Source of the DNA: Rhodovastum atsumiense | Lineage (GTDB): Bacteria > Pseudomonadota > Alphaproteobacteria > Acetobacterales > Acetobacteraceae | DNA: 64,000 nt | Reading direction: 5' to 3' | NCBI RefSeq assembly: GCF_937425535.1 | Contig: NZ_OW485601.1 | Span: 2,506,501-2,570,500, forward strand | Shown here: positions 1 through 64,000 of the stretch, piece after piece | Numbering within the stretch: the stretch's first letter is position 1 | Layout: the number at the start of each line of letters is the position of its first letter | Notes under the pieces: generated by a model | The model's input: only the letters and a program-made list of their open reading frames with translations | The model's database searches: none | Told to the model about the DNA's origin: nothing | Position numbers and translations under genes: made by a program

Positions 1-2045
1 TGATCGTGGTCAACCACCTCTCGCTGGCCGATGGTCCCCTCGTCGCCGCCTTCCTGCCGGACGCGCCCGCCTTCGCCGTCAATCTGGGGATGGCGCGGAA
101 ATGGTGGGTGCGGCCGGTGCTGGCCGCAGTGGAGACCTTCCTGGTCGATCCTGCCAATCCCTTGGCCCTGCGCGGGATCATCGGCTGGGTGAAACAGGAC
201 CGGAAGCTGGTGGTGTTCCCGGAAGGTCGGCTGACGCGGACCGGCGCGCTGATGAAGGTCTATGACGGCGCCGGGTTGGTCGCCGACCGGGCGGGGGCGA
301 TGGTGCTGCCGATCCATATCGACGGGACGCAGTTCACGCCGTTCGCGCGCATGCCGGGGCGGATGAGGCGGCGCCTGGTGCCGCGGCTGCGGATGCACAT
401 CCATCCGCCGCTGCGCCTCGCCGTCGATCCGGCCCTTACCGGGCGAGCCCGCCGCCGTGCGCTCGGCAATGCGCTGCAGGACGTGATGGTGGGGGCGGCC
501 TTCGCCAGCGCGGCGACCGACCGCACCCTGTTCGGCGCCCTGCTCGCGGCGCGCGACCGCTTCGGCGCTGGCCTGCCGATCGCCGAGGACATCGCCCGCC
601 AGCCGATCAGCTATCGCCGCCTGGTGACCGGGGCCGTCGTGCTCGGCCGTCACCTCGACGCGCGCGTGCCGGCGGGCGAGCGCATCGGCGTGCTGCTGCC
701 GACCTCCATCCCTGCGGTGGTGAGCTTCTTCGCCCTGCAGGCCTTCGGCCGGGTCCCGGCCATGCTCAATTTCTCGGCCGGCGCCGAAGCCCTGCTGCAT
801 GCCTGCGCCGCCGCCGAAATCACCACCATCGTCACGGCGCGGGCCTTCGTCGCGCGGGCGCGGCTCGACGCCGTGGTCGCCCGCCTGCAGGAGCGGCACC
901 GCATTCTCTGGCTCGAGGATCTGCGCGCCGGCATCGGCCGGGGCGCCCGCCTGCGCGGGATGCTGGACGCGTTGCGCGCCGACCGCCTGCCGGGCGCGCG
1001 CGGGGCCGCCGGCGATCCGGCGGTAGTGCTGTTCACCAGTGGCTCGGAGGGCACGCCGAAGGGGGTGGTGCTCAGCCACCGCAACCTGCTGTCCAACTGC
1101 GCGCAGCTCCTCGCGGTCGCCGATGTCGGTCCCTCCGACCGCATGCTGAACGCCATGCCGCTGTTCCACGCCTTCGGGCTGACCGGGGGGACCCTGCTGC
1201 CGCTGCTGCACGGCGTGTCCACCGTTCTCTACCCGTCGCCGCTGCATTACCGGGTCATCCCGGAACTGCTGTACGATACCGATTCCACCATTGTCATCGG
1301 CACCGACACCTTTCTTGCGGGATGGACGCGCTTCGCCCATCCCTACGATTTCCGCTCCATCCGCTTCGTCGTCGCCGGCGCCGAGAAACTGCGCGAGGAA
1401 ACCCGCCGGACCTATGCCGACTGCTTCGGCGTCCGCATTCTCGAGGGGTATGGCATCACCGAGGCTGCCCCGGTCCTGGCAGTGAACGCGCCCATGGAGC
1501 ACCGCCCCGGCACGGCGGGCCGGCTGCTGCCCGGCATCGAGCACCGCCTGCTGCCGGTCGAGGGCATGCCGCAGGGGGGACGGCTGCTGGTGCGCGGGCC
1601 GAATGTCATGCTCGGCTATTTCCGCACCACCGCGCCCGGGGTGCTGGAGCCGCCACCCGATGGCTGGGCGGATACCGGCGATATCGTCACGGTCGATGCC
1701 GACGGCTTCATCACCATCCGCGGCCGCGCCGGCCGCTTCGCCAAGGTCGCCGGCGAGATGGTGTCCATGGCAGCGGCCGAGGAACTCGTCGCCGCGCTCT
1801 GGCCCGATGACGTGCACGCGGTGCTCGCCGAGCCCGATCCGCGCAAGGGCGAGCGCCTGGTGCTGGTCACCACCCGGCGCGACGCCGAGACCCGTGCGCT
1901 GGTGGTCCATGCCGCGGCGCGGGGCGTGGCGGAGATGATGGTGCCGCGGGTGATCGTGCCGGTTGATGCGATCCCGCGGCTGGGCAGCGGCAAGATCGAT
2001 TATCCGGCGCTGCAACGGCTACTTGCGGGGCGGGCCGCCGCATAA
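1..2045 (+). CDS. aas: Bifunctional acyltransferase / acyl-ACP synthetase Aas (5' truncated by window edge)
   Basis: Recycles lysophospholipids at the inner membrane: an N-terminal PlsC-type acyltransferase is fused to an AMP-forming fatty acid:ACP ligase. The reading frame is already open at base 3 and opens on the acyltransferase block I (NHLSLADG, the NHxSxxD signature), so roughly 30-40 residues lie outside the window. FPEGRLTRTG is the second acyltransferase motif, near residue 70. The ligase half has the AMP-binding signature LFTSGSEGTPKG near residue 345, EGYGITEAAP near 485 and YFRTT...DGWADTGDI near 550. Order and spacing match E. coli Aas throughout. There is no LplT flippase fusion in the visible part. 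It converges on the PYP operon. It is not a p-coumarate:CoA ligase, although it contains a ligase domain and lies next to PYP. Confidence 0.9.
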   Translation, partial: IVVNHLSLADGPLVAAFLPDAPAFAVNLGMARKWWVRPVLAAVETFLVDPANPLALRGIIGWVKQDRKLVVFPEGRLTRTGALMKVYDGAGLVADRAGAMVLPIHIDGTQFTPFARMPGRMRRRLVPRLRMHIHPPLRLAVDPALTGRARRRALGNALQDVMVGAAFASAATDRTLFGALLAARDRFGAGLPIAEDIARQPISYRRLVTGAVVLGRHLDARVPAGERIGVLLPTSIPAVVSFFALQAFGRVPAMLNFSAGAEALLHACAAAEITTIVTARAFVARARLDAVVARLQERHRILWLEDLRAGIGRGARLRGMLDALRADRLPGARGAAGDPAVVLFTSGSEGTPKGVVLSHRNLLSNCAQLLAVADVGPSDRMLNAMPLFHAFGLTGGTLLPLLHGVSTVLYPSPLHYRVIPELLYDTDSTIVIGTDTFLAGWTRFAHPYDFRSIRFVVAGAEKLREETRRTYADCFGVRILEGYGITEAAPVLAVNAPMEHRPGTAGRLLPGIEHRLLPVEGMPQGGRLLVRGPNVMLGYFRTTAPGVLEPPPDGWADTGDIVTVDADGFITIRGRAGRFAKVAGEMVSMAAAEELVAALWPDDVHAVLAEPDPRKGERLVLVTTRRDAETRALVVHAAARGVAEMMVPRVIVPVDAIPRLGSGKIDYPALQRLLAGRAAA

Positions 2046-2052
2046 GGCAAGG

Positions 2053-2069
2053 CAAGGGCTTTGCCCTTG
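2053..2069 (+). terminator. Hairpin downstream of aas, also a partial copy of the dispersed hairpin repeat
   Basis: CAAGGGCTTTGCCCTTG forms a 7-bp perfect stem 8 bases after the aas stop. It is followed by GACCCGCC, not by a T-run. The same CAAGGGC/GCCCTTG core occurs in the repeat copies near 8671, 58721 and 40702, so it may serve as both terminator and repeat remnant. Confidence 0.45.
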
Positions 2070-2151
2070 ACCCGCCGTCCTGCGCAGGCACGCAGTCGCG
2101 TGATGGCCACAAGGTCCCTGGAATCCATTCGTGCTGCGCGGCGGGTTTTGG

Positions 2152-2535
2152 TCAGGGGCGCTGGAGGAAGACCCAGAAGCCCCCGGCCCGCGCCGATTGG
2201 ACCCGCACCTGCAGCACGCGATCGGCATCCTCGAAGTCGCCGGTGTGCTCGAAATGAATGTCCAGGGTGCCGCGCGCCAGCGCCGCTTCGATCCGGCCCC
2301 GGAAGTCCGGCGTGTTCATGCAGGGGGCGATGTCGGTGAAGAAGGTATGGCCCAGCCGCTCGCGCGCGCCGCTGCCGGACAACCGCCTTTCGCTGGCGCT
2401 GTAGTGGCGCACGATGCCCTGCTCATCCACCCGGATCACGCCGAAGGACAGGGCGTCGATCTGCGCCGGCGTCAGTCGCTCGATCACCCGGGCAAGGTCG
2501 GGACGATCGAAATCAGGCAGATCGTTGGATGTCAT
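2152..2535 (-). CDS. pyp: Photoactive yellow protein (PYP)
   Basis: A 127-residue PAS-fold blue-light receptor expected to carry p-coumaric acid as a thioester. The whole length aligns with the 125-residue Halorhodospira PYP with a constant +3 offset. Chromophore Cys69 is C72 (DIAPCMNTPDF), Tyr42 is Y45 and Glu46 is E49 (HYSASE). Thr50 is S53 and Arg52 is S55. The C-terminus FWVFLQRP matches YWVFVKRV. I start at 2535 rather than the ATG at 2568 because GGAGA lies 7 bases upstream and this restores the family length. The start lies inside the 3' end of the upstream kinase-like gene (23-bp overlap), so translation is probably coupled. No tyrosine ammonia-lyase or p-coumarate:CoA ligase gene is in the window, so the chromophore must be supplied from elsewhere. 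Confidence 0.93.
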   Translation of the reverse strand: MTSNDLPDFDRPDLARVIERLTPAQIDALSFGVIRVDEQGIVRHYSASERRLSGSGARERLGHTFFTDIAPCMNTPDFRGRIEAALARGTLDIHFEHTGDFEDADRVLQVRVQSARAGGFWVFLQRP

Positions 2536-4546
2536 GCGTGGTCTCCGCATCGGAATCGATGATTGCAATGCTTAGCAGATGCGTCATCGGGCCGCCGCCC
2601 GTCGACAGCGGCAGCACCAGCCGCTCGATGCGGACAGGCGGGCTCTCGTCGAGCGAGAACCGGACATGGCTGAGGCCGGGCCGCCGCGTCCTGGCGCAGC
2701 GCGCATAGGCACCGCGGATCGAGCCGATCATCGCATCCGCCTGCGCGTGCAGGGGCTCGCCCGCCAGGTCCCGGCCGAGCCGCTCCGTGAGCGAGCGGCC
2801 GACCCGCAGGAAGCGGAAGGCGATCGGGTCGGCACGGGGATCCACTTCGACCAGCGCCGCATGGTCGGCGACATCCAGGGCGGCGAGATCGATTGCCTCG
2901 GGGGACGGCAGGCTGCCGCCGACGGCGAGCCTGGTCCAGGCCTGATAGACCCCGCGCAGCCGCGCATCGTGCAGCCGGGCCGCCAGCGGATCCGGCCGGG
3001 GCGCCGCCGCGCTGCGCCGGCCGAGCTTGCGCAGCACGGTGGCGGCCAGATCCGGCCCGCTGAACGGCTTGGCGAGCAGATCCTCGCCCGGCAACGCTTC
3101 CCTGGCGTCGGGGTCGCCGGAAATGAACAGGACCGGCAGGCCTGGCCGCTCCACCTGCAGCAGGGCTGCGAGGGACGTGCCGGTTCGTCCGGGCATCGTC
3201 ACGTCGAGTATGGCCAGGTCGATGGCCGGCTCGGTGCGCGCGAGCAGCACCGCGGTGGCGCTGCCACCCGCTTCCAGCACCGCATAGCCAAGTTCGACCA
3301 GTGTTTCCGCCGATAGCGTGCGCAACGCTGGGTCATCATCCACCAAAAGGATAGTGGCGCCACCATGCGGAGTGGTCTGGGCGGGTGTGCCCGCGCGATC
3401 GGCGCCGCCGACGCAGGGCAGCAGCAAGGTGACCCGCGCGGCCTCGCCCGGGGCGCCCGCCATGAGCAGGTTGCCACCCGACCGCTCGGCGAAGGCCCGG
3501 GCCACCGTCAGGCCGAAGCGGCTGCCAGGGTCGGTGAAGAAGCCCGGAGCGATGCAGCCGGGGGCGTCCGCCACCCGCTCCCCGCGTTCCGCCGAGATCG
3601 AGAAACCGACATGACCCATGCCGCCCGGCACCTCGGCCGCCACGTTCTCCGCCACCACCCGGAGCGTGCCGCCCTGCGGCAGGGATTCGCGCGCCTCCAC
3701 GGCGAGCGCGATGAGCGCGGTTTCCAGCCCGCGGGCGTCGGCGATCACGTGCCAGGTCCCCGGCCGCACCTGCACGTCGCAGAGGATGCGCGGTCCACAG
3801 GCCTGGCGGATGAACAGGTCAATGCCGGCGAGCAGCCCGGCGACTTCGATCGTCGTGGCCGCGGACGGGCGCTGGCGGACGAAGCCGAGCAGCCGGCGCA
3901 GCAGATGCATCCCGTGCTCGGTGGCCTTTGCCCCTGCCGCCGTCGCCTCGCGTACCCGTGGATCGGTGCTGAGCCGGTCGATCAGCCAGTAGCTGCTGCC
4001 GACCACGGTGAACATGTTGTTGAGGTCGTGCAGCATGCCGCCGGTCAGTTCACTGATCGCCGCGAGCCGCTCGGCGTGGTCGCGGTCGGACGCCAGATCC
4101 GCCTCGGGCGGCGTCAGCGCGCTGACATCGGCGGTGATCCCGCTGGCCCGGGCCGGTGCCTCGCCGGCCCGGGCCAGCGCCTCGCCCTGCAACCACAGCC
4201 AGCGCACGCGGCCATCCGGCAGGGACATGCGCAGGCGACGGCAGATGCGGCCGCCTGCCTTCAGGGCGATCATGTCTGACTCAAAATCGAACTGGTCCGC
4301 CGGATCGATCCGGTTCAACAGATCCGTGACGGTGGCTGCGGCGACATGCGGGAGATTCCACAACTGCCCGGCCACTGGCGAGCCCCGCAGCGTGCCGCTC
4401 GCGAGGTCGATCTCCCATACCCCGATGCCGCCGGCCTGCAAGGCCTCGTCGACCGCGGGACCGGGCGATGGGAAAGGGGCCCCGCCGGCTTCGGCAGTCG
4501 CCTGGACGGCGTGTGTCGGTAAGCCATGCGTGGGCCGTGCCGTCAT
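2513..4546 (-). CDS. PAS / histidine-kinase-like / receiver / PAS_5 protein with degenerate ATPase domain
   Basis: A 677-residue soluble signalling protein with no membrane segment. It has a PAS domain (about 38-145); an HWE/HisKA-like dimerisation helix with a conserved phospho-acceptor, H173 in GGMLHDLNN; a region in the HATPase position (about 265-378); a receiver with acceptor D448 (AILDVTMPG) and K493 (LLAKPFS); and a C-terminal PAS_5-like domain (about 548-660, FRFLRVGRSLTERLGRD). The ATPase boxes are eroded. The N-box Asn is E284 (LAVEARESLP), no DxGxG is present (SAERGERV), and the G2 box is reduced to GSRFGLTVA. The intact kinase at 20365-22713 shows what these boxes normally look like. 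It overlaps the PYP gene at its 3' end. It is probably a light-pathway partner that receives phosphate or transmits conformation rather than a working kinase (inference). Confidence 0.85.
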   Translation of the reverse strand: MTARPTHGLPTHAVQATAEAGGAPFPSPGPAVDEALQAGGIGVWEIDLASGTLRGSPVAGQLWNLPHVAAATVTDLLNRIDPADQFDFESDMIALKAGGRICRRLRMSLPDGRVRWLWLQGEALARAGEAPARASGITADVSALTPPEADLASDRDHAERLAAISELTGGMLHDLNNMFTVVGSSYWLIDRLSTDPRVREATAAGAKATEHGMHLLRRLLGFVRQRPSAATTIEVAGLLAGIDLFIRQACGPRILCDVQVRPGTWHVIADARGLETALIALAVEARESLPQGGTLRVVAENVAAEVPGGMGHVGFSISAERGERVADAPGCIAPGFFTDPGSRFGLTVARAFAERSGGNLLMAGAPGEAARVTLLLPCVGGADRAGTPAQTTPHGGATILLVDDDPALRTLSAETLVELGYAVLEAGGSATAVLLARTEPAIDLAILDVTMPGRTGTSLAALLQVERPGLPVLFISGDPDAREALPGEDLLAKPFSGPDLAATVLRKLGRRSAAAPRPDPLAARLHDARLRGVYQAWTRLAVGGSLPSPEAIDLAALDVADHAALVEVDPRADPIAFRFLRVGRSLTERLGRDLAGEPLHAQADAMIGSIRGAYARCARTRRPGLSHVRFSLDESPPVRIERLVLPLSTGGGPMTHLLSIAIIDSDAETTHDIQRSA

Positions 4547-5011
4547 GACACTGCTGCGCCCCCTGGTCGGATCAACCTGTCTCCAGGACGCATCCTGAGC
4601 GAAAAAACTTCAATGCAGACTGTCAAATGTTGGGATTTAAATAATCAATTTCATGACATGAGCATGCCCGATCAGAGAAGTTTGTGGAAATTGGGGTAAT
4701 GGTATTTGGCGTTCTGTGCGGGTGTGTGATTGATATCAATGGTTGTTGTTGGTGTGGATCGCATCAAATTCGCCCATATCTTTCGTGAAATGGTGCAATT
4801 TCCATGGCCTCATGCGGAATGCATCGGCAGTGGCAACGGATCGTGCCGTCATGCCCTGCTGGCTTTTCCTGGCTGGAACCGTTTCCGTCCGGCCGCGCCG
4901 TCTGGTCACTCGGTTGCCCGGGGGGCGGAATCGTTTGCTTGACGCCGTTCGCGTAGCGCGTGATCAGGCGAAGGCGCGCGCATGCCCCAGAGCGCGGCGA
5001 GAGAGGACAGC
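4547..5011. promoter_or_regulatory. AT-rich divergent intergenic region between the PYP operon and the isocitrate dehydrogenase gene
   Basis: This 465-bp gap is much more AT-rich than the flanking genes between about 4600 and 4800. It contains a perfect 12-bp palindrome ATTGATATCAAT at 4729-4740. On the minus strand there is a good -35 hexamer TTGACA (4626-4621), but no convincing -10 at 16-18 bp. No gene, tRNA or riboswitch is recognisable. Both flanking genes read outward, so promoters for both should lie here. Confidence 0.5.
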
Positions 5012-6052
5012 ATGGCCCAGCAGCAAGCCGGCACGCCGATCCCTGCAACCCTCATTCCCGGAGATGGCATTGGCCCCGAGATCGTCGAGGCGGTCGTCCG
5101 CATCCTCGACGCCATGGGTTCGCCCTTCAGTTGGGACGTCCAGCAAGGGGGGCTTGCCGGCATCGCCGCCTGCGGCGATCCATTGCCGGCCGCCACGCTC
5201 GAAAGCATCCGCCGGACCCGGCTCGCCCTGAAGGGGCCGCTGACCACGCCGGTCGGCGGCGGGTTCCGGTCGGTCAACGTGCGGCTACGCGAAGAATTCG
5301 GCCTCTACGCGAATGTGCGCCCGGTCCGCACCATGGTGCCCGGCGGCCGCTACGAAGATATCGACCTGGTGCTGATCCGTGAGAATCTCGAAGGGCTCTA
5401 TGTTGCCTTCGAGCACTACATCCCGGTGGGGGACGACCCGCAGGCGGTCGCGATTTCCTCCGGCGTGAACACCAAGGCGGGGGCACGGCGGATCGTCGAG
5501 TTCGCGTTCGAATACGCGCTGCGCAACGGGCGCAAGAAGGTCACGGTGGTGCACAAGGCCAATGTGCTGAAGGCGCTGACCGGCATCTTTCTCGAAACCG
5601 CCCGTGCCGTGGCCCGTGGCTACGAGGGCCGCGTGGCGATGGACGAGCGCATCGTCGATGCCTGCGCCATGCAACTGGTGCTCAATCCCTGGCAGTTCGA
5701 CGTCATCGTCACCACCAACCTGTTCGGTGACATCCTGTCCGACCAGATGGCCGGGTTGGTCGGCGGCCTGGGCATGGCGCCCGGCGCCAATATCGGGCCC
5801 GGGGCGGCGATCTTCGAGGCGGTGCACGGCTCGGCCCCCGACATCGCCGGCAAGGGCGTGGCCAATCCGCTGGCGCTGCTGCTGGCGACCGCGCTGATGC
5901 TGGATCATGTCGGCCGCGGTGATCTCGCCACGGCGCTGCGCACCACGCTGGATGCGGTGCTGCGCGAGGACAATATCCGCACCCGCGACCTCGGCGGTAC
6001 CGCCGGCACCAGCGACTTCGCCGATGCGGTGGTGCGGCGGCTGGCGGGCTGA
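5012..6052 (+). CDS. NAD-dependent isocitrate dehydrogenase (isocitrate/isopropylmalate dehydrogenase family)
   Basis: Oxidative decarboxylation of isocitrate to 2-oxoglutarate, in the cytoplasm. The 346-residue protein has the family hallmarks: LIPGDGIGPEI at the N-terminus, LKGPLTTPVGGGFRSVNV followed by LREEFGLYANVRPVRT (substrate loop and Arg residues of the IDH3-like subgroup), the catalytic Lys region VHKANVLKAL, the Mg-binding TTNLFGDILSD, and the NAD-selective EAVHGSAPDIAGKGVANP. The first two blocks favour isocitrate over isopropylmalate dehydrogenase. An in-frame ATG at 4982 is possible, but the ATG at 5012 has AGAGGA 5 bases upstream and is preferred. It is a single gene ended by a strong hairpin. 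Homoisocitrate dehydrogenase is a less likely alternative. Confidence 0.85.
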   Translation: MAQQQAGTPIPATLIPGDGIGPEIVEAVVRILDAMGSPFSWDVQQGGLAGIAACGDPLPAATLESIRRTRLALKGPLTTPVGGGFRSVNVRLREEFGLYANVRPVRTMVPGGRYEDIDLVLIRENLEGLYVAFEHYIPVGDDPQAVAISSGVNTKAGARRIVEFAFEYALRNGRKKVTVVHKANVLKALTGIFLETARAVARGYEGRVAMDERIVDACAMQLVLNPWQFDVIVTTNLFGDILSDQMAGLVGGLGMAPGANIGPGAAIFEAVHGSAPDIAGKGVANPLALLLATALMLDHVGRGDLATALRTTLDAVLREDNIRTRDLGGTAGTSDFADAVVRRLAG

Positions 6053-6057
6053 CCTCG

Positions 6058-6086
6058 GCACCCGGGCCGTTTCACGGCCCGGGTGC
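6058..6086. terminator. Bidirectional terminator hairpin between the convergent isocitrate dehydrogenase and dadA genes
   Basis: GCACCCGGGCCGT (6058-6070) and ACGGCCCGGGTGC (6074-6086) form a perfect 13-bp stem with a 3-base loop (TTC). It lies 5 bases after the isocitrate dehydrogenase stop and 6 bases before the dadA stop on the other strand. There is no long T-run, which is common in high-GC genomes. Confidence 0.8.
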
Positions 6087-6092
6087 GATGGT

Positions 6093-7391
6093 TCAGGCCG
6101 TCGCGCCCTGCGGCATCGCCATGCCGGCGTTCCGCTGCGCGAAGAGGCGCTCCACGGTCAGCCCTTCCAGCGAGATGTCGGTCTGCCGCGCGGAGACGAC
6201 ATCGGCCACCACCCGCGCCGAGCCGACCGCCATGGTCCAGCCGAGCGTGCCATGGCCGGTGTTGAGGAACAGCCTGCCGATCGGCGTGGGCCCGACCAGC
6301 GGGGTGCCGTCCGGCGTCATCGGGCGCAGGCCGGTCCAGAACTCGGCCTTGGCGACATCGCCGCCGCGCGGGAACAGGTCCGTGACCACATGATCCAGCG
6401 TGGCGCGCCGCTTCGGGCTCAGGCTCAGGTCGAAGCCGGCCAGTTCCGCGGTACCGCCGACGCGGATGCGGTCGCCGAGGCGGGTGACCGCCACCTTGTA
6501 GGTCTCGTCCATGACGGTGGAGACCGGCGCCCCGGTTTCGTCGGTGATCGGCAGCGTCAGCGAGTAGCCCTTCACCGGATAGACCGGGATGCGCAGGCCG
6601 AGCGGGCGCAGCAACTGCGGGCTGTAGCTGCCCAGCGCGACGACGTAGGCATCGGCGGTCAGCTCGCCGGCATCGGTGAGGACGCCGCTGACCTGGCCGG
6701 CGGTGGCGCGGATGGCGTCGATGCGCACGCCGTAGCGGAACTGCGCGCCGAGCCGCTGCGCATGTTCGGCGAGGCCCGCGGTGAACATCTTGCAGTCGCC
6801 GGTTTCGTCGCCGGGCAGGCGCAGCCCGCCGACGATCTTCTCGCGCACCTGCGCGAGCGCTGGCTCGGCGGCAACACAGCCGTCGCGGTCGAGCACGTCG
6901 AAGGCGACGCCGTAGCGGCGCAGGACGGCGATGTCGGCCTCGGCCGCATCGACCTGCTTCTGGTAGCGGAACACCTGCAGCGTGCCCTGGCTGCGTTCGT
7001 CATAGGCAACCCCGGTGGTGGCGCGCAGCTCGCGCAGACAGTCGCGGCTGTATTCGGCCAGGCGCACCATGCGCGCCTTGTTGCGCTCGTAGGCGGCGGC
7101 GGTGCAGTTGCGCAGCATCGCGATGTTCCAGCGCAGGAACTCGGGATCGAGGCTGGGCCGGATCACCAGCGGGCTGTGCTTGCTGAACATCCATTTCATC
7201 GCCTTCAGCGGCAGGCCCGGCATTGCCCAGGGTGCCGAGTAGCCGGGCGAGACCTGGCCGGCATTGGCGTAGCTGGTTTCCAGCGCGGGGCCGGGCTGGC
7301 GGTCGATGACGGTGACCTCGTGGCCGGCGCGGGCGAGGAAATACGCGGTGGAAACGCCGATGACGCCGCTGCCGAGAACGAGAACTTTCAT
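6093..7391 (-). CDS. dadA: D-amino acid dehydrogenase small subunit (DadA)
   Basis: A membrane-associated flavoenzyme that oxidises D-alanine and other D-amino acids to 2-oxo acids and passes electrons to the respiratory chain. The 432-residue protein starts with the FAD Rossmann motif ([16 protein letters not shown], then E/D-type VTVIDRQ). It continues with the DadA-specific block [26 protein letters not shown] and ends with [14 protein letters not shown] and [13 protein letters not shown], which bind the flavin. Its ATG overlaps the alanine racemase stop by 4 bp (ATGA), so the two are co-translated. Together they catabolise L-alanine by way of D-alanine. The divergent TyrR-like activator at 8892 is the probable regulator. 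Confidence 0.94.
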
Positions 7392-8542
7392 GCGAAGACG
7401 TCCTGCTTGCTGGAGGTCGTGGGGGCGGCAGCCGGAGCGTCGAGATAGCGGCGCTGGTAGCGGCTTCCGAGGCTGGTGAGGATTTCGTAGCCGATGGTGC
7501 CGGCCCGCTGCGCCAGCGCATCGAGCGTCTGGTGCGGGCCGATCAGTTCGATGCTGGCATCCGGGCCGAGTGCCGCCTCCGGCACCGCCGAGACGTCGAA
7601 GGTAGCCATGTCCATGGACACCATGCCGACCAGCGGCACCGCGATGCCGCCGACATAGCCATGCGCGCGGTTGCCGAGGCTGCGCAGATAGCCATCGGCA
7701 TAGCCGGCCGGGACGGTGGCGATGCGGGCCGGGGCGGGGGCGTGCCAGGTGGCGCCGTAGCCGACGCTCTCGCCCGCCGCGATGCGGCGCGTTTGCTGGA
7801 TGGGGGCATCGAGCCGCACCGCCTGGCGCAGGGGGTTGGGCTGCCCGGCCACCGGGGCGATGCCATAGAGCGCGCTGCCCGGGCGCACGATGTCGAAGTG
7901 ATAGTCCGGGCCAAGGAAGATGCCGGACGATGCGGCGAGGCTGGCCGGCGCTGCGGGCAATTGCCGGCGCAGCGTCGCGAAGCGGGCGAGCTGGGCCGCG
8001 TTCATCGGGTGGTCGGGACGCTCGGCGCAGGCGAGGTGGCTCATCACCGCGCGCACCGCGACGCCTTCCAGCCGGGACGGTTCCTCGGCGAGGCGCACCA
8101 GCTCGGCCGGCGAGAGGCCCAGTCGCGACATGCCGGTGTCGACCTGCAGCACCGCCGGCAGCCGGCGCGCCTCTTCCCGTGCCAGCGTGGTCCAGGCCTC
8201 GATCTGAGACAGGCTGTTCAGCACCGGCGTCAGGTCATGGGCGAGGAACTCCGCGGCGAGGCCCGGGGGCGGGCCGTGCAGGACGAAGACTTCGGCCGCC
8301 GCGGGCACGTGCGGGCGCAGCGCAATGGCCTCGTCGAGATGGGCGGTGACGAAGTGTCGGCAGCCGGCGGCGGCGAGCGCCTGGGCGATGCGGGCGGCGC
8401 CGAGGCCGTAGGCGTCGGCCTTGAGCACGGCCCCGCAGGCGGCGCCGTGCAGGCGGTCGCGCAGGGAACGCCAGTTTGCCTGGACCGCGCCGAGGTCGAT
8501 GGTCAGCACGGCAGCGCCGCGCGCGTAGCTGAAATCCGTCAT
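7388..8542 (-). CDS. alr: Alanine racemase (catabolic, alr/dadX type)
   Basis: A PLP-dependent L-/D-alanine racemase of 384 residues. The PLP lysine is K41 in [12 protein letters not shown]. The second-base Tyr lies in SVGYGATWH, and [11 protein letters not shown] is the conserved C-terminal domain motif. The open frame reaches 8743, but the N-terminal 67 codons there are only translated hairpin repeat. The ATG at 8542 has GAGAGGGGG just upstream and gives the normal family length. It is first in an operon with dadA. The pairing implies a catabolic role, although the same enzyme could also feed peptidoglycan if no other racemase exists. Confidence 0.93.
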
Positions 8543-8593
8543 GCATCCCCCTCTCGTTGGCGGGGGGATCGCAAGCGACGTGCCAGAGTGAAG

Positions 8594-8745
8594 GAAGGCC
8601 AGGGCTCTGCCCTGGACCCGGCAGGGGTCAGGGGACCCCTGCACCCCAAAAGCGCTGCGCGGCAAGGGATCCAAGGGCGAAGCCCTTGGTGGAGGTCCAG
8701 GAGGCGAAGCCTCCTGGTGGGGTTCGGGGCAACGCCCCGACATGG
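8594..8745. repeat. Multi-hairpin intergenic repeat, copy A (longest)
   Basis: Successive perfect hairpins include CCAGGGC..GCCCTGG (8599-8615), CCAAGGGC..GCCCTTGG (8671-8689), CCAGGAGG..CCTCCTGG (8697-8717) and CGGGGC..GCCCCG (8725-8739). The last three recur almost base for base at 58716-58795. The block AAGCGCTGCGCGGCA (8650-8664) recurs inverted at 40734-40748. No coding function. It lies between alr and its regulator. Confidence 0.8.
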
Positions 8746-8751
8746 TCCGGC

Positions 8752-8769
8752 TGTATGCCTATGTTTACA
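8752..8769. promoter_or_regulatory. Candidate TyrR-type operator
   Basis: The 18-mer TGTATGCCTATGTTTACA matches the TyrR box TGTAAA-N6-TTTACA at 10 of 12 defined positions, including both TGT and ACA ends. It lies in the divergent region between alr-dadA and a TyrR-like regulator. A weaker half (TTTACA at 8864-8869, left half TGGCAG) lies just upstream of the regulator start. The same 18-mer also fits TGT-N12-ACA, the PpsR/CrtJ consensus, but the neighbour makes TyrR more likely. Confidence 0.5.
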
Positions 8770-8833
8770 GCCAGCCGGCCGCACCCCGGCTTGCCGTGGA
8801 TAGGTTAAATTAAATCAAAGCAGTATCCAAAGC

Positions 8834-8849
8834 GTATGCGGTCGCATAC
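8834..8849. promoter_or_regulatory. Perfect inverted repeat upstream of the TyrR-like gene
   Basis: GTATGC-GGTC-GCATAC is a perfect 6-4-6 inverted repeat 42 bases before the regulator start codon. It could be a second operator or part of the 5' leader. The binding protein is unknown. Confidence 0.35.
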
Positions 8850-8891
8850 ACTGGCAGCGTTTGTTTACACCCGGCGTGAGCGGGGGCGTGG

Positions 8892-10421
8892 ATGCGAATC
8901 GACGTGCAATTTTCCGACCGGGTCGGCATTGCCCATGAGATCCTGGCCGTGCTGGCGCGGCGGCAGCTCAACGTGGTCGGGGTCGAGGTCGATCCGCCGC
9001 ACATGCATATCGACGTGCCCGATCTGGTGGAGGCGGCCCTGCCGGGGCTGCGCGCGGCGCTGGCTTCGGTGCCGGGCGTCTACGAGGTGGTCGAGGTCGC
9101 CATGCTGCCAGGCACGCAGCGGCGGCTGCACCTGAACGCGCTGCTGGACTCGATGGCTGATCCGGTGCTGGCGGTCGATGGCGCGGGCGGGATCGTGGTG
9201 GCCAATGCCGTTGCCGCGGCGGCGGCCGGGGTGCCGGACGCGGGGGCGTTGATCGGCATGACGCTGGCAGCGCTGTTCGACGACCCGGTGTTGCCGGCCG
9301 AGATCCTCGCCGGTGGCTTTGCCCTGCCGGCGCGCGAGGTGATGCTGCGCGGCCGGCCTTTCCTGCTGGATGTGCGCCCGGTCGCGGAAGGCGCGGGCGG
9401 GGTGGTGACGCTGCAGGCGCCGAGCCGCATCGGCGAGCGGCTGCATGCGATCCAGCATGCCGACAAGGGCGGGTTCGAGCGCATCCTGGGGGAATCGCCG
9501 CCGATGCGGGCGCTGAAGGCGCAGGCGGCGCGCATCGCCGGGGTGGATGCGCCGCTGCTGATCCTGGGCGAGACCGGCACCGGCAAGGAACTGGTGGCGC
9601 AGGCCTGCCACCGGGCCAGCTTGCGGGCTGGCAAGCCGTTCCTGGCGCTCAATTGCGCCGCGCTGCCGGAGAGCCTGGCCGAGAGCGAGCTGTTCGGCTA
9701 CGCGCCGGGCGCCTTCAGCGGCGCGCAGCGTGGCGGCAAGCCCGGGCTGTTCGAGCTGGCCGACCAGGGCACGGTGTTCCTCGACGAGATCGGCGAGATG
9801 TCGCCCTATCTGCAGGCCAAGCTGCTGCGCTTCATCAACGATGGCAGTTTCCGCCGCGTGGGCGGGGAGCGCGAGCTGAAGGTGGATGTGCGGGTGATCA
9901 GCGCGACCCATCGCGACCTCGGGCGCATGGCCACCGATGGCAGCTTCCGCGAGGACCTGTTCTACCGGCTGAACGTGCTGCGGCTGGCGGTGCCGCCGTT
10001 GCGCGAGCGCGGCGAGGATGTGCTGCTGCTGGCGCGGCATTTCATCGCCCGTGCCTGCGCGCAGACCCGCCGCCCGCCCTGCCGGCTGAGTGCCGCGGCG
10101 GCGGCGGCGCTGCTGGCCAATCGCTGGCCGGGCAATGTGCGCCAGTTGGAGAATGCGATCTTCCGCGCCGTCGCCATGAGCGACCGGGCACTGCTCGAGG
10201 CCGCCGATTTCGACCTCACCGGCGCGGGCATTGCCGGCGGTCCCGATGCGCCGCCCCTGGAGGCGGCGTCGTGGGAGGAGGCGATGGCGGAGTTCGAGGC
10301 GACGCTGCTGCGCCGGCTCTATCCACGCTATCCCTCCAGCCGCAAGCTGGCGGCGCGGCTGCGGGCCTCGCACACCATGATCGCCAACAAGCTGCGCCGG
10401 CACGGCATCGGCCGGACCTGA
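8892..10421 (+). CDS. TyrR/PhhR-type transcriptional regulator (ACT-PAS-AAA+-HTH)
   Basis: A 509-residue enhancer-binding-type regulator. It has an N-terminal ACT-like domain (about 1-72, starting [18 protein letters not shown] as in TyrR), a PAS domain (about 80-175) and an AAA+ domain from about 195. Walker A is GETGTGKE (226-233), the sigma54-contact loop is GAFSGA (273-278) and Walker B is [11 protein letters not shown]. The C-terminal TyrR-type helix-turn-helix is [16 protein letters not shown]. coli TyrR has lost GAFTGA; this protein keeps a Ser variant, so it may still activate sigma54 polymerase, though I found no GG-N10-GC promoter in the alr upstream region. Its position opposite alr-dadA and the TyrR-like box between them suggest it controls D-/L-alanine catabolism. 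SD GAGCGGGGG precedes the ATG. Confidence 0.86.
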
Positions 10422-10436
10422 CGCCGGCGCGGCGTC
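10420..10436. terminator. Short hairpin between convergent regulator and antiporter genes
   Basis: GACGCC (10420-10425), a 5-base loop and GGCGTC (10431-10436) overlap the last bases of the regulator gene. It is a small stem in a 22-bp convergent gap and has no T-run. Confidence 0.35.
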
Positions 10437-10443
10437 GTGGGGG

Positions 10444-12936
10444 TCAGGCTTCGGCGGCGGTTTCCGGGGCGGGCAGGCGCAGCGGCTCCGCCGGCCCGGC
10501 CAGCCGGTCCCGCAGCTCCGGCAGGTCGTCCAGCAGGTGGCGGAAGAAGCCGGTGCGCAGTTCCAGCAGGTGGCAGAAGCGCATGGCGGTCACGGTGCCC
10601 TGGGTCTCCGCCTCGCCGAGCATGCCGTCGCCGCCGAACAGCCCGCCGGCGCCAAGCCGGGTCTGCCGGCCGGCATGGTCGATCTCCACCTCGCCGGAGC
10701 TGATCAGATAGACCATGGACGTCCCCCGGCGGCGCTTGAGGATGCGCTCGCCCGGCACCGCGAAGCGCATGGTCAGGCGCATGGCGATGTCGTGCAGCAC
10801 CGGTTCCGAGAGGGTGCTGAACAGCGGGATGCCGTGCAGGCGGCCGGTCAGCCCTGCCTGCAGGTCGAAGGTCATCGGCTGCAGCAGCGTGTCGCGGCGG
10901 GCCTCGATGTCGCGCAGCAATTCGCCGAAGAGTTCATCGCTCAGCAGGGCTTCCCGGTGCAGCGCGGTGTAGGCGTCCGCCTCGAAGCGCAATCCGATCT
11001 GGCGCGCCAGGCGGGTCTGCAGCGCCTCGGCATAGCCGGGATATTGCAGGTGCAGCGCCGCCATGGCGTCCTCGAGCAGGGTGCGGCGCCGCTGGGCGAT
11101 GTCGGTGACCACCTCGGCGACGCGCGCGCCCAGCACCGGCTCCATGCGCTCGCGCAGGAACTGCAACTGGGCGAGGAACACCATGTGCATGATCAGCAGC
11201 ATCTCGAAGCGCTCGGTCATGACCCGGGTCAGCGGCCCGTCGATGCGCAGGCGGCGGTGCAGGACCTGCGCCAGGCGCAGGCGCGGGCTTGGCCGCAGGC
11301 GCCGGCTGGCGGCGCGCAGGTAGCCCAGCCGTCCCTCGGCGCGGGTGGCGTCGATGAGGTTGTCGGCGGTGCGCAGCAACTGTTCCATGATCGTGCGCGA
11401 CACCCCGCGTTCGCGGAAGATCTCCAGCAGGATCGCCTTTTCCTGGGAGGCAAAGGTGAGCAGCCCGAGCCGGACCCGGTCGCGGTCGGTCAGCGCGGCG
11501 TCGAAGCTGTTGGCCTCGGTTTCCGTCGCCACCCGCCGTTCATACTGGGTGACCACCTGCTGGGCGGCCTGCGGCACGAAGCCGAACTCGGTGACGGTCC
11601 GGTGCAGCCGGTCGCGCACCTCGGCCAGTCCGATCGCCAGCACCTGGTGGCGCAGCGCCTGGTCGATCGCCGGCAACTGGTCAAGCCGCAGCCAGCGCAC
11701 CAGGAAGCGCAGCGTGGTGCCGTTGACCAGCAGCGTGAACAGCACGAAGCCGGTCGCCAGGATGGCGACGAATTCCTTCACCCCGACCGGTACCCGCCAG
11801 TTTTCGGTGACCGCCAGCGCCATCGCCAGCGTGATCGCCCCGCGCAGCCCCCCCCACAGCATCGGTAGCTTGAGCCGGAACGGCACGCGCTGGGCGAGGC
11901 GGGAATAGCGCAGCAGCGGCAGCACGCCGAACAGCACCGCCGCGCGCGCCACCAGGGCCGCCGCCACCACCACCACGATCAGCAGCAGGTCCCACAGCCG
12001 CAGCCCCAGCATCAGCCGCGGCACCAGCATCGAGGCCAGCACGAACACCAGCGAGGTGGCCAGGAAGGAAAGCTGCCCCCAGACATCGACCAGGAAGGAC
12101 CAGCTGCGCGGGCGCAGCACCGAGGGGCCGATGGCGCTGACCGTCAGGCCGGCGCAGGCCGCCGACACCACGCCGGAGAAGCCGAGGAACTCGTCGCAGA
12201 CGATGTAGCTGAGATAGGGCAGGGCCAGGGTCAGCGTGAACTCGGCCGCCCGATTGCCGCCGAGCAGCGGCATCATGGTCAGCATGACGCGGGCCAGGAT
12301 ATGCCCGATCACCGCCCCGCCAGCGAAGGATGTCGCGAGCAGCATTGCGGCGGTGGCGATGTCCGGCTCCTGCTGGCGCGTCACCGCGCCGAGCAGGATG
12401 GTGAACAGCGCGATCGCGGCGGCGTCGTTGAGCAGGCTCTCGCCTTCCACCAGGCGGGTCAGCCGGCCGTCGGCGCCGATGTCGCGGAAGATGCTGATGA
12501 CGGCGCTCGGGTCGGTGGTGGCGACGATGGCGCCGAGCAGCAGGCAGACGGCGAGCGGCTGGCCGGCGATCGGCTGCAGCGCGAAGCCGACCGCGGCCGT
12601 GGTCGCCACCACCGCGAGCACGGCGAGCACCAGCACCGGGGCGGTGTCGCGCGCCAGCCGCCGCACGTCGATCGACAGCGAGCCGTGGAACACCAGCACC
12701 GGCAGGAACACATACAGGAAGACCTGCGAGTTCACCGGAAAATGCACGAACAGCGCGGCGATCTCGTCGAAGGTGGTGGTCAGGTTGGTCTGCAGCAGGA
12801 ACGTGGCGCCGCCGCCGATCAGGGTGCCGACCAGGGCGAGCAGCACCGCGTCGGAAACCATCAGGCGCCGCGCCAGCGGTTGGATGGCGCTGATCACGAC
12901 CAGCAGGGCCGCGACCGCGAGAAGGACGTTGGACAA
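10444..12936 (-). CDS. NhaP-type Na+(K+)/H+ antiporter with C-terminal cyclic-nucleotide-binding domain
   Basis: An inner-membrane CPA1 monovalent cation/proton antiporter of 830 residues. The first ~410 residues are 12 or so hydrophobic helices. They include the CPA1 core GAIVATTDPSAVISIFRDIG, with the ion-binding Asp, and VEGESLLNDAAAI. A long soluble helical region (about 420-690) follows. The last ~120 residues are a cNMP/Crp-like beta-roll (IPLFSTLSEPVLHDIAMRLTMRFAVPGERILKRR...STVYLISSGEVEI-type pattern). The start codon is TTG, with AGGAG 11 bases upstream. CPA1 antiporters with cNMP tails are known, including in plants and bacteria. Here the tail suggests gating by cyclic nucleotide or by an internal binding site (inference). 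It is single-gene. Confidence 0.88.
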   Translation of the reverse strand: MSNVLLAVAALLVVISAIQPLARRLMVSDAVLLALVGTLIGGGATFLLQTNLTTTFDEIAALFVHFPVNSQVFLYVFLPVLVFHGSLSIDVRRLARDTAPVLVLAVLAVVATTAAVGFALQPIAGQPLAVCLLLGAIVATTDPSAVISIFRDIGADGRLTRLVEGESLLNDAAAIALFTILLGAVTRQQEPDIATAAMLLATSFAGGAVIGHILARVMLTMMPLLGGNRAAEFTLTLALPYLSYIVCDEFLGFSGVVSAACAGLTVSAIGPSVLRPRSWSFLVDVWGQLSFLATSLVFVLASMLVPRLMLGLRLWDLLLIVVVVAAALVARAAVLFGVLPLLRYSRLAQRVPFRLKLPMLWGGLRGAITLAMALAVTENWRVPVGVKEFVAILATGFVLFTLLVNGTTLRFLVRWLRLDQLPAIDQALRHQVLAIGLAEVRDRLHRTVTEFGFVPQAAQQVVTQYERRVATETEANSFDAALTDRDRVRLGLLTFASQEKAILLEIFRERGVSRTIMEQLLRTADNLIDATRAEGRLGYLRAASRRLRPSPRLRLAQVLHRRLRIDGPLTRVMTERFEMLLIMHMVFLAQLQFLRERMEPVLGARVAEVVTDIAQRRRTLLEDAMAALHLQYPGYAEALQTRLARQIGLRFEADAYTALHREALLSDELFGELLRDIEARRDTLLQPMTFDLQAGLTGRLHGIPLFSTLSEPVLHDIAMRLTMRFAVPGERILKRRRGTSMVYLISSGEVEIDHAGRQTRLGAGGLFGGDGMLGEAETQGTVTAMRFCHLLELRTGFFRHLLDDLPELRDRLAGPAEPLRLPAPETAAEA

Positions 12937-12970
12937 GGCTGCGGGGGCTCCTGGATGTCAGGCCGGACCG

Positions 12971-13003
12971 GCCGGGCGGCGTCTTATCAGCCCGCCGCCC
13001 GGC
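12971..13003. terminator. Terminator-like hairpin after wecG
   Basis: GCCGGGCGGCG (12971-12981) and CGCCGCCCGGC (12993-13003) form a perfect 11-bp stem with an 11-base loop. It lies 33 bases beyond the wecG stop on the minus strand and before the antiporter start. Confidence 0.6.
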
Positions 13004-13036
13004 GATCCACCGAATGCGGTGGCGGCACTGGCCGTT

Positions 13037-13933
13037 TCAGCGGCCCGGCCGGATCGCGCCAAGGCGTTCCCGCAGCAGCAACGGGAAGATCCGGGGGCTC
13101 TGCAGCAGGTAGCGCCGGCCCAGCCGCCGTGGTTCGTGGCAGAGCCGGTACGCCCATTCCAGGCTGGCCCGTTGCAGGACGCGCGGGGCCCGGCGGCGGG
13201 CACCGATGAAGTATTCCAGGGCCGAGCCGATGCACAGGCCGGTTCCCCGCGCCCGGCCCGAGTTCCGCAGCGCGGCCGCCAGCAATTCCTGGCGCGGCAT
13301 GCCGACCGCCAGCAGCGTGAACCGGGCCGGATGCGCGAGGGCGAAGTCCAGCGCGATCCGGAAGGCCGTCGGGTCGTGCTCGAAGGCCACGGGCGGGAGA
13401 TGATGCGCGATGGCGACCGGGCCGCAGCGTTGCCGCAGCAGGGGCAGGTACTCGGGCTGCAGCCCGATGACCGTCAGCCTGTCCCCGGGCGCGAGATGGC
13501 GGGCGAGCAGGGTGGCCACGAGGTCGCTGCCCGGCACCACCGGTGGGGCCGCCAGCCCGAGTGCTGCGGCGGCGCGTGCCACCACGCGGGAATCCAGCAG
13601 CCGCAGCAGCGCGGCGCGATAGACTTCCGCCAGCCCTGGATCACCGGCCAGTTGCACCAGGTGCTCGGCATTGGGCGTGACCACGTAGCCGAAGGGGGCA
13701 TCGGCGGGCCGGGCCGCGAGCCATGCGGCCGTTTGCGCGAGATCCATGGCGGCGAAGTCGAGACCGAGCAGCCGGGTCGTGGCGCCTGTCTCCTTGCTCC
13801 AAGCAAGCCGAGTGGCGAGGTTGGCATGGGACAGGGCGGGGAGCCATGGAAAGCATGGCCACGTTGTGTTGAGCGGGGCGGTGCGATGTCGCCGGATATA
13901 CTGATTTGTATTGTGGTCTTTATTGACGATCAT
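13037..13933 (-). CDS. WecG/TagA/CpsF-family glycosyltransferase
   Basis: Transfers an N-acetylmannosamine-type or related sugar from UDP-sugar onto a lipid-linked acceptor in surface-glycan synthesis (family knowledge). Motifs: LLGLDFAAMDL at the domain start, VTPNAEHLVQL, VGMPRQELLAAAL, and the C-terminal GSALEYFIGARRRAPRVLQ and LEWAYRLCHEPRRLGRRY. The only canonical in-frame start that keeps the domain is the ATG at 13933 (298 aa). It has no Shine-Dalgarno and would overlap the divergent gene by 48 bp. A strong GGAGCAAGGAG ends 9 bases before an ACG codon at 13780, which would give the usual ~247 aa. The true start is unresolved. A UDP-GlcNAc 2-epimerase gene nearby (16203-14992) could supply the substrate. 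Confidence 0.82.
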   Translation of the reverse strand: MIVNKDHNTNQYIRRHRTAPLNTTWPCFPWLPALSHANLATRLAWSKETGATTRLLGLDFAAMDLAQTAAWLAARPADAPFGYVVTPNAEHLVQLAGDPGLAEVYRAALLRLLDSRVVARAAAALGLAAPPVVPGSDLVATLLARHLAPGDRLTVIGLQPEYLPLLRQRCGPVAIAHHLPPVAFEHDPTAFRIALDFALAHPARFTLLAVGMPRQELLAAALRNSGRARGTGLCIGSALEYFIGARRRAPRVLQRASLEWAYRLCHEPRRLGRRYLLQSPRIFPLLLRERLGAIRPGR

Positions 13934-15037
13934 TGCCGCGGTGAGGCGTGGCGGTTTGCCTCTGCCATCGAACGCTGGTTGCTGGCGGAGGCGCAGCTCG
14001 GCCCCGCCGCCGGGCGCTGCGCGGGGGCGGTGGTGAACTACCTGGAGCCGGATGGGGGCTGGAACGGCGCCTATCCGGAGATCTGCGGTTATTTCCTGCA
14101 GTTCCTCGCCGCCGCCGCGCCCGAAGGGGAGGCCGGGCCGCACCGGGAGGCGGCACGGCGTGTCGTGCTCTGGCTGGCCGCCGTCGGCGCCGGTGGGGCG
14201 CCGCTGACCCTGTATCACCGGCGGGCGGAGACCGAGGCCGGGGACTGGCGCAACCACTGCCTGTTTGCCTTCGACCTTGCCATCGTGCTGCGGGGTCTCG
14301 ACGCCGCCGCGCAACGCTGGCCGGGGCTGCTGCCGGCGGGGGTGATGGAGCCTTATGCCGCCGCGCTCGCCGGCATCACGGCCGAAGGGGCGCTGGCCTC
14401 ACATGTGCGGCGGCTGGGGAAGCCATCCGTGCCGGTGCCGGTGAAATGGTCCACCCTGCCCGGCCTGCATCATCTGAAGGCGGCGGCGGCGCTGGCCGGG
14501 TTGGGGCGGCCAGAGCTCGCCGCGATCGCGCGGGCCACGGTGGCGCGGGAGGCAAGGCTGCTCGATCGCCACGGCCGCGAGCGGATGCGGGAGCTGCATC
14601 CTTTCCTCTACGGCATCGAAGGCTGGCTGACGCTGTGGGGGCAGGGGGGCGCGGCGCAGGACCTGGAGCGGGCGCGGACGGGTTTCGCCTGGGCGTTCGG
14701 CCAGCTCGACCTGGCGACCGGTTGGATGCCGCCGGTGGTGGGGGCGCCGCCGCCGGCGTTCCGCAGCGATGTGCTGGCCCAGATGCTGCGCGCCGGCCTC
14801 GTGCTGGAGGCGGCCGGCGCCCTGCCCGGGGAGGTCGCGCCGGCTTGGCCGCGCGGCCGGGCAGCCCTGGCGGCGTCGTTGCGCGCCATGGTGACGCCGG
14901 AGGGCGCGGTGGCCTTCGACGCCACGGCCCGGCACCGGAATTCCTGGGCCGGCATGTTCGCCTGGCAGGCGTTCCGGTTCCTCGATGCGGTTCAGGCCGG
15001 GATGCCGGCTTCCAGGCTTGCCGAGGGGATCATCTGA
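13886..15037 (+). CDS. Unrecognised 383-aa protein in the glycoconjugate locus (possible alpha/alpha-toroid enzyme)
   Basis: I do not recognise the family. The protein is rich in Trp and Gly-Trp motifs spaced along predicted helices (NYLEPDGGWNGAYPEICGYFLQFL, DWRNHCLFAFDLAIVL, KWSTLPGLHHLKAAAALAGL, HPFLYGIEGWLTLW, ATGWMPPVV, NSWAGMFAWQAFRFL). This helix-turn pattern resembles six-hairpin glycosidases, epimerases or terpenoid-cyclase-like toroids, but no catalytic signature is certain. No signal peptide is evident, although the first 14 residues are hydrophobic. Its 5' end overlaps the possible wecG start and its 3' end overlaps wecB by 46 bp on the opposite strand. It sits between the WecG and WecB genes, so a role in surface-sugar synthesis or modification is likely (inference). 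A GTG at 13881 in another frame was ignored. Confidence 0.65.
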   Translation: MSPDILICIVVFIDDHCRGEAWRFASAIERWLLAEAQLGPAAGRCAGAVVNYLEPDGGWNGAYPEICGYFLQFLAAAAPEGEAGPHREAARRVVLWLAAVGAGGAPLTLYHRRAETEAGDWRNHCLFAFDLAIVLRGLDAAAQRWPGLLPAGVMEPYAAALAGITAEGALASHVRRLGKPSVPVPVKWSTLPGLHHLKAAAALAGLGRPELAAIARATVAREARLLDRHGRERMRELHPFLYGIEGWLTLWGQGGAAQDLERARTGFAWAFGQLDLATGWMPPVVGAPPPAFRSDVLAQMLRAGLVLEAAGALPGEVAPAWPRGRAALAASLRAMVTPEGAVAFDATARHRNSWAGMFAWQAFRFLDAVQAGMPASRLAEGII

Positions 15038-16203
15038 CCGAGGTCAGGTACGGCCGGGGTGGGCTGCCAGCGCGCGCGGATCGCCGCGGCGATCCGCTTC
15101 CCGGCATGGCCGTCACCGTAGACGGTGCTGGGAACGGCCATGGCGGCACGGGCGGCGGGATCGTCCAGCAGGCTTGCGGCCGCGGCGAGGATCGCCGCTT
15201 CCTGCGTGCCGACCAGTCGCGCCACGCCGCTGCGCAACCCTTCCTGCCGCTCGGTGGCCTCGCGCAGGACCAGCAGCGGCACGCCCAGCGCCGCCGCTTC
15301 CTCCTGCACGCCGCCGGAATCCGTCAGCACCAGCGCGGCGCGGGCCAGCAGGGCGACGAAGCCGGGATAGTCCTGCGGCGGCACCAGGTGCAGCCGTGGC
15401 CCCCCCGCGAGGATCGCCCGCGCCGCCTCGGCCAGGGCCGGGTTGGGATGCAGGACGAAGACCACGTCGCAGTCGCCCCGCCCCGCCAGCCGGCGCGCGG
15501 CGTGGCAGACCGAGAGGAACGGGGCCCCCCAGTTCTCCCGCCGGTGGCAGGTGACGAGGATGAGCGGGCGTGTCCGGCCGGCCGCCAGCGGCAGGGATCC
15601 CCCTGCCGGGGCAATGCGGCGGATCAGCCGCAGGGCGTCGATCACCGTGTTGCCGCTGAGCAGGATGTCCCGTGCCGGGATCGCCTCGGCGAGCAGGGCG
15701 TCGCGCGCGGCGGGCGTCGGCGCGCAATGCAGGGTGGCGAAGCCGGCAATGGCGCGGCGATGCGCTTCCTCGGGGAAGGGAGAGCGGCAATCGCCGCTGC
15801 GCAGCCCGGCCTCGACATGCACCACGGGAATACGGGCATAGAAGGCGGCCAGGGCGGCGGCGAAGGCGCTCGCGGTGTCGCCCTGGACCACCACGACATG
15901 CGGGCGCGACGCGGCGAGGGCGGCCCATAGCCGTGTCATCAGCGCGGCGGCGAGCAGGCCGAGCTCGCCGTTGCCCGCCGGGGTGGCGATGTCCAGGTCC
16001 GGCGCGAGGCCGAAATGTCCCAGCATGTCCGGGGCCCAGCGCGCATGCTGGCCGGTGCACCAGATCATCGCCTCGGTGCCGGGCTGGGCCCGCAGCGCCA
16101 GGGCCACCGGGGCCAGCTTGTTGGCTTCCGGCCGGGTGCCGACCACGAGGACGACACGCAGGCCCGGATGCAATGCTGCCGTCAGGGCGTCAGGCCGCGA
16201 CAC
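14992..16203 (-). CDS. wecB: UDP-N-acetylglucosamine 2-epimerase (non-hydrolysing, WecB family)
   Basis: Interconverts UDP-GlcNAc and UDP-ManNAc in the cytoplasm. The 403-residue protein shows VVGTRPEANKLAPV at the N-terminus, HVVVVQGDT, VVHVEAGLRSGD, TCHRRENWGAPF and DSGGVQEEAAALGVPLLVLREATERQEG. The usual TERPE is TERQE here. There is a slightly long N-terminus before the GTRPE strand. The start is GTG with GGGAGG 9 bases upstream. The 14-bp overlap with the preceding FAD oxidoreductase indicates a two-gene operon. Its product would supply a WecG-type transferase like the one at 13037-13933. Confidence 0.9.
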   Translation of the reverse strand: MSRPDALTAALHPGLRVVLVVGTRPEANKLAPVALALRAQPGTEAMIWCTGQHARWAPDMLGHFGLAPDLDIATPAGNGELGLLAAALMTRLWAALAASRPHVVVVQGDTASAFAAALAAFYARIPVVHVEAGLRSGDCRSPFPEEAHRRAIAGFATLHCAPTPAARDALLAEAIPARDILLSGNTVIDALRLIRRIAPAGGSLPLAAGRTRPLILVTCHRRENWGAPFLSVCHAARRLAGRGDCDVVFVLHPNPALAEAARAILAGGPRLHLVPPQDYPGFVALLARAALVLTDSGGVQEEAAALGVPLLVLREATERQEGLRSGVARLVGTQEAAILAAAASLLDDPAARAAMAVPSTVYGDGHAGKRIAAAIRARWQPTPAVPDLGQMIPSASLEAGIPA

Positions 16204-17521
16204 GACCGGATGCCTCCCGCAGCAATGCCGTCACGAGGTTGGCGCCGACATCGTTCTGCCAGAGCCAGAGTCCGTTGGTCTGGCCGACGAAGCTCGGCTC
16301 CCCGCCCAACCGGCCCTGCGGCACGAAGCCGGCGGCGAGGCCGATCCCGAACAGGCCCGGCACGGGATGGCGCGCTGAATCGAGGACGCGGGAGGCGCCG
16401 TCGACCAAGGGCGGCGCGCCCGGCCCCGTGGCGGCGAGCGGAATCTCCGTCCCGTCCGCGTCGAGCACCGGCAGGGCGCGCGGGCGATAGCCCAGGGAGG
16501 CGACCACCAGGTCGGCGTCCTCGAGCAAGGCCAGGGCCCGCCGGTCAGTGCCGGCGGCAAGGCGGTGCAGGCGCAGGCGCCGTTCCGGCGGCCGACCCCC
16601 GATCCCGAGGGCGTGCATCACCAGCTCCCGCGTTTCCAGGCGGAATCCGGCCAGCCGGAACACGGCCCCCGTCACCGGGCAAATGTCCTCCGGGGTGAAA
16701 TCCTCATATCCCTCCGCGCGCGCGGCCTCGGCCGAGGGATAGAAGACGCGCAGCGCGCGGCGGTGCAGCACGCTGACGCTGCCGGGGCCGAAGCGCAGCC
16801 CCGGCAGGTGACGCAGCAGCAGGTTGGCGACCGCCAGCGCGCTGTGCGAGCCGCCGACGATCGCCACTTTCGGGTCTGCCTTGCCGGCGAGATGCCGCAG
16901 GACCCGCTCGGCGCCGCCCGCCTGCAGGATCTCGTCGGAGAGCAGCAGCCGCGCGGCGTGGCGGGGCAGCAAGGGCTCCCCGGCCACGGGCTCAATTTCC
17001 AGCCGCGCGCGGCACTGCACCGCCCCGGTGGCCAGCACCACGTGGCGGGCGGCCAGGATGGAGTCCCCGCCCGCGTGCCGCACCCGCGTCAGCCAGGATC
17101 CGTCGGGGCCGCGTTGGGTCTGCAGCGCCTCGGCCTGCAGCAGCACCGTGCCGCCGGCCGCCGCGATGGCGGCCTGCATGGTGCGGCCGAGGACGGCGAG
17201 GAAGGCGCCGGCGAGCGGCAAGGGGGTGGCGCCGCCCGCATATGCGCGCAGGGCCAGGGCGGCCGGATGGGTTCGCAACGCAACGAGACGAGGCTCGGCG
17301 CCGTCCTGCAGGCAATCGAGGAAACTGTCGGCCAACGTGTCGGACCCGATCGCATAGCTGCCGATCGATCCGGCGCCGGGCGTTGCGCCTTTTTCCACAA
17401 CCACGAGGCCGGCAGCGGCAAGAGCGGGGAGCTGGCCGGCGCGGGCGGCGCGGACCAGCGGGGCCAGCCCGGCCGGTCCGCCGCCCACGATGACGGCATT
17501 GGAAAGGCGAGGAGGCTGCAT
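16190..17521 (-). CDS. FAD/NAD(P)-dependent oxidoreductase of the glycoconjugate locus
   Basis: A 443-residue flavoprotein with two nucleotide-binding motifs. The N-terminal one is AVIVGGGPAGLAPLVRAA (FAD, residues about 9-26). An internal one is KVAIVGGSHSALAVANLLL (NAD(P), near 215). ATGAV and DADLVVASLGYRPRALPV are typical of pyridine nucleotide-disulphide or N-hydroxylase-like monooxygenase folds. PGLFGIGLAAGFVPQG near the C-terminus closes the FAD site. No CxxC redox pair is seen, which argues for a monooxygenase-like or sugar-oxidising enzyme rather than a disulphide reductase. It is the first gene of an operon with wecB, so it may act on a sugar or amino-sugar intermediate. The substrate is unknown. 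Confidence 0.7.
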   Translation of the reverse strand: MQPPRLSNAVIVGGGPAGLAPLVRAARAGQLPALAAAGLVVVEKGATPGAGSIGSYAIGSDTLADSFLDCLQDGAEPRLVALRTHPAALALRAYAGGATPLPLAGAFLAVLGRTMQAAIAAAGGTVLLQAEALQTQRGPDGSWLTRVRHAGGDSILAARHVVLATGAVQCRARLEIEPVAGEPLLPRHAARLLLSDEILQAGGAERVLRHLAGKADPKVAIVGGSHSALAVANLLLRHLPGLRFGPGSVSVLHRRALRVFYPSAEAARAEGYEDFTPEDICPVTGAVFRLAGFRLETRELVMHALGIGGRPPERRLRLHRLAAGTDRRALALLEDADLVVASLGYRPRALPVLDADGTEIPLAATGPGAPPLVDGASRVLDSARHPVPGLFGIGLAAGFVPQGRLGGEPSFVGQTNGLWLWQNDVGANLVTALLREASGRVAA

Positions 17522-17891
17522 GCACCGCCTGCTTCGATTCTGAAGTCGAAGTTGTCACTATCACCGTCAATAAAGAAAAGCGTTCATAATCAAATCCGAC
17601 AAACATCACATGACTGCGATATCAATATCGGTATGTCTTTTGCGGAGAACCATTTTGCTGAGAAATTAATATGGTTTTATGAATTGCGTGGAAGATTTCA
17701 CATGTGCAATTTAAGTTTTATTTGGTTATCGCCGGCTGTCCCGGTGACGCATGCCGGACTCATCCGTGCATGGCTCGCGCCATGCCGGGGCATGGCCTAA
17801 ACCGGCGCTTTGACGATCGCCGTGCCATGGGCGCCGTGCCACGGGGCGCGCCCGGCGGGCAGGGCAGCTTCATGAGGGAGTGGCTGTCGAG
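17522..17891. promoter_or_regulatory. AT-rich divergent intergenic region between the glycoconjugate operon and cobF
   Basis: This 370-bp stretch is strikingly AT-rich from about 17530 to 17740. It holds a small inverted repeat GATAT-CA-ATATC near 17622. No open frame with a ribosome site, no tRNA and no cobalamin riboswitch core is recognisable. It probably carries promoters for both directions. The last 120 bp are GC-rich again. Confidence 0.45.
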
Positions 17892-18662
17892 ATGCGCATG
17901 GTCTACCTGATCGGCATCGGGCCCGGCGGTCCCGAATACCTGACGATGCAGGCCGTCGCGGCGCTGCGGCAGGTCGACGTGTTCTTCATCCTGGAGAAGG
18001 AAGGGCGCGGCAAGGAGGGGCTGGCCGAGGCGCGGCGTCGCATCCTGGCCACCTATCGCGAGCCCGGCAGCTACCGGGAGGTGGTGGCGCCGAGCCCGGG
18101 GCGTCCGCCGGCCGGCGAGGCGTATCTCGATGTCGTTGCCGACTGGCACCAACGCAAGGCCGACCTGATCGCCGGCCTGATCGCGGACCATCTGGCGCCC
18201 GGCCAGACCGGCGCCATCCTGGTCTGGGGCGATCCCGCCCTGTACGACAGCAACATCGAGATCCTGCACCGCATCCACCGGGAACGGCTCCCGGACCTGC
18301 GCTTCGAGGTGATCCCCGGCATCACCAGCGTGCAGGTGCTGGCGGCGCGGCACAAGGTGCCGCTGAACGCGGTGGGGGGCGACGTGCTGATCACCACGGC
18401 GCGCCGCATGGAGGCCGGGTCCTGCGAGGGCCATGACAGTGCGGTGGTGATGCTGGACTCGAACGCCGCGTTCCGCCGCATCGACCCGGACGGGCTGGAC
18501 ATCTACTGGGGCGGCTACCTTGGCACCGAGGACGAGGTGCTGATGTCCGGCCCGCTCGCGGAGGTGGGCGAGGCGGTCGCCGAGACGGCGCTGCGCGAGA
18601 AGCGCCGCCATGGCTGGATCCTGGATATCTATCTGCTCAGGCGCCGGCGCCCCGCGTCGTGA
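17892..18662 (+). CDS. cobF: Precorrin-6A synthase (deacetylating) CobF
   Basis: A SAM-dependent C1-methyltransferase of the aerobic cobalamin pathway; it methylates C-1 of precorrin-5 with loss of acetate. The 256-residue protein starts YLIGIGPGGPEYLTMQAV (the tetrapyrrole methylase P-loop). It has ILVWGDPALYDSN for the second SAM motif and VIPGITSVQVLAARHKVPLN, both typical of CobF. CobF exists only in the aerobic route, which fits cobI, cobM and cobN at the other end of the window. Among starts at 17880 (GTG), 17892 and 17898, I chose 17892, with AGGGAG 11 bases upstream. It stands apart from the cobNMI operon. Confidence 0.9.
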   Translation: MRMVYLIGIGPGGPEYLTMQAVAALRQVDVFFILEKEGRGKEGLAEARRRILATYREPGSYREVVAPSPGRPPAGEAYLDVVADWHQRKADLIAGLIADHLAPGQTGAILVWGDPALYDSNIEILHRIHRERLPDLRFEVIPGITSVQVLAARHKVPLNAVGGDVLITTARRMEAGSCEGHDSAVVMLDSNAAFRRIDPDGLDIYWGGYLGTEDEVLMSGPLAEVGEAVAETALREKRRHGWILDIYLLRRRRPAS

Positions 18663-18675
18663 CGGCGCGGTCGCT

Positions 18676-19179
18676 TCAGCGGCTGGGCAGGTCCACCACC
18701 GCCGGGGGGTGACCGTGATGGGCGAGGAAGCGCAGCAGCGCCTCGCCCGCGACCGCCACCGAGGCGGTGTTGACCAGCGGATGCACCTTCACCGGCTCCG
18801 GCCCGGCCAGGGAACGGTCCAGCACCACGCTGACCCGGCCCGTGGGGTCGTTCACCACCGCCAGCGGCGTGACCGCCCCGGGCTCGACCGCGAGCGTCGC
18901 CGCGAGATCGTCCGGGCCGGCGAAGGACAGCCGTTTGCTGCCGATGCGGGCGGGCAGGGCCTTGAGGTCCACCCGCAGTTCCCCGGGCGCCACCACCAGC
19001 CAGAACCGTCCGCCCGCGTCCTTCAGCAGCAGGTTCTTGGCCGTGAGCCCCGGCAGATGGTCCCAGTATCCGTGCGTTTCCTCGACGGTGCGCAGCGGCG
19101 GATGCTCGATCAGCGCGTAGGTGATCCCGAGCCCTTGCAGCTCGGCGAGCATCCTGTCCTTCGTCCACGGCAGATCCAA
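18676..19179 (-). CDS. YbaK/ProX-type aminoacyl-tRNA deacylase
   Basis: A 167-residue free-standing trans-editing domain homologous to the INS domain of prolyl-tRNA synthetase. It hydrolyses mischarged tRNA (Ala- or Cys-tRNAPro class). Recognisable blocks are YALIEHPPLRTVEE, TAKNLLLKDAGGRFWLVVAPGELRVDLK (contains the conserved Lys of the family), GSKRLSFAGPDDLAATLAVEPGAVTPLAVVND, and the C-terminal VHPLVNTASVAVAGEALLRFL. The start is TTG with GAGGGAG 8 bases upstream. It converges on cobF with a 13-bp gap. The exact amino acid edited cannot be told from sequence alone. Confidence 0.85.
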   Translation of the reverse strand: MDLPWTKDRMLAELQGLGITYALIEHPPLRTVEETHGYWDHLPGLTAKNLLLKDAGGRFWLVVAPGELRVDLKALPARIGSKRLSFAGPDDLAATLAVEPGAVTPLAVVNDPTGRVSVVLDRSLAGPEPVKVHPLVNTASVAVAGEALLRFLAHHGHPPAVVDLPSR

Positions 19180-19313
19180 GGCGGCGGCTCCCTCTTCGGT
19201 TGACGCGCCGGATCATGCGGCCGTCGCGGCGGCGTGCCAAACACGTTCGCCGCTGTCGTGCAGCGTCCGCCGGTTCGCCATGACATCGGATGCGGGTGGA
19301 TGGAGGGCGCCAT

Positions 19314-19334
19314 AATGCGCGCAAAACGCGCATT
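19314..19334. promoter_or_regulatory. Perfect inverted repeat in the gap before the binding-protein gene
   Basis: AATGCGCG-CAAAA-CGCGCATT is an 8-5-8 perfect inverted repeat, followed by about 150 bp of AT-rich leader before the gene at 19502. It could be an operator, or a terminator for upstream transcription. Confidence 0.35.
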
Positions 19335-19501
19335 CCTTGCGGATACGTCAACAACAATGACGGTATGTAAACTTCAAATGGAATAACTTAAAATGGCATG
19401 AAGTGATTATTTGACTTAACCATTTGAAAATTCTGCAAAATATAACGCTAAAAATTGATCATTGCTTGATCTATTATTTCATAAAGATGGAGTATATGCA
19501 T

Positions 19502-20368
19502 ATGTTTCCATCTGATGATGGCCATCATATTTCACGACGTCTTGCAATTATTGCGTTTGGCGTGTCTGTCGGATTTATCGCCTGTGGCTGTCCGGGGGGC
19601 GCGGCGGAGCCGGAGCGGCTGCGCCTTGGCGGGACGGGCATGACCCTGGCGACAATGCGCCGGATCGCAGAAGCCTTCGTCTCCACGGCTCCGGGCACGA
19701 CCGTCGAGGTGCTTCCCAGCCTTGGCAGTGCCGGAGGCATCGCCGCGGTGGCGGCGGGCGCGATCGACCTGGGCCTTTCCGCGCGTGCGCTCACGCCGGC
19801 CGAACGCGGCAAGGGTCTGCGGGAGCGGGCTTATGCGAGGACGCCAATCGCCTTTGTCACGCATCCGGCGAAGACCCGGTGCGAGATTGGTTTCGCCCAG
19901 GTCATCGGGATCCTGGCCGGCACCCTGACAACCTGGCCCGACGGCACGCCCGTGCGCCTGGTCCGTCGCGAGCCGTCCGATGCCGACTGGATCATGCTGC
20001 AGGACCTCTCCCCCGACTTCGCCGCGGCCGTGGCGGTGGCGCGCCAACGGCCCGGCCTGCTGACGGCCACGACCGATCAGGAGAACGCCGACATGCTGGA
20101 GCGGCTGCACGGCTCCTTCGGCATGATCTCGATCGGCCAGTTGCGGGCGGAGAACCGGCAACTGGCGCCCTTCGCGCTGGACGGGGTCAGGCCCGAGCCG
20201 GAGGCACTGGCAGGCGGGCGCTACAAGCTGGCACGGACGTTGCGCGTGATCTGGCGGGATCTGCCGGGCCGGGGGCTGTCCGCCTTCCTCGATTTCCTGC
20301 AGGGGCCGCAGGCCCACGACATCCTGACCCGGCTCGGCCATCTCTCCCCGGTCGACGGTGTCTCATGA
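19502..20368 (+). CDS. Periplasmic substrate-binding (PstS-like) protein coupled to a sensor kinase
   Basis: A 288-residue protein of the phosphate-type binding-protein fold (PBP-like). MFPSDDGHHISRRLAIIAFG is followed by VSVGFIACGC, an export signal with possible lipobox cysteines. The mature part begins LRLGGTGMTLATMRRIAEAF, with PSLGSAGGIAAVAAGAIDLGLSAR forming the ligand-loop region and PIAFVTHP in the hinge. Several upstream in-frame starts exist (19424, 19487). I chose 19502 because GGAG lies 9 bases before it. The stop overlaps the next start (ATGA), so it is translated with the kinase at 20365. No ABC permease or ATPase follows, which points to a sensory rather than transport role (inference). 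The ligand is unknown. The first ~30 codons are much more AT-rich than the rest. Confidence 0.75.
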   Translation: MFPSDDGHHISRRLAIIAFGVSVGFIACGCPGGAAEPERLRLGGTGMTLATMRRIAEAFVSTAPGTTVEVLPSLGSAGGIAAVAAGAIDLGLSARALTPAERGKGLRERAYARTPIAFVTHPAKTRCEIGFAQVIGILAGTLTTWPDGTPVRLVRREPSDADWIMLQDLSPDFAAAVAVARQRPGLLTATTDQENADMLERLHGSFGMISIGQLRAENRQLAPFALDGVRPEPEALAGGRYKLARTLRVIWRDLPGRGLSAFLDFLQGPQAHDILTRLGHLSPVDGVS

Positions 20369-22713
20369 AAGCCTTCCTCGCCAGCCTCGACCCGACCCCG
20401 GCGCGCATCGTCACGGCTCTCGCGGCGATGGTTGCGCTCTGTCTCGCCGGGGCGGTGCCGTTGGCGCGCTTCGTCTTCGCCCGCGCCGCCATGGAAGCGT
20501 CGATGCAGGCCGAGGCGAAGCTCGCCGCGACGGTCGTGTCGCAGCTCGCGAGCCAGAACCCGGAATTATGGACCTTCGAGGAGGCCCGCATCCGTGGCCT
20601 GCTGACGATGCTCGCCGCCAGCGCCGAGCCGGCATGGCGGCGGGTCCGCGATCGGCATGACGCTCTGGTGGCGGAGCAGCCGGCAGAGCTTGTGCCGCCG
20701 CTGCTGAGCGTGTCGGCCCCCATCTATGATTCCGGCGTCGTCGTCGGACGGGTCGAACTGGGGCGTTCGCAACGGCCGTTGATCGTCGATGCCGGCCTGA
20801 CCGCCATCCCGGCGGCCGGGCTCGGCGGGATGGCCTTCGCGGTGCTGCGGCTGCTGCCGCTCCGGCTGCTGCGGCGCGCGACGGCGCTGCTGCGTGCCAT
20901 CGGCGACTGCTCGCCCGATCCGATCGTCGTCCGCGATGTCGAAGGCCGGCTGCTGTTCGCCAATCCCGCCGCCCTTGCCCTGATCGGCGCCACCCCGGCG
21001 CAGGGGGGCGGACGGGACGATCTGGCCTGGCCACCCGATCCGGCGCAGGCCGCGGTGGCGCGGGCAAACGACCGGCGCATCATCGCCACCGGCCAGGCGG
21101 AGGTGGTCGAGGAAGCCATCGTGACCGCGGCGCTGGGACCGCGCCTGTTTCGCTCGGCCAAGGCCCCGTTGCGGATGGATGGCGGCGCGGTGCTCGGCGT
21201 GATCGCCATGTCGAGCGACGTCACCCAGATCAAGGCGGCCGAGGCCGCCCTGCAGGCCTCCGAGCAGAGGATGCGCCGGATCTTCGACGCCAGCCCGCTC
21301 GGCATCGTCGTGCTGGCTGGCGCGGACCGCCGGATCCAGCAGGCGAATCCCGCTTTCTGCCGGATGCTCGGCGACAGTGCGGCCGACCTGCTCGGACGCG
21401 CGATGCGTGACCTGCTGCACCCGGATCACGCCGCCAGGGAGGACCCGGCCGGTCTGCAGGAACTGTGCCTGGTTACGAAAGCGGGGCGTACGCTCTGGCT
21501 GCGGATGTCCTGCTCCGTCTTCGGCGAGACCCAGGGCGACACCCCCCTGATCCTCGCGGTCACCGAGGACATCACCGGCCAGCGGGACCTGGAAGCGGCC
21601 CTGCGGCAGGCACAGCGGCTGGAGGCGGTGGGCAAGCTCACCGGTGGGGTCGCGCATGATTTCAACAACCTGCTGAGCGTCATCACCCTCAACGCCGAGA
21701 TGCTGGCTGAGGACGGCGATGCCGCCGTGGCCCGGGCCGGCAGCGAGATCGGCGCCGCGGCGGAACGCGGTGCCGACATGATCCGTCGCCTGCTCGCCTT
21801 CGCCCGCCAGCAGAAGCTGCGGGCCGAGCCGGTGGAGCTGAACACGGTGCTGCTGGATCCGGCCGGCCTGCTGCGCCGCACCCTGGGCGAGGCCATTCGC
21901 ATCGAGACCAGCTTCGCCCCCGGGCTATGGATCATCCGGGCGGATCCGTCGCAGGTGCAGGACGCGGTGCTGAACCTCGCCATCAACGCCCGTGACGCCA
22001 TGCCGAACGGCGGCACCCTGACCATCGCCACGGCCAATCTCACCCTTGATGCGGCGGCCGCCGCCGCGAGCGATGTGCTGCCGGGCGACTACGTGGCCCT
22101 GTCGGTCATCGACACCGGCGACGGCATGGCGCCCGACGTGCTGGAGCACGCACTCGAGCCGTTCTTCACCACCAAGCCGCCCGGGGCCGGCAACGGCCTC
22201 GGCCTGTCCACCATCTACGGCTTCGCCCGCCAGTCGGGCGGCACGTTGACGATCTGCAGCGCGCCGGGCCGGGGTACCCAGGTGCGCCTGCTGCTGCCGC
22301 GGGCGCAGGAGACGGACGCATCGGCCGGGCCGAAGCCGGGCCTGCGCCCGGTGATACCCGGGCAGGGCCACATCCTGGTCGTCGATGACGATGCGGCCCT
22401 GCGCCAGGCCCTCGTCCGGCAGATCATCTCGCTTGGCTACCAGGCGAGCGCGGCCGGGGACGGGCCGACGGCGCTCGCCTTGCTGCGCAGCGGGCAGCGC
22501 TTCGATCTGCTGTTCACCGACGAGGTGATGCCCGGCGGCATGAGCGGTTCGGAGCTGGCCGAGGCCGCGGGGGCGCTGCAGCCTGGCATCAAGGTGCTGT
22601 TCACGACCGGCTTCGCCAAGCCGGTCACCGAGGATGTGTCGCGCCAGATCCTGCACAAGCCGTACGGGCGGGTGGGACTCTCCGCGGCCATCCATGCCGC
22701 CATGGCGGCATAG
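20365..22713 (+). CDS. Membrane hybrid sensor histidine kinase (PAS-PAS-HisKA-HATPase-REC)
   Basis: A 782-residue hybrid kinase. There is a membrane helix near 15-38 (RIVTALAAMVALCLAGAVPLA), a periplasmic segment to about 140, and a second helix (IPAAGLGGMAFAVLRLLPL). Two PAS domains (about 175-300 and 300-425) follow. The H-box is KLTGGVAHDFNNLLSVI. The N-box is LNLAINARDAMPNGG, the G1 box SVIDTGDGM and the G2 box NGLGLSTIYGFA, all intact. A C-terminal receiver has the acceptor Asp in LLFTDEVMPGG and the Lys in ILHKPYG. It is translationally coupled to a periplasmic binding protein (19502), which probably presents a ligand to the periplasmic segment. No separate response regulator lies next to it, so output goes through a distant phosphorelay partner. 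Confidence 0.88.
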   Translation: MKAFLASLDPTPARIVTALAAMVALCLAGAVPLARFVFARAAMEASMQAEAKLAATVVSQLASQNPELWTFEEARIRGLLTMLAASAEPAWRRVRDRHDALVAEQPAELVPPLLSVSAPIYDSGVVVGRVELGRSQRPLIVDAGLTAIPAAGLGGMAFAVLRLLPLRLLRRATALLRAIGDCSPDPIVVRDVEGRLLFANPAALALIGATPAQGGGRDDLAWPPDPAQAAVARANDRRIIATGQAEVVEEAIVTAALGPRLFRSAKAPLRMDGGAVLGVIAMSSDVTQIKAAEAALQASEQRMRRIFDASPLGIVVLAGADRRIQQANPAFCRMLGDSAADLLGRAMRDLLHPDHAAREDPAGLQELCLVTKAGRTLWLRMSCSVFGETQGDTPLILAVTEDITGQRDLEAALRQAQRLEAVGKLTGGVAHDFNNLLSVITLNAEMLAEDGDAAVARAGSEIGAAAERGADMIRRLLAFARQQKLRAEPVELNTVLLDPAGLLRRTLGEAIRIETSFAPGLWIIRADPSQVQDAVLNLAINARDAMPNGGTLTIATANLTLDAAAAAASDVLPGDYVALSVIDTGDGMAPDVLEHALEPFFTTKPPGAGNGLGLSTIYGFARQSGGTLTICSAPGRGTQVRLLLPRAQETDASAGPKPGLRPVIPGQGHILVVDDDAALRQALVRQIISLGYQASAAGDGPTALALLRSGQRFDLLFTDEVMPGGMSGSELAEAAGALQPGIKVLFTTGFAKPVTEDVSRQILHKPYGRVGLSAAIHAAMAA

Positions 22714-22727
22714 GGACGGGCCATGCC

Positions 22728-23084
22728 TTACGGCGCGCGGCCCCAGCCGGGTTGGGTGCGGCCCCTGGCTTCCCGCGCCCGTTCGTCGCGGGTCATCGGC
22801 GTCTGCCGCCATTCGCCCTGGTCGGCGAAACGGTCGGGGAACTCGCCGAGATTCTTCTGGATCGAGGCTTCCTCGACGGTCACGCCGGGGATCGCCTCGT
22901 GGCCCTGCGGGTTGGGCAGCAACCCGGCGCCGGGGTGTTCCTCCATCGCGACCAGGTCCTCGGCGCGTTCCCAGTGGTCGCGGTCGCGCCCCTCCGGGCA
23001 GCCGTCCTCCAGCCAGAGGAAATAGGCGCGCTCACGGATGCGCTGCTCGCGCTCGGGGGAGGGTTCGAGGGGGTTGTCGGACAT
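22728..23084 (-). CDS. DUF2934-containing small protein
   Basis: A 118-residue soluble, highly charged protein. The N-terminal third carries the DUF2934 signature RIRERAYFLWLEDGCPEGRDRDHWERAE, a short helical motif found in many alphaproteobacterial proteins without a known activity. The rest (HPGAGLLPNPQGHEAIPGVTVEEASIQKNLGEFPDRFADQGE) looks extended and partly disordered. It lies 28 bp downstream of bphO on the same strand, so it could be the last gene of the ppsR-bphP-bphO operon. A GTGGAG before the ATG could also support independent initiation. Confidence 0.7.
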   Translation of the reverse strand: MSDNPLEPSPEREQRIRERAYFLWLEDGCPEGRDRDHWERAEDLVAMEEHPGAGLLPNPQGHEAIPGVTVEEASIQKNLGEFPDRFADQGEWRQTPMTRDERAREARGRTQPGWGRAP

Positions 23085-23112
23085 GGCGGCGGCTCCACGG
23101 GACGTTGTGCTG

Positions 23113-23727
23113 TCAAACCGTGGAGGTGGCGGCCGGTTCCGGTGCCGGGTTGAACCATGCCTCGAAGGCGGCGAAGGTGGCCAGCGCCGCCGCGGTCATC
23201 TCGGCGCGGCGGCCGGGGTCGGCCCCGCAGGCTTCCAGGGCGGCGCAGAACGACCGCCACATGGCGCCGTGCTGTTCGCCGTAGCCCAGCAGGAAGGCAC
23301 GGCCGGGCGTGCCGGGGGGCAGCAGGTGGTCGAGCCGGCGCGACAATTCCCGCCCGCCCAGGGTCGAGCCCTCGCTGACATAGAGGCTGCCGAGCGCCTG
23401 CGCGGCCGAGCCGGCCGGCGGCAGGGACGGCATCCCCATCTCCTGCGGCGTGGCGCCGAGGGCGGCGAGGTCGGCGCGCAGCATCGGCGTGCGCCGGCGT
23501 TCCTGTGCGTCGATGCCCCAGGGACGCAGCGACGGTGCCCCGGCGATTTGCCGTTCCAACGCCGTGTGGAAAGCGAGCTGGCGCTGCAGCACGGCGATGT
23601 AGGCGGGGCGGGTGATCTCGCCGCGGGCGAGCACGGCGAAGTCCGGAAGGTGGTGCAGGCGCTCATGCGCCGCCGCGGTCGCGAGGCGCAGGGCGTGGCG
23701 GGCGCCGGGATCCTTCAGGTCTGTCAT
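23113..23727 (-). CDS. bphO: Heme oxygenase (biliverdin-producing, BphO)
   Basis: A 204-residue alpha-helical heme oxygenase that opens heme to biliverdin IXalpha, the chromophore of the bacteriophytochrome encoded just upstream. The proximal heme-ligand His is in TAAAHERLHHLPDF. The distal helix signature is GSLYVSEGSTLGGRELSRRL, the bacterial/BphO form of the GLEGSxxGG-type motif. Its ATG is 4 bp after the bphP stop, so chromophore and apoprotein are made from one transcript. Electron donor (ferredoxin or other) is not encoded nearby. Confidence 0.9.
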   Translation of the reverse strand: MTDLKDPGARHALRLATAAAHERLHHLPDFAVLARGEITRPAYIAVLQRQLAFHTALERQIAGAPSLRPWGIDAQERRRTPMLRADLAALGATPQEMGMPSLPPAGSAAQALGSLYVSEGSTLGGRELSRRLDHLLPPGTPGRAFLLGYGEQHGAMWRSFCAALEACGADPGRRAEMTAAALATFAAFEAWFNPAPEPAATSTV

Positions 23728-23731
23728 GTCC

Positions 23732-25912
23732 CTAGGGTTCCCTGCCGCCCTCGCCGGAGGTGGCCGCCTGGGCCAGCAGGTGCTCCAGCGCCTCCGCCGA
23801 GCGCATCACCGACATCCGCACGCTTTCCAGCAGGGCAGCGATGCGGGGCGGCTCGACTCCGTCGGTGATCTCGAGGGCGGCGAGCTGGGCGTTCTCGACG
23901 ATCGCGGCCAGCAGGGTCTGGTAGAGCATGTCCACGCGCGGTTCCAGCCGGGCCGGCCGGACCTGGTGGCGCTCGATCAGGCTTTCGTGGAAGCGGCGAC
24001 GGGCGGCCTCGGCGATCTTGCGTTCGGTCAGGTCGGTGAACAGGAAGACGAAGCCCAGCACGCGGTCGGGGGCGGAGAACACCGGGTCGGCGCGCACCAG
24101 CAGCGGCTTGGCCTTGCCGGGTTCGGTGGCGAGCTGCACCTCGCCGCGCCAGGTGCGCCGCTCGGCCAGCACGTCCTTGAGCCGCCGCCGCGCCTCGGCC
24201 GGTTCGGCGAAGAACGGCACCAGGTCCTCGATCCATTGCAGATGCGCATGGCCGGGCGGCAGCAGCCGCTGAAAGGCGTCGTTGGTGACCAGGATCAGCC
24301 CGTCCGGGTCGGCGATCACCACCGGCAGCTCGGCGAGCCGGACCTGCCGGCGGATGCTGCCGAGCTGGTCCTGCGCGATCAGCATGCGCACCGAGCGGAA
24401 CTGCAGCACGACGTCGGTGATGCTCTCGCCGATCAGCCGCGCCGCGGTGAGGTCGGCGGGGCTCCAGGCGTCGGAGGTGCCCTCCACCACCTGGTGCCAG
24501 CGCGCGAAGGAGCTGCGCGGCGAGAGGCTGGCGGGATCGTCGCCCACCACCACCGCCTTGTTCGGGTCGCCGCCCCAGGTGACGGTGCGCACCCGCTCCG
24601 GGCGGAACCAGACCAGGTATTCGCCGGGGGTGGTGGAGACCGCGGTCGCCAGCACGCCGCTCGCGATCGGGGTCAGCGGGGCGAAGGCGGGGGCCTCGGC
24701 GCCGAGCGAGGTGGTGGCGATCACCGGCCCGGTCCGCCGCCCGTCCAGCCAGTGGCCGAGCTCGCGCAGGTCCTGCGTGCCCGGGACCTCGCCGGCGGTG
24801 AGGACATGGCCCTCGAACAGCAGGGCGGCACCGGAGGCGCCCACCGGTTGCAGCAGCGCCTGGGTGCCGTCGAACAGGGCGATGCGCCAGTCGCCCTCGC
24901 GGGAGATCGCCTCGATCATGCGCTGCTCCAGGCGGCGCACCGAAAGCTCGGACTGGGCGTTGAGGAAGCCTTCCAGCGCGGCGATGCGGGTCGATACCGC
25001 CTCGGCGAGCAGGGCGCAGGCGGTGCGGATCTCGATATGCGGGTGGCGTGGGGTGTAGTGGTGGCAGGCGATCAGTCCCCACAGCCGCCCGCCGACCATC
25101 AGCGAGGCCACCAGGGTGGCGGAAACGCCCATGTTCTTCATATACTGGACATGGATCGGCGACATGCTGCGCAGGAAGCACAGCGACATGTCCAGCTCGT
25201 CGGAGGTGAACGGCGACAGGCGCGGTTCCAGCGGCACCGGCACGTAGTCGGCATCGACCAGCACGCGCACCCGGCTGCGCTCGTACAGGCGGCGCGCGAT
25301 CTGCGGGATGTCGGTCGCCGGGTAGCGGTTGCCCAGATAGGTTTCCAGGTCGGGGCGGCGGTGCTCGGAGAAGATCTCGCCGTGCCCTTCGTCGTCGAAG
25401 CGATAGACCATCACCCGGTCGTAGCCGGTCAGCTCGCGGAAGATCCGGGTGGTTTCCTCGGCGAGCGCGCGCAGGCTGTGGGCGTCGAGGATGCCGTGCA
25501 GCGCCGCCTCGACCGGGGCGGCAAGGTCGACGACGGGGCCGGTCCGTTCCAGTTCGATCACCAGCCCGCCGCCGGGCGCGCGGTGCAGCAGCGCGTCATG
25601 GGGGGCGCCGGCGGCACCGATGCGGCAGCGCAGCACGGTCCGGCTGTTGTGCAAAGGCTGGTGCAGATGCGGGCGCACGCACTGGGCAATGTCGCCCGGC
25701 AGGGCCTCCAGCGAGCGGCCGAGCAGGCCGGGCGCGAGGCCCAGGAAGGTGGCGGCGTTGGCGCTGGCCTGCACGATCCTCAGATCGGCCTCGTCGATGA
25801 CAAGCAGGGCCCCGTGCGGCTGGATGGATCCGGCGAGATGGATCTGCTCGCGCTCGCAATTCGACAGGTCTGCCTGCCCGAACCGGGGCATGACTGGGTC
25901 ATCGTGAGCCAC
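23732..25912 (-). CDS. bphP: Bacteriophytochrome without a kinase domain (BphP, PpsR-partner type)
   Basis: A 726-residue red/far-red receptor. It has PAS2 with the biliverdin-binding Cys19 (LSNCEREQIHLAGSIQPHG), GAF (GYDRVMVYRFDDEGHG, and PATDIPQIARRLY, the PASDIP motif), and PHY (tongue motif PRSSFARWH). A PAS/PAC domain (about 545-650) and a C-terminal helical dimerisation segment (FHESLIERHQ...) follow. There is no HATPase. This is the layout of Rhodopseudomonas/Bradyrhizobium BphP1, which signals by direct binding to PpsR2, and ppsR lies immediately upstream here. I start at the GTG at 25912, which has GGAAGG 7 bases upstream and places Cys19 at the usual distance. ATG 25891 is the alternative. 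The open frame to 25993 overlaps ppsR and is not needed. Confidence 0.92.
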   Translation of the reverse strand: MAHDDPVMPRFGQADLSNCEREQIHLAGSIQPHGALLVIDEADLRIVQASANAATFLGLAPGLLGRSLEALPGDIAQCVRPHLHQPLHNSRTVLRCRIGAAGAPHDALLHRAPGGGLVIELERTGPVVDLAAPVEAALHGILDAHSLRALAEETTRIFRELTGYDRVMVYRFDDEGHGEIFSEHRRPDLETYLGNRYPATDIPQIARRLYERSRVRVLVDADYVPVPLEPRLSPFTSDELDMSLCFLRSMSPIHVQYMKNMGVSATLVASLMVGGRLWGLIACHHYTPRHPHIEIRTACALLAEAVSTRIAALEGFLNAQSELSVRRLEQRMIEAISREGDWRIALFDGTQALLQPVGASGAALLFEGHVLTAGEVPGTQDLRELGHWLDGRRTGPVIATTSLGAEAPAFAPLTPIASGVLATAVSTTPGEYLVWFRPERVRTVTWGGDPNKAVVVGDDPASLSPRSSFARWHQVVEGTSDAWSPADLTAARLIGESITDVVLQFRSVRMLIAQDQLGSIRRQVRLAELPVVIADPDGLILVTNDAFQRLLPPGHAHLQWIEDLVPFFAEPAEARRRLKDVLAERRTWRGEVQLATEPGKAKPLLVRADPVFSAPDRVLGFVFLFTDLTERKIAEAARRRFHESLIERHQVRPARLEPRVDMLYQTLLAAIVENAQLAALEITDGVEPPRIAALLESVRMSVMRSAEALEHLLAQAATSGEGGREP

Positions 25913-25931
25913 GTGAACGCCTTCCGGTTGG

Positions 25932-27278
25932 TCAGTCAGCCCGGTCGGCGGCCGACTGCCCAATATCGAAGCCATACCGGTTGAGCTTTGCATAGAGGCT
26001 TTGGCGGCTGAGCCCGAGCAACTCGGCGGCGGCGGTGCGATTGCCTTCGGCCAGGCGCAGGGCGGCCTCGATGCAGTGGCGCTCGACGGCGGCGGCAGTC
26101 CGGCGCACCAACTCGAGCAAGGGGGTTTTGCCGATCTGGTCAGCGATCTGCTTCAGCGCCGAGTGGACCCGGTCGTCGTCCTCGGGGGGCGCGTGGCGGC
26201 GGCTGACGTCATGCAGCAGCAAGGCGAAGCAGCGGGAGGTGCGGTCGCTGTCGCCCGCGGCGGTGATCTCGATATCGACGCTGCCGCCGAGCTCGCCATG
26301 CACGGTGGTGGCGAACAGGCGGGCGACGCCATGGCGCTGCAGGGTGGCGAGCAGCACGGCGGTGGTGGCGCCGGGGCGGTTGACCCAGTGCTCGAGCGGC
26401 TGGCCGAGCACGGCGCCCTCGGCGGCGACCTGGGCGAGGTCGAGGAACGCCCGGTTGGCACGCAGGATCACGCCCTCGGGATCCACCACCACGAAGCCTT
26501 CCGGCAGGTGGTCGATCAGGTCGTCGAGCGGCGCCGGATCGGCGCGGCCGGTGCCCGGGGCAATGCCGGCCGGGGCGAGCTGGACCAGGAAGACATGGCC
26601 CGGTTCGGCGGCCATCAGCGAGACGCGGACCAGCCAGGCTTCCTGCCGGGCGCCGAAATGCACCAGCATGGCCGGGGCGCGGCCGTGCTGGCGCACGCGC
26701 AGCAGCAGGGCCTGGAACGCGTCGTAATCCTTGGGGGCGATCTCGTGCAGGATTTCCCAGCCGGGGGCCACGCCGAGCTCGCGGAGGGCGGCCGGGTTGG
26801 CCTCGATCACGCGCAGGTTGCTGGCCCGGACCAGGATCACCGCCTCGCTGCTGGCGTCGAACAGCAGGCGGGAGCGCGTCTCGATCTCGCGCAGCTTCCA
26901 GTAGTCCTGCTCGCGGGCGTGCTGGGTGGCGATCAGGCGGGATTGCAGCTCGGCCACCGCCTGCAGGCTTTTGCCGATGACCATGAGGCCGGAGGCCTCG
27001 CCGAGCCGGACGGCGGTGTACTCGATGGGCAGCTCGAGCCCGCTTGGAAAACGCTGCGTCACCTGGCTGAAGGCGGAAACGCCGCTGCTCAGGGCGTCGG
27101 CGACCATGCGGCGGACGGTATCGGCACCGATCCCGCCCACGGTGTCGGCCCAGGGCCGTCCGATCCAGGGGGTGGAGGCTTCACTGGAGATCGCGCTGGA
27201 AAAAGTCGCCTGCCGGATCACGCCATCGCGGTCGAGCGTGAGCTGGATATCCGGGTGGCTGGCGACCGCCGATGTCAT
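25932..27278 (-). CDS. ppsR: Photosynthesis-gene repressor PpsR/CrtJ
   Basis: A 448-residue transcriptional regulator of bacteriochlorophyll, carotenoid and antenna genes. It has an N-terminal PAS-like domain (about 1-110), a glutamine/helix linker (SLQAVAELQSRLIATQHAREQ), two PAS domains (about 140-240 and 260-380), and a Fis-type helix-turn-helix at the end (EGNRTAAAELLGLSRQSLYAKLNRYGF). Only two cysteines are present: one in PAS (SRCFALLL) and one in the HTH region (ERHCIEAAL), which matches C424 of R. sphaeroides PpsR. The second classical redox Cys (C251) has no obvious counterpart. Start at 27278 after a perfect AAGGAGG. It is the first gene of an operon with bphP and bphO, so light relief of repression by phytochrome is likely. 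No bch, crt or puf genes lie in the window. Confidence 0.93.
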   Translation of the reverse strand: MTSAVASHPDIQLTLDRDGVIRQATFSSAISSEASTPWIGRPWADTVGGIGADTVRRMVADALSSGVSAFSQVTQRFPSGLELPIEYTAVRLGEASGLMVIGKSLQAVAELQSRLIATQHAREQDYWKLREIETRSRLLFDASSEAVILVRASNLRVIEANPAALRELGVAPGWEILHEIAPKDYDAFQALLLRVRQHGRAPAMLVHFGARQEAWLVRVSLMAAEPGHVFLVQLAPAGIAPGTGRADPAPLDDLIDHLPEGFVVVDPEGVILRANRAFLDLAQVAAEGAVLGQPLEHWVNRPGATTAVLLATLQRHGVARLFATTVHGELGGSVDIEITAAGDSDRTSRCFALLLHDVSRRHAPPEDDDRVHSALKQIADQIGKTPLLELVRRTAAAVERHCIEAALRLAEGNRTAAAELLGLSRQSLYAKLNRYGFDIGQSAADRAD

Positions 27279-27892
27279 CCCTGCCTCCTTGCCGCGCCGT
27301 GGCGTGAGGACAGCGTGGGCTGCTGGGCCGGGAGGCCCCCTTCGTTGGGTTATCCCCGTTCGTGGGGTGAGTCCGAAAACAGCAGGCGACGTCCTGGTGG
27401 TTTGACTCGTCATTATTTCTCTACAAACAATTTCACCGGAGTGGTGAATTCATGTCAAGATTTTTCCCCCCTTTTCTGACTTCAATTATGGAGGCAACCT
27501 TTTATGAAACCAGTTTCAGGTTGATCGGCGCAGGCGTCAACTGCGTTAAGTTACTGAAGTTGATTGAGATGCGTTTTGCGGGGCTGCCATGCTGGTTTCA
27601 GCGTCGGCCAGCTTTCCGCTGGCTTCGGCCCGGGGCGTCGCCCGCCTTTGGCGGCGCTACAGGGTAATCAGCATTCCTGCTGATGGGGCCTGGGGCTTGC
27701 GGGGAAGCACGCCGTGCCTCGCGCAAGTTTCGGTGCGAATAAGAAATGATAACCTGCTGTCGCGGCGTGCGGGATGGTGCCAGGATCGCGACGAGGCCGG
27801 CCGGCGCATTGCCGGCCTTCCCCAGGAAGCGTAGGTTATCCCTGCTCCTGGTCGCGTTCCTCGCGTCCGGGCCTGCAGTGAGGTGACGGGCC
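27279..27892. other. Divergent intergenic region between ppsR and the universal stress gene
   Basis: This gap is 614 bp. The ppsR promoter candidate lies at 27430-27458. Bases 27400-27580 are AT-rich. From 27600 on there are GC-rich hairpins, such as GCCGGC..GCCGGC around 27798-27817. No protein with a ribosome site, and no RNA gene, is recognisable. Short open frames here have no family match that I recognise. Confidence 0.4.
27430..27458 (-). promoter_or_regulatory. Candidate sigma70 promoter of the ppsR-bphP-bphO operon, with an inverted repeat in the spacer
   Basis: On the minus strand the -35 is TTGACA (27458-27453), the spacer is 17 bp, and the -10 is TGAAAT (27435-27430). An inverted repeat TTCACC-GGAGT-GGTGAA (27432-27448) fills the spacer and overlaps the -10, as expected for a repressor operator. 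It does not fit TGT-N12-ACA, so the ligand need not be PpsR itself. Confidence 0.5.
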
Positions 27893-28711
27893 ATGTGCGA
27901 CGTGATCCTCGCGGTGATCGAGCGGCCCGAAACGGCGCGGCAGACGCTCGACGGGGCGCGCCGCCTTGCCGATCTCATGCAGAGTGCCAGGATCAATGTC
28001 CTGGCGCCGCGCCTGCCACCCGAGGCGACCATCCTGCCCACCGAGGAAGTGCTCACCGCCCACAAGGCGGAGCAGATCCGCGCCCGCGAGCAGGCGCGCA
28101 TCGTCGCGCTGCGCCCGGTGTTCGATGAATGGCGGCAGACGGCGCAGGATGCGCAGGTCACGGTCGACTGGGCCGATATCGAGGGACCCGCGGACCTGCT
28201 GACCGCCGAATGGGGGCGGCGTGCCGACATCGTCGTGCTCGACCGCCCGATCCGCCGCGAGGGGCGGAGCGATCCGCCGGTGGTGCAGGCCGCGCTGTTC
28301 GACACCGACCGGCCCGTGCTCATGATGCCGCCCGGACCGGTTGCCGGCCTCGGGCGCTGCGTGGCCATCGCATGGCGCGACGACCCGCGCGCCATCCGTG
28401 CCGTGCTCGCCGCACGGCGCCTGCTCGCGCCCGCCACCGAGGTGCATGTGTTGACCGGGGTGCGCGAAGGCGCCCCGCCGCCGCGCCTGCCGGACATCCT
28501 CGCCGAGCACGACATCGCGGCGACCCTGCACGTCCTGCCGGTCGGGCCGGGGGTGTTCGGGGCGGAGTTGCTGGCCAGGGCGCACGCTCTGGGCGCGGAC
28601 ATGCTGGTGATGGGCGCCTATGCGCACCGGCCCTGGCGCGAGCTGATCCTGGGCGGCGTCACGCGCCATATGCTCGGCGAGGCCGACCTGCCGGTGTTCA
28701 TGCGCCACTGA
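27893..28711 (+). CDS. Universal stress protein (tandem UspA domains)
   Basis: A 272-residue cytoplasmic protein with two Usp folds. The first (about 1-145) begins MCDVILAVIERPETARQTLDGA and is degenerate in its nucleotide-binding end. The second (about 150-272) ends VMGAYAHRPWRELILGGVTRHMLGEADLPVFMRH, which is the ATP-binding G-2x-G-9x-G(S/T) consensus in relaxed form. SD GAGGTGA lies 6 bases upstream of the ATG. Likely role is stress survival under starvation or low oxygen (family knowledge). It is followed by an MgtC-like gene on the same strand. Confidence 0.85.
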   Translation: MCDVILAVIERPETARQTLDGARRLADLMQSARINVLAPRLPPEATILPTEEVLTAHKAEQIRAREQARIVALRPVFDEWRQTAQDAQVTVDWADIEGPADLLTAEWGRRADIVVLDRPIRREGRSDPPVVQAALFDTDRPVLMMPPGPVAGLGRCVAIAWRDDPRAIRAVLAARRLLAPATEVHVLTGVREGAPPPRLPDILAEHDIAATLHVLPVGPGVFGAELLARAHALGADMLVMGAYAHRPWRELILGGVTRHMLGEADLPVFMRH

Positions 28712-28827
28712 GGGTCATGCGTCCCTGACCGGCGGGACGTCCTCCCCGGCCGGGCATGAACATTCCCCGCGCCGGCACGTTGCATGCGCCGGCCGCAGGG
28801 AACCGTGCGGCGGAGCACCGCAGCGCC

Positions 28828-29304
28828 ATGGATGCACAGGCTTTTCCGACCATGCTCACGGAACGGGAGCTGCTGTTGCGGCTCGGCCTGGCCTGCCTGC
28901 TGGGCATGCTGCTCGGCCTCGATCGGGAAGCGCGCGGGCTGCCGGCGGGCATCCGGACGCATGGCCTGTCCGCGCTCAGCGCCGCTTCGGTCACGCTCTG
29001 CGGCCTGATCCTCTATGCCGAGGTCAGGGCCGGCGGTGGCGAGGCCGATCCGTTACGGGTGGTGCAGGGCATCGCGCAGGCGATCGCCTTCATCGGCGCG
29101 GGCCTGGTCTTCGTCGCGCGCGGCGACGTGCACAACCTGACCTCGGCCGCGAATATCTGGCTGGCGGCGGCGGTCGGGATCGCCGCCGGGCTCGGCCTGC
29201 CATTCCTGGCCGCGTTGACGACGCTGTTCGGGGTCTTCCTGCTGGTCGTCATGCGCCTTGTCGAACACCTGATCCCGGGCAGCGACAAGGCCGGCAAGGA
29301 ATGA
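28828..29304 (+). CDS. MgtC/SapB-family inner-membrane protein
   Basis: About 158 residues, almost entirely hydrophobic, with four or five membrane helices. The family core is LGLACLLGMLLGLDREARGLPAGIRTHGLSALSAASVTLCGL, followed by VVQGIAQAIAFIGAGLVFV and LTSAANIWLAAAVGIAAGLGL. These are the N-terminal MgtC domain motifs (GxxRE...G.RT, FIGAGxI, LTTAAxxW). The soluble C-terminal domain of true MgtC is missing, as in many SapB-like proteins. An in-frame ATG at 28756 exists but has no ribosome site. I prefer 28828, with GGAG 12 bases upstream; 28852 is also possible. Function in this organism is unknown. Confidence 0.8.
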   Translation: MDAQAFPTMLTERELLLRLGLACLLGMLLGLDREARGLPAGIRTHGLSALSAASVTLCGLILYAEVRAGGGEADPLRVVQGIAQAIAFIGAGLVFVARGDVHNLTSAANIWLAAAVGIAAGLGLPFLAALTTLFGVFLLVVMRLVEHLIPGSDKAGKE

Positions 29305-29445
29305 TGCCGCCATCATGGCCGCGGGAGAATGCCTCGGGCAGGCCCGCGCAGGGCACGACATGGACGCCGAGCGGACCATCATGCCGCGCCGGCCTGCCCG
29401 ATTTTCGGAAACGCCACAGACTCCCCCGCAGATGTGCGCAGGCGC

Positions 29446-29868
29446 TCAGGCCCGACGGGCGACGATCCCCGCGATGGCGGTATCGAAGGCGACCACCACC
29501 TCGCGGTGAGAGATGTTGTCGTTCATGCTTTCGATGGAATGGTGCCCGCGGATCCGCGCCACCTTCAGCAGTTCCGTCACCGCATCGCGTCGCACGCCGC
29601 GCCGGTAATGACGACCCGCTTCCTGCAACGCGCCCATCGCGCAACGACGGCCATTCTTGAGATAGCGTCCCTGGATCCAGCGATCCTCGTCCTCGATCAG
29701 AGTGCGGGCTTCCTCAAGCATGGCGATGCTCGCCACGAGATCGCCGCGATCGGAGGCCCGGCGCACGCCGCGCTGGAATGCCTGCCAGAGGGCGCGCAGG
29801 CGGCTCGACGGCGCAGGTGGATTCTGAACTTTTGCTTCGGACGAAAAGCCAACTGCATCAAACGGCAT
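29446..29868 (-). CDS. DUF6197-like small protein
   Basis: A soluble protein of about 140 residues. The core RWIQGRYLKNGRRCAMGALQEA and the later SIESMNDNISHREVVVAFDTAIA fit the pattern of the DUF6197 family (W-x-G...G-x-C-x-x-GAL, then ND..T/S..EV...F..A). Function is unknown. I start at the ATG at 29868, with GGAG 6 bases upstream, not at 29889. It converges on the MgtC-like gene and is 58 bp upstream of nothing recognisable on its 5' side. The family assignment is from memory of the pattern. Confidence 0.6.
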   Translation of the reverse strand: MPFDAVGFSSEAKVQNPPAPSSRLRALWQAFQRGVRRASDRGDLVASIAMLEEARTLIEDEDRWIQGRYLKNGRRCAMGALQEAGRHYRRGVRRDAVTELLKVARIRGHHSIESMNDNISHREVVVAFDTAIAGIVARRA

Positions 29869-29959
29869 TCGTCTCTCCCTGACCGACATGGGTTACCGTC
29901 TTCTTAACATCCCGGCAGGAAAGTCGATCCGATCTTACGGAAAGATGATGTCCCCGTCG

Positions 29960-30754
29960 TCACTTCTCTCCGGTGATACGTAAGGACATCGTCTCAGATG
30001 ATACGTGTCGCCGGCCATCGGCCAACCTGCTGCACCGCAGCAATCCACCATCCCGCAGCAGATCCGGCATGGCGGCGGCGGCGGCCAGCCGGCCCCCGGC
30101 CAGCACGAAGCCGATATCGGCAATGTCCGCGGCACTGTCGAGGTCGTGCGTCGCCGTGATCACCGTTCGTCCGCTGCCGCGGCATTCCATCAGGAAACGA
30201 ATGACCAGGCCCTGGCTTTCCGGATCCAGCGCGGCAGTCGGCTCGTCGAGCAGCAGCACCTCGGGATCCATGATCATCACCGAGGCCAGCGCGACGCGTT
30301 TCTTCTCGCCGCCGGAGAGGCGGTGCGGCGGGCGATCCCGCAGGTGGGCGATGCCGAAGCGCGCGAGCGTCCCGTCGATCGCCGCGCGGATGCGATCCGG
30401 CTCCCAGTTGAGCTGCAGCGGACCGAAGGCCAGTTCGTCGAAGACCGTGGGATTGAACAACTGCACGTCCGGGTTCTGGAACACCAGCCCCACCCGGCGG
30501 CGGAAGGCGAAGTTCGCGGCCTCGTCCTGCAGCCGTCGTTCGGTCAGGGGATCACCGAAAGCCCTGATCTCGCCACGGTCGGCGAAGCACAGCGCCGCCA
30601 GCAGGCGCAGCAGCGTGGACTTCCCCGAGCCGTTGGCCCCGAGCAGGGCCACGCGCTGGCCCGGCATGATGGTCAGGCTCACGTCGTCCAGGGCCGGCAC
30701 CTGCCGGTAGGCATAGGACACCCCGGTGAGGGTGAAGACGGGCGTGGTCACCAT
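29960..30754 (-). CDS. cbiO: Nickel/cobalt ECF transporter ATPase (CbiO/NikO)
   Basis: An energy-coupling ABC ATPase of 264 residues. Walker A is LLGANGSGKSTLLRLL, the Q-loop VGLVFQNPDVQLFNPTV is typical of CbiO, the ABC signature is HRLSGGEKKRVALASV, Walker B is VLLLDEPTAALDPE and the switch His is in TATHDLDS. It powers the CbiM/CbiQ module encoded just upstream. I start at the ATG at 30754, which overlaps the cbiQ stop by 7 bp; a GTG at 30763 is also possible. It is the last gene of a cbiMN-cbiQ-cbiO operon. The divergent nikR argues for nickel as substrate. Confidence 0.92.
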   Translation of the reverse strand: MVTTPVFTLTGVSYAYRQVPALDDVSLTIMPGQRVALLGANGSGKSTLLRLLAALCFADRGEIRAFGDPLTERRLQDEAANFAFRRRVGLVFQNPDVQLFNPTVFDELAFGPLQLNWEPDRIRAAIDGTLARFGIAHLRDRPPHRLSGGEKKRVALASVMIMDPEVLLLDEPTAALDPESQGLVIRFLMECRGSGRTVITATHDLDSAADIADIGFVLAGGRLAAAAAMPDLLRDGGLLRCSRLADGRRHVSSETMSLRITGEK

Positions 30755-31599
30755 TGCAGCCACAGCACGACAGCGGGAATGGCGAGGGCCCCGGCCAGCG
30801 CCGCCAGATCGCGCGGCCGGGCGCGGAAATCATCGAGCAGGTGCACCTCGCCGCGATAGCCGCGCGCCACCATGGCGAGATGCGTCTCGGTGGCGAGCTG
30901 GAAGGTCCGCGCCAGCAGCACGCCGGTGCCGGCGACGATCATCCGGCGCTGCGCGGCCCGGTCCATCGGCCCGACCGTGCGGCTGCGCCGGGCCTCGAAG
31001 ATCTGTGTCGCCGTCTGCAACAGCAGGAAGATGGTGCGGTGCGTCATGCCCAGGATCGCCACCACCACAACGGGAACGCCGAGGCAGCGCAGTGCCTTCA
31101 GCACATGCGGCCAGGGGGTCGAGAGGATCAGCAGCAGGCCGAGCGTGGCGGCGGTCGTGGCCCGGCCGACCAGGAAGGCGGCGCTGCGCAGCCCCGGCAG
31201 GGTGATGTCCCAGGACAGCAGCGGCAGCCGTGCCACCGCCTCGCCCGGCACGGTCACCAGCGAGGGCAGGGCGATGCAGCCGGTGAACATCAGCACCGGC
31301 ACCCAGGCCTGTCGCGCCAGCCGGCCCAGGGGAATCCGCGATCCTGCCGCCAGCGCCAGCGTCAGGGTGAACAGGCCGGCAAGGCCGATCAGCGAGGTCA
31401 GCAGCGTCGCGGTGACCAGCAGGGCCAGCAGGCCCACCAGCTTGATGCGCGGGTCGAGCCCCTGCAGAAAGCCCTTGCCGCCGGCGAGGGTTTCCGCCTC
31501 CAGGGCATGGTCCATCGCCCGGTCGAGGCTCCGCAGCAGCCGGCCCGGACCGTCCCGCCGCCCGCGGCAGAGGCCCGGCAAGGTGGATGCGCCGATCAT
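30748..31599 (-). CDS. cbiQ: Nickel/cobalt ECF transporter transmembrane protein (CbiQ/NikQ)
   Basis: The 283-residue T component that couples the ATPase to the substrate-capturing CbiM. About five membrane helices (LVGLLALLVTATLLTSLIGLAGLFTLTLALA and others) are followed by the cytoplasmic coupling helices. The two Ala-Arg-Gly-type motifs that contact the ATPase appear as EARRSRTVG and AMVARGYRGEVH. DPRIKLVGLLALLV near the N-terminus is typical of CbiQ. It lies 21 bp after the cbiMN stop and overlaps cbiO. Confidence 0.9.
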   Translation of the reverse strand: MIGASTLPGLCRGRRDGPGRLLRSLDRAMDHALEAETLAGGKGFLQGLDPRIKLVGLLALLVTATLLTSLIGLAGLFTLTLALAAGSRIPLGRLARQAWVPVLMFTGCIALPSLVTVPGEAVARLPLLSWDITLPGLRSAAFLVGRATTAATLGLLLILSTPWPHVLKALRCLGVPVVVVAILGMTHRTIFLLLQTATQIFEARRSRTVGPMDRAAQRRMIVAGTGVLLARTFQLATETHLAMVARGYRGEVHLLDDFRARPRDLAALAGALAIPAVVLWLQW

Positions 31600-31620
31600 C
31601 GCCGCGGGCGGGGCCGTCGC

Positions 31621-32709
31621 TCAGTTGGCGTCCGGCTGCGGCGTGGCCCGGCGGGCGCGCAGCATTGCCATCAGCCCGAAGGCCAGCAGGATCAGCAGGG
31701 CACCGGTCGCCGCCGAGACGATGTAACCGAGCTGCGCGTTGGCGAGGAAACCGGGCGCGTAATCGGGCAGCGGCGCCGCCCACAGCGAGGCCAGTCGTTC
31801 CAGTCCCTGCGGCACGGCCTCGGGCGGGGCGACGTTGCCGGAGGCGTGCAGGATCTGCTCGCGGAGGACGGGGTCGCTGAAATCCTCCACGCCCCATTCG
31901 CCCCAGGCGATGCCGGCGGCCAGCAACCCGAGCGGGCTCGCCACCATCAGCGCGGCGAGGCCGATCCACAGCCGGCGCGTCGCCCGCCAGCCGCTCGCCG
32001 CCGCGACCGGCCGCCGTTCCGCCGCATCATCATGCCCCGGGCGGGCCAGCAGCTCCGGATGGGTCCGCTGCAGCCAGGCCACCAGGCCGGCGCTGATCAC
32101 CAGCTCGGCCAGGCCGGCGATGGTCAGATGGCCGATCATCATGGCCGGAACCGCGATCGACAGCGGGTAGGGGGCGTAGAGCGGCGCGCCGGTGGCGTCG
32201 TGGAACAGCATCGGCTGCACGCCGAATTCCAGGGCGGTCAGCAGGGCCGCGGCGTTGATGGCGAGATAGCCGGCGAGCCCCGCGGCCAGCACGCGGCGCG
32301 GGCTGTCGATCGCCGCTTTCCCGGCCAGCAGCCCATAGGTCGCATGCGCCACCAGCGAGCCGACGATCGCCATGTTCAGGCAATTGGCGCCGAAGGTGGT
32401 GATGCCGCCATCGCCGAAGAACACGGCCTGGATCAGCAGGGCGATCGAGATCGACACCATGGACGCCCATGGCCCGAGCAGGATCGTGGCGATGGCGATG
32501 CCCACGGCATGGCCCGTCGTGCCCCCGGGCAAGGGCAGGTTGAACATCATGATGACGAAGGAAAAAGCCGAGACCACGGCCAGCAGCGGCACCGCGCGGG
32601 TGTGCAGCAGCCGCTCGACGCGCCGCAGGGCGACGGACCAGAACGGGATGGCGACCGCATAGGCCACGGCACAACTGGCCGGGCTCAGGTAGCCGTCGGG
32701 GATATGCAT
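31621..32709 (-). CDS. cbiM: Substrate-capture component CbiM/NikM with fused C-terminal CbiN/NikN-like domain
   Basis: A 362-residue inner-membrane protein. It begins MHIPDGYLSPA; the N-terminal Met-His provides metal ligands once the start is at the very N-terminus, which fixes this start. Helices with FNLPLPGGTTGHAVG, GPWASMVSISIALLIQAVFFGDGGITTFGANCLNMAIVGS form the CbiM core (about 1-225). The segment after 245 (WIGLAALMVASPLGLLAAG..WGEWG, then a long periplasmic loop, then a last helix) is the NikN/CbiN-like addition, as in NikMN-type fusions. It is first gene of the operon, divergent from nikR. That context favours nickel over cobalt. Confidence 0.9.
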   Translation of the reverse strand: MHIPDGYLSPASCAVAYAVAIPFWSVALRRVERLLHTRAVPLLAVVSAFSFVIMMFNLPLPGGTTGHAVGIAIATILLGPWASMVSISIALLIQAVFFGDGGITTFGANCLNMAIVGSLVAHATYGLLAGKAAIDSPRRVLAAGLAGYLAINAAALLTALEFGVQPMLFHDATGAPLYAPYPLSIAVPAMMIGHLTIAGLAELVISAGLVAWLQRTHPELLARPGHDDAAERRPVAAASGWRATRRLWIGLAALMVASPLGLLAAGIAWGEWGVEDFSDPVLREQILHASGNVAPPEAVPQGLERLASLWAAPLPDYAPGFLANAQLGYIVSAATGALLILLAFGLMAMLRARRATPQPDAN

Positions 32710-32833
32710 CAGCCGGCACTCCAGGATCGCCGATCGCGGGTATCGGGGCGAAACGGCTGCAGGGGCGCTGACGCGCTGCGCTGCAGGGGGCCGGCGGTAC
32801 CGACAGCCGAACGGTAGGAAAATATCCAAATTC

Positions 32834-32871
32834 GTATGATCAACGCTAGGCACCTGTCCGGGCGCTGTCAA
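32834..32871 (-). promoter_or_regulatory. Candidate promoter of cbiMQO with an overlapping NikR half-site
   Basis: On the minus strand the -35 is TTGACA (32871-32866), the spacer is 17 bp, and a weak -10 is TAGCGT (32848-32843). Immediately downstream lies TCATAC (32839-32834), one half of the E. coli NikR operator GTATGA-N16-TCATAC. I do not find the second half at the right distance. No cobalamin riboswitch core is seen in the 286-bp gap. Confidence 0.4.
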
Positions 32872-32995
32872 CGCGGAAACGGTGGCGTATCCCATTGATG
32901 CGGCAGGGGGACGATGCGCTGCCGCCGGGTGGTTCTGTCATCCCGTTCCGCCGGCTATGGTCCCCGCCTCTGCGATCACGAAGGAGATGCGGCGC

Positions 32996-33472
32996 ATGGA
33001 GCGGATCACCATTTCACTGGAGCGGCCGCTTCTGGAGGCGTTCGACGCCCATATCCGGCGCAAGGGCTACGAGAACCGTTCCGAAGCGATACGCGACCTG
33101 CTGCGCCATCTGCTCGAGCGCGACCGGGTGGCGGAGAACCGCGCCGAGCACGCGGTCGCATGCCTGTCCTACATCTACAACCACCATCAGCGGGAATTGT
33201 CGCGCCGGCTCACTGAAACCCAGCACGCGCATCATGATCTGGTGCTCTCCACCCTGCATGTGCATCTCGATCACGACAACTGTCTGGAGGTGGCGATCCT
33301 CAAGGGGATGACGGCGGCGCTGCGGCATTTCGCCGAGGACACCATGGCGGAAACCGGCGTCCGGCACGGCAACCTGCACCTGGTCCCGGTGGAGGTGGTG
33401 CGGACCCATATCCGCACCGAGGACGGGCACGACCACCCCCACGAGCACCTGCACACCCATCCGGCAACCTGA
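32996..33472 (+). CDS. nikR: Nickel-responsive repressor NikR with a histidine-rich tail
   Basis: A 158-residue ribbon-helix-helix repressor. RHH domain: MERITISLERPLLEAFDAHIRRKGYENRSEAIRDLLR. The ACT-like nickel domain has the ligand set STLHVHLDHDNCLEV (equivalents of H87, H89 and C95) and a fourth His in the YIYNHHQREL strand. The protein is about 25 residues longer than E. coli NikR because of a C-terminal stretch HIRTEDGHDHPHEHLHTHPAT rich in His, which could bind extra metal. Start at 32996, with AAGGAG 9 bases upstream; the upstream in-frame ATGs lack ribosome sites. It is divergent from cbiMQO, so it probably represses nickel uptake when nickel is plentiful. Confidence 0.93.
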   Translation: MERITISLERPLLEAFDAHIRRKGYENRSEAIRDLLRHLLERDRVAENRAEHAVACLSYIYNHHQRELSRRLTETQHAHHDLVLSTLHVHLDHDNCLEVAILKGMTAALRHFAEDTMAETGVRHGNLHLVPVEVVRTHIRTEDGHDHPHEHLHTHPAT

Positions 33473-33497
33473 CCCGGGGCGGGGGCGCGGCGCGCGA

Positions 33498-34139
33498 TCA
33501 GCGCCGGGCCTCGTCCAGGATCGCGATGACTTCCTCGTCGCGCAATTGCGGGAAGTGGCGATAGAACTGCCCGACCGAGCGGAAATCCCCGGGGGTGGCC
33601 AGGCAGACGACCAGGTCGGCTTCCTCGCGCAGCTCGGCGATGGTCGCGGCGGGGGCGACCGGCACCGCCAGGACCAGCCGGGCCGGCCGGCGGCGGCGCA
33701 CCGCGCGCAGCGCCACTCGCATGGTGGCGCCGGTGGCGATCCCGTCATCCACCACGATGGCCGGGCGCCCGAGGAGATCGGCCTGCACACGCCCGGCGAG
33801 ATAGGCGCAGCGTCGTCGTTCCATCTCCGCCAGTTCCCGCGCGCGCAGTCCCGCCAGTTCCGCCGCGTCGATGTGCAGCAGGGCCTGCAGCCCGGCATCG
33901 ACCACCTGCTCGGGCCGCTCGCCCTCGGCCACGGCGCCGAGCGCCAGTTCGGGCTGGAACGGCACGCCGATCTTGCGCACCAGCACGAGATCGAGCGGGG
34001 CGTCGAGGGCCCGCGCGATCTCGTACCCGACCGGCACGCCGCCGCGCGGCAGCGCCAGCACGACGGGACGATCCGGCTTCAGGTCCAGCAGGCGCCCGGC
34101 CAGCAGGCGCCCGGCCTCGGTGCGATCCTCGAACAGCAC
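33498..34139 (-). CDS. Phosphoribosyltransferase-family protein
   Basis: A 213-residue type I phosphoribosyltransferase fold. The PRPP-binding loop is PAIVVDDGIATGATM (two acidic residues, then GxxTGAT). LALPRGGVPVGYEIARAL near the N-terminus and LVLVRKIGVPFQPELALGAV are the conserved blocks of the unassigned PRTase group often found beside Hsp20, dienelactone-hydrolase-like and stress genes. The hood region has no signature for a known base, so the substrate is unknown. It converges on nikR and follows hsp20 on the same strand, with a 51-bp gap. Confidence 0.83.
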   Translation of the reverse strand: MLFEDRTEAGRLLAGRLLDLKPDRPVVLALPRGGVPVGYEIARALDAPLDLVLVRKIGVPFQPELALGAVAEGERPEQVVDAGLQALLHIDAAELAGLRARELAEMERRRCAYLAGRVQADLLGRPAIVVDDGIATGATMRVALRAVRRRRPARLVLAVPVAPAATIAELREEADLVVCLATPGDFRSVGQFYRHFPQLRDEEVIAILDEARR

Positions 34140-34190
34140 GACAGGTCCTCCGTCGGCCGCATCACCGCCCGTGGATGCTCCCCGGTGCGC

Positions 34191-34706
34191 TCAGGGCGCT
34201 GCCTTCACCTCGATTTTCCGCTGCTCCGCCCTGCCATCGGCCGATTTCGGCAAGGTCAGGGTGAGCACGCCCTTGGCGAATTCGGCGCCAATGCGGTCGC
34301 GGTCAACGCCCTCGGGCAGGGTGAAGCTGCGCTCGAAGCTGCCGAAGCGCCGTTCGTTCAGGTGATAGCCATTTTCCTTCTGCTCCCTGGCCTCCTGCTT
34401 CTCGCCACGGATCGTCAGCAGATTGCCGGAGACGGTGACGGCGACGTCATCGGGGCCAAGCCCGGGGATCTCGGCGATGATGCGGTAGGAGCCTTCGTCC
34501 TCGGTGATGTCCACGGCCGGTATCGGCGTGCCGAACCAGGGGCCGGCGCGGAAGGCGGTCGGCAGGTCGAAGGCCCGCAACGGGGCGCTGAAGCCCGTGG
34601 CGACCCGGTCGAACAGCCGGTCCATTTCCTCACGCAGGTAGCGCCAGGAATCCGGTGGCGTGGGTCGCGGTGGTGTGGTGCCGGTGACAGGGGTGGTTTC
34701 GGCCAT
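34191..34706 (-). CDS. Small heat-shock protein (Hsp20/alpha-crystallin)
   Basis: A 171-residue ATP-independent holdase. The alpha-crystallin domain runs about 62-160: PAVDITEDEGSYRIIAEIPGLGPDDVAVTVSGNLLTIRGEK, then FGSFERSFTLPEGVDRDRIGAEFAKGVLTLTLPK, which contains the conserved GVLTLTLPK. The Pro-rich N-terminal arm (TTPPRPTPPDSW) is typical. The ATG follows GGGAGGG. No heat-shock element or ROSE-type leader could be confirmed in the 115 bp to the next gene. Confidence 0.92.
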   Translation of the reverse strand: MAETTPVTGTTPPRPTPPDSWRYLREEMDRLFDRVATGFSAPLRAFDLPTAFRAGPWFGTPIPAVDITEDEGSYRIIAEIPGLGPDDVAVTVSGNLLTIRGEKQEAREQKENGYHLNERRFGSFERSFTLPEGVDRDRIGAEFAKGVLTLTLPKSADGRAEQRKIEVKAAP

Positions 34707-34821
34707 CTTGCCCTCCCGTTTGTTGAATTCCACGGCAAATGCCCGGAATTTCGTGGCCGTGAGTCTGCAGCCGGCGGGCGGTGTCTTCATTAACCCTGAT
34801 CAGGATGGCGGCTGCCCCGCC

Positions 34822-35604
34822 TCAACGCGCGGCGACGCGACAGGATTGCGGGCGCGGCGGCGTGTGCAGCAGCGGTGCCAGCACCGCCGCGACCTCGCAG
34901 GCCGAGCGGCGCCGTTGCGGGCGGGCGCGGGGCTGGCGGGTGGTGTTGACGACCAGCACGCCGCCACCGGCAAGCGCGAGGCGCAGCGTGCCCTGGCGCA
35001 GCGCGCGCTGGTACAGCGGCTCCGGCCCGCCGATGCCGGAGATGATGCCCGCGCCCATCGCGGCGACGCGGTCGCGATAGCTCGCCGCCAGCTCGGGCGT
35101 GTGCGAATGATACAGCCCGGCGGCGATGTTCCAGTCGCCCTGCGCCTCCGTGGCAAGCCGGCGGAGGAAGCGTGCCGCGTAGGTGGCATTGGTCTGCGGG
35201 TCGAAGGCTTCGTCGAGCGAGCGAAAGGCGTCCGGATGGGCCTGCAGGTTCACCTGCATGCAGCCGACATCCAGGGATCGCACGCCGCGTGCCAGCGCCT
35301 GTTCGGCCCAGGCCACGGCGGCGGCCCGGCTGTCGAAGAACAGGCCGGTCCCTTCGGCATTGATCGTCCAGGGCCAGGGACGGATGTCGTTCATGGCCGT
35401 GACCGGCCGTCCGCTCTCGACCTTGGCGATGGTGCCGAGCAGGCCGCGCGGCAGGTCGTGCCGGGCCTCGGCCGCCTGCACGGCGGTGGTGCAGAGGGCG
35501 GCCTGGGCGGCATCCGCTGCCCCCGCCGCCCGGCCGGCCGATGGTGCCGCGAACACGGCCAGCGCGGCCAGCCATGCCAACGCCCGCAGACCGCGTCGTC
35601 GCAT
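34822..35604 (-). CDS. Lytic transglycosylase (SLT domain), exported
   Basis: A 260-residue periplasmic murein lytic enzyme. Signal peptide MRRRGLRALAWLAALAVFAAPSAGRAA. SLT domain: HDLPRGLLGTIAKVESGRP (catalytic Glu in VESG), WPWTINAEGTG, VGCMQVNLQAHP (GxMQ motif), ATYAARFLRRL and NIAAGLYHSHTPE (AxYNxG-like). The Arg-rich C-terminal tail (RQPRARPQRRRSACEV) is not part of the domain. The frame stays open to 35685, but the signal peptide fixes the start at 35604. The domain resembles transglycosylases that open the wall for flagella or secretion systems, but no such genes are nearby. Confidence 0.85.
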   Translation of the reverse strand: MRRRGLRALAWLAALAVFAAPSAGRAAGAADAAQAALCTTAVQAAEARHDLPRGLLGTIAKVESGRPVTAMNDIRPWPWTINAEGTGLFFDSRAAAVAWAEQALARGVRSLDVGCMQVNLQAHPDAFRSLDEAFDPQTNATYAARFLRRLATEAQGDWNIAAGLYHSHTPELAASYRDRVAAMGAGIISGIGGPEPLYQRALRQGTLRLALAGGGVLVVNTTRQPRARPQRRRSACEVAAVLAPLLHTPPRPQSCRVAAR

Positions 35605-35938
35605 CGGTCGCACCCTAGGCGTGTCCCTCGGGGGGCAGGCATCGGCCGGGACTGAAGCAGGCTGGCGCTGGCACGATCCGTCCATCCTTGTGCAGGTGAC
35701 AGGCAGCGCCGACCTGCTTAGGCAGCGGCGCCGGCGGGATCAAGGCTGCGATGGTCCGGCCGCCCCGCGGCCCTGCGTGGCGCCGTGCGCGCGGCCGGCA
35801 CTGATCTGCGTTATGGCCGGGCTTTCCCATTGGTTGCAGCTTTGCACGGCATGACCGGCAAGGTCCTGGCGCCGCGATCGGTGTGTCCGCAACCGCCTCC
35901 CTTGCCGCTCACATGAGCTTGAGAGGGATGCAACTGCC
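35605..35938. other. Divergent intergenic region before phaC
   Basis: The gap is 334 bp, GC-rich, between the transglycosylase and PHA synthase starts. I see no clear promoter, operator or RNA. A TGGCAC at about 35672 suggested sigma54, but the -12 GC is absent. Confidence 0.3.
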
Positions 35939-37816
35939 ATGACGACCGCTCCCGGCCGGCCCGCGATCAGGCCCGCGCCTGGTCTGTCCGGGTCCCCCGT
36001 ATCCGGCCGCCTGGTCGCAACGCCGCCGGCCGGGCACCCACCGATGCCCCCCGCCCGCAGGATGCCGCCGCGCGCCGCCGTGGCCGATCGGGCCGGGCTG
36101 CCGGGCCTGGATATCTTCGACCGGATGGTTCGGGCCATCCAGGCCCGGATGACCCAGGGCATTTCGCCCACGGCGGTGGCCAGTGCCTGGATGGACTGGA
36201 TCGTCCATCTCGCGTCGGCCCCCGGCAAGCAACTCGCCTTGTCCGCGCGCGCGAGCCAGGCGATGCTGCGCCATGGCATGTGGCTGGCCCATGCCGCCCT
36301 GGGGCCGGTCGAGCCCCTGGTCGCGCCGGACGCGCATGATTCGCGCTTCGCCGACCCGGCCTGGAAGCAATGGCCGTTCAATGCCGTGGTCCAGTCCTAT
36401 CTGCTGAGCGAGGCCTGGTGGCTGGAAACCGCGCATCGCGTGCCGGGCATGACCAGCCGCCACGAGCAGGAAGTGACCTTCATGCTGCGCCAGCTCTGCG
36501 ACATGTTCGCCCCGGGCAACATCCCCTGGATCAATCCGGTGGTGATCGCCCGCGCCGCGCGCGAGGGCGGCTTCAACCTGCTGCGCGGCGGGCACAACTG
36601 GCTGGAGGACATGGAGCGCCTGCTGACCGACCGGCCCCCCGTGGGCACGGAGGCGTTCCTGCCGGGGCGCGACGTCGCGGTCACGCCGGGCCGGGTGATC
36701 TACCGCAACGACCTGATGGAGCTGATCCAGTACGCACCCGCCACCGACGCGGTGTGCGCCGAGCCGATCCTGATCGTGCCAGCCTGGATCATGAAGTTCT
36801 ACGTGCTCGATCTCAGCCCCGACAATTCCCTGGTCCGTTGGCTGGTGGCGCAGGGCCATGTCGTGTTCATCATTTCCTGGAAAAATCCCGGGGCAGATGA
36901 CCGCGACGTCGGCCTGGACGACTACCGCCGCAAGGGCGTCATGGCGGCCATGGATGCGATCGCTGCGGTGCTGCCCGGCCGCAAGGTCCATCTCTGCGGC
37001 TACTGCATCGGCGGCACCATCGCCATGATCGCCGCGGCGACCATGGCGCGCGACCATGACGAGCGCCTGGCCAGCCTCACGCTGCTCGCGGCGCAGACCG
37101 ACTTCGCCGAGGCGGGCGAGCTGATGCTGTTCCTCGATGAACGGCAGATCGACTATCTCGACGACCTGATGTGGGCGCAGGGCTACCTGGACACGCGGCA
37201 GATGGCCGGCGCCTTCCAGGCGCTGCGCTCCAACGAGCTGGTGTGGTCGCGGCTGGTCCGCACCTATGTGCTCGGCGAGCGCGAGCCGATGGCCGATCTC
37301 GCCGCCTGGAACAGCGACCAGACCCGCATGCCCGCACGCATGCACAGCGAGTACCTGCGCGGGTTGTTCCTCGAGAACCGGCTGTCGGCGGGGCGCTTCG
37401 CCGTGGATGGGCGGGTCATCGTCATGCGGGACGTGCGCGTGCCGATCTTCGCCGTCGGCACCGCGCGCGATCACATCGCGCCGTGGCGGTCCGTCTACAA
37501 GGTCAGCCTGTTCGCCGATACCGACATCACCTTCGCGCTGGCCAGCGGCGGGCACAATGTCGGCATCGTCTGTCCGCCGGACTCGCCGAAAGGGAGCTTC
37601 CAGATGCTGACCCGTCCGGAAAACGAGCAGTACATCGATCCCGATACCTGGGCCGCGCTGGCACCACACCATGACGGCTCGTGGTGGCCGGCCTGGGAAC
37701 GCTGGCTGGTGGCGGCCGGATCGGAGACGCGGGTGGCGCCGCCGGCGATGGGGGCACCTGCCCAGGGGCTGGTGCCGCTCGACGCGGCGCCGGGCCGTTA
37801 CGTGCACATGGTGTAG
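35939..37816 (+). CDS. phaC: Class I poly(3-hydroxyalkanoate) synthase PhaC
   Basis: Polymerises 3-hydroxyacyl-CoA into PHA granules. The 625-residue protein has the lipase-like box GYCIGG with the catalytic Cys at residue 356, and the catalytic His near 539 in SGGHNVGIV. The N-terminal domain includes NPVVIARAAREGGFNLLRGGHNWLEDMERLLTD. The PHA-synthase core has PILIVPAWIMKFYVLDLSPDNSLVRWLVAQGHVVFIISWKNPG and DDYRRKGVMAAMDAI. The final ~30 residues are PHA synthase tail. SD GAGAGGGA precedes the ATG. No phaA, phaB or phasin gene is next to it. The first 40 residues are Pro-rich and low complexity. Confidence 0.93.
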   Translation: MTTAPGRPAIRPAPGLSGSPVSGRLVATPPAGHPPMPPARRMPPRAAVADRAGLPGLDIFDRMVRAIQARMTQGISPTAVASAWMDWIVHLASAPGKQLALSARASQAMLRHGMWLAHAALGPVEPLVAPDAHDSRFADPAWKQWPFNAVVQSYLLSEAWWLETAHRVPGMTSRHEQEVTFMLRQLCDMFAPGNIPWINPVVIARAAREGGFNLLRGGHNWLEDMERLLTDRPPVGTEAFLPGRDVAVTPGRVIYRNDLMELIQYAPATDAVCAEPILIVPAWIMKFYVLDLSPDNSLVRWLVAQGHVVFIISWKNPGADDRDVGLDDYRRKGVMAAMDAIAAVLPGRKVHLCGYCIGGTIAMIAAATMARDHDERLASLTLLAAQTDFAEAGELMLFLDERQIDYLDDLMWAQGYLDTRQMAGAFQALRSNELVWSRLVRTYVLGEREPMADLAAWNSDQTRMPARMHSEYLRGLFLENRLSAGRFAVDGRVIVMRDVRVPIFAVGTARDHIAPWRSVYKVSLFADTDITFALASGGHNVGIVCPPDSPKGSFQMLTRPENEQYIDPDTWAALAPHHDGSWWPAWERWLVAAGSETRVAPPAMGAPAQGLVPLDAAPGRYVHMV

Positions 37817-37838
37817 GGCATGCCCCCGCGCGCCGGCC

Positions 37839-38585
37839 TTAACGCGCGAGCCAGCCGCCGTCGACGGCCAGGGTATGGCCGGTGACATAGGCCGAGGCTT
37901 CGGAGGCCAGGAACACCACCGGCCCGGCCAGGTCCGCCGGCAGGCCCCAGCGCGCGGCCGGGATGCGGTCGAGGATTTCCTTGCTGCGCACGGGATCGGC
38001 GCGCAGCGGCGCGGTGTTGTTGGTGGCCATGTAGCCGGGCGCGATCGCGTTCACGGTGATGCCGTGCTGCGACCATTCGTTCGCCATCAGCTTGGTCAGA
38101 CCCATCACGCCGCTTTTCGAAGCGGTATAGGACGGCACGCGGATGCCGCCCTGGAAGGACAGCATCGAGGCGATGTTGATGATGCGCCCGCCGCGACCCT
38201 GGCTGATGAACTGCCGCGCGGCCGCCTGCGACATGAAGAACACCGCCTTCAGGTTCAGGTCGACGACGTCGTCCCAGTCCTTCTCGCTGAATTCGATCGC
38301 GTCGGCGCGGCGGATGATGCCGGCGTTGTTGACCAGGATGTCGATGCCGCCGAACACCGCGACCGCCTGTGCCATCACGTCCGCGGCCGAGGCGGTGCGC
38401 AGATCCGCCCGCAGGTCGTGGAAGCGCCGCCCGGTCGTGGCGACCAGCGTGGCGGTTTCGGCGGCGGGCACGACATTGATGCCCACGATGTCGCAGCCGG
38501 CCTGCGCCAGCCCGAGCGCCATCCCCTGCCCGAGACCGGTATCGCAACCGGTAACGACAGCAATCTTACCAGTCAGTGCAAACAT
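37839..38585 (-). CDS. kduD: 2-dehydro-3-deoxy-D-gluconate 5-dehydrogenase (KduD-type short-chain dehydrogenase)
   Basis: A 248-residue SDR that interconverts 2,5-diketo-3-deoxygluconate and 2-keto-3-deoxygluconate in uronate breakdown. NAD site VVTGCDTGLGQGMALGLA; NNAG in ILVNNAGIIRRADAIEF; catalytic Ser in NIASMLSFQGG, and Tyr/Lys in YTASKSG. MLSFQGGIRVPSYTASKSGVMGLTKLMANEW and IAPGYMATNNTAPLRADPVRS are characteristic of KduD rather than generic SDRs. A near-palindromic LacI/GntR-type operator lies 75 bp upstream (38660-38675). No kduI or uronate transporter is adjacent, so its role could differ from the classical pathway. Confidence 0.88.
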   Translation of the reverse strand: MFALTGKIAVVTGCDTGLGQGMALGLAQAGCDIVGINVVPAAETATLVATTGRRFHDLRADLRTASAADVMAQAVAVFGGIDILVNNAGIIRRADAIEFSEKDWDDVVDLNLKAVFFMSQAAARQFISQGRGGRIINIASMLSFQGGIRVPSYTASKSGVMGLTKLMANEWSQHGITVNAIAPGYMATNNTAPLRADPVRSKEILDRIPAARWGLPADLAGPVVFLASEASAYVTGHTLAVDGGWLAR

Positions 38586-38659
38586 GAATGCCTTTTCCCG
38601 CTGTCAGCGCAGTGCGTCTGCGTGCCGGAACCAAGATCGGCGACGGTATGCGGGAGAGT

Positions 38660-38675
38660 ATGAAACCGGTATCAT
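38660..38675. promoter_or_regulatory. LacI/GntR-type operator upstream of kduD
   Basis: ATGAAACCGGTATCAT is a 16-bp palindrome with one mismatched pair and a central CG, typical of LacI-family operators. It resembles sites reported for regulators of gluconate and uronate genes. It lies 75 bp before the kduD start. No LacI regulator is in the window. Confidence 0.55.
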
Positions 38676-38782
38676 AACCCGGCATTGATGTGAATCAATT
38701 ATCCCGTATCGATGCGAATGCCGAAGGGCAGGGGGTGGCCCTGCCCCTCGACCTCGCTACAGTCCGTGATGTTTTCCCGGTG

Positions 38783-40570
38783 TCAGGGATGTGGCGGCGA
38801 AGCGTCCCGCAGCGCCAGCGAGAGGCCGACCAAAGCGAGGTGGGAAAACGCCTGGGGAAAATTGCCGACCTGGCGTTTCAGGACGGGGTCGTATTCTTCC
38901 GCCAGCAGCCCGACGTCATTGGCGATGGCGGCCAGCCGGTCGAGCACGGCCAGCGCCTCCGCCCGGCGCCCCTGCAGCGCGTAGACCTGGCCGAGCCACG
39001 CCGTGCAGGCCAGGAAAGCCCCTTCATCGGTCGGCGTCAGTCCTTCGACCGTGGCGTCGGGCAGGTAGCGCAGCACGAGCCCGTCCCCCACCATCAGCCG
39101 CCGTTCGATGGCGGCGACGGTGCCGCGGATGCGCGGGTCGTCCGCCGGCAGGAAGCCGACCAGGGGCAACAGCAGCAGGCTCGCATCCAGGGCCTGCGAT
39201 CCGTAGGACTGCACGAAGCTGCCGAGCTGCGGGTCGTAGCCGCGCGCGCAGACCTCGGCGAACACCTCGTCGCGCGCCGCCCGCCAGCGCGCGACCGGAC
39301 CATCGGCGCCGAATTCCTCCACCGCCCGCACGGCGCGGTCGAAGGCAACCCAGACCATCACCTTGGAATGCACGAAATGGCGCCGCGGCCCGCGCACTTC
39401 CCAGATGCCCTCGTCCGGTTCCCGCCAGATCCGTTCCAGTCGTTCCAGCACGGCGCTGGCCATTGTCCAGCCCTCGGCCAAAGGCGGCAGGCCCATCCGC
39501 CGGGCGACGTAGAAGGCGTCGATCACCTCGCCGGCGACGTCGAGCTGCAATTGCTCGCCGGCGGCGTTGCCGATGCGCACCGGCGCTGAGCCCTCGTAGC
39601 CCGGCAGCCAGGGCAGGATCATCTCCGGGGTATGGTGCTCGCCGGCCAGGCCATAGAGCGCCCGCACCTGGGTGACGCTGCCCGCGACCGCCCGCAGCAG
39701 CCAGCGCCGCCAGGCATCCGCCTCGCCCAGGTGGCCGGCGCCTGCCAGGGCATGCAGCGTCAGCGCGGCGTCGCGCAGCCAGCAGAAGCGGTAGTCCCAG
39801 TTGCGCGAGCCGCCGAGGGTCTCGGGCAGGGAGGTGGTGGCGGCGGCGGCGATGCCGCCGGTCGGCGCATAGGTCAGCGCCTTCAGCGTGATCAGGGACC
39901 GGCACACCAGATCGGGGCGCGGGCTGCCATCGATCCGGCAGCCGGCGATCCAGTCGCGCCAGAACAGCTCGGTACTGGCGATCGCCGCCTCGACGTCCAC
40001 CATCGGGCCGGGGGGCAGATGCGACGGCGTCCAGACCAGGTGGAACGGGATCCGCTGCTTCGCCGAGACCGTGAAGCCGGCGGTGATGCGCCGGCCATCG
40101 CCCTGCAGCTCCACCGGCGTGCGCAGGGCCACCTGGTCGGGGCCGCAGACCCCCAGCAGGGCACCGTCCGGGGCGCGGTAGGTCCAGGGGATCAGCCGGC
40201 CGTAGCCGAAGCGCAGCATGAGGTCCATGCTCATCCGCACCTGGCCGCGCCGGCCGATCACCAGGCGTACCAGGTCGGCATGGCCGTCACGCAGCGGCAT
40301 GCAGTCCCGCAGCGTCACCACCCCGTCTTCCGTCTCGAAATCCGTTTCGAGAACCAGCGAATCTCCCCGGTAGCGACGTGTGGTGTGGCGGATCACGCCG
40401 TCCGGGACGATGCTCCAGCGCCCGTGCCCGGGCGTGCCGAGCAGGGCCGCGAACATGGCGGCGCTGTCGAAGCGCGGCAGGCAGAGCCAGTCGATCGAAC
40501 CGTCACGGCCGACCAGCGCCGCGGTCTCTCCGTCGCCGATCAGGGCGTAGTCCTCGATCCGCAGGGGCAT
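38783..40570 (-). CDS. GH15-family glycoside hydrolase (glucoamylase/trehalase-like)
   Basis: A 595-residue cytoplasmic enzyme, no signal peptide. The N-terminal trehalase-like beta domain starts PLRIEDYALIGDGETAALVGRDGSIDWLCLPRFDS. The (alpha/alpha)6 domain carries ETLGGSRNWDYRFCWLRDAALTLHAL (substrate-binding WDYRxxW), then LGEADAWRRWL, and the acid/base region PDEGIWEVRGPRRHFVHSKVMVWVAFDRAV. The last block KRQVGNFPQAFSHLALVGL is characteristic. This bacterial group includes glucoamylases and trehalases (GDE1-like), and the substrate cannot be fixed from sequence. I start at 40570, with GGAGGG 4-6 bases upstream, not at 40585. A dispersed hairpin repeat lies upstream. Confidence 0.87.
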   Translation of the reverse strand: MPLRIEDYALIGDGETAALVGRDGSIDWLCLPRFDSAAMFAALLGTPGHGRWSIVPDGVIRHTTRRYRGDSLVLETDFETEDGVVTLRDCMPLRDGHADLVRLVIGRRGQVRMSMDLMLRFGYGRLIPWTYRAPDGALLGVCGPDQVALRTPVELQGDGRRITAGFTVSAKQRIPFHLVWTPSHLPPGPMVDVEAAIASTELFWRDWIAGCRIDGSPRPDLVCRSLITLKALTYAPTGGIAAAATTSLPETLGGSRNWDYRFCWLRDAALTLHALAGAGHLGEADAWRRWLLRAVAGSVTQVRALYGLAGEHHTPEMILPWLPGYEGSAPVRIGNAAGEQLQLDVAGEVIDAFYVARRMGLPPLAEGWTMASAVLERLERIWREPDEGIWEVRGPRRHFVHSKVMVWVAFDRAVRAVEEFGADGPVARWRAARDEVFAEVCARGYDPQLGSFVQSYGSQALDASLLLLPLVGFLPADDPRIRGTVAAIERRLMVGDGLVLRYLPDATVEGLTPTDEGAFLACTAWLGQVYALQGRRAEALAVLDRLAAIANDVGLLAEEYDPVLKRQVGNFPQAFSHLALVGLSLALRDASPPHP

Positions 40571-40679
40571 GGATCCCTCCGTCATCAGCAGCAGGCCATT
40601 TCACCCCCTTCGGGGTGTTTGCTGCCAGCCCCTTCCGGGTGCGGATTCGTAAGGAAATGCAACGATATAGGCGTTTGGG

Positions 40680-40752
40680 CGGGGGTTCACCCCGCACCCG
40701 ACCAGGGCTTCGCCCTTGGATCCCATGACTCTGTGCCGCGCAGCGCTTATGG
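40680..40752. repeat. Multi-hairpin intergenic repeat, copy C (inverted, partial)
   Basis: On the minus strand this holds AAGCGCTGCGCGGCA (40748-40734), GGGATCCAAGGGCGAAGCCC and a GGGGTGAACCCC stem, matching parts of copy A at 8650-8690 in the same order. Hairpin CCAGGGC..GCCCTTGG at 40702-40719. It lies between the GH15 gene and the acvB stop. Confidence 0.65.
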
Positions 40753-40754
40753 GA

Positions 40755-42038
40755 TTATGGCGCAACGCGCCGCCGCAGGCCTTCCTCGATCCGTGTCGCC
40801 AGCGCCACGTAATCGCCCCCGAAATGGTGCCCGCCGCGGGTGCGGATCACCTCGGCGCCGCGGGCCGCCAGGGCCGGGCAGGCGGAATCGGTTTCCTTCT
40901 CCCCGTGGACGCACTGGATCAGGCTGCCCGGCACCCGGTCGATTTCCGGCGTGGTCGGCAGCGCCGCGGCGCTCGGTGCGCTGCCCAGCCAGCCGGCGAC
41001 CCGGATCTCGAACTCGGCGGCCTTCGAGAAGCCGAGCAGCGTGATCAATGCCACCGACTCGCGCAGTTGGGGGGACAGGCGGTTGAAGGCGAAAGGCAGC
41101 ACGTCGGCGCCGAAGGAATAGCCGATGAGGGCGACGTGACGCGCCTGGAAGCGTGCCTTGTAGGTGGCGATCACCGCCGCGAGGTCCGCCGCCGTCTGCG
41201 CCGGTGTCTTGCGGCTCCAGAAATAGCGCAGGCAGTCCCAGCCCACGACGGGGATACCGCGTTGGCCGAGCCGCTCGGCGATGGTCTTGTCGAGGTCGCG
41301 CCAGCCGCCGTCGCCGGACAGCACGATCGCCATCAGGCCGGAGGGCTGTGCCGCCGGAACTTCCACCAGCGGCAGGGAGGACACGTTGCCGGCATTCGGC
41401 ACGGTCGCGCCGAGATGCGGGGTGATCGCCGTGACCAGTGCCGTGCGCGCGCCGTCGCCCGTGGCCCGATCCTCCTTCGCCTCGGCGAGGAAGCCGGGCG
41501 GGGTCTTCGCGGCAGGATAGGCGAAGCCTCCGTCCGCGGCGGTGGCCGGCGGCTCGGCGCAGAGTGGCCGCGTGCCGGGGATGATCGCGGCCGGCCGCAG
41601 CATCACGGCCCCGGCGATCGTGTTGGCCGGGGCCTGGGCCAGCGCCACCCGGGCGAGCGTCCCGCCGATGCCGGTGCCGGCGAGGATCGGCGCCAGGTAC
41701 ACCCCGGCGCCGTGCTGGCGCTGCAATTGGTGGCTCAGGCTTTCGGCGTCGTTGAAGGCGTCGTCGTCGCACGCGTCCCGGGTCTGGTCGAGGCGGCGGA
41801 GATAGCGGGGCGTGTCCACCCCGACCACGATGGCGCCGGCCGCTGCCAGGGCCTGCGCGGTGGCGTCGTCGGCGGCTTCCCAGCCACCCGCATCGGAGAA
41901 CAGCACGACCAGGCCGCGCACCTCGCCCGTGGGCTGCTGCAGCCGCACCTCGCCGTAGCGGCCGCCATCCAGCGCCCGGGCCGGCGCGGCCAGCATCAGC
42001 CAGCCGAGCAGGGCGAGCAGCAGGGGGGCGGGTTTCAT
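40755..42038 (-). CDS. acvB: AcvB/VirJ-family periplasmic hydrolase (lysyl-phosphatidylglycerol hydrolase type)
   Basis: A 427-residue exported alpha/beta-hydrolase protein. Signal peptide MKPAPLLLALLGWLMLAAPARA. There are two hydrolase-like halves: [42 protein letters not shown] (first) and LMAIVLSGDGGWRDLDKTIAERLGQRGIPVVGWDCLRYFWSRKTP (second), the VirJ signature. The nucleophile Ser is in LIGYSFGADVLPFAFNRL. The Agrobacterium homologue hydrolyses lysyl-PG made by LpiA, and here it overlaps the lpiA/mprF stop by 4 bp. C-terminal His in GGHHFGGDY completes the triad. Confidence 0.9.
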   Translation of the reverse strand: MKPAPLLLALLGWLMLAAPARALDGGRYGEVRLQQPTGEVRGLVVLFSDAGGWEAADDATAQALAAAGAIVVGVDTPRYLRRLDQTRDACDDDAFNDAESLSHQLQRQHGAGVYLAPILAGTGIGGTLARVALAQAPANTIAGAVMLRPAAIIPGTRPLCAEPPATAADGGFAYPAAKTPPGFLAEAKEDRATGDGARTALVTAITPHLGATVPNAGNVSSLPLVEVPAAQPSGLMAIVLSGDGGWRDLDKTIAERLGQRGIPVVGWDCLRYFWSRKTPAQTAADLAAVIATYKARFQARHVALIGYSFGADVLPFAFNRLSPQLRESVALITLLGFSKAAEFEIRVAGWLGSAPSAAALPTTPEIDRVPGSLIQCVHGEKETDSACPALAARGAEVIRTRGGHHFGGDYVALATRIEEGLRRRVAP

Positions 42039-44677
42039 GGCCGGCCCGCGCCGGTCAGCATGGTGACGTCAGCCAGCGCCAGATAGGGGCCGATGGTGCC
42101 GGAGGCGGCGAGATAGCGCGGCTCCCAGCTCGGCGCGAACTTGTTCTTGAAGGCCCGCAATCCCTGGAAATTATACAGCCGGCCGCCGTGCTGCCACAGC
42201 AGGCTGGCAAGGTGATGCCAGGACGAGGCGAGCGGCGTCGGCGCCAGCCCTGCGAGCGGAGCCATGCCCAGGCTCAGCGCGTGGAACCCGTGTTCCTTCA
42301 GGTGCAGCGCCAGCCGGGTGAACAGGAATTCCATTGCGTAGGCCGATGCGTCGGGCGTGTGGCGCATGATGCCGATGGTGGCCTCGCCGCCGTGCCCGGT
42401 CGCCATCACGGTGACGAAGGCGACCGGGGCGCCGTGCTGGCGCACCAGCGCCACCGATTGCGCGGCCAGGTAGGCCGGCCCGAACGCCGCCACCGAGAAG
42501 CCTTTCTCGCGGGTCTGCTGCGTCTTCAGCCAGGCATCGGAAATGCGCGCGAGCATGGGGGCGATTTCCGGCACCGCCGCTTCGGGGACCAGCTCGAAGG
42601 TCAGCCCGTCACGCTCGCCGCGCCGCAGCGCATAGCGCAGGTGGCTGCGCTGCCCGCCTTGCAGGGTGAAATCGTCCAGCCGGATCACCGCTTCCTCGCC
42701 CAGCTTGATCAGCCGCAGCCCGGCATCGAGGTAAAGCGGCAGGTTCTCCGGCCGCACCTGGTAGAAGGCGACGCGGCCGTCCTGGGAATCCGCCAGCTCG
42801 ACGAAGCGCCAGATCAGCTCCGCCCATTCCTCGCGCGGGCCCACCGGATCATAGAGCGCGATCCAACTGCGTCCGCGGCAGGCATACATCAGGAAGGCGC
42901 GCCGGGAGGCCGAGAACAGAAAGCTCTTGTCCCCCATCAGGGCGAGCAGGGCGCTGCTGCGCTCCTGGGTGCGGATGATCTGCGCCGCGTCCAGCAGATC
43001 CTGCGCGCTCGGCGGCACGGCACGGGCGGAGGCGCCGCGCAGCAGCACCCACAGCGCCAGCCCGGTCGCGAACGCGGCGGCGGCGACGGTGGCGCGCAGC
43101 GCCCGCGGGGCACGGGCATCGAAGGCGAACTGCCACCACAGGTCATGGGTGTAGGCGGTGTCGCGGAAGGCGAACAGCATCGACCAGACGGCGACGATGG
43201 TGACCGTGGCGATCGCCATCAGCCAGCCCGGCGTCAGCGGGTGCTGCAGCAGGGACGCCGGGCGGTTGAAGCGCGGACGTACCCCCCACAGCGTGAGCAG
43301 CAGGCAAAGCAGCAGCGTGGCTTCCCCGAAGGCCAGGCCCTTGGCCAGCGAGAGCACCAGGCTGACGCTGGTCAGCACCATGGCCAGCCACCACGCCCCG
43401 TCCAGCCGGTGGAACAGGCCGCGGGCGACGAACAGCAGCACCACGCCCACCAGGCTGCCCAGGAAATGGGATGCTTCCACCAGCCAGAGCGGCGCGGCCA
43501 TGCTGAGCAGGTCCAGCCGTTGCCGGAAGGACGGGGTGGCGCCGGAGACCAGCAGCATGGCGCCGATGGCGAAGGTGATGACGCCCAGGAAGGGGGGCGC
43601 GAGCTGGTCGACCGCCCGCCGCACCCGTTCGCCGTACTGCGGCGCGAGCCGTCCGCTGACGGCGCGCAGCTCGAAGGCGGCGACCAGGATGCCGGAGAGC
43701 AGCAGCGGCAGCAGGAAGTAGATCGCACGATAGGCGAGCAGCGCGGCGATGGCCTGGTCGGGGGAGACGCTGTCGCGCAGGGCGAACACCACCACCGCCT
43801 CGAACACGCCCAGCCCGCCCGGCACATGGCTGATGACGCCGAGCGTGATCGCCGCCGTGAAGATCGCCATGAACTCGACCAGACCGGTGCGGCCGTCCGG
43901 CAACAGCACCCACAACGCCAGGCCGGCCCCCAGCAGATCAATGCCAACCAGGAACAGTTGGGCGAGGGCGGCGCGACGGCTGAGGCGGGCGATGCGCAGC
44001 CGTCCGATCCGGAGCGGCGGTCCTCCGGCCCGGCAGAACAGCAGCCCGATGCCGGAGGCGACCAGGATCGCCACCGATGGCAGGCGTACGGCGGCTTCCG
44101 GCAGATGCAGCATCGCCGCGATGGCGGGGGCGGCGACCACGCCGCTGACGGCCGTCAGCACCACCAGCCCGGCGGTGAAGCTGACGGTGATCAACAGCAT
44201 CAGTTGTGCGATCTGCTCGGGACGCACGCCCACCGAACCATAGACGCGGTAGCGCACGGCGCCGCCGGTCAGGGCGCCGGTCCCCACGGCATTGCCGAGG
44301 GCCGACCCGCAGGCCGCGCCCAGCAGCAAGGGCACCGGCGCGACCCGCGTTCCGGCCAGCGGCAGCAGGGTGGCGTCGCGGCCGATCAGCGCCGCATAGC
44401 TGATCACCGTCGCCAGCACCGACCAGCCGAGCACCGACAGCGGCAGGCCGCGCAGGACGGTGATCGTGGCATGATAGTCGATCCCGCTCGAAAGCTGCTG
44501 CAGCAGGACCAGGATGACCCCGCAGGCCAGCAGGCCGAGCGCCGGCAGAAGGAAGCGGCGCAGGCGCTGGAGCAGGCCACCGGGCATCGCAGGCTGGCCC
44601 GCAGTGGGTTCGGTCTGGGGAGGTGCGAGCATGGGTCGGTCAGCAGCGGGAAGAAGGGGCGCCAGTTCCATGGGCAT
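42035..44677 (-). CDS. mprF: Bifunctional lysylphosphatidylglycerol synthetase/flippase MprF (LpiA)
   Basis: An 880-residue membrane enzyme. The N-terminal ~550 residues are 14 or so hydrophobic helices (flippase; ALLGVISHVPGGLGVFEAVVVFALRD is the conserved YbhN/LPG-flippase block). The C-terminal ~300 residues are the DUF2156 tRNA-dependent aminoacyl-PG synthase: GDKSFLFSASRRAFLMYACRGRSWIALYDPVG, FYQVRPENLPLYLDAGLRLIKLGEEAVIRLDDF, LRYALRRGERDGL, and FKNKFAPSWEPRYLA at the end. It adds lysine (or another cationic residue) to PG, giving cationic-peptide and acid tolerance (family knowledge). Operon with acvB. The ATG at 44677 has no clear SD; ATG 44671 is equally possible. Confidence 0.93.
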   Translation of the reverse strand: MPMELAPLLPAADRPMLAPPQTEPTAGQPAMPGGLLQRLRRFLLPALGLLACGVILVLLQQLSSGIDYHATITVLRGLPLSVLGWSVLATVISYAALIGRDATLLPLAGTRVAPVPLLLGAACGSALGNAVGTGALTGGAVRYRVYGSVGVRPEQIAQLMLLITVSFTAGLVVLTAVSGVVAAPAIAAMLHLPEAAVRLPSVAILVASGIGLLFCRAGGPPLRIGRLRIARLSRRAALAQLFLVGIDLLGAGLALWVLLPDGRTGLVEFMAIFTAAITLGVISHVPGGLGVFEAVVVFALRDSVSPDQAIAALLAYRAIYFLLPLLLSGILVAAFELRAVSGRLAPQYGERVRRAVDQLAPPFLGVITFAIGAMLLVSGATPSFRQRLDLLSMAAPLWLVEASHFLGSLVGVVLLFVARGLFHRLDGAWWLAMVLTSVSLVLSLAKGLAFGEATLLLCLLLTLWGVRPRFNRPASLLQHPLTPGWLMAIATVTIVAVWSMLFAFRDTAYTHDLWWQFAFDARAPRALRATVAAAAFATGLALWVLLRGASARAVPPSAQDLLDAAQIIRTQERSSALLALMGDKSFLFSASRRAFLMYACRGRSWIALYDPVGPREEWAELIWRFVELADSQDGRVAFYQVRPENLPLYLDAGLRLIKLGEEAVIRLDDFTLQGGQRSHLRYALRRGERDGLTFELVPEAAVPEIAPMLARISDAWLKTQQTREKGFSVAAFGPAYLAAQSVALVRQHGAPVAFVTVMATGHGGEATIGIMRHTPDASAYAMEFLFTRLALHLKEHGFHALSLGMAPLAGLAPTPLASSWHHLASLLWQHGGRLYNFQGLRAFKNKFAPSWEPRYLAASGTIGPYLALADVTMLTGAGRP

Positions 44678-45177
44678 GCGTTAAGTTGTGCTCGCCGATT
44701 TATTGATCGCTGGTTTATTGATCATCAGGTCGGGGCTTTCACCCGGAAGTGGGTGATAGATGAAACCGCGATGATTCCTCCAGCTAAAACGGATTGCCGC
44801 ACCGGCAGGCACCATGGTTGTGCCCTGCCTGGCGCCCCCGTCCGGGTTGAAATTCATCCTGGCCTCTTGTGCTGCTCCTGGCTTCCCGCCCGATGCCGCA
44901 TCAGGCAACCGCCGGCCGCAATGAACAAATGCCAGTTGGTCGTGGCACCCGGTCGGATGTGCGGCTCCGCCGGGTCACGACCGCACCGTCGCGCGAACTA
45001 CATGCCCGGGTTCCCGTCCGGTCGCAAGCATCGGGTTCGCGTGGGGGACGGGCATCGCGGAAACCGCAACGTGATCCGCCGGCACCACCCCGCGGAACAA
45101 TGCCGGTTGATCTGCCCGGCGAAAGCGGGCGGCATGGTCCGGGTCGTGCCGGCTGCGGGACTGCGGAAGGGGGAAGA
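44678..45177. other. Divergent intergenic region between mprF and the coiled-coil lipoprotein
   Basis: The gap is 500 bp. The mprF-proximal part is AT-rich and holds the direct repeat at 44699-44723. An imperfect hairpin GGCAGGCAC..GTGCCCTGCC sits near 44804-44829. From 44880 it is GC-rich. In-frame extensions of the lipoprotein gene cross it but lack ribosome sites. No RNA gene seen. Confidence 0.4.
44699..44723. repeat. Direct repeat upstream of mprF
   Basis: TTTATTGATC occurs twice (44699-44708 and 44714-44723), 15 bases apart, 22-46 bp upstream of the mprF start. It could be a regulator site of the direct-repeat type. The binding protein is unknown. Confidence 0.4.
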
Positions 45178-46422
45178 ATGCGGACAAGGACGGGCTGGCG
45201 GAAGCCGGCCGTGGTTGCGCTGCCGGTGGCGCTGGGCGCCTCCCTCGGCGGTTGCGGGTACACCCTGGAACAGAGCGGCCGCGTCGCCACGATCACCGAG
45301 CAACGCGGCGAGGCCGAGACCCGCGCCGCCGCCCTGCAGCAGCGCGTCACCGAGCTGGAAAGCACCCTGGCGGCGGAGCATCGCGCGGCGAGCGATCTGG
45401 CCGAACTGGAGCGCAGGCTGGCCGGTGCCCGCTGGGAGCTCGAAGTGGCGCAGCGGGCGCGCCAGCTTGCCGCCCGGCAGGAGGCGACGCTGCGCGATCA
45501 GGTGGCGGAGCAGCAGCGCGAGCTGGAAGGGCTGCGCGCCGAGGTGGGGCGGTCCCGGCAGGGCCTGGCGGCGCAGCAGGAGGCGGCACGCGAGGCGGAC
45601 CGCGCGGTGGCGGAGACCGAGGCGCGGCTGGCGCAGTTGCGGCAGGCGGAGCAGGAGACGCGCCGGCAGCTCGGCACGCTGCAGGGGCGGGCGGGCGAGC
45701 TGCAGGCGAACGTGACCGCCGCCGAGACCCGGCTGGCGGATGCGCGCCGGTCGCTGGCGGAGACCGAGGCCGGCCTCGCCAACCGTCGCACGGCCCTGGG
45801 GCAGGTGCAGGCGGAGCTGGACCGGGTGTCGGCCAGCCGCGAGCAGGCCACCGCGCTGCAGAAAGGGTTGGACTCCCACAACGTCGAGCTGCGCGCGGCC
45901 ATCGATGCCGGCGAGCGCCGCCTGGCCGGGCTGCGCGACGCGACGGAGGCGGCGGAGCGGCGCGCGCGGGAGCAGCGGGCGGAGGCGGAGTCGCTCGCGG
46001 CCGACATCGCCAGCCGGCGCGGCGCCCTGGCCACGACGCAGAGGCAGTTGAACGAGCTGCAGCAGGCGGTCGAGGCGGACGGCAGCCGGGTCCGCCAGAT
46101 CGAAGCGCAGCAGCGGCAGGTTGCCGAGGCCAACGAGGCGGCCCGTCAGCTTCAGGCGACGTTGCGCCGCGAGGAGCAGGCGCTGCGCGAGCAGATCGCG
46201 GCGATGACCCAGCGGCGCCAGGAGCTGCAGGATCAGCTCGGCCAGACCGAGGCCCAGTTGCGCGAGCAGCGCCGGGAGCTGGCCGGGTTGCGCGCGACCC
46301 TGGGGCGCGAGCGTCAGGGCGGCCCCCCTGGCGGCGCGGAACCGCCGGGGGGGCAGGCGGCGATTTCGGCGGCCCCCACCGTGCCGCCGCTGCCGGAGCG
46401 GGACGGCCGGCCGGAGCCCTAG
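45178..46422 (+). CDS. Coiled-coil lipoprotein
   Basis: A 414-residue protein. MRTRTGWRKPAVVALPVALGASLGGCG carries a lipobox (LGGC), so it should be anchored in a membrane facing the periplasm. From about residue 35 to 385 it is one long coiled coil, heavily Ala/Arg/Glu/Gln (QQRVTELESTLAAEHRAASDLAELERRLAG and many similar segments), then a Gly/Pro tail. This resembles long periplasmic coiled coils of unknown role. ATG follows GGAAGGGGGAAGA. No neighbours suggest a partner. The open frame from 44869 is not supported. Confidence 0.78.
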   Translation: MRTRTGWRKPAVVALPVALGASLGGCGYTLEQSGRVATITEQRGEAETRAAALQQRVTELESTLAAEHRAASDLAELERRLAGARWELEVAQRARQLAARQEATLRDQVAEQQRELEGLRAEVGRSRQGLAAQQEAAREADRAVAETEARLAQLRQAEQETRRQLGTLQGRAGELQANVTAAETRLADARRSLAETEAGLANRRTALGQVQAELDRVSASREQATALQKGLDSHNVELRAAIDAGERRLAGLRDATEAAERRAREQRAEAESLAADIASRRGALATTQRQLNELQQAVEADGSRVRQIEAQQRQVAEANEAARQLQATLRREEQALREQIAAMTQRRQELQDQLGQTEAQLREQRRELAGLRATLGRERQGGPPGGAEPPGGQAAISAAPTVPPLPERDGRPEP

Positions 46423-46448
46423 CGGCGCATCGGCCGGCGCCCCGCGGG

Positions 46449-47171
46449 TCAGCTCGCGGCGGGGGGCTGGGGGGTGGCGGTGGTGCCGGCGGTCTGGCCG
46501 AACAGGATGGCGCGCGACTGCTCGTTCACGGTCGGGGCGGTGTTGATTTCCGCGCCCCGGGCATAGGCCCGCCTTGTGGCCGGGCGGTCCGCGATGGCCG
46601 CGAACCAGCGGGCGAGATGCGGGAAATCCTCGAGCTTCTGCTGCTGCGCCGCGTGCGGCACGATCCAGGGATAGGCGGCGATGTCGGCGATGGAATAGGT
46701 CTCGCCGGCCACATAGGGACGGTCGGCCAGCCGCCGGTTCAGCACGCCGTACAGCCGGTTGGTCTCGTTGACGTAACGGGTGATGGCGTAGGGGATCTGC
46801 TCCGGCGCATAGCGGACGAAATGGTGGTTCTGCCCGGCCATCGGCCCCAGCCCGCCCATCTGCCAGAACAGCCATTGCAGCGTCTCGGCGCGGCCGCGCA
46901 GGTCGTTCGGGATCAACTGGCCGGTCTTCTCGGCGAGGTAGAGCAGGATCGCCCCGGATTCGAAGAGTGGGACGGGGGCGCCGCCACCCGCGGGGGCCTG
47001 GTCCACGATCGCGGGGATGCGGTTATTGGGGGCGATGCGCAGGAATTCCGGGCGGAACTGCTCGCCCGCGGAGATGTTCACCGGAATGATGCGGTATTCG
47101 AGACCGGTTTCTTCCAGGAACAACGTGATCTTGTGGCCGTTCGGCGTGGGCCAGTAATACAGGTCGATCAT
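46449..47171 (-). CDS. Glutathione S-transferase (YfcG/Ure2p-like)
   Basis: A 240-residue cytoplasmic thiol-transferase or disulphide-bond reductase. The N-terminal thioredoxin fold starts MIDLYYWPTPNGHKITLFLEETGLEY, with TPNGHK the Nu-class signature. It continues PEFLRIAPNNRIPAIVD and LFESGAILLYLAEKTG (glutathione-binding ES). The C-terminal helical domain begins LQWLFWQMGGLGPMAGQNHHF, characteristic of YfcG/YghU-like enzymes. The ATG has GAGGGAG 7 bases upstream. It is divergent from an ArsR-type regulator with a palindromic operator between (47228-47254). Confidence 0.9.
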   Translation of the reverse strand: MIDLYYWPTPNGHKITLFLEETGLEYRIIPVNISAGEQFRPEFLRIAPNNRIPAIVDQAPAGGGAPVPLFESGAILLYLAEKTGQLIPNDLRGRAETLQWLFWQMGGLGPMAGQNHHFVRYAPEQIPYAITRYVNETNRLYGVLNRRLADRPYVAGETYSIADIAAYPWIVPHAAQQQKLEDFPHLARWFAAIADRPATRRAYARGAEINTAPTVNEQSRAILFGQTAGTTATPQPPAAS

Positions 47172-47227
47172 GTGATGGCTCCCTCGCGATCGTCGCTGGT
47201 TGCCGGGAGATGGGGGACGGGGACAAA

Positions 47228-47254
47228 GGTTCAAGAAGATTGAACTATTGAACC
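47228..47254. promoter_or_regulatory. Palindromic operator between the GST and ArsR-type genes
   Basis: GTTCAA-GAAGA-TTGAAC (47229-47245) is a perfect 6-5-6 inverted repeat. A second TTGAACC follows at 47248-47254, pairing with GGTTCAA at 47228-47234 (7-13-7). Three copies of one half-site (one inverted against two) lie 57 bp upstream of the GST and 29 bp upstream of the regulator start. Confidence 0.65.
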
Positions 47255-47282
47255 TGGAGCCGGTTCTCACGAGGTTGGGGGC

Positions 47283-47588
47283 ATGCGACCTTTCCTTCAT
47301 CCCAAGCGCGAGGAGATCACGCTGTCGGGGGTGCTGCATGCGCTGGCCGATCCGGTGCGACGGGCGATGTTCCGGCGGCTGGCCGCGCATGGACCGGACA
47401 GTTGCATCGCCTGTGCGCCACCCGCGCTGCCCAAGTCGACGCTGTCCCACCATGTCCGCGTGCTGCGGGAAGCCGGGCTGGTACGTTCGGAGAAACGCAG
47501 CACCGAGGTCAGCAACACCGCGCGGCTCGATGACATCGAGGCGCGGTTCCCCGGTCTGATCGCCGTGATCCTGGGCTGCAAGGACTGA
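47283..47588 (+). CDS. ArsR-family winged-helix regulator
   Basis: A 101-residue DNA-binding protein. LHALADPVRRAMFRRLAAH is the opening helix pair, PALPKSTLSHHVRVLREAGLVRSEKR is the helix-turn-helix and wing. A pair of cysteines in SCIACAPP lies just before the recognition region. It is not the ELCVCDL metal site of ArsR, and its role (redox or metal) is unknown. The protein lacks the dimer-interface metal site of SmtB. It is divergent from a GST and probably controls it together with itself by way of the operator at 47228-47254. Confidence 0.82.
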   Translation: MRPFLHPKREEITLSGVLHALADPVRRAMFRRLAAHGPDSCIACAPPALPKSTLSHHVRVLREAGLVRSEKRSTEVSNTARLDDIEARFPGLIAVILGCKD

Positions 47589-47770
47589 GCGATGTCGCAA
47601 ATCCCCGGGCGTTCCTTGCAGGATCCCGGATCATGCTGCCGAATTGGGTGGTGCGGGCGTGGGAAAACCTGGACTTCGTGACGGCGGGTCTGAACCCTGA
47701 TCCCGGCGGTCCGGCTGCAGGCGACTCGCTTGTGCCGGCACAAGGGTGCGCCAACGTGAGGAGACGAACG

Positions 47771-49594
47771 ATGACGAACGGGGAACCCAACCTGTCAGAC
47801 GATCCGGGCAACATCAACCCGACGGCCTTGATGGGATGGCCCTGGAAACTGTCGCTGTTCATGTTGGTGGCGGCGGTGATCGCCGCTGCGTTCGTGGTCG
47901 CGCCGGACCTGGGACTGTCCAACATCGCCGGCCTGTCGTTGCCGCGTGCCTCGCCCTGGGTGGTCGTTGCCTGTGTCATGCTCTCGGCGTTGCTGGCGTT
48001 GCTGGCGGGGCCGATGGCGGTGGTGCGGCTGGCGATGGATTTTTCCAGCCAGCCGCAGCCGGTGGTGGAGATCGAAAACCTGCGCGGTGAGGATCTGGTG
48101 CCGGCCCTGCGCAGGCTGTTGCAAGAGGAACGGCGCTGGGTTCAGGAATCGGCCAATGCCGCGCATGGCGCGATGTCGGTGGGCGTGCAACTGACCGAGG
48201 TTGCCCGTGATGCCGAGCGCCGCCTGCGATCCCTGTCGGTGCAGCCGCTGCAGGCTGAGATTCCGGCGGACATCCGTGCTGGCATGCAACAGATTCTGAC
48301 CGGTCTGCGTGACCTGACGACGCAGGCGCCGCGGGGTGAGGCGTCGGAGGCGATGCGTTCGGAGTTGCAGGAGATCCTGGCCGGCCTGCGTGCGCTGACG
48401 GCGCAGGCGCCGCGGGGTGAGGCGTCGGAGGCGATGCGTTCGGAGTTGCAGGAGATCCTGGCCGGCCTGCGTGCGCTGACGGCGCAGGCGCCGCGGGGTG
48501 AGGCGTCGGAGGCGATGCGTTCGGAGTTGCAGGAGATCCTGGCCGGCCTGCGTGCGCTGACGGCGCAGGCGCCGCGGGGTGAGGCGTCGGAGGCGATGCG
48601 TTCGGAGTTGCAGGAGATCCTGGCCGGCCTGCGTGCGCTGACGGCGCAGGCGCCGCGGGGTGAGGCGTCGGAGGCGATGCGTTCGGAGTTGCAGGAGATC
48701 CTGGCCGGCCTGCGTGCGCTGACGGCGCAGGTGCCGCGGGGTGAGGCATCGGTGGAGATGCGTGCGGAGCTGCAGGAGATCCTGGCCGGCCTGCGTGCGC
48801 TGACGACACAGGCGCCGCGGGACGAGGCCGCGCCTGAAACGGGTGCGGAGATCCGTGACATCCTGGGCAGCCTGCGCGAGACGGTGGCGCAGGCGGATAC
48901 GCGCCTGGCCAGTGCGCTCGATGTGGCAGCCCGGGCCGGGCAGCAACTGGAAGAGAGCGGCACCGTCCTGGCCCGCATCGCCGCGGATCTGGGCACGGCC
49001 GGCGAACGCCTGCAGCCCGGTCCCGCCCACACCGACGAGGCAGCGCTCACCGAGGCCGCGGCCCGTCTCGAAGCGGTCGGCAACATCGTCGCGGGGGTGA
49101 CGGCACAGATCAACGGTGCGGCCGAGCGGCTGCAGGATTTCGCCGGCCGGGCTGACGAGGCGACCACCAACGTGCTGACGCATCTGGATGCCGTCGCCAG
49201 CGCCTATGCCTGTGCCGTGACCGACCTCACCGGTTTGCGTGACCGGCTGGAAGCGGCCAGCGACCGTTCCAAGATCGTGATCGAGGCGGCGGCGGCGCGG
49301 CTGGCCGGCACGGGCACGCGCGACACCGAGGCGGCCCGGCGCATCGAGGTCAATACCCAGGCCCTCTCCGCCATCGTTACGCGGCTCGGCGAGGAGATCC
49401 TCTATCTGCGCACGACGGCCGAGCGGCATGACGCGATCGTCGCCGGGGCGATGGCACGGCTCGTGGAGATCATGCCACCGGATGGCGCGCCCGCGGAGGC
49501 TTCGCAGGGCAGCGATGGCGACGCGAAGGACGATCCCGCACCGGACACGGCGCCCGACCTTCCCACGGAGAAAGGGGCCGCCGGGAATGGATAG
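47771..49594 (+). CDS. Membrane-anchored coiled-coil protein with perfect tandem repeats
   Basis: A 607-residue protein of unrecognised family. Two membrane helices (SLFMLVAAVIAAAFVV near 30-46 and WVVVACVMLSALLALLAGPMAVV near 64-86) are followed by a long cytoplasmic or periplasmic helical region. Residues 186-347 contain six copies of a 27-residue unit (APRGEASEAMR, then SELQEILAGLRALTAQ), five identical and one diverged. A seventh, weaker copy follows to about 374, and a half copy (ADIRAGMQQILTGLRDLTTQ) precedes. Further helical segments with Ala-rich heptads (ARAGQQLEESGTVLARIAADLG, VTAQINGAAERLQDFA) extend to 560, then an acidic, Pro-rich tail. The layout resembles methyl-accepting or RmuC/Apolipoprotein-like rods, but no HAMP or signalling tip is seen. 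SD GAGGAG precedes the ATG. Confidence 0.8.
   Translation: MTNGEPNLSDDPGNINPTALMGWPWKLSLFMLVAAVIAAAFVVAPDLGLSNIAGLSLPRASPWVVVACVMLSALLALLAGPMAVVRLAMDFSSQPQPVVEIENLRGEDLVPALRRLLQEERRWVQESANAAHGAMSVGVQLTEVARDAERRLRSLSVQPLQAEIPADIRAGMQQILTGLRDLTTQAPRGEASEAMRSELQEILAGLRALTAQAPRGEASEAMRSELQEILAGLRALTAQAPRGEASEAMRSELQEILAGLRALTAQAPRGEASEAMRSELQEILAGLRALTAQAPRGEASEAMRSELQEILAGLRALTAQVPRGEASVEMRAELQEILAGLRALTTQAPRDEAAPETGAEIRDILGSLRETVAQADTRLASALDVAARAGQQLEESGTVLARIAADLGTAGERLQPGPAHTDEAALTEAAARLEAVGNIVAGVTAQINGAAERLQDFAGRADEATTNVLTHLDAVASAYACAVTDLTGLRDRLEAASDRSKIVIEAAAARLAGTGTRDTEAARRIEVNTQALSAIVTRLGEEILYLRTTAERHDAIVAGAMARLVEIMPPDGAPAEASQGSDGDAKDDPAPDTAPDLPTEKGAAGNG
48326..48811 (+). repeat. 81-bp tandem repeat array (6 units; 5 identical)
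   Basis: Units of 81 bp start at 48326, 48407, 48488, 48569, 48650 and 48731. The first five are identical base for base (beginning GCGCCGCGGGGTGAGG). The sixth begins GTGCCG and differs at several bases. A degraded seventh runs to 48892. All are in frame, giving 27-residue units. Complete identity including third positions indicates recent expansion or gene conversion. Confidence 0.95.
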
Positions 49595-49624
49595 GTGTCC
49601 TTGCCACCATGACGATGCGGGAGG

Positions 49625-52600
49625 CTACCGCCCGCCGGGCGTCGTGCCCGTTGCACGGGCCGCGCGGGCTTCGGCCAGCGCCTGCGTCAGCGCCGCATGT
49701 AGCCGGTCGGCTTCCCGCTCCGCGTTGATCCACCAGTCCGTCGCCCAGACGCGCAGGACCCGCCATCCCAGCCGCTCCAGCACCAGCGGCCGCAGCCGGT
49801 CGCGGTCGCGCGCGCTGGCGCCACGCCGATAGGCGCCGCCGTCACACTCCACGCCGGCCAGGAAGGCGCCGGGCACATCCGGATCCACCACGCCGAGGTC
49901 GATGCGCAGGCCGGACAGGCCGATCCGGTGCCGCACCTCCCAGCCGCGTGCGCCCAGCCGCCCGGCGACCGACAGCATGAAGAGGGAATCGGGTTCGTCC
50001 GGTGGCGCGGAAGCGGGCATGTCGCCGGAGGCACCCTGTTCGGCGAAAGCGAGGAACTGCCGCAGATGCGCCACACCCGGCGCGGCGCTGCGGGCGGGAT
50101 CGATCTGCCCGGCGCGCAGGCTGGCGAACACGACCAGCGCCTGCCGCGCGCGCGTCACCGCCACGTTCAGCCGTCGCTCGCCGCCGTCCTGGTTGAGCGG
50201 GCCGAAATTCATCAGCACCCGGCCCGTCGCGTCCGGCCCGTAGGTGAGCGAGAACAGCATGACATCGCGTTCCTCGCCCTGCACGCCTTCGATGCTCTTC
50301 ACCAGCACCGGTTCGGGCGCGTCGTCGCAGAAATGTGGCTCCAGCGCCGGGTCGTCGCGCCGCGCCGCATCCAGCAGATCTTCGATCAGCGCCTGCTGCT
50401 CAGCGTTGAAGGTGACGATACCAAGGGAGGGCACCGGCCCGCCGCTCCGTCGTTCCCGCAGCAGCGCCAGCGCCGCGGCGACCACGGCACGTGCCTCGGT
50501 GGAATTGGTGCGGGTGCCGGCCCGGTCATAGATGCCATCTGGCACGTGCCGGAAGGAAACTGCGGTGTCGCGCGTGACCGGGGAGGGAAAGGTCAACAGA
50601 CGGCCGCCATAATAGGTCCGGTTGGAAAAGGCGATCAGGCTCTCGTGGCGGCTGCGGTAATGCCAGCTCAGCTCGATCGCGGGCAGGCCGGCGCCGAGGC
50701 ATTCATCAAGGATGGAATCAAGGTCCTGCGCATCGAACTCCGCCACGTCTTCGGCGACACCCGGCGATTGCCGTTCGAAGAAGCGGGTGGGCGGAAGCTG
50801 CTGCGGATCGCCCGCCACCACCACCTGCCGGCCGCGCCCGATCACGCCGATCGCATCCCAGGCCGGGATCTGCGAGGCTTCATCGAAGATCACCAGATCG
50901 AACGGCTCGGCATCGGCCGGCAGGTACTGCGCGACCGAGAGCGGGCTCATCATCAGGCAGGGCGTGAGCCGCCGCAGCAGCCGCGGCATCCGCGCCGCCA
51001 ACTGGCGCACCGGCAGATGCCGCTGTCGTTTCGCCAGCTCGCGGGCCAGCACCGCGTAGTCCGGGTCACGCGCGCGCGCCTCGGCATCCGGCACCTCGGC
51101 GACCAGCCGCGCCCGCGCCAGCCGGGCGGCAAGGTCCAGCAGCCGCGCATCCAGCGCCCGGAAGCGGGCGATGCGGGTTTCGTGCCGGGAGGCAGCGAAG
51201 CCGCGCAGGCGTGGGGCGGCGGCGACCGTCACGCCGATCCACCAGCGCAGGTAGCTCGTCTCGAACGCCCGGACCGCATCGGCGGGCGCGATGTCCCCCG
51301 TCTCCAGGGCGCGCAGCAACGGCCCGAGCCCGGCGGCTTCCGCCCGCTGCGCCACCTCGCGCCAGGCGCACCAGGGCCGCAGCAGCCCGGCCGCGCCGTG
51401 CCAGCCGGCCAGATGCACGGCCAGCGCCGGTGCCCAGTCCGCGCGGGCGGGATCGATGATCGGGGTGGGGTCGCTGCCGCTGAGTTTCGCCACGGCCCGC
51501 AAGGCTGACCGTGCCTCGGCCCAGGCGCCGCGCAGCCGCCGCAGCACCGATCCGGCCGGGCCGGTCGGGGCCAGCAGCTCCGCGCCGTCGCGCAGCAGCC
51601 CGGCCAGGGTTCGGCGCAGCGTCCGCAATTCTGCCGCGTCGGCGACACAGGCGGCGACGGCCCGGCGCAGCCGCCTGGCCCGCGCGGCGGCGGCTTCCAG
51701 CCGGACGACATCCGTGTCCGGCCCGGCCCATAACGCGCCGAGCGAAGCGGCCAGGGTCGGTTCCGCCGCGGCGATGGCCTGTGCGATCTCCTGCAGTTCC
51801 GCCAGCCGTGCCAGGTCCGCGCCGCATTCCCGCGGCAGCCGGCCAGTGGTTGCCGTGGCGAGGCGGCGACGCAGCGCCCAGCGTGCCAGCCAGCGCCGTG
51901 GCAAGTTGTGCGTCGCGGTGGCGTCCCAGCGCCGGCGCAATTGCTGCAACGGCAGGGCCATCGCGTCGGGCTTCCAGGATGCGTCCAACGCGGCGCGCAA
52001 CTCCTGTCGGCGCAGGAGCCGTGTCGTGGCCAGGGCCAGCGCCGCCTCGCCATTCCGCGCACCCTGGCCCAGCACCCAGAGGCTGTCGGCAGCGGCGGGG
52101 TCGAGCAACACGCCGGCCAGCGTATCCAGCGCGGACAGAAGCGTGTACGACGCGGCCGGGGCCGGTAGCCCGAGCACCCGCACGGCCTCCGTCGCGGCTG
52201 CCTGCAGCGTCGTCAGGGAATCGGCGGCGGTTGTCGCCGCCTGCAACAATTGTGTTTGCCACGGTGGTGTCCACGCGGCCGTGGCGATGCCGGCGAGCGC
52301 CGTATTGGCGAGAACATCGCCCACCTCGACGCGCATCGCGGCGGCTTCTTCCACCTGCTCGCGCAGATGCCGATAGGCGTCCGGATCCTGCGCCGCCGCC
52401 GCGGGCCAGGTGAGGGCAGGCGCCGGGACTGCGTCGGTCCCGGTCTGCAGCGCGCGGCCGATCGCCTCGAACAGGGTCCAGCCATTGCCGGCACGCCGAT
52501 GCAGCGCCTGGAGATAGCCGTCCAGCTCGGCCCGCAAGGCCGCCGCCGCGTCCCCGGCGGCCTGCCAGTCCTGCGGGTCGAACGCCGCCTGGGCCCGCAG

Positions 52601-53737
52601 CGCCTGGCGCATCCGTTCGAGCACGGCCGCCTTGCTGGTGCGCGCGGAGAACAGGTCGAGGCAGAAGGCATCGAGCCCGACCCGGTGCAGGCGCCGCTGC
52701 ACCACTTCCAGCGCCGCCCGCTTCTCCGCCACGAACAGCACGCTGCGCCCGCGCGCCAGCGCATCGGCGATGATGTTGGCGATGGTCTGGCTCTTGCCGG
52801 TGCCGGGCGGGCCGATCAGGACGAAGCTCTGGCCGGCGGCCGCGGCGGCGACGGCGCGCAGCTGCGAGCCGTCGGCATCGAGCGGGCAGACCAGATCGTC
52901 CGTCGTGGGTGCGGCCGGGCGGCCCGGACGCGGCGCGGTGGTCGCGCCTGCGGGACCGCCGAGCAGCCGGCAGGCGACCTCGTTCTGGCGCAGCGCCGCG
53001 GCGCGCTCCGCCAGATCCTTCCACATCAGGAATTTCGTGAAGGAGAGGTTGGTCAGCACCACCTCCTCCGTCACCGCCCAGCCGGGCAGCTCGCGCAGCC
53101 CGCCACGGAAGCTGTCGAGCACCCGGGCCACGTCGATGCTGCCCTCGCCGCCGGGCGGCAGCTCGCCGTCCAGGTCCGGGAAGACCAATCCGAAATCCTG
53201 CTTCAGCAGTTCCAGCAGGGTGGCATTGAGGCGCGGTTCGTCATCGTGCGGCCGCAGGGTGAAGCCCGCGCGCACGCTCGGTCGTTCCAGTGTCACCGGC
53301 AGCAGCAGGATCGGCGCGCGGAATGGCTCGCTGCGGCTCTTCTGCCGCCACAGCAGGGCGCCGAGGGTCAGGAACAGCGTGTTGGCGCCTCCCTCCTGCC
53401 AGGCGGCGCGGGCGCTTCGGTAGATCTCGGTCAGCACCGCCTGCAGCGATGCTGCATCGGCCTCGGTCGCCAGGTCACGCACGCCCAGGTCCGGCGCCGG
53501 TTCGGACCTGGGACGGAAGCGCAGCGGCGCCTCTGCGGGGCGTCCGCGCATCTGCCCCAGCATTGCCTCGATCCGGACGGGATCGGCCCCGGTGATCGCC
53601 AGCGCCTGCCGCCCCCCAACCGGCAAATTGAGCAGCCGGTTGCGACCGGAGATGTCGAGCAGCCGCTGGCGCCAGCGCGCCAACCGGTCGGGCGCCTCAT
53701 GCACCGGCGTTCTCTGCGGAGAAAGAAATTTGCACAT
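49625..53737 (-). CDS. DUF4011 superfamily I helicase with C-terminal restriction-endonuclease-like domain
   Basis: A 1370-residue cytoplasmic protein. N-terminal DUF4011 region (about 12-245; RWRQRLLDISGRNRLLNLP, GGANTLFLTLGALLW). Helicase: Walker A GPPGTGKSQTIAN near 309, Walker B LVIFDEASQIP near 950, DPQQLPPTRFF, VQGEERDVMLFSLTYG and NVAVTRARQALVVF near 1190. C-terminal PD-(D/E)xK-type nuclease near 1270-1350 (RIDLGVVDP, VECDGGAYRRG, RDRDRLRPLVLERLGWRVLRVWATDWW). This is the domain set of single-gene helicase-nucleases reported among phage-defence candidates. Between the helicase motifs lies a very long Ala/Leu/Arg-rich insert (about 370-850). ATG 53737 is chosen because the DUF4011 begins soon after; GTG 53703 and upstream ATGs are possible. 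It is divergent from soxB with a 43-bp gap. Confidence 0.85.
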   Translation of the reverse strand: MCKFLSPQRTPVHEAPDRLARWRQRLLDISGRNRLLNLPVGGRQALAITGADPVRIEAMLGQMRGRPAEAPLRFRPRSEPAPDLGVRDLATEADAASLQAVLTEIYRSARAAWQEGGANTLFLTLGALLWRQKSRSEPFRAPILLLPVTLERPSVRAGFTLRPHDDEPRLNATLLELLKQDFGLVFPDLDGELPPGGEGSIDVARVLDSFRGGLRELPGWAVTEEVVLTNLSFTKFLMWKDLAERAAALRQNEVACRLLGGPAGATTAPRPGRPAAPTTDDLVCPLDADGSQLRAVAAAAAGQSFVLIGPPGTGKSQTIANIIADALARGRSVLFVAEKRAALEVVQRRLHRVGLDAFCLDLFSARTSKAAVLERMRQALRAQAAFDPQDWQAAGDAAAALRAELDGYLQALHRRAGNGWTLFEAIGRALQTGTDAVPAPALTWPAAAAQDPDAYRHLREQVEEAAAMRVEVGDVLANTALAGIATAAWTPPWQTQLLQAATTAADSLTTLQAAATEAVRVLGLPAPAASYTLLSALDTLAGVLLDPAAADSLWVLGQGARNGEAALALATTRLLRRQELRAALDASWKPDAMALPLQQLRRRWDATATHNLPRRWLARWALRRRLATATTGRLPRECGADLARLAELQEIAQAIAAAEPTLAASLGALWAGPDTDVVRLEAAAARARRLRRAVAACVADAAELRTLRRTLAGLLRDGAELLAPTGPAGSVLRRLRGAWAEARSALRAVAKLSGSDPTPIIDPARADWAPALAVHLAGWHGAAGLLRPWCAWREVAQRAEAAGLGPLLRALETGDIAPADAVRAFETSYLRWWIGVTVAAAPRLRGFAASRHETRIARFRALDARLLDLAARLARARLVAEVPDAEARARDPDYAVLARELAKRQRHLPVRQLAARMPRLLRRLTPCLMMSPLSVAQYLPADAEPFDLVIFDEASQIPAWDAIGVIGRGRQVVVAGDPQQLPPTRFFERQSPGVAEDVAEFDAQDLDSILDECLGAGLPAIELSWHYRSRHESLIAFSNRTYYGGRLLTFPSPVTRDTAVSFRHVPDGIYDRAGTRTNSTEARAVVAAALALLRERRSGGPVPSLGIVTFNAEQQALIEDLLDAARRDDPALEPHFCDDAPEPVLVKSIEGVQGEERDVMLFSLTYGPDATGRVLMNFGPLNQDGGERRLNVAVTRARQALVVFASLRAGQIDPARSAAPGVAHLRQFLAFAEQGASGDMPASAPPDEPDSLFMLSVAGRLGARGWEVRHRIGLSGLRIDLGVVDPDVPGAFLAGVECDGGAYRRGASARDRDRLRPLVLERLGWRVLRVWATDWWINAEREADRLHAALTQALAEARAARATGTTPGGR

Positions 53738-53780
53738 CAGGAAATGGGCTGCTAGGTTCGCCGGCGGATCCTTCCTGCGG

Positions 53781-55034
53781 ATGACGCGCATGCCTTTCGC
53801 TCTGCTCAAGGCCGGTCTGCTCGGCCGGTTCCGGCCCCCCTCCCGCGAGTTGCCGGCCACGCCCGACCTGAAACCGCATTATGACGTGGTCATCATCGGG
53901 GCCGGCGGGCACGGGCTCGCCGCCGCCTACAACCTGGCCCGGTACTGGGGCGTCCGCTCGATCGCGGTGCTCGACCGCGGCTATATCGGCGGCGGCAACA
54001 CCGCGCGCAACACCGCGATCGTGCGTGCCAACTACCTCACGCCGGAGGGCGTGGGCTTCTACAAGGAATCGATGCAGCTGTTCGAGACGTTGAGCCAGGA
54101 GCTGGACTTCAACGTCATGTATACCCGCAAGCCGCATCTGACCCTGGCCCATACCGACGCCTCGATTCGCACCATGCGCTGGCGCGCCGAGGTGAATACG
54201 CATCTGGGCGTGCGCAGCGAACTGGTATTCCGCGACGAGATCGCCGCCATCGAGCCGAGGCTGCACCTGGGTGACGACGTGCGCTATCCGGTGCTGGGGG
54301 CGCTGTATCACCCGGTCGGCGGCACCGCGCGGCACGACGCCGTCGCCTGGGGCTATGCCATGCGCGCGGCGGAACTGGGGGTGGAGATCCACCAGTTGAC
54401 CGAGGTCACCGGCCTCGACGTCGCCGGTGGCAGCGTGCGGCGGGTGCACACCAATCGCGGCAGCATCGAATGCGGCCAGGTGCTGCAGGCAGTGGCCGGC
54501 GCGTCGAGCGAGGTTGCGCGCATGGCCGGGCTGAAGCTGGCCATCCGCACCGTGCCGCTGCAGGCCTGCGTGTCGCAGCCGCTCAAGCCGTTCCTGAACG
54601 CGATCATCGTTTCGGGATCGCTGCATTGCTACATCTGGCAGTCGCAGCGCGGCGAGCTGGTGATGGGCGGCGCGGTCGATCCCTATCCGCTGTGGTCGAC
54701 GCGCTCGACGCTCGATTTCAAGGAAGGGCTGATGGCCCATATCCTGGAATTGTTCCCGTTCCTGTCGGAAGTGCGGGTGATGCGGCAATGGGCCGGTATG
54801 GCCGACATGACGCCGGATTTCGCGCCGATCATGGGCAAGACGCATCTCGACAACTACTACATCGATGCCGGCTGGGGGACGTGGGGGTTCAAGGCGACGC
54901 CGGTCTGCGGCAAGCGGATGGCCGAATGCATCGCCACCAACCGCCAGCCCGACATCCTCGCCGCCTTCCACCACGACCGCTTCCTCCGCTTCGAGCAGGT
55001 CGGCGAGGCTGGCGCCGCCTCGGTCGGATCGTGA
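53781..55034 (+). CDS. soxB: Sarcosine oxidase beta subunit (SoxB)
   Basis: The FMN/FAD-binding catalytic subunit of heterotetrameric sarcosine oxidase, which demethylates sarcosine to glycine and passes the one-carbon unit to tetrahydrofolate. The 417-residue protein starts with a SoxB-type leader (ALLKAGLLGRF). It then has YDVVIIGAGGHGLAAAYNLA (FAD), GYIGGGNTARNTAIVRANYL, and QPLKPFLNAIIVSGSLHCYIWQSQRGELVMGGAVDPYP, all characteristic. GWAGMADMTPDFAPIMG-type block is RQWAGMADMTPDFAPIMG. Start 53781 or 53790; neither has a clear ribosome site. It is first of soxBDAG. Confidence 0.93.
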   Translation: MTRMPFALLKAGLLGRFRPPSRELPATPDLKPHYDVVIIGAGGHGLAAAYNLARYWGVRSIAVLDRGYIGGGNTARNTAIVRANYLTPEGVGFYKESMQLFETLSQELDFNVMYTRKPHLTLAHTDASIRTMRWRAEVNTHLGVRSELVFRDEIAAIEPRLHLGDDVRYPVLGALYHPVGGTARHDAVAWGYAMRAAELGVEIHQLTEVTGLDVAGGSVRRVHTNRGSIECGQVLQAVAGASSEVARMAGLKLAIRTVPLQACVSQPLKPFLNAIIVSGSLHCYIWQSQRGELVMGGAVDPYPLWSTRSTLDFKEGLMAHILELFPFLSEVRVMRQWAGMADMTPDFAPIMGKTHLDNYYIDAGWGTWGFKATPVCGKRMAECIATNRQPDILAAFHHDRFLRFEQVGEAGAASVGS

Positions 55035-55047
55035 GGGGAACGCTGCC

Positions 55048-55320
55048 ATGAAGATCATGACCTGCCCGCTGAACGGCCCGCGCAACATCTCGGAATTCAG
55101 CTATGGCGGCGAGGTGCGGCAGCGCCCGGCCCCCGGTGCCGCGCCCGAAGCCGTGGCCGATTACCTGTTCCTCAAGGACAACCGTGCCGGCATCACCCGC
55201 GAATGGTGGTGCCACGTTCCCACGTCCTATTGGTTCATCGCCGAGCGTGACGTCGTGTCCGACCGCATCCTGCGCACCTATCCTCCCAGCGAGCTGATCA
55301 CCGGGGAGGCTGGGCAGTGA
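55048..55320 (+). CDS. soxD: Sarcosine oxidase delta subunit (SoxD)
   Basis: A 90-residue small subunit that binds zinc and caps the complex. CPLNGPRNISEFSYGGEVR is the family signature. FLKDNRAGITREWWCHVPTSYWFIAERD supplies the second conserved stretch with Cys and His. SD GAGGGGAA lies 7 bases before the ATG. It is 13 bp after soxB and overlaps soxA by 4 bp. Confidence 0.92.
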   Translation: MKIMTCPLNGPRNISEFSYGGEVRQRPAPGAAPEAVADYLFLKDNRAGITREWWCHVPTSYWFIAERDVVSDRILRTYPPSELITGEAGQ

Positions 55321-58208
55321 CCGCCGCCGCCGCCCGCCTGCCGGCGCCGTTCGGCCGGCTGATCGACCGTTCCCGGCCCGTGACCTTCAGCTTCGAAGGC
55401 CGCGAGGTCACCGGGCTGCACGGCGACACCATCGCCAGCGCGCTCGCCGCGTCCGGCCAGTGGATGCTGTCGCGCTCGTTCAAGTACCATCGGCCCCGTG
55501 GCGTTGTTTCGGCAGCAGGGCTCGATGCCAACGCCATGGTCCAGGTCGGCGCCGAGCCGAACGTGACCGCCGATACCCGCGCCATCGCGCCGGGGCTGCA
55601 GGTCACCGCGGTCAACACCTTCGGCGGCCTCGCGCATGACAAGGGTCGTTTCCTCGGCGTCTTCTCCCGCTTCATGCCGGTGGGGTTCTACTACCGCAGC
55701 TTCTACACCCCGCGCGTGGCCTGGAAATTCTGGGAACCGGTGATCCGGCGTCTGGCCGGGCTGGGCACGGTCGATCCGAAAACCCCGCATGCGCGCTTCG
55801 ACAAGGCCTATCTGTTCGCCGATGTCGCGGTGATCGGGGGCGGCGCCGCCGGCCTCGCCGCCGCGCTGGCCGCGGCGGAGGCCGGGGCCGAGGTGCTGCT
55901 GATCGATGACGCGGTGGCGGCCGGCGGTGCGCTGCTGTGGGCGCGGCCGGGCGTGGCGCGCGATGCGATGATTGACGCGCTGGTGGCGCGCGTGGCGGCG
56001 ACACCGCGCATCACCGTGCTGGACCAGGCAACCTGCCAGGGCCTGTTCGCCGACAACTGGCTGTCGGTGACGCGCGGCAACCGGTTGAACAAGGTGCGGG
56101 CGGGCGCGGTGGTGGTGGCCACCGGTGCGCATGAGCAGCCGGCGGTGTTCCGCAACAACGACCTCCCGGGGATCATGTTGGGCAGCGCGGCGCAACGGCT
56201 GATGGCGCTGCATGCCGTCCGGCCCGGACAGCGCGCCGTGGTGCTGGCAGCCAATGCCGATGCCTATGGTGTGGCGCTGGACCTGCTGGATGCCGGGGTC
56301 GAGGTGGCCGCCATCGCCGATCTGCGTCCGGCTCTCGGCGACGATCCGCGCGAGAACGCGGTGGCAGCGTGCGGCCTGCCGATCCGGACCGGCACCGCCA
56401 TCGCCGAGGCGCTGGCGGGCGGGAACCATGTGCGCGCGGTGCGGCTCGCGCCGGTGCTGGCGCCCGGAAAGCTCGGCCCGGTGACTGAAACGGTTGCCTG
56501 CGACCTGGTCTGTGTCTCGGTCGGTTACGTGCCGCTGACGCAGTTGCTGTCGCAGGGCGGGGCACGGCTGGTGCCCGATGCGGCGACCTGCCTGCCGCGG
56601 CTTGCCTCCCTGTCGGAGGGGCTGTTCGCCGCCGGCGCGGTGCGCGGCGTCTGGCGCCCGGAGGCGGCGATCGCCGACGGCACCCGCGCCGGCCGCGAGG
56701 CCGCCGCTTATGCCGGGCATCCCTGCGACATCCCTGCGGCGGTCGCTCCGGATGATGCCGGCCTGACCTATCCGCAGCCGGTCTTCCCGCATCCGCGGGG
56801 GAAGGACTTCGTCGATTTCGACGAGGACATCCAGGTCCATGACGTGGTCGATGCCGCGGCGATGGGCTGGGATCACATCCAGTTGCTCAAGCGCTTCACC
56901 ACCGCCGGCATGGGGCCGAGCCAGGGCAAGCTCACCAATGCCCTGGTGCAGGGCCTGCTGTCACGGCAGACCGGCAGTGCGCCGCCGACGGTCGGCACCG
57001 TCACCATCCGCCCGCCGATTACCGGCGAGAAACTCGGCCATCTGGCCGGGCGCAGCTTCGAACCGGTGCGGCGGACGCCGATGCATGCGCGCCATCTCGC
57101 GGCCGGGGCGAAGATGATGACAGCCGGGCTGTGGATGCGGCCGGCCTGGTACGGCCCCGACCGGGACGCGGCGATCACCGCGGAGGTGACGGCGGCGCGC
57201 CAAAGCGTGGGCATGATCGATGTCTCCACGCTGGGTGGGCTCGACATTCGCGGCCCGGAGGCGGCGGCGTTCCTGGAGCGCATCTATGCCTGGACCTATG
57301 CCGGGCTGCCGGTGGGCCGGCTGCGCTATGTGCTGATGCTGGACGAGACCGGCGCCATCATCGATGACGGCGTCGCCGCGCGGCTGCACGAGCGGCATTT
57401 CTACGTCACCGCCACCACTGGCGGCGTCGATCGCGTGTTCCGGCTGATGCAGTTCTTCAACGCGCAATGGCGGATGCAGGTGGACATCGCCCAGGTCACC
57501 GCCGCCTATGCCGGGGTCAACCTGATCGGGCCGCGCTCGCGCGAGGTGCTGCAATCGGTGGGCTGCGACATCGATGTTTCGCCGGCGGCCTTCCCTTATC
57601 TCGGCGTTCGCACCGGCACTGTCGCCGGCATTCCCGCACGGGTGCTGCGGGTCGGCTTCGGCGGCGAACTGGGCTACGAGATCCATGTTCCCTCCAGTCG
57701 CGGCGCCGAACTGTGGGATGCGCTGATGGCGGCCAGGGGCGCCGCCGGTGTGCGCCCCGTCGGCGTGGAGGCGCAGCGTGTGCTGCGTCTGGAGAAGGGG
57801 CACATCATCGTTGGCCAGGATACCGACAGCCTGACGCATCCCGCCGAGGCTGGTCTGGCCTGGGCGGTGGGACGCAAGAAGGTCGATTTCATCGGCAAGG
57901 CGGCCATGGATGCGCTGGAGGCAAAGCCGCCGGCCCGCCGGCTGGTCGGGTTCGAACTGACCGATGCCGCCGCGCCCGGCCCGGCCGAGAATCATCTTGT
58001 CATCCGGGGCGGGGACATCGTCGGGCGGGTCACCTCGGTGGCGCGATCGCCGACGCTGGGGCGCGTGATCGGGCTGGCTTTCGTGGCGCCTGATCAGGCC
58101 GAGCCTGGGAGTTTGTTCCAGATCCGCGGTCCGCGCGGGGTGATGATCGAGGCCCGCGTGGTGCCGACCCCGTTCTATGATCCCGACAACGCGCGGCAGA
58201 AGGCTTGA
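55317..58208 (+). CDS. soxA: Sarcosine oxidase alpha subunit (SoxA)
   Basis: A 963-residue fusion. N-terminal 2Fe-2S-like fold without the Cys cluster (about 20-110; VTFSFEGREVTGLHGDTIASALAASGQ..LSRSFKYHRPRGV). NAD/FAD-binding region: DVAVIGGGAAGLAAALAAAEAGAEVLLIDD near 170 and GAVVVATGAHEQPAVFRNNDLPGIMLGSAAQRL. C-terminal folate-binding GcvT-like domain from about 600 (VTAARQSVGMIDVSTLGGLDIRGPEAAAFLERIYAW, GYEIHVPSS). It accepts the methylene group on tetrahydrofolate. The start is GTG overlapping the soxD stop (GTGA), so translation is coupled. Confidence 0.93.
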   Translation: MTAAAARLPAPFGRLIDRSRPVTFSFEGREVTGLHGDTIASALAASGQWMLSRSFKYHRPRGVVSAAGLDANAMVQVGAEPNVTADTRAIAPGLQVTAVNTFGGLAHDKGRFLGVFSRFMPVGFYYRSFYTPRVAWKFWEPVIRRLAGLGTVDPKTPHARFDKAYLFADVAVIGGGAAGLAAALAAAEAGAEVLLIDDAVAAGGALLWARPGVARDAMIDALVARVAATPRITVLDQATCQGLFADNWLSVTRGNRLNKVRAGAVVVATGAHEQPAVFRNNDLPGIMLGSAAQRLMALHAVRPGQRAVVLAANADAYGVALDLLDAGVEVAAIADLRPALGDDPRENAVAACGLPIRTGTAIAEALAGGNHVRAVRLAPVLAPGKLGPVTETVACDLVCVSVGYVPLTQLLSQGGARLVPDAATCLPRLASLSEGLFAAGAVRGVWRPEAAIADGTRAGREAAAYAGHPCDIPAAVAPDDAGLTYPQPVFPHPRGKDFVDFDEDIQVHDVVDAAAMGWDHIQLLKRFTTAGMGPSQGKLTNALVQGLLSRQTGSAPPTVGTVTIRPPITGEKLGHLAGRSFEPVRRTPMHARHLAAGAKMMTAGLWMRPAWYGPDRDAAITAEVTAARQSVGMIDVSTLGGLDIRGPEAAAFLERIYAWTYAGLPVGRLRYVLMLDETGAIIDDGVAARLHERHFYVTATTGGVDRVFRLMQFFNAQWRMQVDIAQVTAAYAGVNLIGPRSREVLQSVGCDIDVSPAAFPYLGVRTGTVAGIPARVLRVGFGGELGYEIHVPSSRGAELWDALMAARGAAGVRPVGVEAQRVLRLEKGHIIVGQDTDSLTHPAEAGLAWAVGRKKVDFIGKAAMDALEAKPPARRLVGFELTDAAAPGPAENHLVIRGGDIVGRVTSVARSPTLGRVIGLAFVAPDQAEPGSLFQIRGPRGVMIEARVVPTPFYDPDNARQKA

Positions 58209-58211
58209 GCC

Positions 58212-58712
58212 ATGTCCGATACGGTTCTGCGCGATTTTTCCGACCGTCCGCGCATCGGCTTCAAAGGGGCTGACACCTCGCGCTGGCTGAGCCAGCAGGG
58301 GCTGCGCTTCGGCGATGCGTCCAACCGTGCCTATCCGCAGCCTGATGGATCGCTGCTTGTGCGGCTGTCACCGGGTGAATTCCTGTTGCTGGAGGCGGGC
58401 GATACGGGGGCGGTGGTACGGTTGCAGGCGGCGTGGTCATGGGAGGCGGAGGCCGGGCTGTGTTTCCCGGTGCCACGCCGTGACAGCCATGCCTGGTTCC
58501 ATCTGGAGGGCGCACGGGTGCCGGAGGTCTTCGCCACGTTATGTGGGGTTGATTTGCGGTTGCACCGCTTTGCCGACCATTCGGTTGCGCAGACCTCGGT
58601 GGCCCGGCTGAATGCCATCGTCATCCGCGATGGGGATGGCTTTCATCTGCTGGCTGACAGTGCTTCCGCGGAATATCTGCAAGCCTGCCTGAGCGACGCC
58701 CTCGCGGCCTAG
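58212..58712 (+). CDS. soxG: Sarcosine oxidase gamma subunit (SoxG)
   Basis: A 166-residue subunit with a GcvT/folate-domain-like fold, structural in the complex. RIGFKGADTSRWLSQQGL, LVRLSPGEFLLLE and CFPVPRRDSHAWFHLEGARVPEVFATLCGVDLR are the recognisable SoxG blocks. It starts 3 bp after the soxA stop. It is the last sox gene; a hairpin repeat follows, so the operon probably ends there. The glyA, purU and folD partners often seen with soxBDAG are not in the window. Confidence 0.88.
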   Translation: MSDTVLRDFSDRPRIGFKGADTSRWLSQQGLRFGDASNRAYPQPDGSLLVRLSPGEFLLLEAGDTGAVVRLQAAWSWEAEAGLCFPVPRRDSHAWFHLEGARVPEVFATLCGVDLRLHRFADHSVAQTSVARLNAIVIRDGDGFHLLADSASAEYLQACLSDALAA

Positions 58713-58715
58713 AAT

Positions 58716-58795
58716 GGGATCCAAGGGCCTTATGGCCCTTGGTGGAGGTCCAGGAGGCGAAGCCTCCTGGTGGGGTTTGGGGCAACGCCCCAACA
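58716..58795. repeat. Multi-hairpin intergenic repeat, copy B
   Basis: Hairpins CCAAGGGCC..GGCCCTTGG (58721-58742), CCAGGAGG..CCTCCTGG (58750-58770) and TGGGGC..GCCCCA match copy A at 8670-8740 with few changes, in the same orientation. It starts 4 bp after the soxG stop, so it may also serve as its terminator. Confidence 0.8.
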
Positions 58796-58899
58796 TCAAG
58801 CAGAAGTGATCCCTGGTTTCCTGGACTGGTAGATTTGCAGTTCTCCTGCATCTGCCACTCTACGGGGTCGAACGATAAGAACGACAGGAGGGGGAAACC

Positions 58900-60138
58900 G
58901 TGAGAATGCGGAAGAGCTGGCTCGCCGCCGGTCTTTTGCTGGCGGGGCTGAGTGCCCAGGCGGCCGATCTCAAAAGCTACGATTCCAGCAAGCCATCGTT
59001 CTGGGCCAACCCGCCGCCGGATTGGTTCCTTGGTGACGAAACCGAGGCGCAGAAGGGCTTGGCACCGCCGTCCGGCCCGGCCTTGCCCACGCCGCTGGCG
59101 GAGCTGCAGGACAATCTGAAGAAGGTGAAGCTGCCGGCTGGTTTCAAAATCGAGGTCTATGCCAGCGGCCTGCCCGAAGCGCGGCAGATGGCCTGGGGCG
59201 ACAACGGGACTCTGTTCGTAGGCTCGTTCAATGCGACGAATGTCTATGCCGTCGTTGACCAGGGTGGCAAGCGGACCGTCAGGACGATCCTGAAGGGGCT
59301 GAACATGCCGACCGGGGTCGCCTTCCGGGATGGGGCGCTCTATGTCGTCGCCATCAACAAGTTGCTGCGCTACGACAAGGCGGAGGCGAATCTCGATCGC
59401 ATGCCGGAGCCGGTCGTCGTCTATGACGACATGCCGCCTTTCGTGGCGCATGGGTGGAAATACATCGTCACCGACAAGGACGGGTGGATGTATCTCCCGT
59501 TCGGGCCGCCGTTCAACATCGGCATCCCGCCGACCAGTGTCTCGCAGATCCGGCGTGTCGATTCCCGGACGGGGCTGGCGGAGATCGTGGCGTTGGGTGT
59601 GCGCAACAGCGTCGGCGGCGACATCGATCCGCGCAGCGGCGAATACTGGTTCACCGAGAATGCCCGCGACTGGATCAGCGATGACCTGCCGAGCGACAAG
59701 CTGAACCGCATCAGCCGGCTCGGCGAGCATTTCGGCTATCCCTATTGTCACCAGGGGGACATGCCGGATCCGAAATTCGCGCTCGGTCATTCCTGCGAGG
59801 AATTCACGCCGCCGGTGCTCAAGCTGGGGGCGCATGTGGCGCCGCTTGGGATGAAATTCTACACCGGCGACCAGTTCCCCGCCGAGTACAGGAACAACAT
59901 CTTCATCGCCGAGCATGGCTCCTGGAACCGTCACCGCTACCAGGGCGCGCGCATCGTGCGCGTCGTCGTCGATCCCGACGGCAGGAATGCGAGGCAGGAG
60001 GTCTTCGCCGAAGGCTGGATCAGCGGCGAGCGCGACTATGCCGGACGCCCGGCCGATATCCTGGTGGCGCGCGACGGGTCGCTGCTGGTGGCCGATGACT
60101 GGGCCGGCGCGATCTATCGCATCAGCTACGCGAAGTGA
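58900..60138 (+). CDS. PQQ-type sorbosone/aldose dehydrogenase-like periplasmic protein
   Basis: A 412-residue six-bladed beta-propeller of the glucose/sorbosone dehydrogenase family. Signal peptide MRMRKSWLAAGLLLAGLSAQAA. The propeller begins LPAGFKIEVYASGLPEARQMAWGDNGTLFVGS. It has GVRNSVGGDIDPRSGEYWFTENARDW, characteristic of L-sorbosone dehydrogenases, and ends FIAEHGSWNRHRYQGARIVRVVV and ADDWAGAIYRISY. The GTG at 58900 has AGGAGGGGG 5 bases upstream, which decides the start over ATG 58906. It overlaps the cytochrome c gene by 4 bp, which should take its electrons. PQQ synthesis genes are not in the window. Confidence 0.85.
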   Translation: MRMRKSWLAAGLLLAGLSAQAADLKSYDSSKPSFWANPPPDWFLGDETEAQKGLAPPSGPALPTPLAELQDNLKKVKLPAGFKIEVYASGLPEARQMAWGDNGTLFVGSFNATNVYAVVDQGGKRTVRTILKGLNMPTGVAFRDGALYVVAINKLLRYDKAEANLDRMPEPVVVYDDMPPFVAHGWKYIVTDKDGWMYLPFGPPFNIGIPPTSVSQIRRVDSRTGLAEIVALGVRNSVGGDIDPRSGEYWFTENARDWISDDLPSDKLNRISRLGEHFGYPYCHQGDMPDPKFALGHSCEEFTPPVLKLGAHVAPLGMKFYTGDQFPAEYRNNIFIAEHGSWNRHRYQGARIVRVVVDPDGRNARQEVFAEGWISGERDYAGRPADILVARDGSLLVADDWAGAIYRISYAK

Positions 60139-60776
60139 CGGCAGCTTCAGGATGCGGGCGTGGGATGCTCGTATTGCTGGTGCTTTTGCTGTGGCCTGTC
60201 TTCCTGGCCCGGGCCGCGCCCGGCGATGTGGAGGCAGGCCGGCAGAAGGCCGCGATCTGCGCGACCTGCCACGGCGAGAAGGGCGTTTCGGCGATGCCGG
60301 GCATCCCCTCGCTCGCCGGGCAGACCGATCAGTTCCTGCAGTGGCAACTGGTGTTCTTCCGTTCGGGGCGACGGCAAAGTCCGCTGATGAGCCCGAACGC
60401 GGCGCCCCTCAGCGACGACGATATCCGTGATCTCGGCGCCTATTTCGCCAGCCTGCCGCGCGGGGCCGGGGCGGCGGGGGAAGCGGATGACGGCTTGAAG
60501 GACAAGGGCCGTGCGCTGGCGCAGCAGCACCGGTGCGCGGCCTGCCACATGGATGATTTCCGGGGCCAGCGGGCGGCCCCGGCGATCGCCAACCAGCGCG
60601 AGGACTACCTGGCGAAGGCGTTGCAGGACTACCGTTCCGCCGCGCGCCCGAGCGTCGGCGTCGCGGCGATGACCGAGGCGGCGGCGCGGCTGGGCGACGA
60701 GGACATCGCCGCCCTGGCGCATTACCTGGCGACGCTGCCCCAGCACTCGCCCGGCAGCAGCACCATGGCGAAATAG
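60135..60776 (+). CDS. Periplasmic diheme cytochrome c (c4-like)
   Basis: A 213-residue exported cytochrome. The signal sequence is [18 protein letters not shown], preceded by about 10 residues if the GTG at 60135 is used (ATG 60165 is the alternative). Two heme motifs: CATCHGEKG (near 45) and CAACHMDDF (near 135), each with a later Met candidate (SPLMSPN; VAAMTEA). The tandem arrangement resembles cytochrome c4. It is coupled to the upstream PQQ-type dehydrogenase by a GTGA overlap and is probably its electron acceptor, passing electrons to a terminal oxidase. Its 3' end overlaps cobI on the opposite strand by 55 bp. Confidence 0.86.
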
Positions 60777-61477
60777 GGCACGGTCTCCGCGTCCACTTCA
60801 TCCAGGCGGGCGACGCGCTGCCCGGCCATGGTCGCGCGTTCGACATAGCGCGCCCGGTCCAGCAGCCCGAGCGACTGCACCACCGCGCGCACCTTGGTGA
60901 AGTTGCCGCCCAACTTCATGATCGCCGCCGCCTCGCAGCCGGCGAGCCGCCGCCGCAGTTCCTCCTCCGCCAGCACGCCCGACAGCACGGTCAGGGTCTG
61001 GTTGCGGTAGACCAGTGGCGCGCCCAGCACCGCGGACGAGGCAAGCACCGAGCACACCCCCGGCACCACTTCGGTCTGGTAGCGCCCGGCGAGCCGATCG
61101 TGCAGGTACATGAACGACCCGTAGAAGAACGGATCGCCTTCGCAGATCACCGCCACGTCGCGGCCGGCATCGAGATGCGCCGCCACTTCCGCCGCGGCTT
61201 CGTCGTAGAAGCCGCGCAGCGCGGTTTCATAGCAGAACGGCGCCGGCAGTTTCTCCACCGTCACGGGATAGACCAGCCGCAGCCGGATCTGCTCCTCGCG
61301 CAGATAACCGGCGACCGTGGTCAGGGCGTTGCCGTTCTTGCCGCGGGCCGCAGGGTAGGCCACCACCGGCGCGGCCTGCAGCAGCCGCAGCGCCTTGAGC
61401 GTGATCAGCTCGGGATCGCCCGGCCCGACGCCAAGGCCGAACAGCCGTCCGGGGGAGGGGGGAAGGACTTCGCTCAT
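60722..61477 (-). CDS. cobI: Precorrin-2 C20-methyltransferase CobI
   Basis: A SAM-dependent methyltransferase of the cobalamin pathway that methylates C-20 of precorrin-2. The 251-residue protein shows [23 protein letters not shown] at the N-terminus, [39 protein letters not shown] (second SAM motif) and [23 protein letters not shown]. Its start overlaps the cobM stop by 4 bp. Last gene of cobN-cobM-cobI in this operon. Confidence 0.93.
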
Positions 61478-62262
61478 GGGCTCTGCAACTCATCGGAGGA
61501 ACGGGGGCCGCCGGGGCGGAAGCGGCGGCGGTAATCGGGGTCATAGAGGGCGCTCTCGCGGAAATCGCCATCCGCCAGCGCACGGCCGACCAGCACCAGC
61601 GCGGTGCGCTCGGCCGGGTCGGCGGCCAGTTGCGCGACGATGCTGCCGAGCGTGCCGCGCAGGATGCGTTCTTCCGGCCAGGTTGCCCGCACCACGACAG
61701 CGACCGGGCAGTCGGCCCCGTAGAGCGGGGTGAGCTCCGCGACGATGTGGTCCAGCGCATGGATCGCGAGATGCACGGCGAGCGTGGCTCCGGTGGCGCC
61801 GAATGCCGCCAGCGTTTCCTTGGGCGGCATCGCCGAGGCGCGGCCGGAGACACGGGTCAGCACCACGCTCTGCGCCACTTCCGGCACCGTCAGCTCGTGC
61901 CCGAGCGCGGCAGCGGCGGCGGCGAAGGCCGGCACGCCGGGGGTCAGGGTGTAGGGGATGCCGTGCCGGCGCAGCCGGCGAATCTGTTCGGCAACCGCGC
62001 TGAACACCGACAGGTCGCCCGAATGCAGCCGCGCCACATCCTCTCCGCGCGCCTGCGCGGCGACGTATTCCGCCTCGATCTGGTCGAGCGTCATCGGCGC
62101 GGTGTCGACGAGGCGCGCCTCCGCAGGGCAGTACGCAAGCAAGCCCGGCGGCACGATCGAGCCAGCGTAGAGGCAGACCGGGCAGCGCGCCAGCAGGTCG
62201 CGCCCGCGTATGGTGATGAGGTCGGCGGCGCCCGGTCCGGCGCCGATGAAATGCACGGTCAT
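61474..62262 (-). CDS. cobM: Precorrin-4 C11-methyltransferase CobM
   Basis: Methylates C-11 of precorrin-4. The 262-residue protein begins [42 protein letters not shown], the CobM/CbiF hallmark. It continues with [47 protein letters not shown] and ends with [19 protein letters not shown]. It overlaps cobI (4 bp) and its ATG overlaps the cobN stop by 4 bp, so the three are co-translated. Confidence 0.94.
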
Positions 62263-64000
62263 GTCTCGTCTTCTTCCGCGAGCCGGAGGGAGATATCGTT
62301 GCGTCGCGGCCGCCACAAATCGCGCCGCAGCGCCTCGCGCAGCCGCGCCGCCATGGCCGCGCGCGCCGCCGGGTTGGCCTGGCGCAGGAAGCCATCCACC
62401 GTGGCGTCCCCGAGGGTCGCGTCGAACACCAGGTCGAACTGCCGGTCGAGCCGCTGCGGCAGGGTGGCGGCAAAGCCGAACAGACCTTCCAGCGTGCGCG
62501 CGATCTCGGCACCGCCGCGATAGCCGTGGCGCATCATGCCGGCGATCCAGGCCGGGTTGGCGGCGCGTCCGCGCACCACCCGCGCGACTTCCTCGGCCAG
62601 GGTGAAGCTGCGCGGCGTCTGTGGCTCGGAGGTGTCGAGGTGATACAGCGCCGGGCGCGCGCCCAGGCTGTCGGCGGCGGCGGCGAAGCCGCCTTCGTGC
62701 AGGGCGTATTCGGGGCTGTCGAGCAGGTCGGTCTCGCGATGGTCCTGCGCATGCACGAACAGGTCGGCCCCGGCCACGCGTTCGGCGAAAGCCGCGGCGT
62801 CGGCGGCGCCGTGCAGATCCTGGCCATAGGCATGCGCCGAGGCAGCCAGGTAGGCGCTGCCGAGTTCGGCACGTCGTTCCCAGCGCCCTTGCGCCAGCGC
62901 CTCGCCGAAGCCGGCGCCGTAATCGCCCGGGGTGGTGCCGTAGACGCGTGCGGTCGTCCGTCGCAGCGCTTCGCCCGAAAGCCCCCGCGCCGCGGCGGCG
63001 AGGCCATTCCATTCCTCGGCTTCGTCGCGCGCGGCGATCATGCGCACGGCGCTGTCGAACAGCAGGATCTGCGCCTCGAAAGTGTCGCGGAACAAACCCG
63101 AGATCCGCAGCGTTACATCGACGCGCGGCCGGTCAAGCAGCGCGAGTGGCAGGACCTCCACCCCGCTCACGCGCGCGGATCCCTCATCCCACACCGGCCG
63201 CGCACCCATCAGCACCAGCGCCAGCGCCAGTTCCTCGCCGCCGGTGCGCAGGCTGGCGCTGCCCCACAGGTCCAGCACCAGGCGGCGCGGCCAGTCGCCG
63301 TGATCCTGCAGATGCCGCCGTACCAGCTCCGCCGCCGCGCGTTCCGCCAGCACGACGGCGGCGCGGGTCGGGATGGCGCGCGGATCCACCGCGAACAGGT
63401 TGCGCCCGGTCGGCAGCACATCAGCGCGGCCGCGCGTCGGCGCCCCCGCCGGTCCCGGGGCCACCAGCCGTCCGTCCAGCGCCGCCAGCAGCGCCGCGCG
63501 CTCGGCTACGGCACTGTGATCGAGGTCAGCAGCCAGCCGCGCCGGGTCCACGCCGGGGCAGGCCTGGTGTAGCGCGTCCAGCAACGCCGCGCGGGTGGAC
63601 TCTGCCGGCGGACGGCCGAACACGTGCAGGCCGTCGCGGATCTGCAACTCCTTCACGTCGCACAGATACGCGTCCAGCCGCGCCAGTGCCTCGTCATCCG
63701 GCGCGTCGGCGGCCACGCCGCTTTCCGCCAGCAACCCCACGGCGGCGGCACGATCGAGTATCTCGCGGCGCAGCAGTGTGGCGCGGCGGCGGTCGAGCCC
63801 GTCGGCGACAGCGTATTCGTCGATCAGCCGTTCCAACTCGGTAGCGGCGCCGTGGCTGCCGGCGCGGCGTAGCGGCGGCGTCAGGTGGCCGATGGTGATG
63901 GCGCCGAGCCGCCGCTTCGCCACTGCCGCCTCGCCGGGATTGTTGACGATGAACGGGTAGATCACCGGCAGCCCGCCGGTCAGTGCTGCCGGGGCGCAGG
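62259..64000 (-). CDS. cobN: Cobaltochelatase large subunit CobN (C-terminal part; 5' truncated by window edge)
   Basis: The metal-chelating subunit that inserts cobalt into hydrogenobyrinic acid a,c-diamide, with CobS and CobT. The frame is open to base 64000, so at least 580 residues of an ~1100-1300-residue protein are visible. [64 protein letters not shown], and [20 protein letters not shown] are characteristic of CobN. An apparent start at 63965 is an internal Val codon. The stop overlaps cobM by 4 bp. CobN belongs to the aerobic route, consistent with cobF in the window. Confidence 0.93.

Follow-up and report, generated by a model that had tools for sequence, protein, structure and literature searches.

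A PYP gene overlapping the gene of a putative pseudokinase-receiver protein in Rhodovastum atsumiense, and its recurrent pairing with a PAS_5-like domain

Two overlapping genes on the minus strand of the window (the whole stretch of 64,000 nucleotides of Rhodovastum atsumiense DNA that was analysed) encode a PYP and a 677-aa signalling protein. The PYP gene (2152..2535, 127 aa) starts at ATG 2535, seven nt downstream of a GGAG Shine-Dalgarno sequence, within an open reading frame which itself opens at TTG 2568. The gene of the 677-aa protein occupies 2513..4546 and shares 23 nt (2513..2535) with that of the PYP. The first-pass annotation had placed the PYP start 23 nt inside the 3' end of the larger gene and had credited the PYP with all three key residues; both frames lie where it put them, and Y45, E49 and C72 are present. 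These correspond to Y42, E46 and C69 in H. halophila numbering and match the p-coumarate pocket of the PYP family (Tyr/Phe42, Glu46, Cys69), and we infer that the window PYP binds p-coumarate. It matched TIGR02373 with an E of 6.7e-27 and 94 bits, which is under the 143-bit equivalog cut-off of a profile reported to cover 20% of BLAST-identified PYP homologues (PMC9664959) and therefore strict. Its kinship with characterised PYPs is seen from the matches to solved PYPs (best E 7e-23, phmmer) and from its position inside the PYP tree. The convergent neighbour, truncated at the window edge, ends at 2045, and its match is to the C-terminal portion of the acyl-ACP-phospholipid O-acyltransferase family; the divergent neighbour has its called start at 5012, which leaves 465 nt of intergenic DNA; the unit therefore appears to consist of two genes. 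Promoter and terminator patterns were looked for at the pair and neither was found, so a shared transcript would be suggested by the overlap only.

The 677-aa protein comprises a weak PAS-like region at its N-terminus (residues 37-142, 4121..4438), which matched a FixL profile, a degenerate histidine-kinase core (approximately residues 154-385, 3392..4087), a receiver (REC) domain (residues 399-503, 3038..3352) and a C-terminal PAS_5-like domain (2516..2989), all on the minus strand. The domain names given in the first-pass annotation held clearly for the receiver (Pfam E 8e-14), in which the acidic pair, the phospho-acceptor Asp, the Ser and the Lys (D, D, D, S, K) are intact. PAS_3 (E 0.026) and HATPase_c (E 0.035) stayed under their own cut-offs, and PAS_5 was absent from the Pfam listing of the whole protein. 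The isolated C-terminal domain matched PAS_5 (PF07310) with an E of 9.5e-4 and 19.5 bits and did not reach the gathering cut-off of 22 bits either, nor did the best of the eight relatives scanned whole (17.1 bits). A profile of the domain nevertheless recovers PAS_5 proteins, and in the domain tree the PAS_5-like branch is separate from 30 generic PAS_5 sequences (support 94/94). The AlphaFold2 model (pLDDT 90.6) predicts a PAS fold with the five-stranded sheet and the PAS helices, and the best matches of the model among the solved folds compared were PAS domains, PYP included, with modest Z. No solved relative was found by sequence at E 1, and the profile-profile comparison of the domain with PYP gave no signal. 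Judged by profile and model, the domain is a divergent relative of PAS_5 with a predicted PAS fold. Unlike the Pfam PAS_5 proteins, it is for the most part joined to a signalling protein, and it often has a PYP as its pair. Two short frames with the domain (L210 5929-6378 and L211 5300-5761; 189 and 221 codons) are sisters in the domain tree (100/99), with no PYP near either of them in the stretches examined.

Among 397 genomes of Acetobacteraceae, at least 33 contain a PYP match with an E of 1e-8 or better (best 10 candidates per genome). The same genomes were also searched with the 677-aa protein (best 2 candidates in each), and a domain profile built from 21 sequences, with the best 9 candidates per genome scored, gave at least 25 matches to the PAS_5-like domain in at least 19 of them. 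A PYP is the neighbour of 14 of these 25 matches, and one further pair is split between two contig ends (G368). The remaining 10 of the family matches listed are without a neighbouring PYP (two in G271, those in G121, G266, G080, G161 and G035, the second copy of G000 and that of G245, and one partial match in G383), which shows that the domain can occur unpaired. The search of 385 genomes of the class added a single match above 100 bits (G740), with a PYP directly downstream; the next matches reached at most 84 bits, and the three tested were ordinary PAS_5 proteins. In a collection of named genomes with 75 PYP loci, the domain lies directly upstream of the PYP gene in 14 of the 15 closest loci but in none of the remaining 60. 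These 15, seven of which are the same loci as seven from the other genome sets, include Rhodopila globiformis (two loci), Dankookia rubra, Roseomonas nepalensis, Paeniroseomonas aquatica, three Sphingomonas, Skermanella aerolata, a Rubellimicrobium MAG and the betaproteobacterium Azohydromonas aeria. As read from the genome sequences, the pairing thus recurs beside 22 distinct PYPs and is more than chance. Adjacency conserved across Acetobacteraceae, which the first-pass annotation had named as the support to look for, was found, and far from being peculiar to this genome, the pairing extends to Sphingomonadaceae, Azospirillaceae, a Roseobacteraceae MAG and a betaproteobacterium.

All 22 domain-adjacent PYPs fall into one clade of 26 rows (support 100/100) in a tree of 113 distinct PYPs, from which matches shorter than 85 aa, and thereby two fragments from G271, were left out. 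The four remaining rows are L078, at the contig end in G368, and L118, L098 and L099, which have lost pocket residues and lack the domain alongside. Among the clade rows in the tree, the domain hence lies beside every pocket-intact PYP (for L078, it may) and beside none of the pocket-less ones. The odds of this association would be about 1 in 2600 if the rows were independent; on the tree, where L098 and L099 are sisters, the three pocket losses amount to only two independent events. Pocket-intact and pocket-less members occur together within each of the genomes G227 and G076. The exception to the rule is G271, whose intact-looking clade PYP, present as two contig-end fragments, is beside neither of the two domains of that genome. 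Outside the clade, no domain match of 20 bits or more was found within 600 nt upstream of the 87 PYPs, the full stretch being covered for 83 of them. The paralogues L098 (5594-5974) and L099 (5181-5558), in which Y42, E46 and C69 are lost, are candidates for non-photoreceptor PYPs. PYP matches inside long open frames of 381 to 1089 codons (L019, L021, L024, L026 and L028) probably represent multidomain PYP proteins from a different clade. Members of another PYP group lie near a gvpA-like gas-vesicle gene (L095 3112-5714; also L090, L093, L094, L097 and L102); PF00741 was tested in L095 only (E 2e-15), and the other five share the start of the gene. PYPs near gas-vesicle genes have already been reported (PMC3646047, PMC6273459).

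Position 50 is Ser in the window PYP, as in all 23 pocket-intact members of the clade. Two measured PYPs with Ser50 are reported to absorb at 432-434 nm (PMC12826048), and a blue-shifted absorption maximum is therefore predicted for the clade by analogy. The genome that contains the window consists of 9 contigs, the first with 6,482,810 bases, and has one strong match to 4-coumarate-CoA ligase (323 bits, slightly short of the cut-off of 334.7; the next match has 58). This ligase-like gene belongs to another pyp locus (L004 8425-11270 and 7069-8304; G000:C1 about 4033.1-4037.3 kb), where it is divergent from two tandem PYP genes, the gene of a GGDEF-HisKA-HATPase protein and that of a receiver, with 4-nt overlaps between the last PYP gene and the kinase gene and between the kinase and receiver genes. 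The single ligase could serve all three PYPs. A dedicated tyrosine ammonia-lyase was not found in the genome; its only aromatic lyase was rejected for this role since its frame neighbours and SHAAG motif presumably reflect a histidine-utilisation operon.

Clade PYPs are paired with hybrid kinases, with HWE kinases or with the domain by itself, and each kind of partner ends in the PAS_5-like domain. The hybrid kinases differ greatly in their N-termini and range in length from 677 to about 1890 aa, some of these lengths being stop-to-stop counts. At L070 and L076 the partner is an HWE kinase with PAS domains, and at L076 a receiver gene follows the PYP gene with a 4-nt overlap; the partner at L071 is a 174-aa protein consisting of the domain alone. 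Three units with three different partners occur in Rhodopila globiformis (G382), and at L074 the order is reversed, with the PYP gene upstream of the kinase gene. In the 21 loci with PYP downstream, the genes overlap for every start codon considered in eight and for one start in six more; an overlap or a gap of at most 60 nt is found in 19 of the 21 for at least one start codon, and the spacing is looser at L070, with about 140 nt, and at L076, with 490 nt. Sequence comparison therefore indicates the C-terminal PAS_5-like domain, not the kinase, as the conserved partner of PYP. The earlier proposal that the 677-aa protein is a candidate PYP output partner stands in that the pairing recurs, but its constant element is only this domain; the 677-aa architecture as such was rejected as the conserved partner because HWE kinases and the standalone domain can take the place of the hybrid kinase. 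At two loci of the genus to which the window belongs (L068 3283-10836 in G076; L072 506-8440 in G227), the unit of kinase, PAS_5-like domain and PYP follows a kaiC-kaiB-kaiB-hybrid kinase cluster (at L068, Pfam KaiC E 1.7e-105, KaiB E 1e-25 and 7e-25); kaiBC had no match in the window or in the loci from L065 on except for named copies of the L068 and L072 contigs. Convergent to the kinase/PYP unit at L065 (3334-6119, G245) lie the genes of a bacteriophytochrome kinase and of a receiver, which suggests that red and blue light are sensed next to each other.

We consider it somewhat more probable than the contrary that PYP is a detachable blue-light input docking on the PAS_5-like domain of the upstream protein, and that the window pair is a light-gated receiver or scaffold. 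PYP would dock on the C-terminal domain of its partner as a PAS-PAS heterodimer; light would alter PYP, PYP would alter the PAS_5-like domain, and the change would be passed to the attached output. In most relatives this is a hybrid histidine kinase whose motifs are intact, in some it is an HWE kinase, and in one no output is attached. We infer the docking and the direction of the signal; docking at this domain is favoured because PAS domains commonly form pairs with one another, although a shared fold is itself no proof of contact. If, instead, PYP acted on the histidine-kinase core in general, as has been proposed for PYP-kinase operons in the literature, the PAS_5-like domain would be a passenger. 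Hybrid kinases are indeed most of the partner proteins, and kinase genes beside PYP genes are in print (PMC12826048, PMC9664959). The mirror-tree correlations for 19 pairs do not single out the domain either (PYP-domain r 0.47, PYP-HK 0.47, PYP-REC 0.49), and co-divergence was rejected as a proof of PYP-domain contact. Action on the kinase core is nevertheless unlikely, as the domain is kept where the kinase is of the HWE type or absent (L070, L076, L071) and the window protein has lost its kinase motifs and yet retained the domain, the receiver and the PYP. A natural fusion that might have served as a docking model was not available, as no open frame with both PYP and the PAS_5-like domain was found among the loci examined. 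PAS domains often bind ligands, and the copies of the domain unpaired with PYP (9 of the 32 rows of the domain tree, scattered through it) would also fit a cassette for light plus ligand, in which the domain senses a small ligand as a second, independent input and does not touch PYP. The close or overlapping arrangement of the genes, which in 19 of the 21 loci are no more than 60 nt apart, and the restriction to one clade of PYPs suggest a more specific bond, and we judge two separate inputs to be quite improbable.

The kinase core of the window protein retains the H-box His (HDLNN), whereas both Asn of the N-box are lost (replaced by Ala and Glu), the Asp and the glycines of the D-box are lost and the G2 box is degraded. 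Among 25 hybrid kinases with the PAS_5-like domain (19 paired with PYP and 6 unpaired; HWE-type, standalone and L119 partners left out), all the N-, D- and G2-box residues examined are kept in 24, the sole exception being the window protein. One or more REC residues are replaced by unlike ones in five other kinases (L069, L077, L079, L085 and L116). Only in its kinase core is the window protein unusually divergent (DHp z -5.3, CA z -6.6), and neither the receiver (z -0.4) nor the PAS_5-like domain (z -0.8) stands out, so the light input and the receiver have been kept and the ATP-binding part has not. By its motifs, the window partner would be classed as a pseudokinase, and a normal kinase output is unlikely because the ATP-binding motifs are lost, unlike in the 24 others compared. 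The pair could also be a decaying system, with the kinase dead and the rest on its way out, as the strong divergence of the core might suggest and as would suit a genome whose two other PYPs adjoin a Pfam-recognised kinase gene and a receiver gene. However, both frames are open and still overlap, the active-site residues of the receiver, the PAS_5-like domain and the PYP pocket are all kept, and the similarity of the window PYP to its relatives (0.54) is close to that among the relatives themselves (0.56); we therefore hold decay to be very unlikely.

With the ATP-binding motifs lost, the pair would most likely act as a light-gated receiver or scaffold: the receiver, and perhaps the retained H-box His, would be phosphorylated by another kinase, and light would alter the exchange. 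One candidate source of phosphate is the paralogue at G000:C1:6239269. This second hybrid kinase of the genome with a PAS_5-like domain (L085 4376-6901; G000:C1 about 6238.4-6240.9 kb) has intact kinase motifs and a receiver Asp replaced by Glu, roughly the reverse of the window protein, and no PYP lies beside it within the 12 kb examined; a working relationship between the two is offered as a suggestion only. Tentatively, and with somewhat more doubt than trust, PYP and the PAS_5-like domain may be regarded as a portable two-gene light-input cassette placed on several outputs, here on a pseudokinase-receiver that would gate phosphotransfer in trans.

A kinase gene beside a PYP gene is known in kind, since HisKA or HATPase genes were reported in 17 of 113 pyp operons, preferably upstream (PMC12826048), and kinases beside clade-A PYPs have also been described (PMC9664959). 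These operons resemble the present pair in their free PYP gene, the preferred position of the kinase gene and the two-component output proposed, but no PAS_5-like domain, pairing clade or pseudokinase was found in the article texts. Searches of the open-access PMC literature, and the texts of PMC12826048, PMC9664959, PMC10468136 and PMC6848086, likewise gave no description of the pairing; against these sources the PAS_5-like cassette and its pseudokinase version appear new and the PYP-kinase operons known. Bipartite sensing with the output in a partner has been described for the Idiomarina loihiensis PYP with its adjacent GGDEF protein, the Leptospira PYP with its adjacent chemoreceptor, and CetA/CetB of Campylobacter, in which the PAS-type sensor is separate (PMC9664959). 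These systems have other output domains, and no PAS_5-like docking candidate is named for them in the text of that article (PMC9664959). PYP is likewise the light input to a histidine kinase in Ppr of Rhodospirillum centenum (PYP-phytochrome-histidine kinase), but Ppr is one fused protein with an N-terminal PYP, whereas the PYP of the present pair is a protein of its own, with a partner that ends in the PAS_5-like domain.

Most PYPs are single-domain proteins. Their signal transduction chain has been called an important gap (PMC12826048), and how they signal to their partners has been described as still unknown (PMC9664959). The domain-level candidate proposed here, together with the standalone 174-aa form and the pocket-less PYPs as natural controls, makes the question of PYP signalling testable with small proteins, and the two-part blue-light input may possibly be of use in optogenetics.
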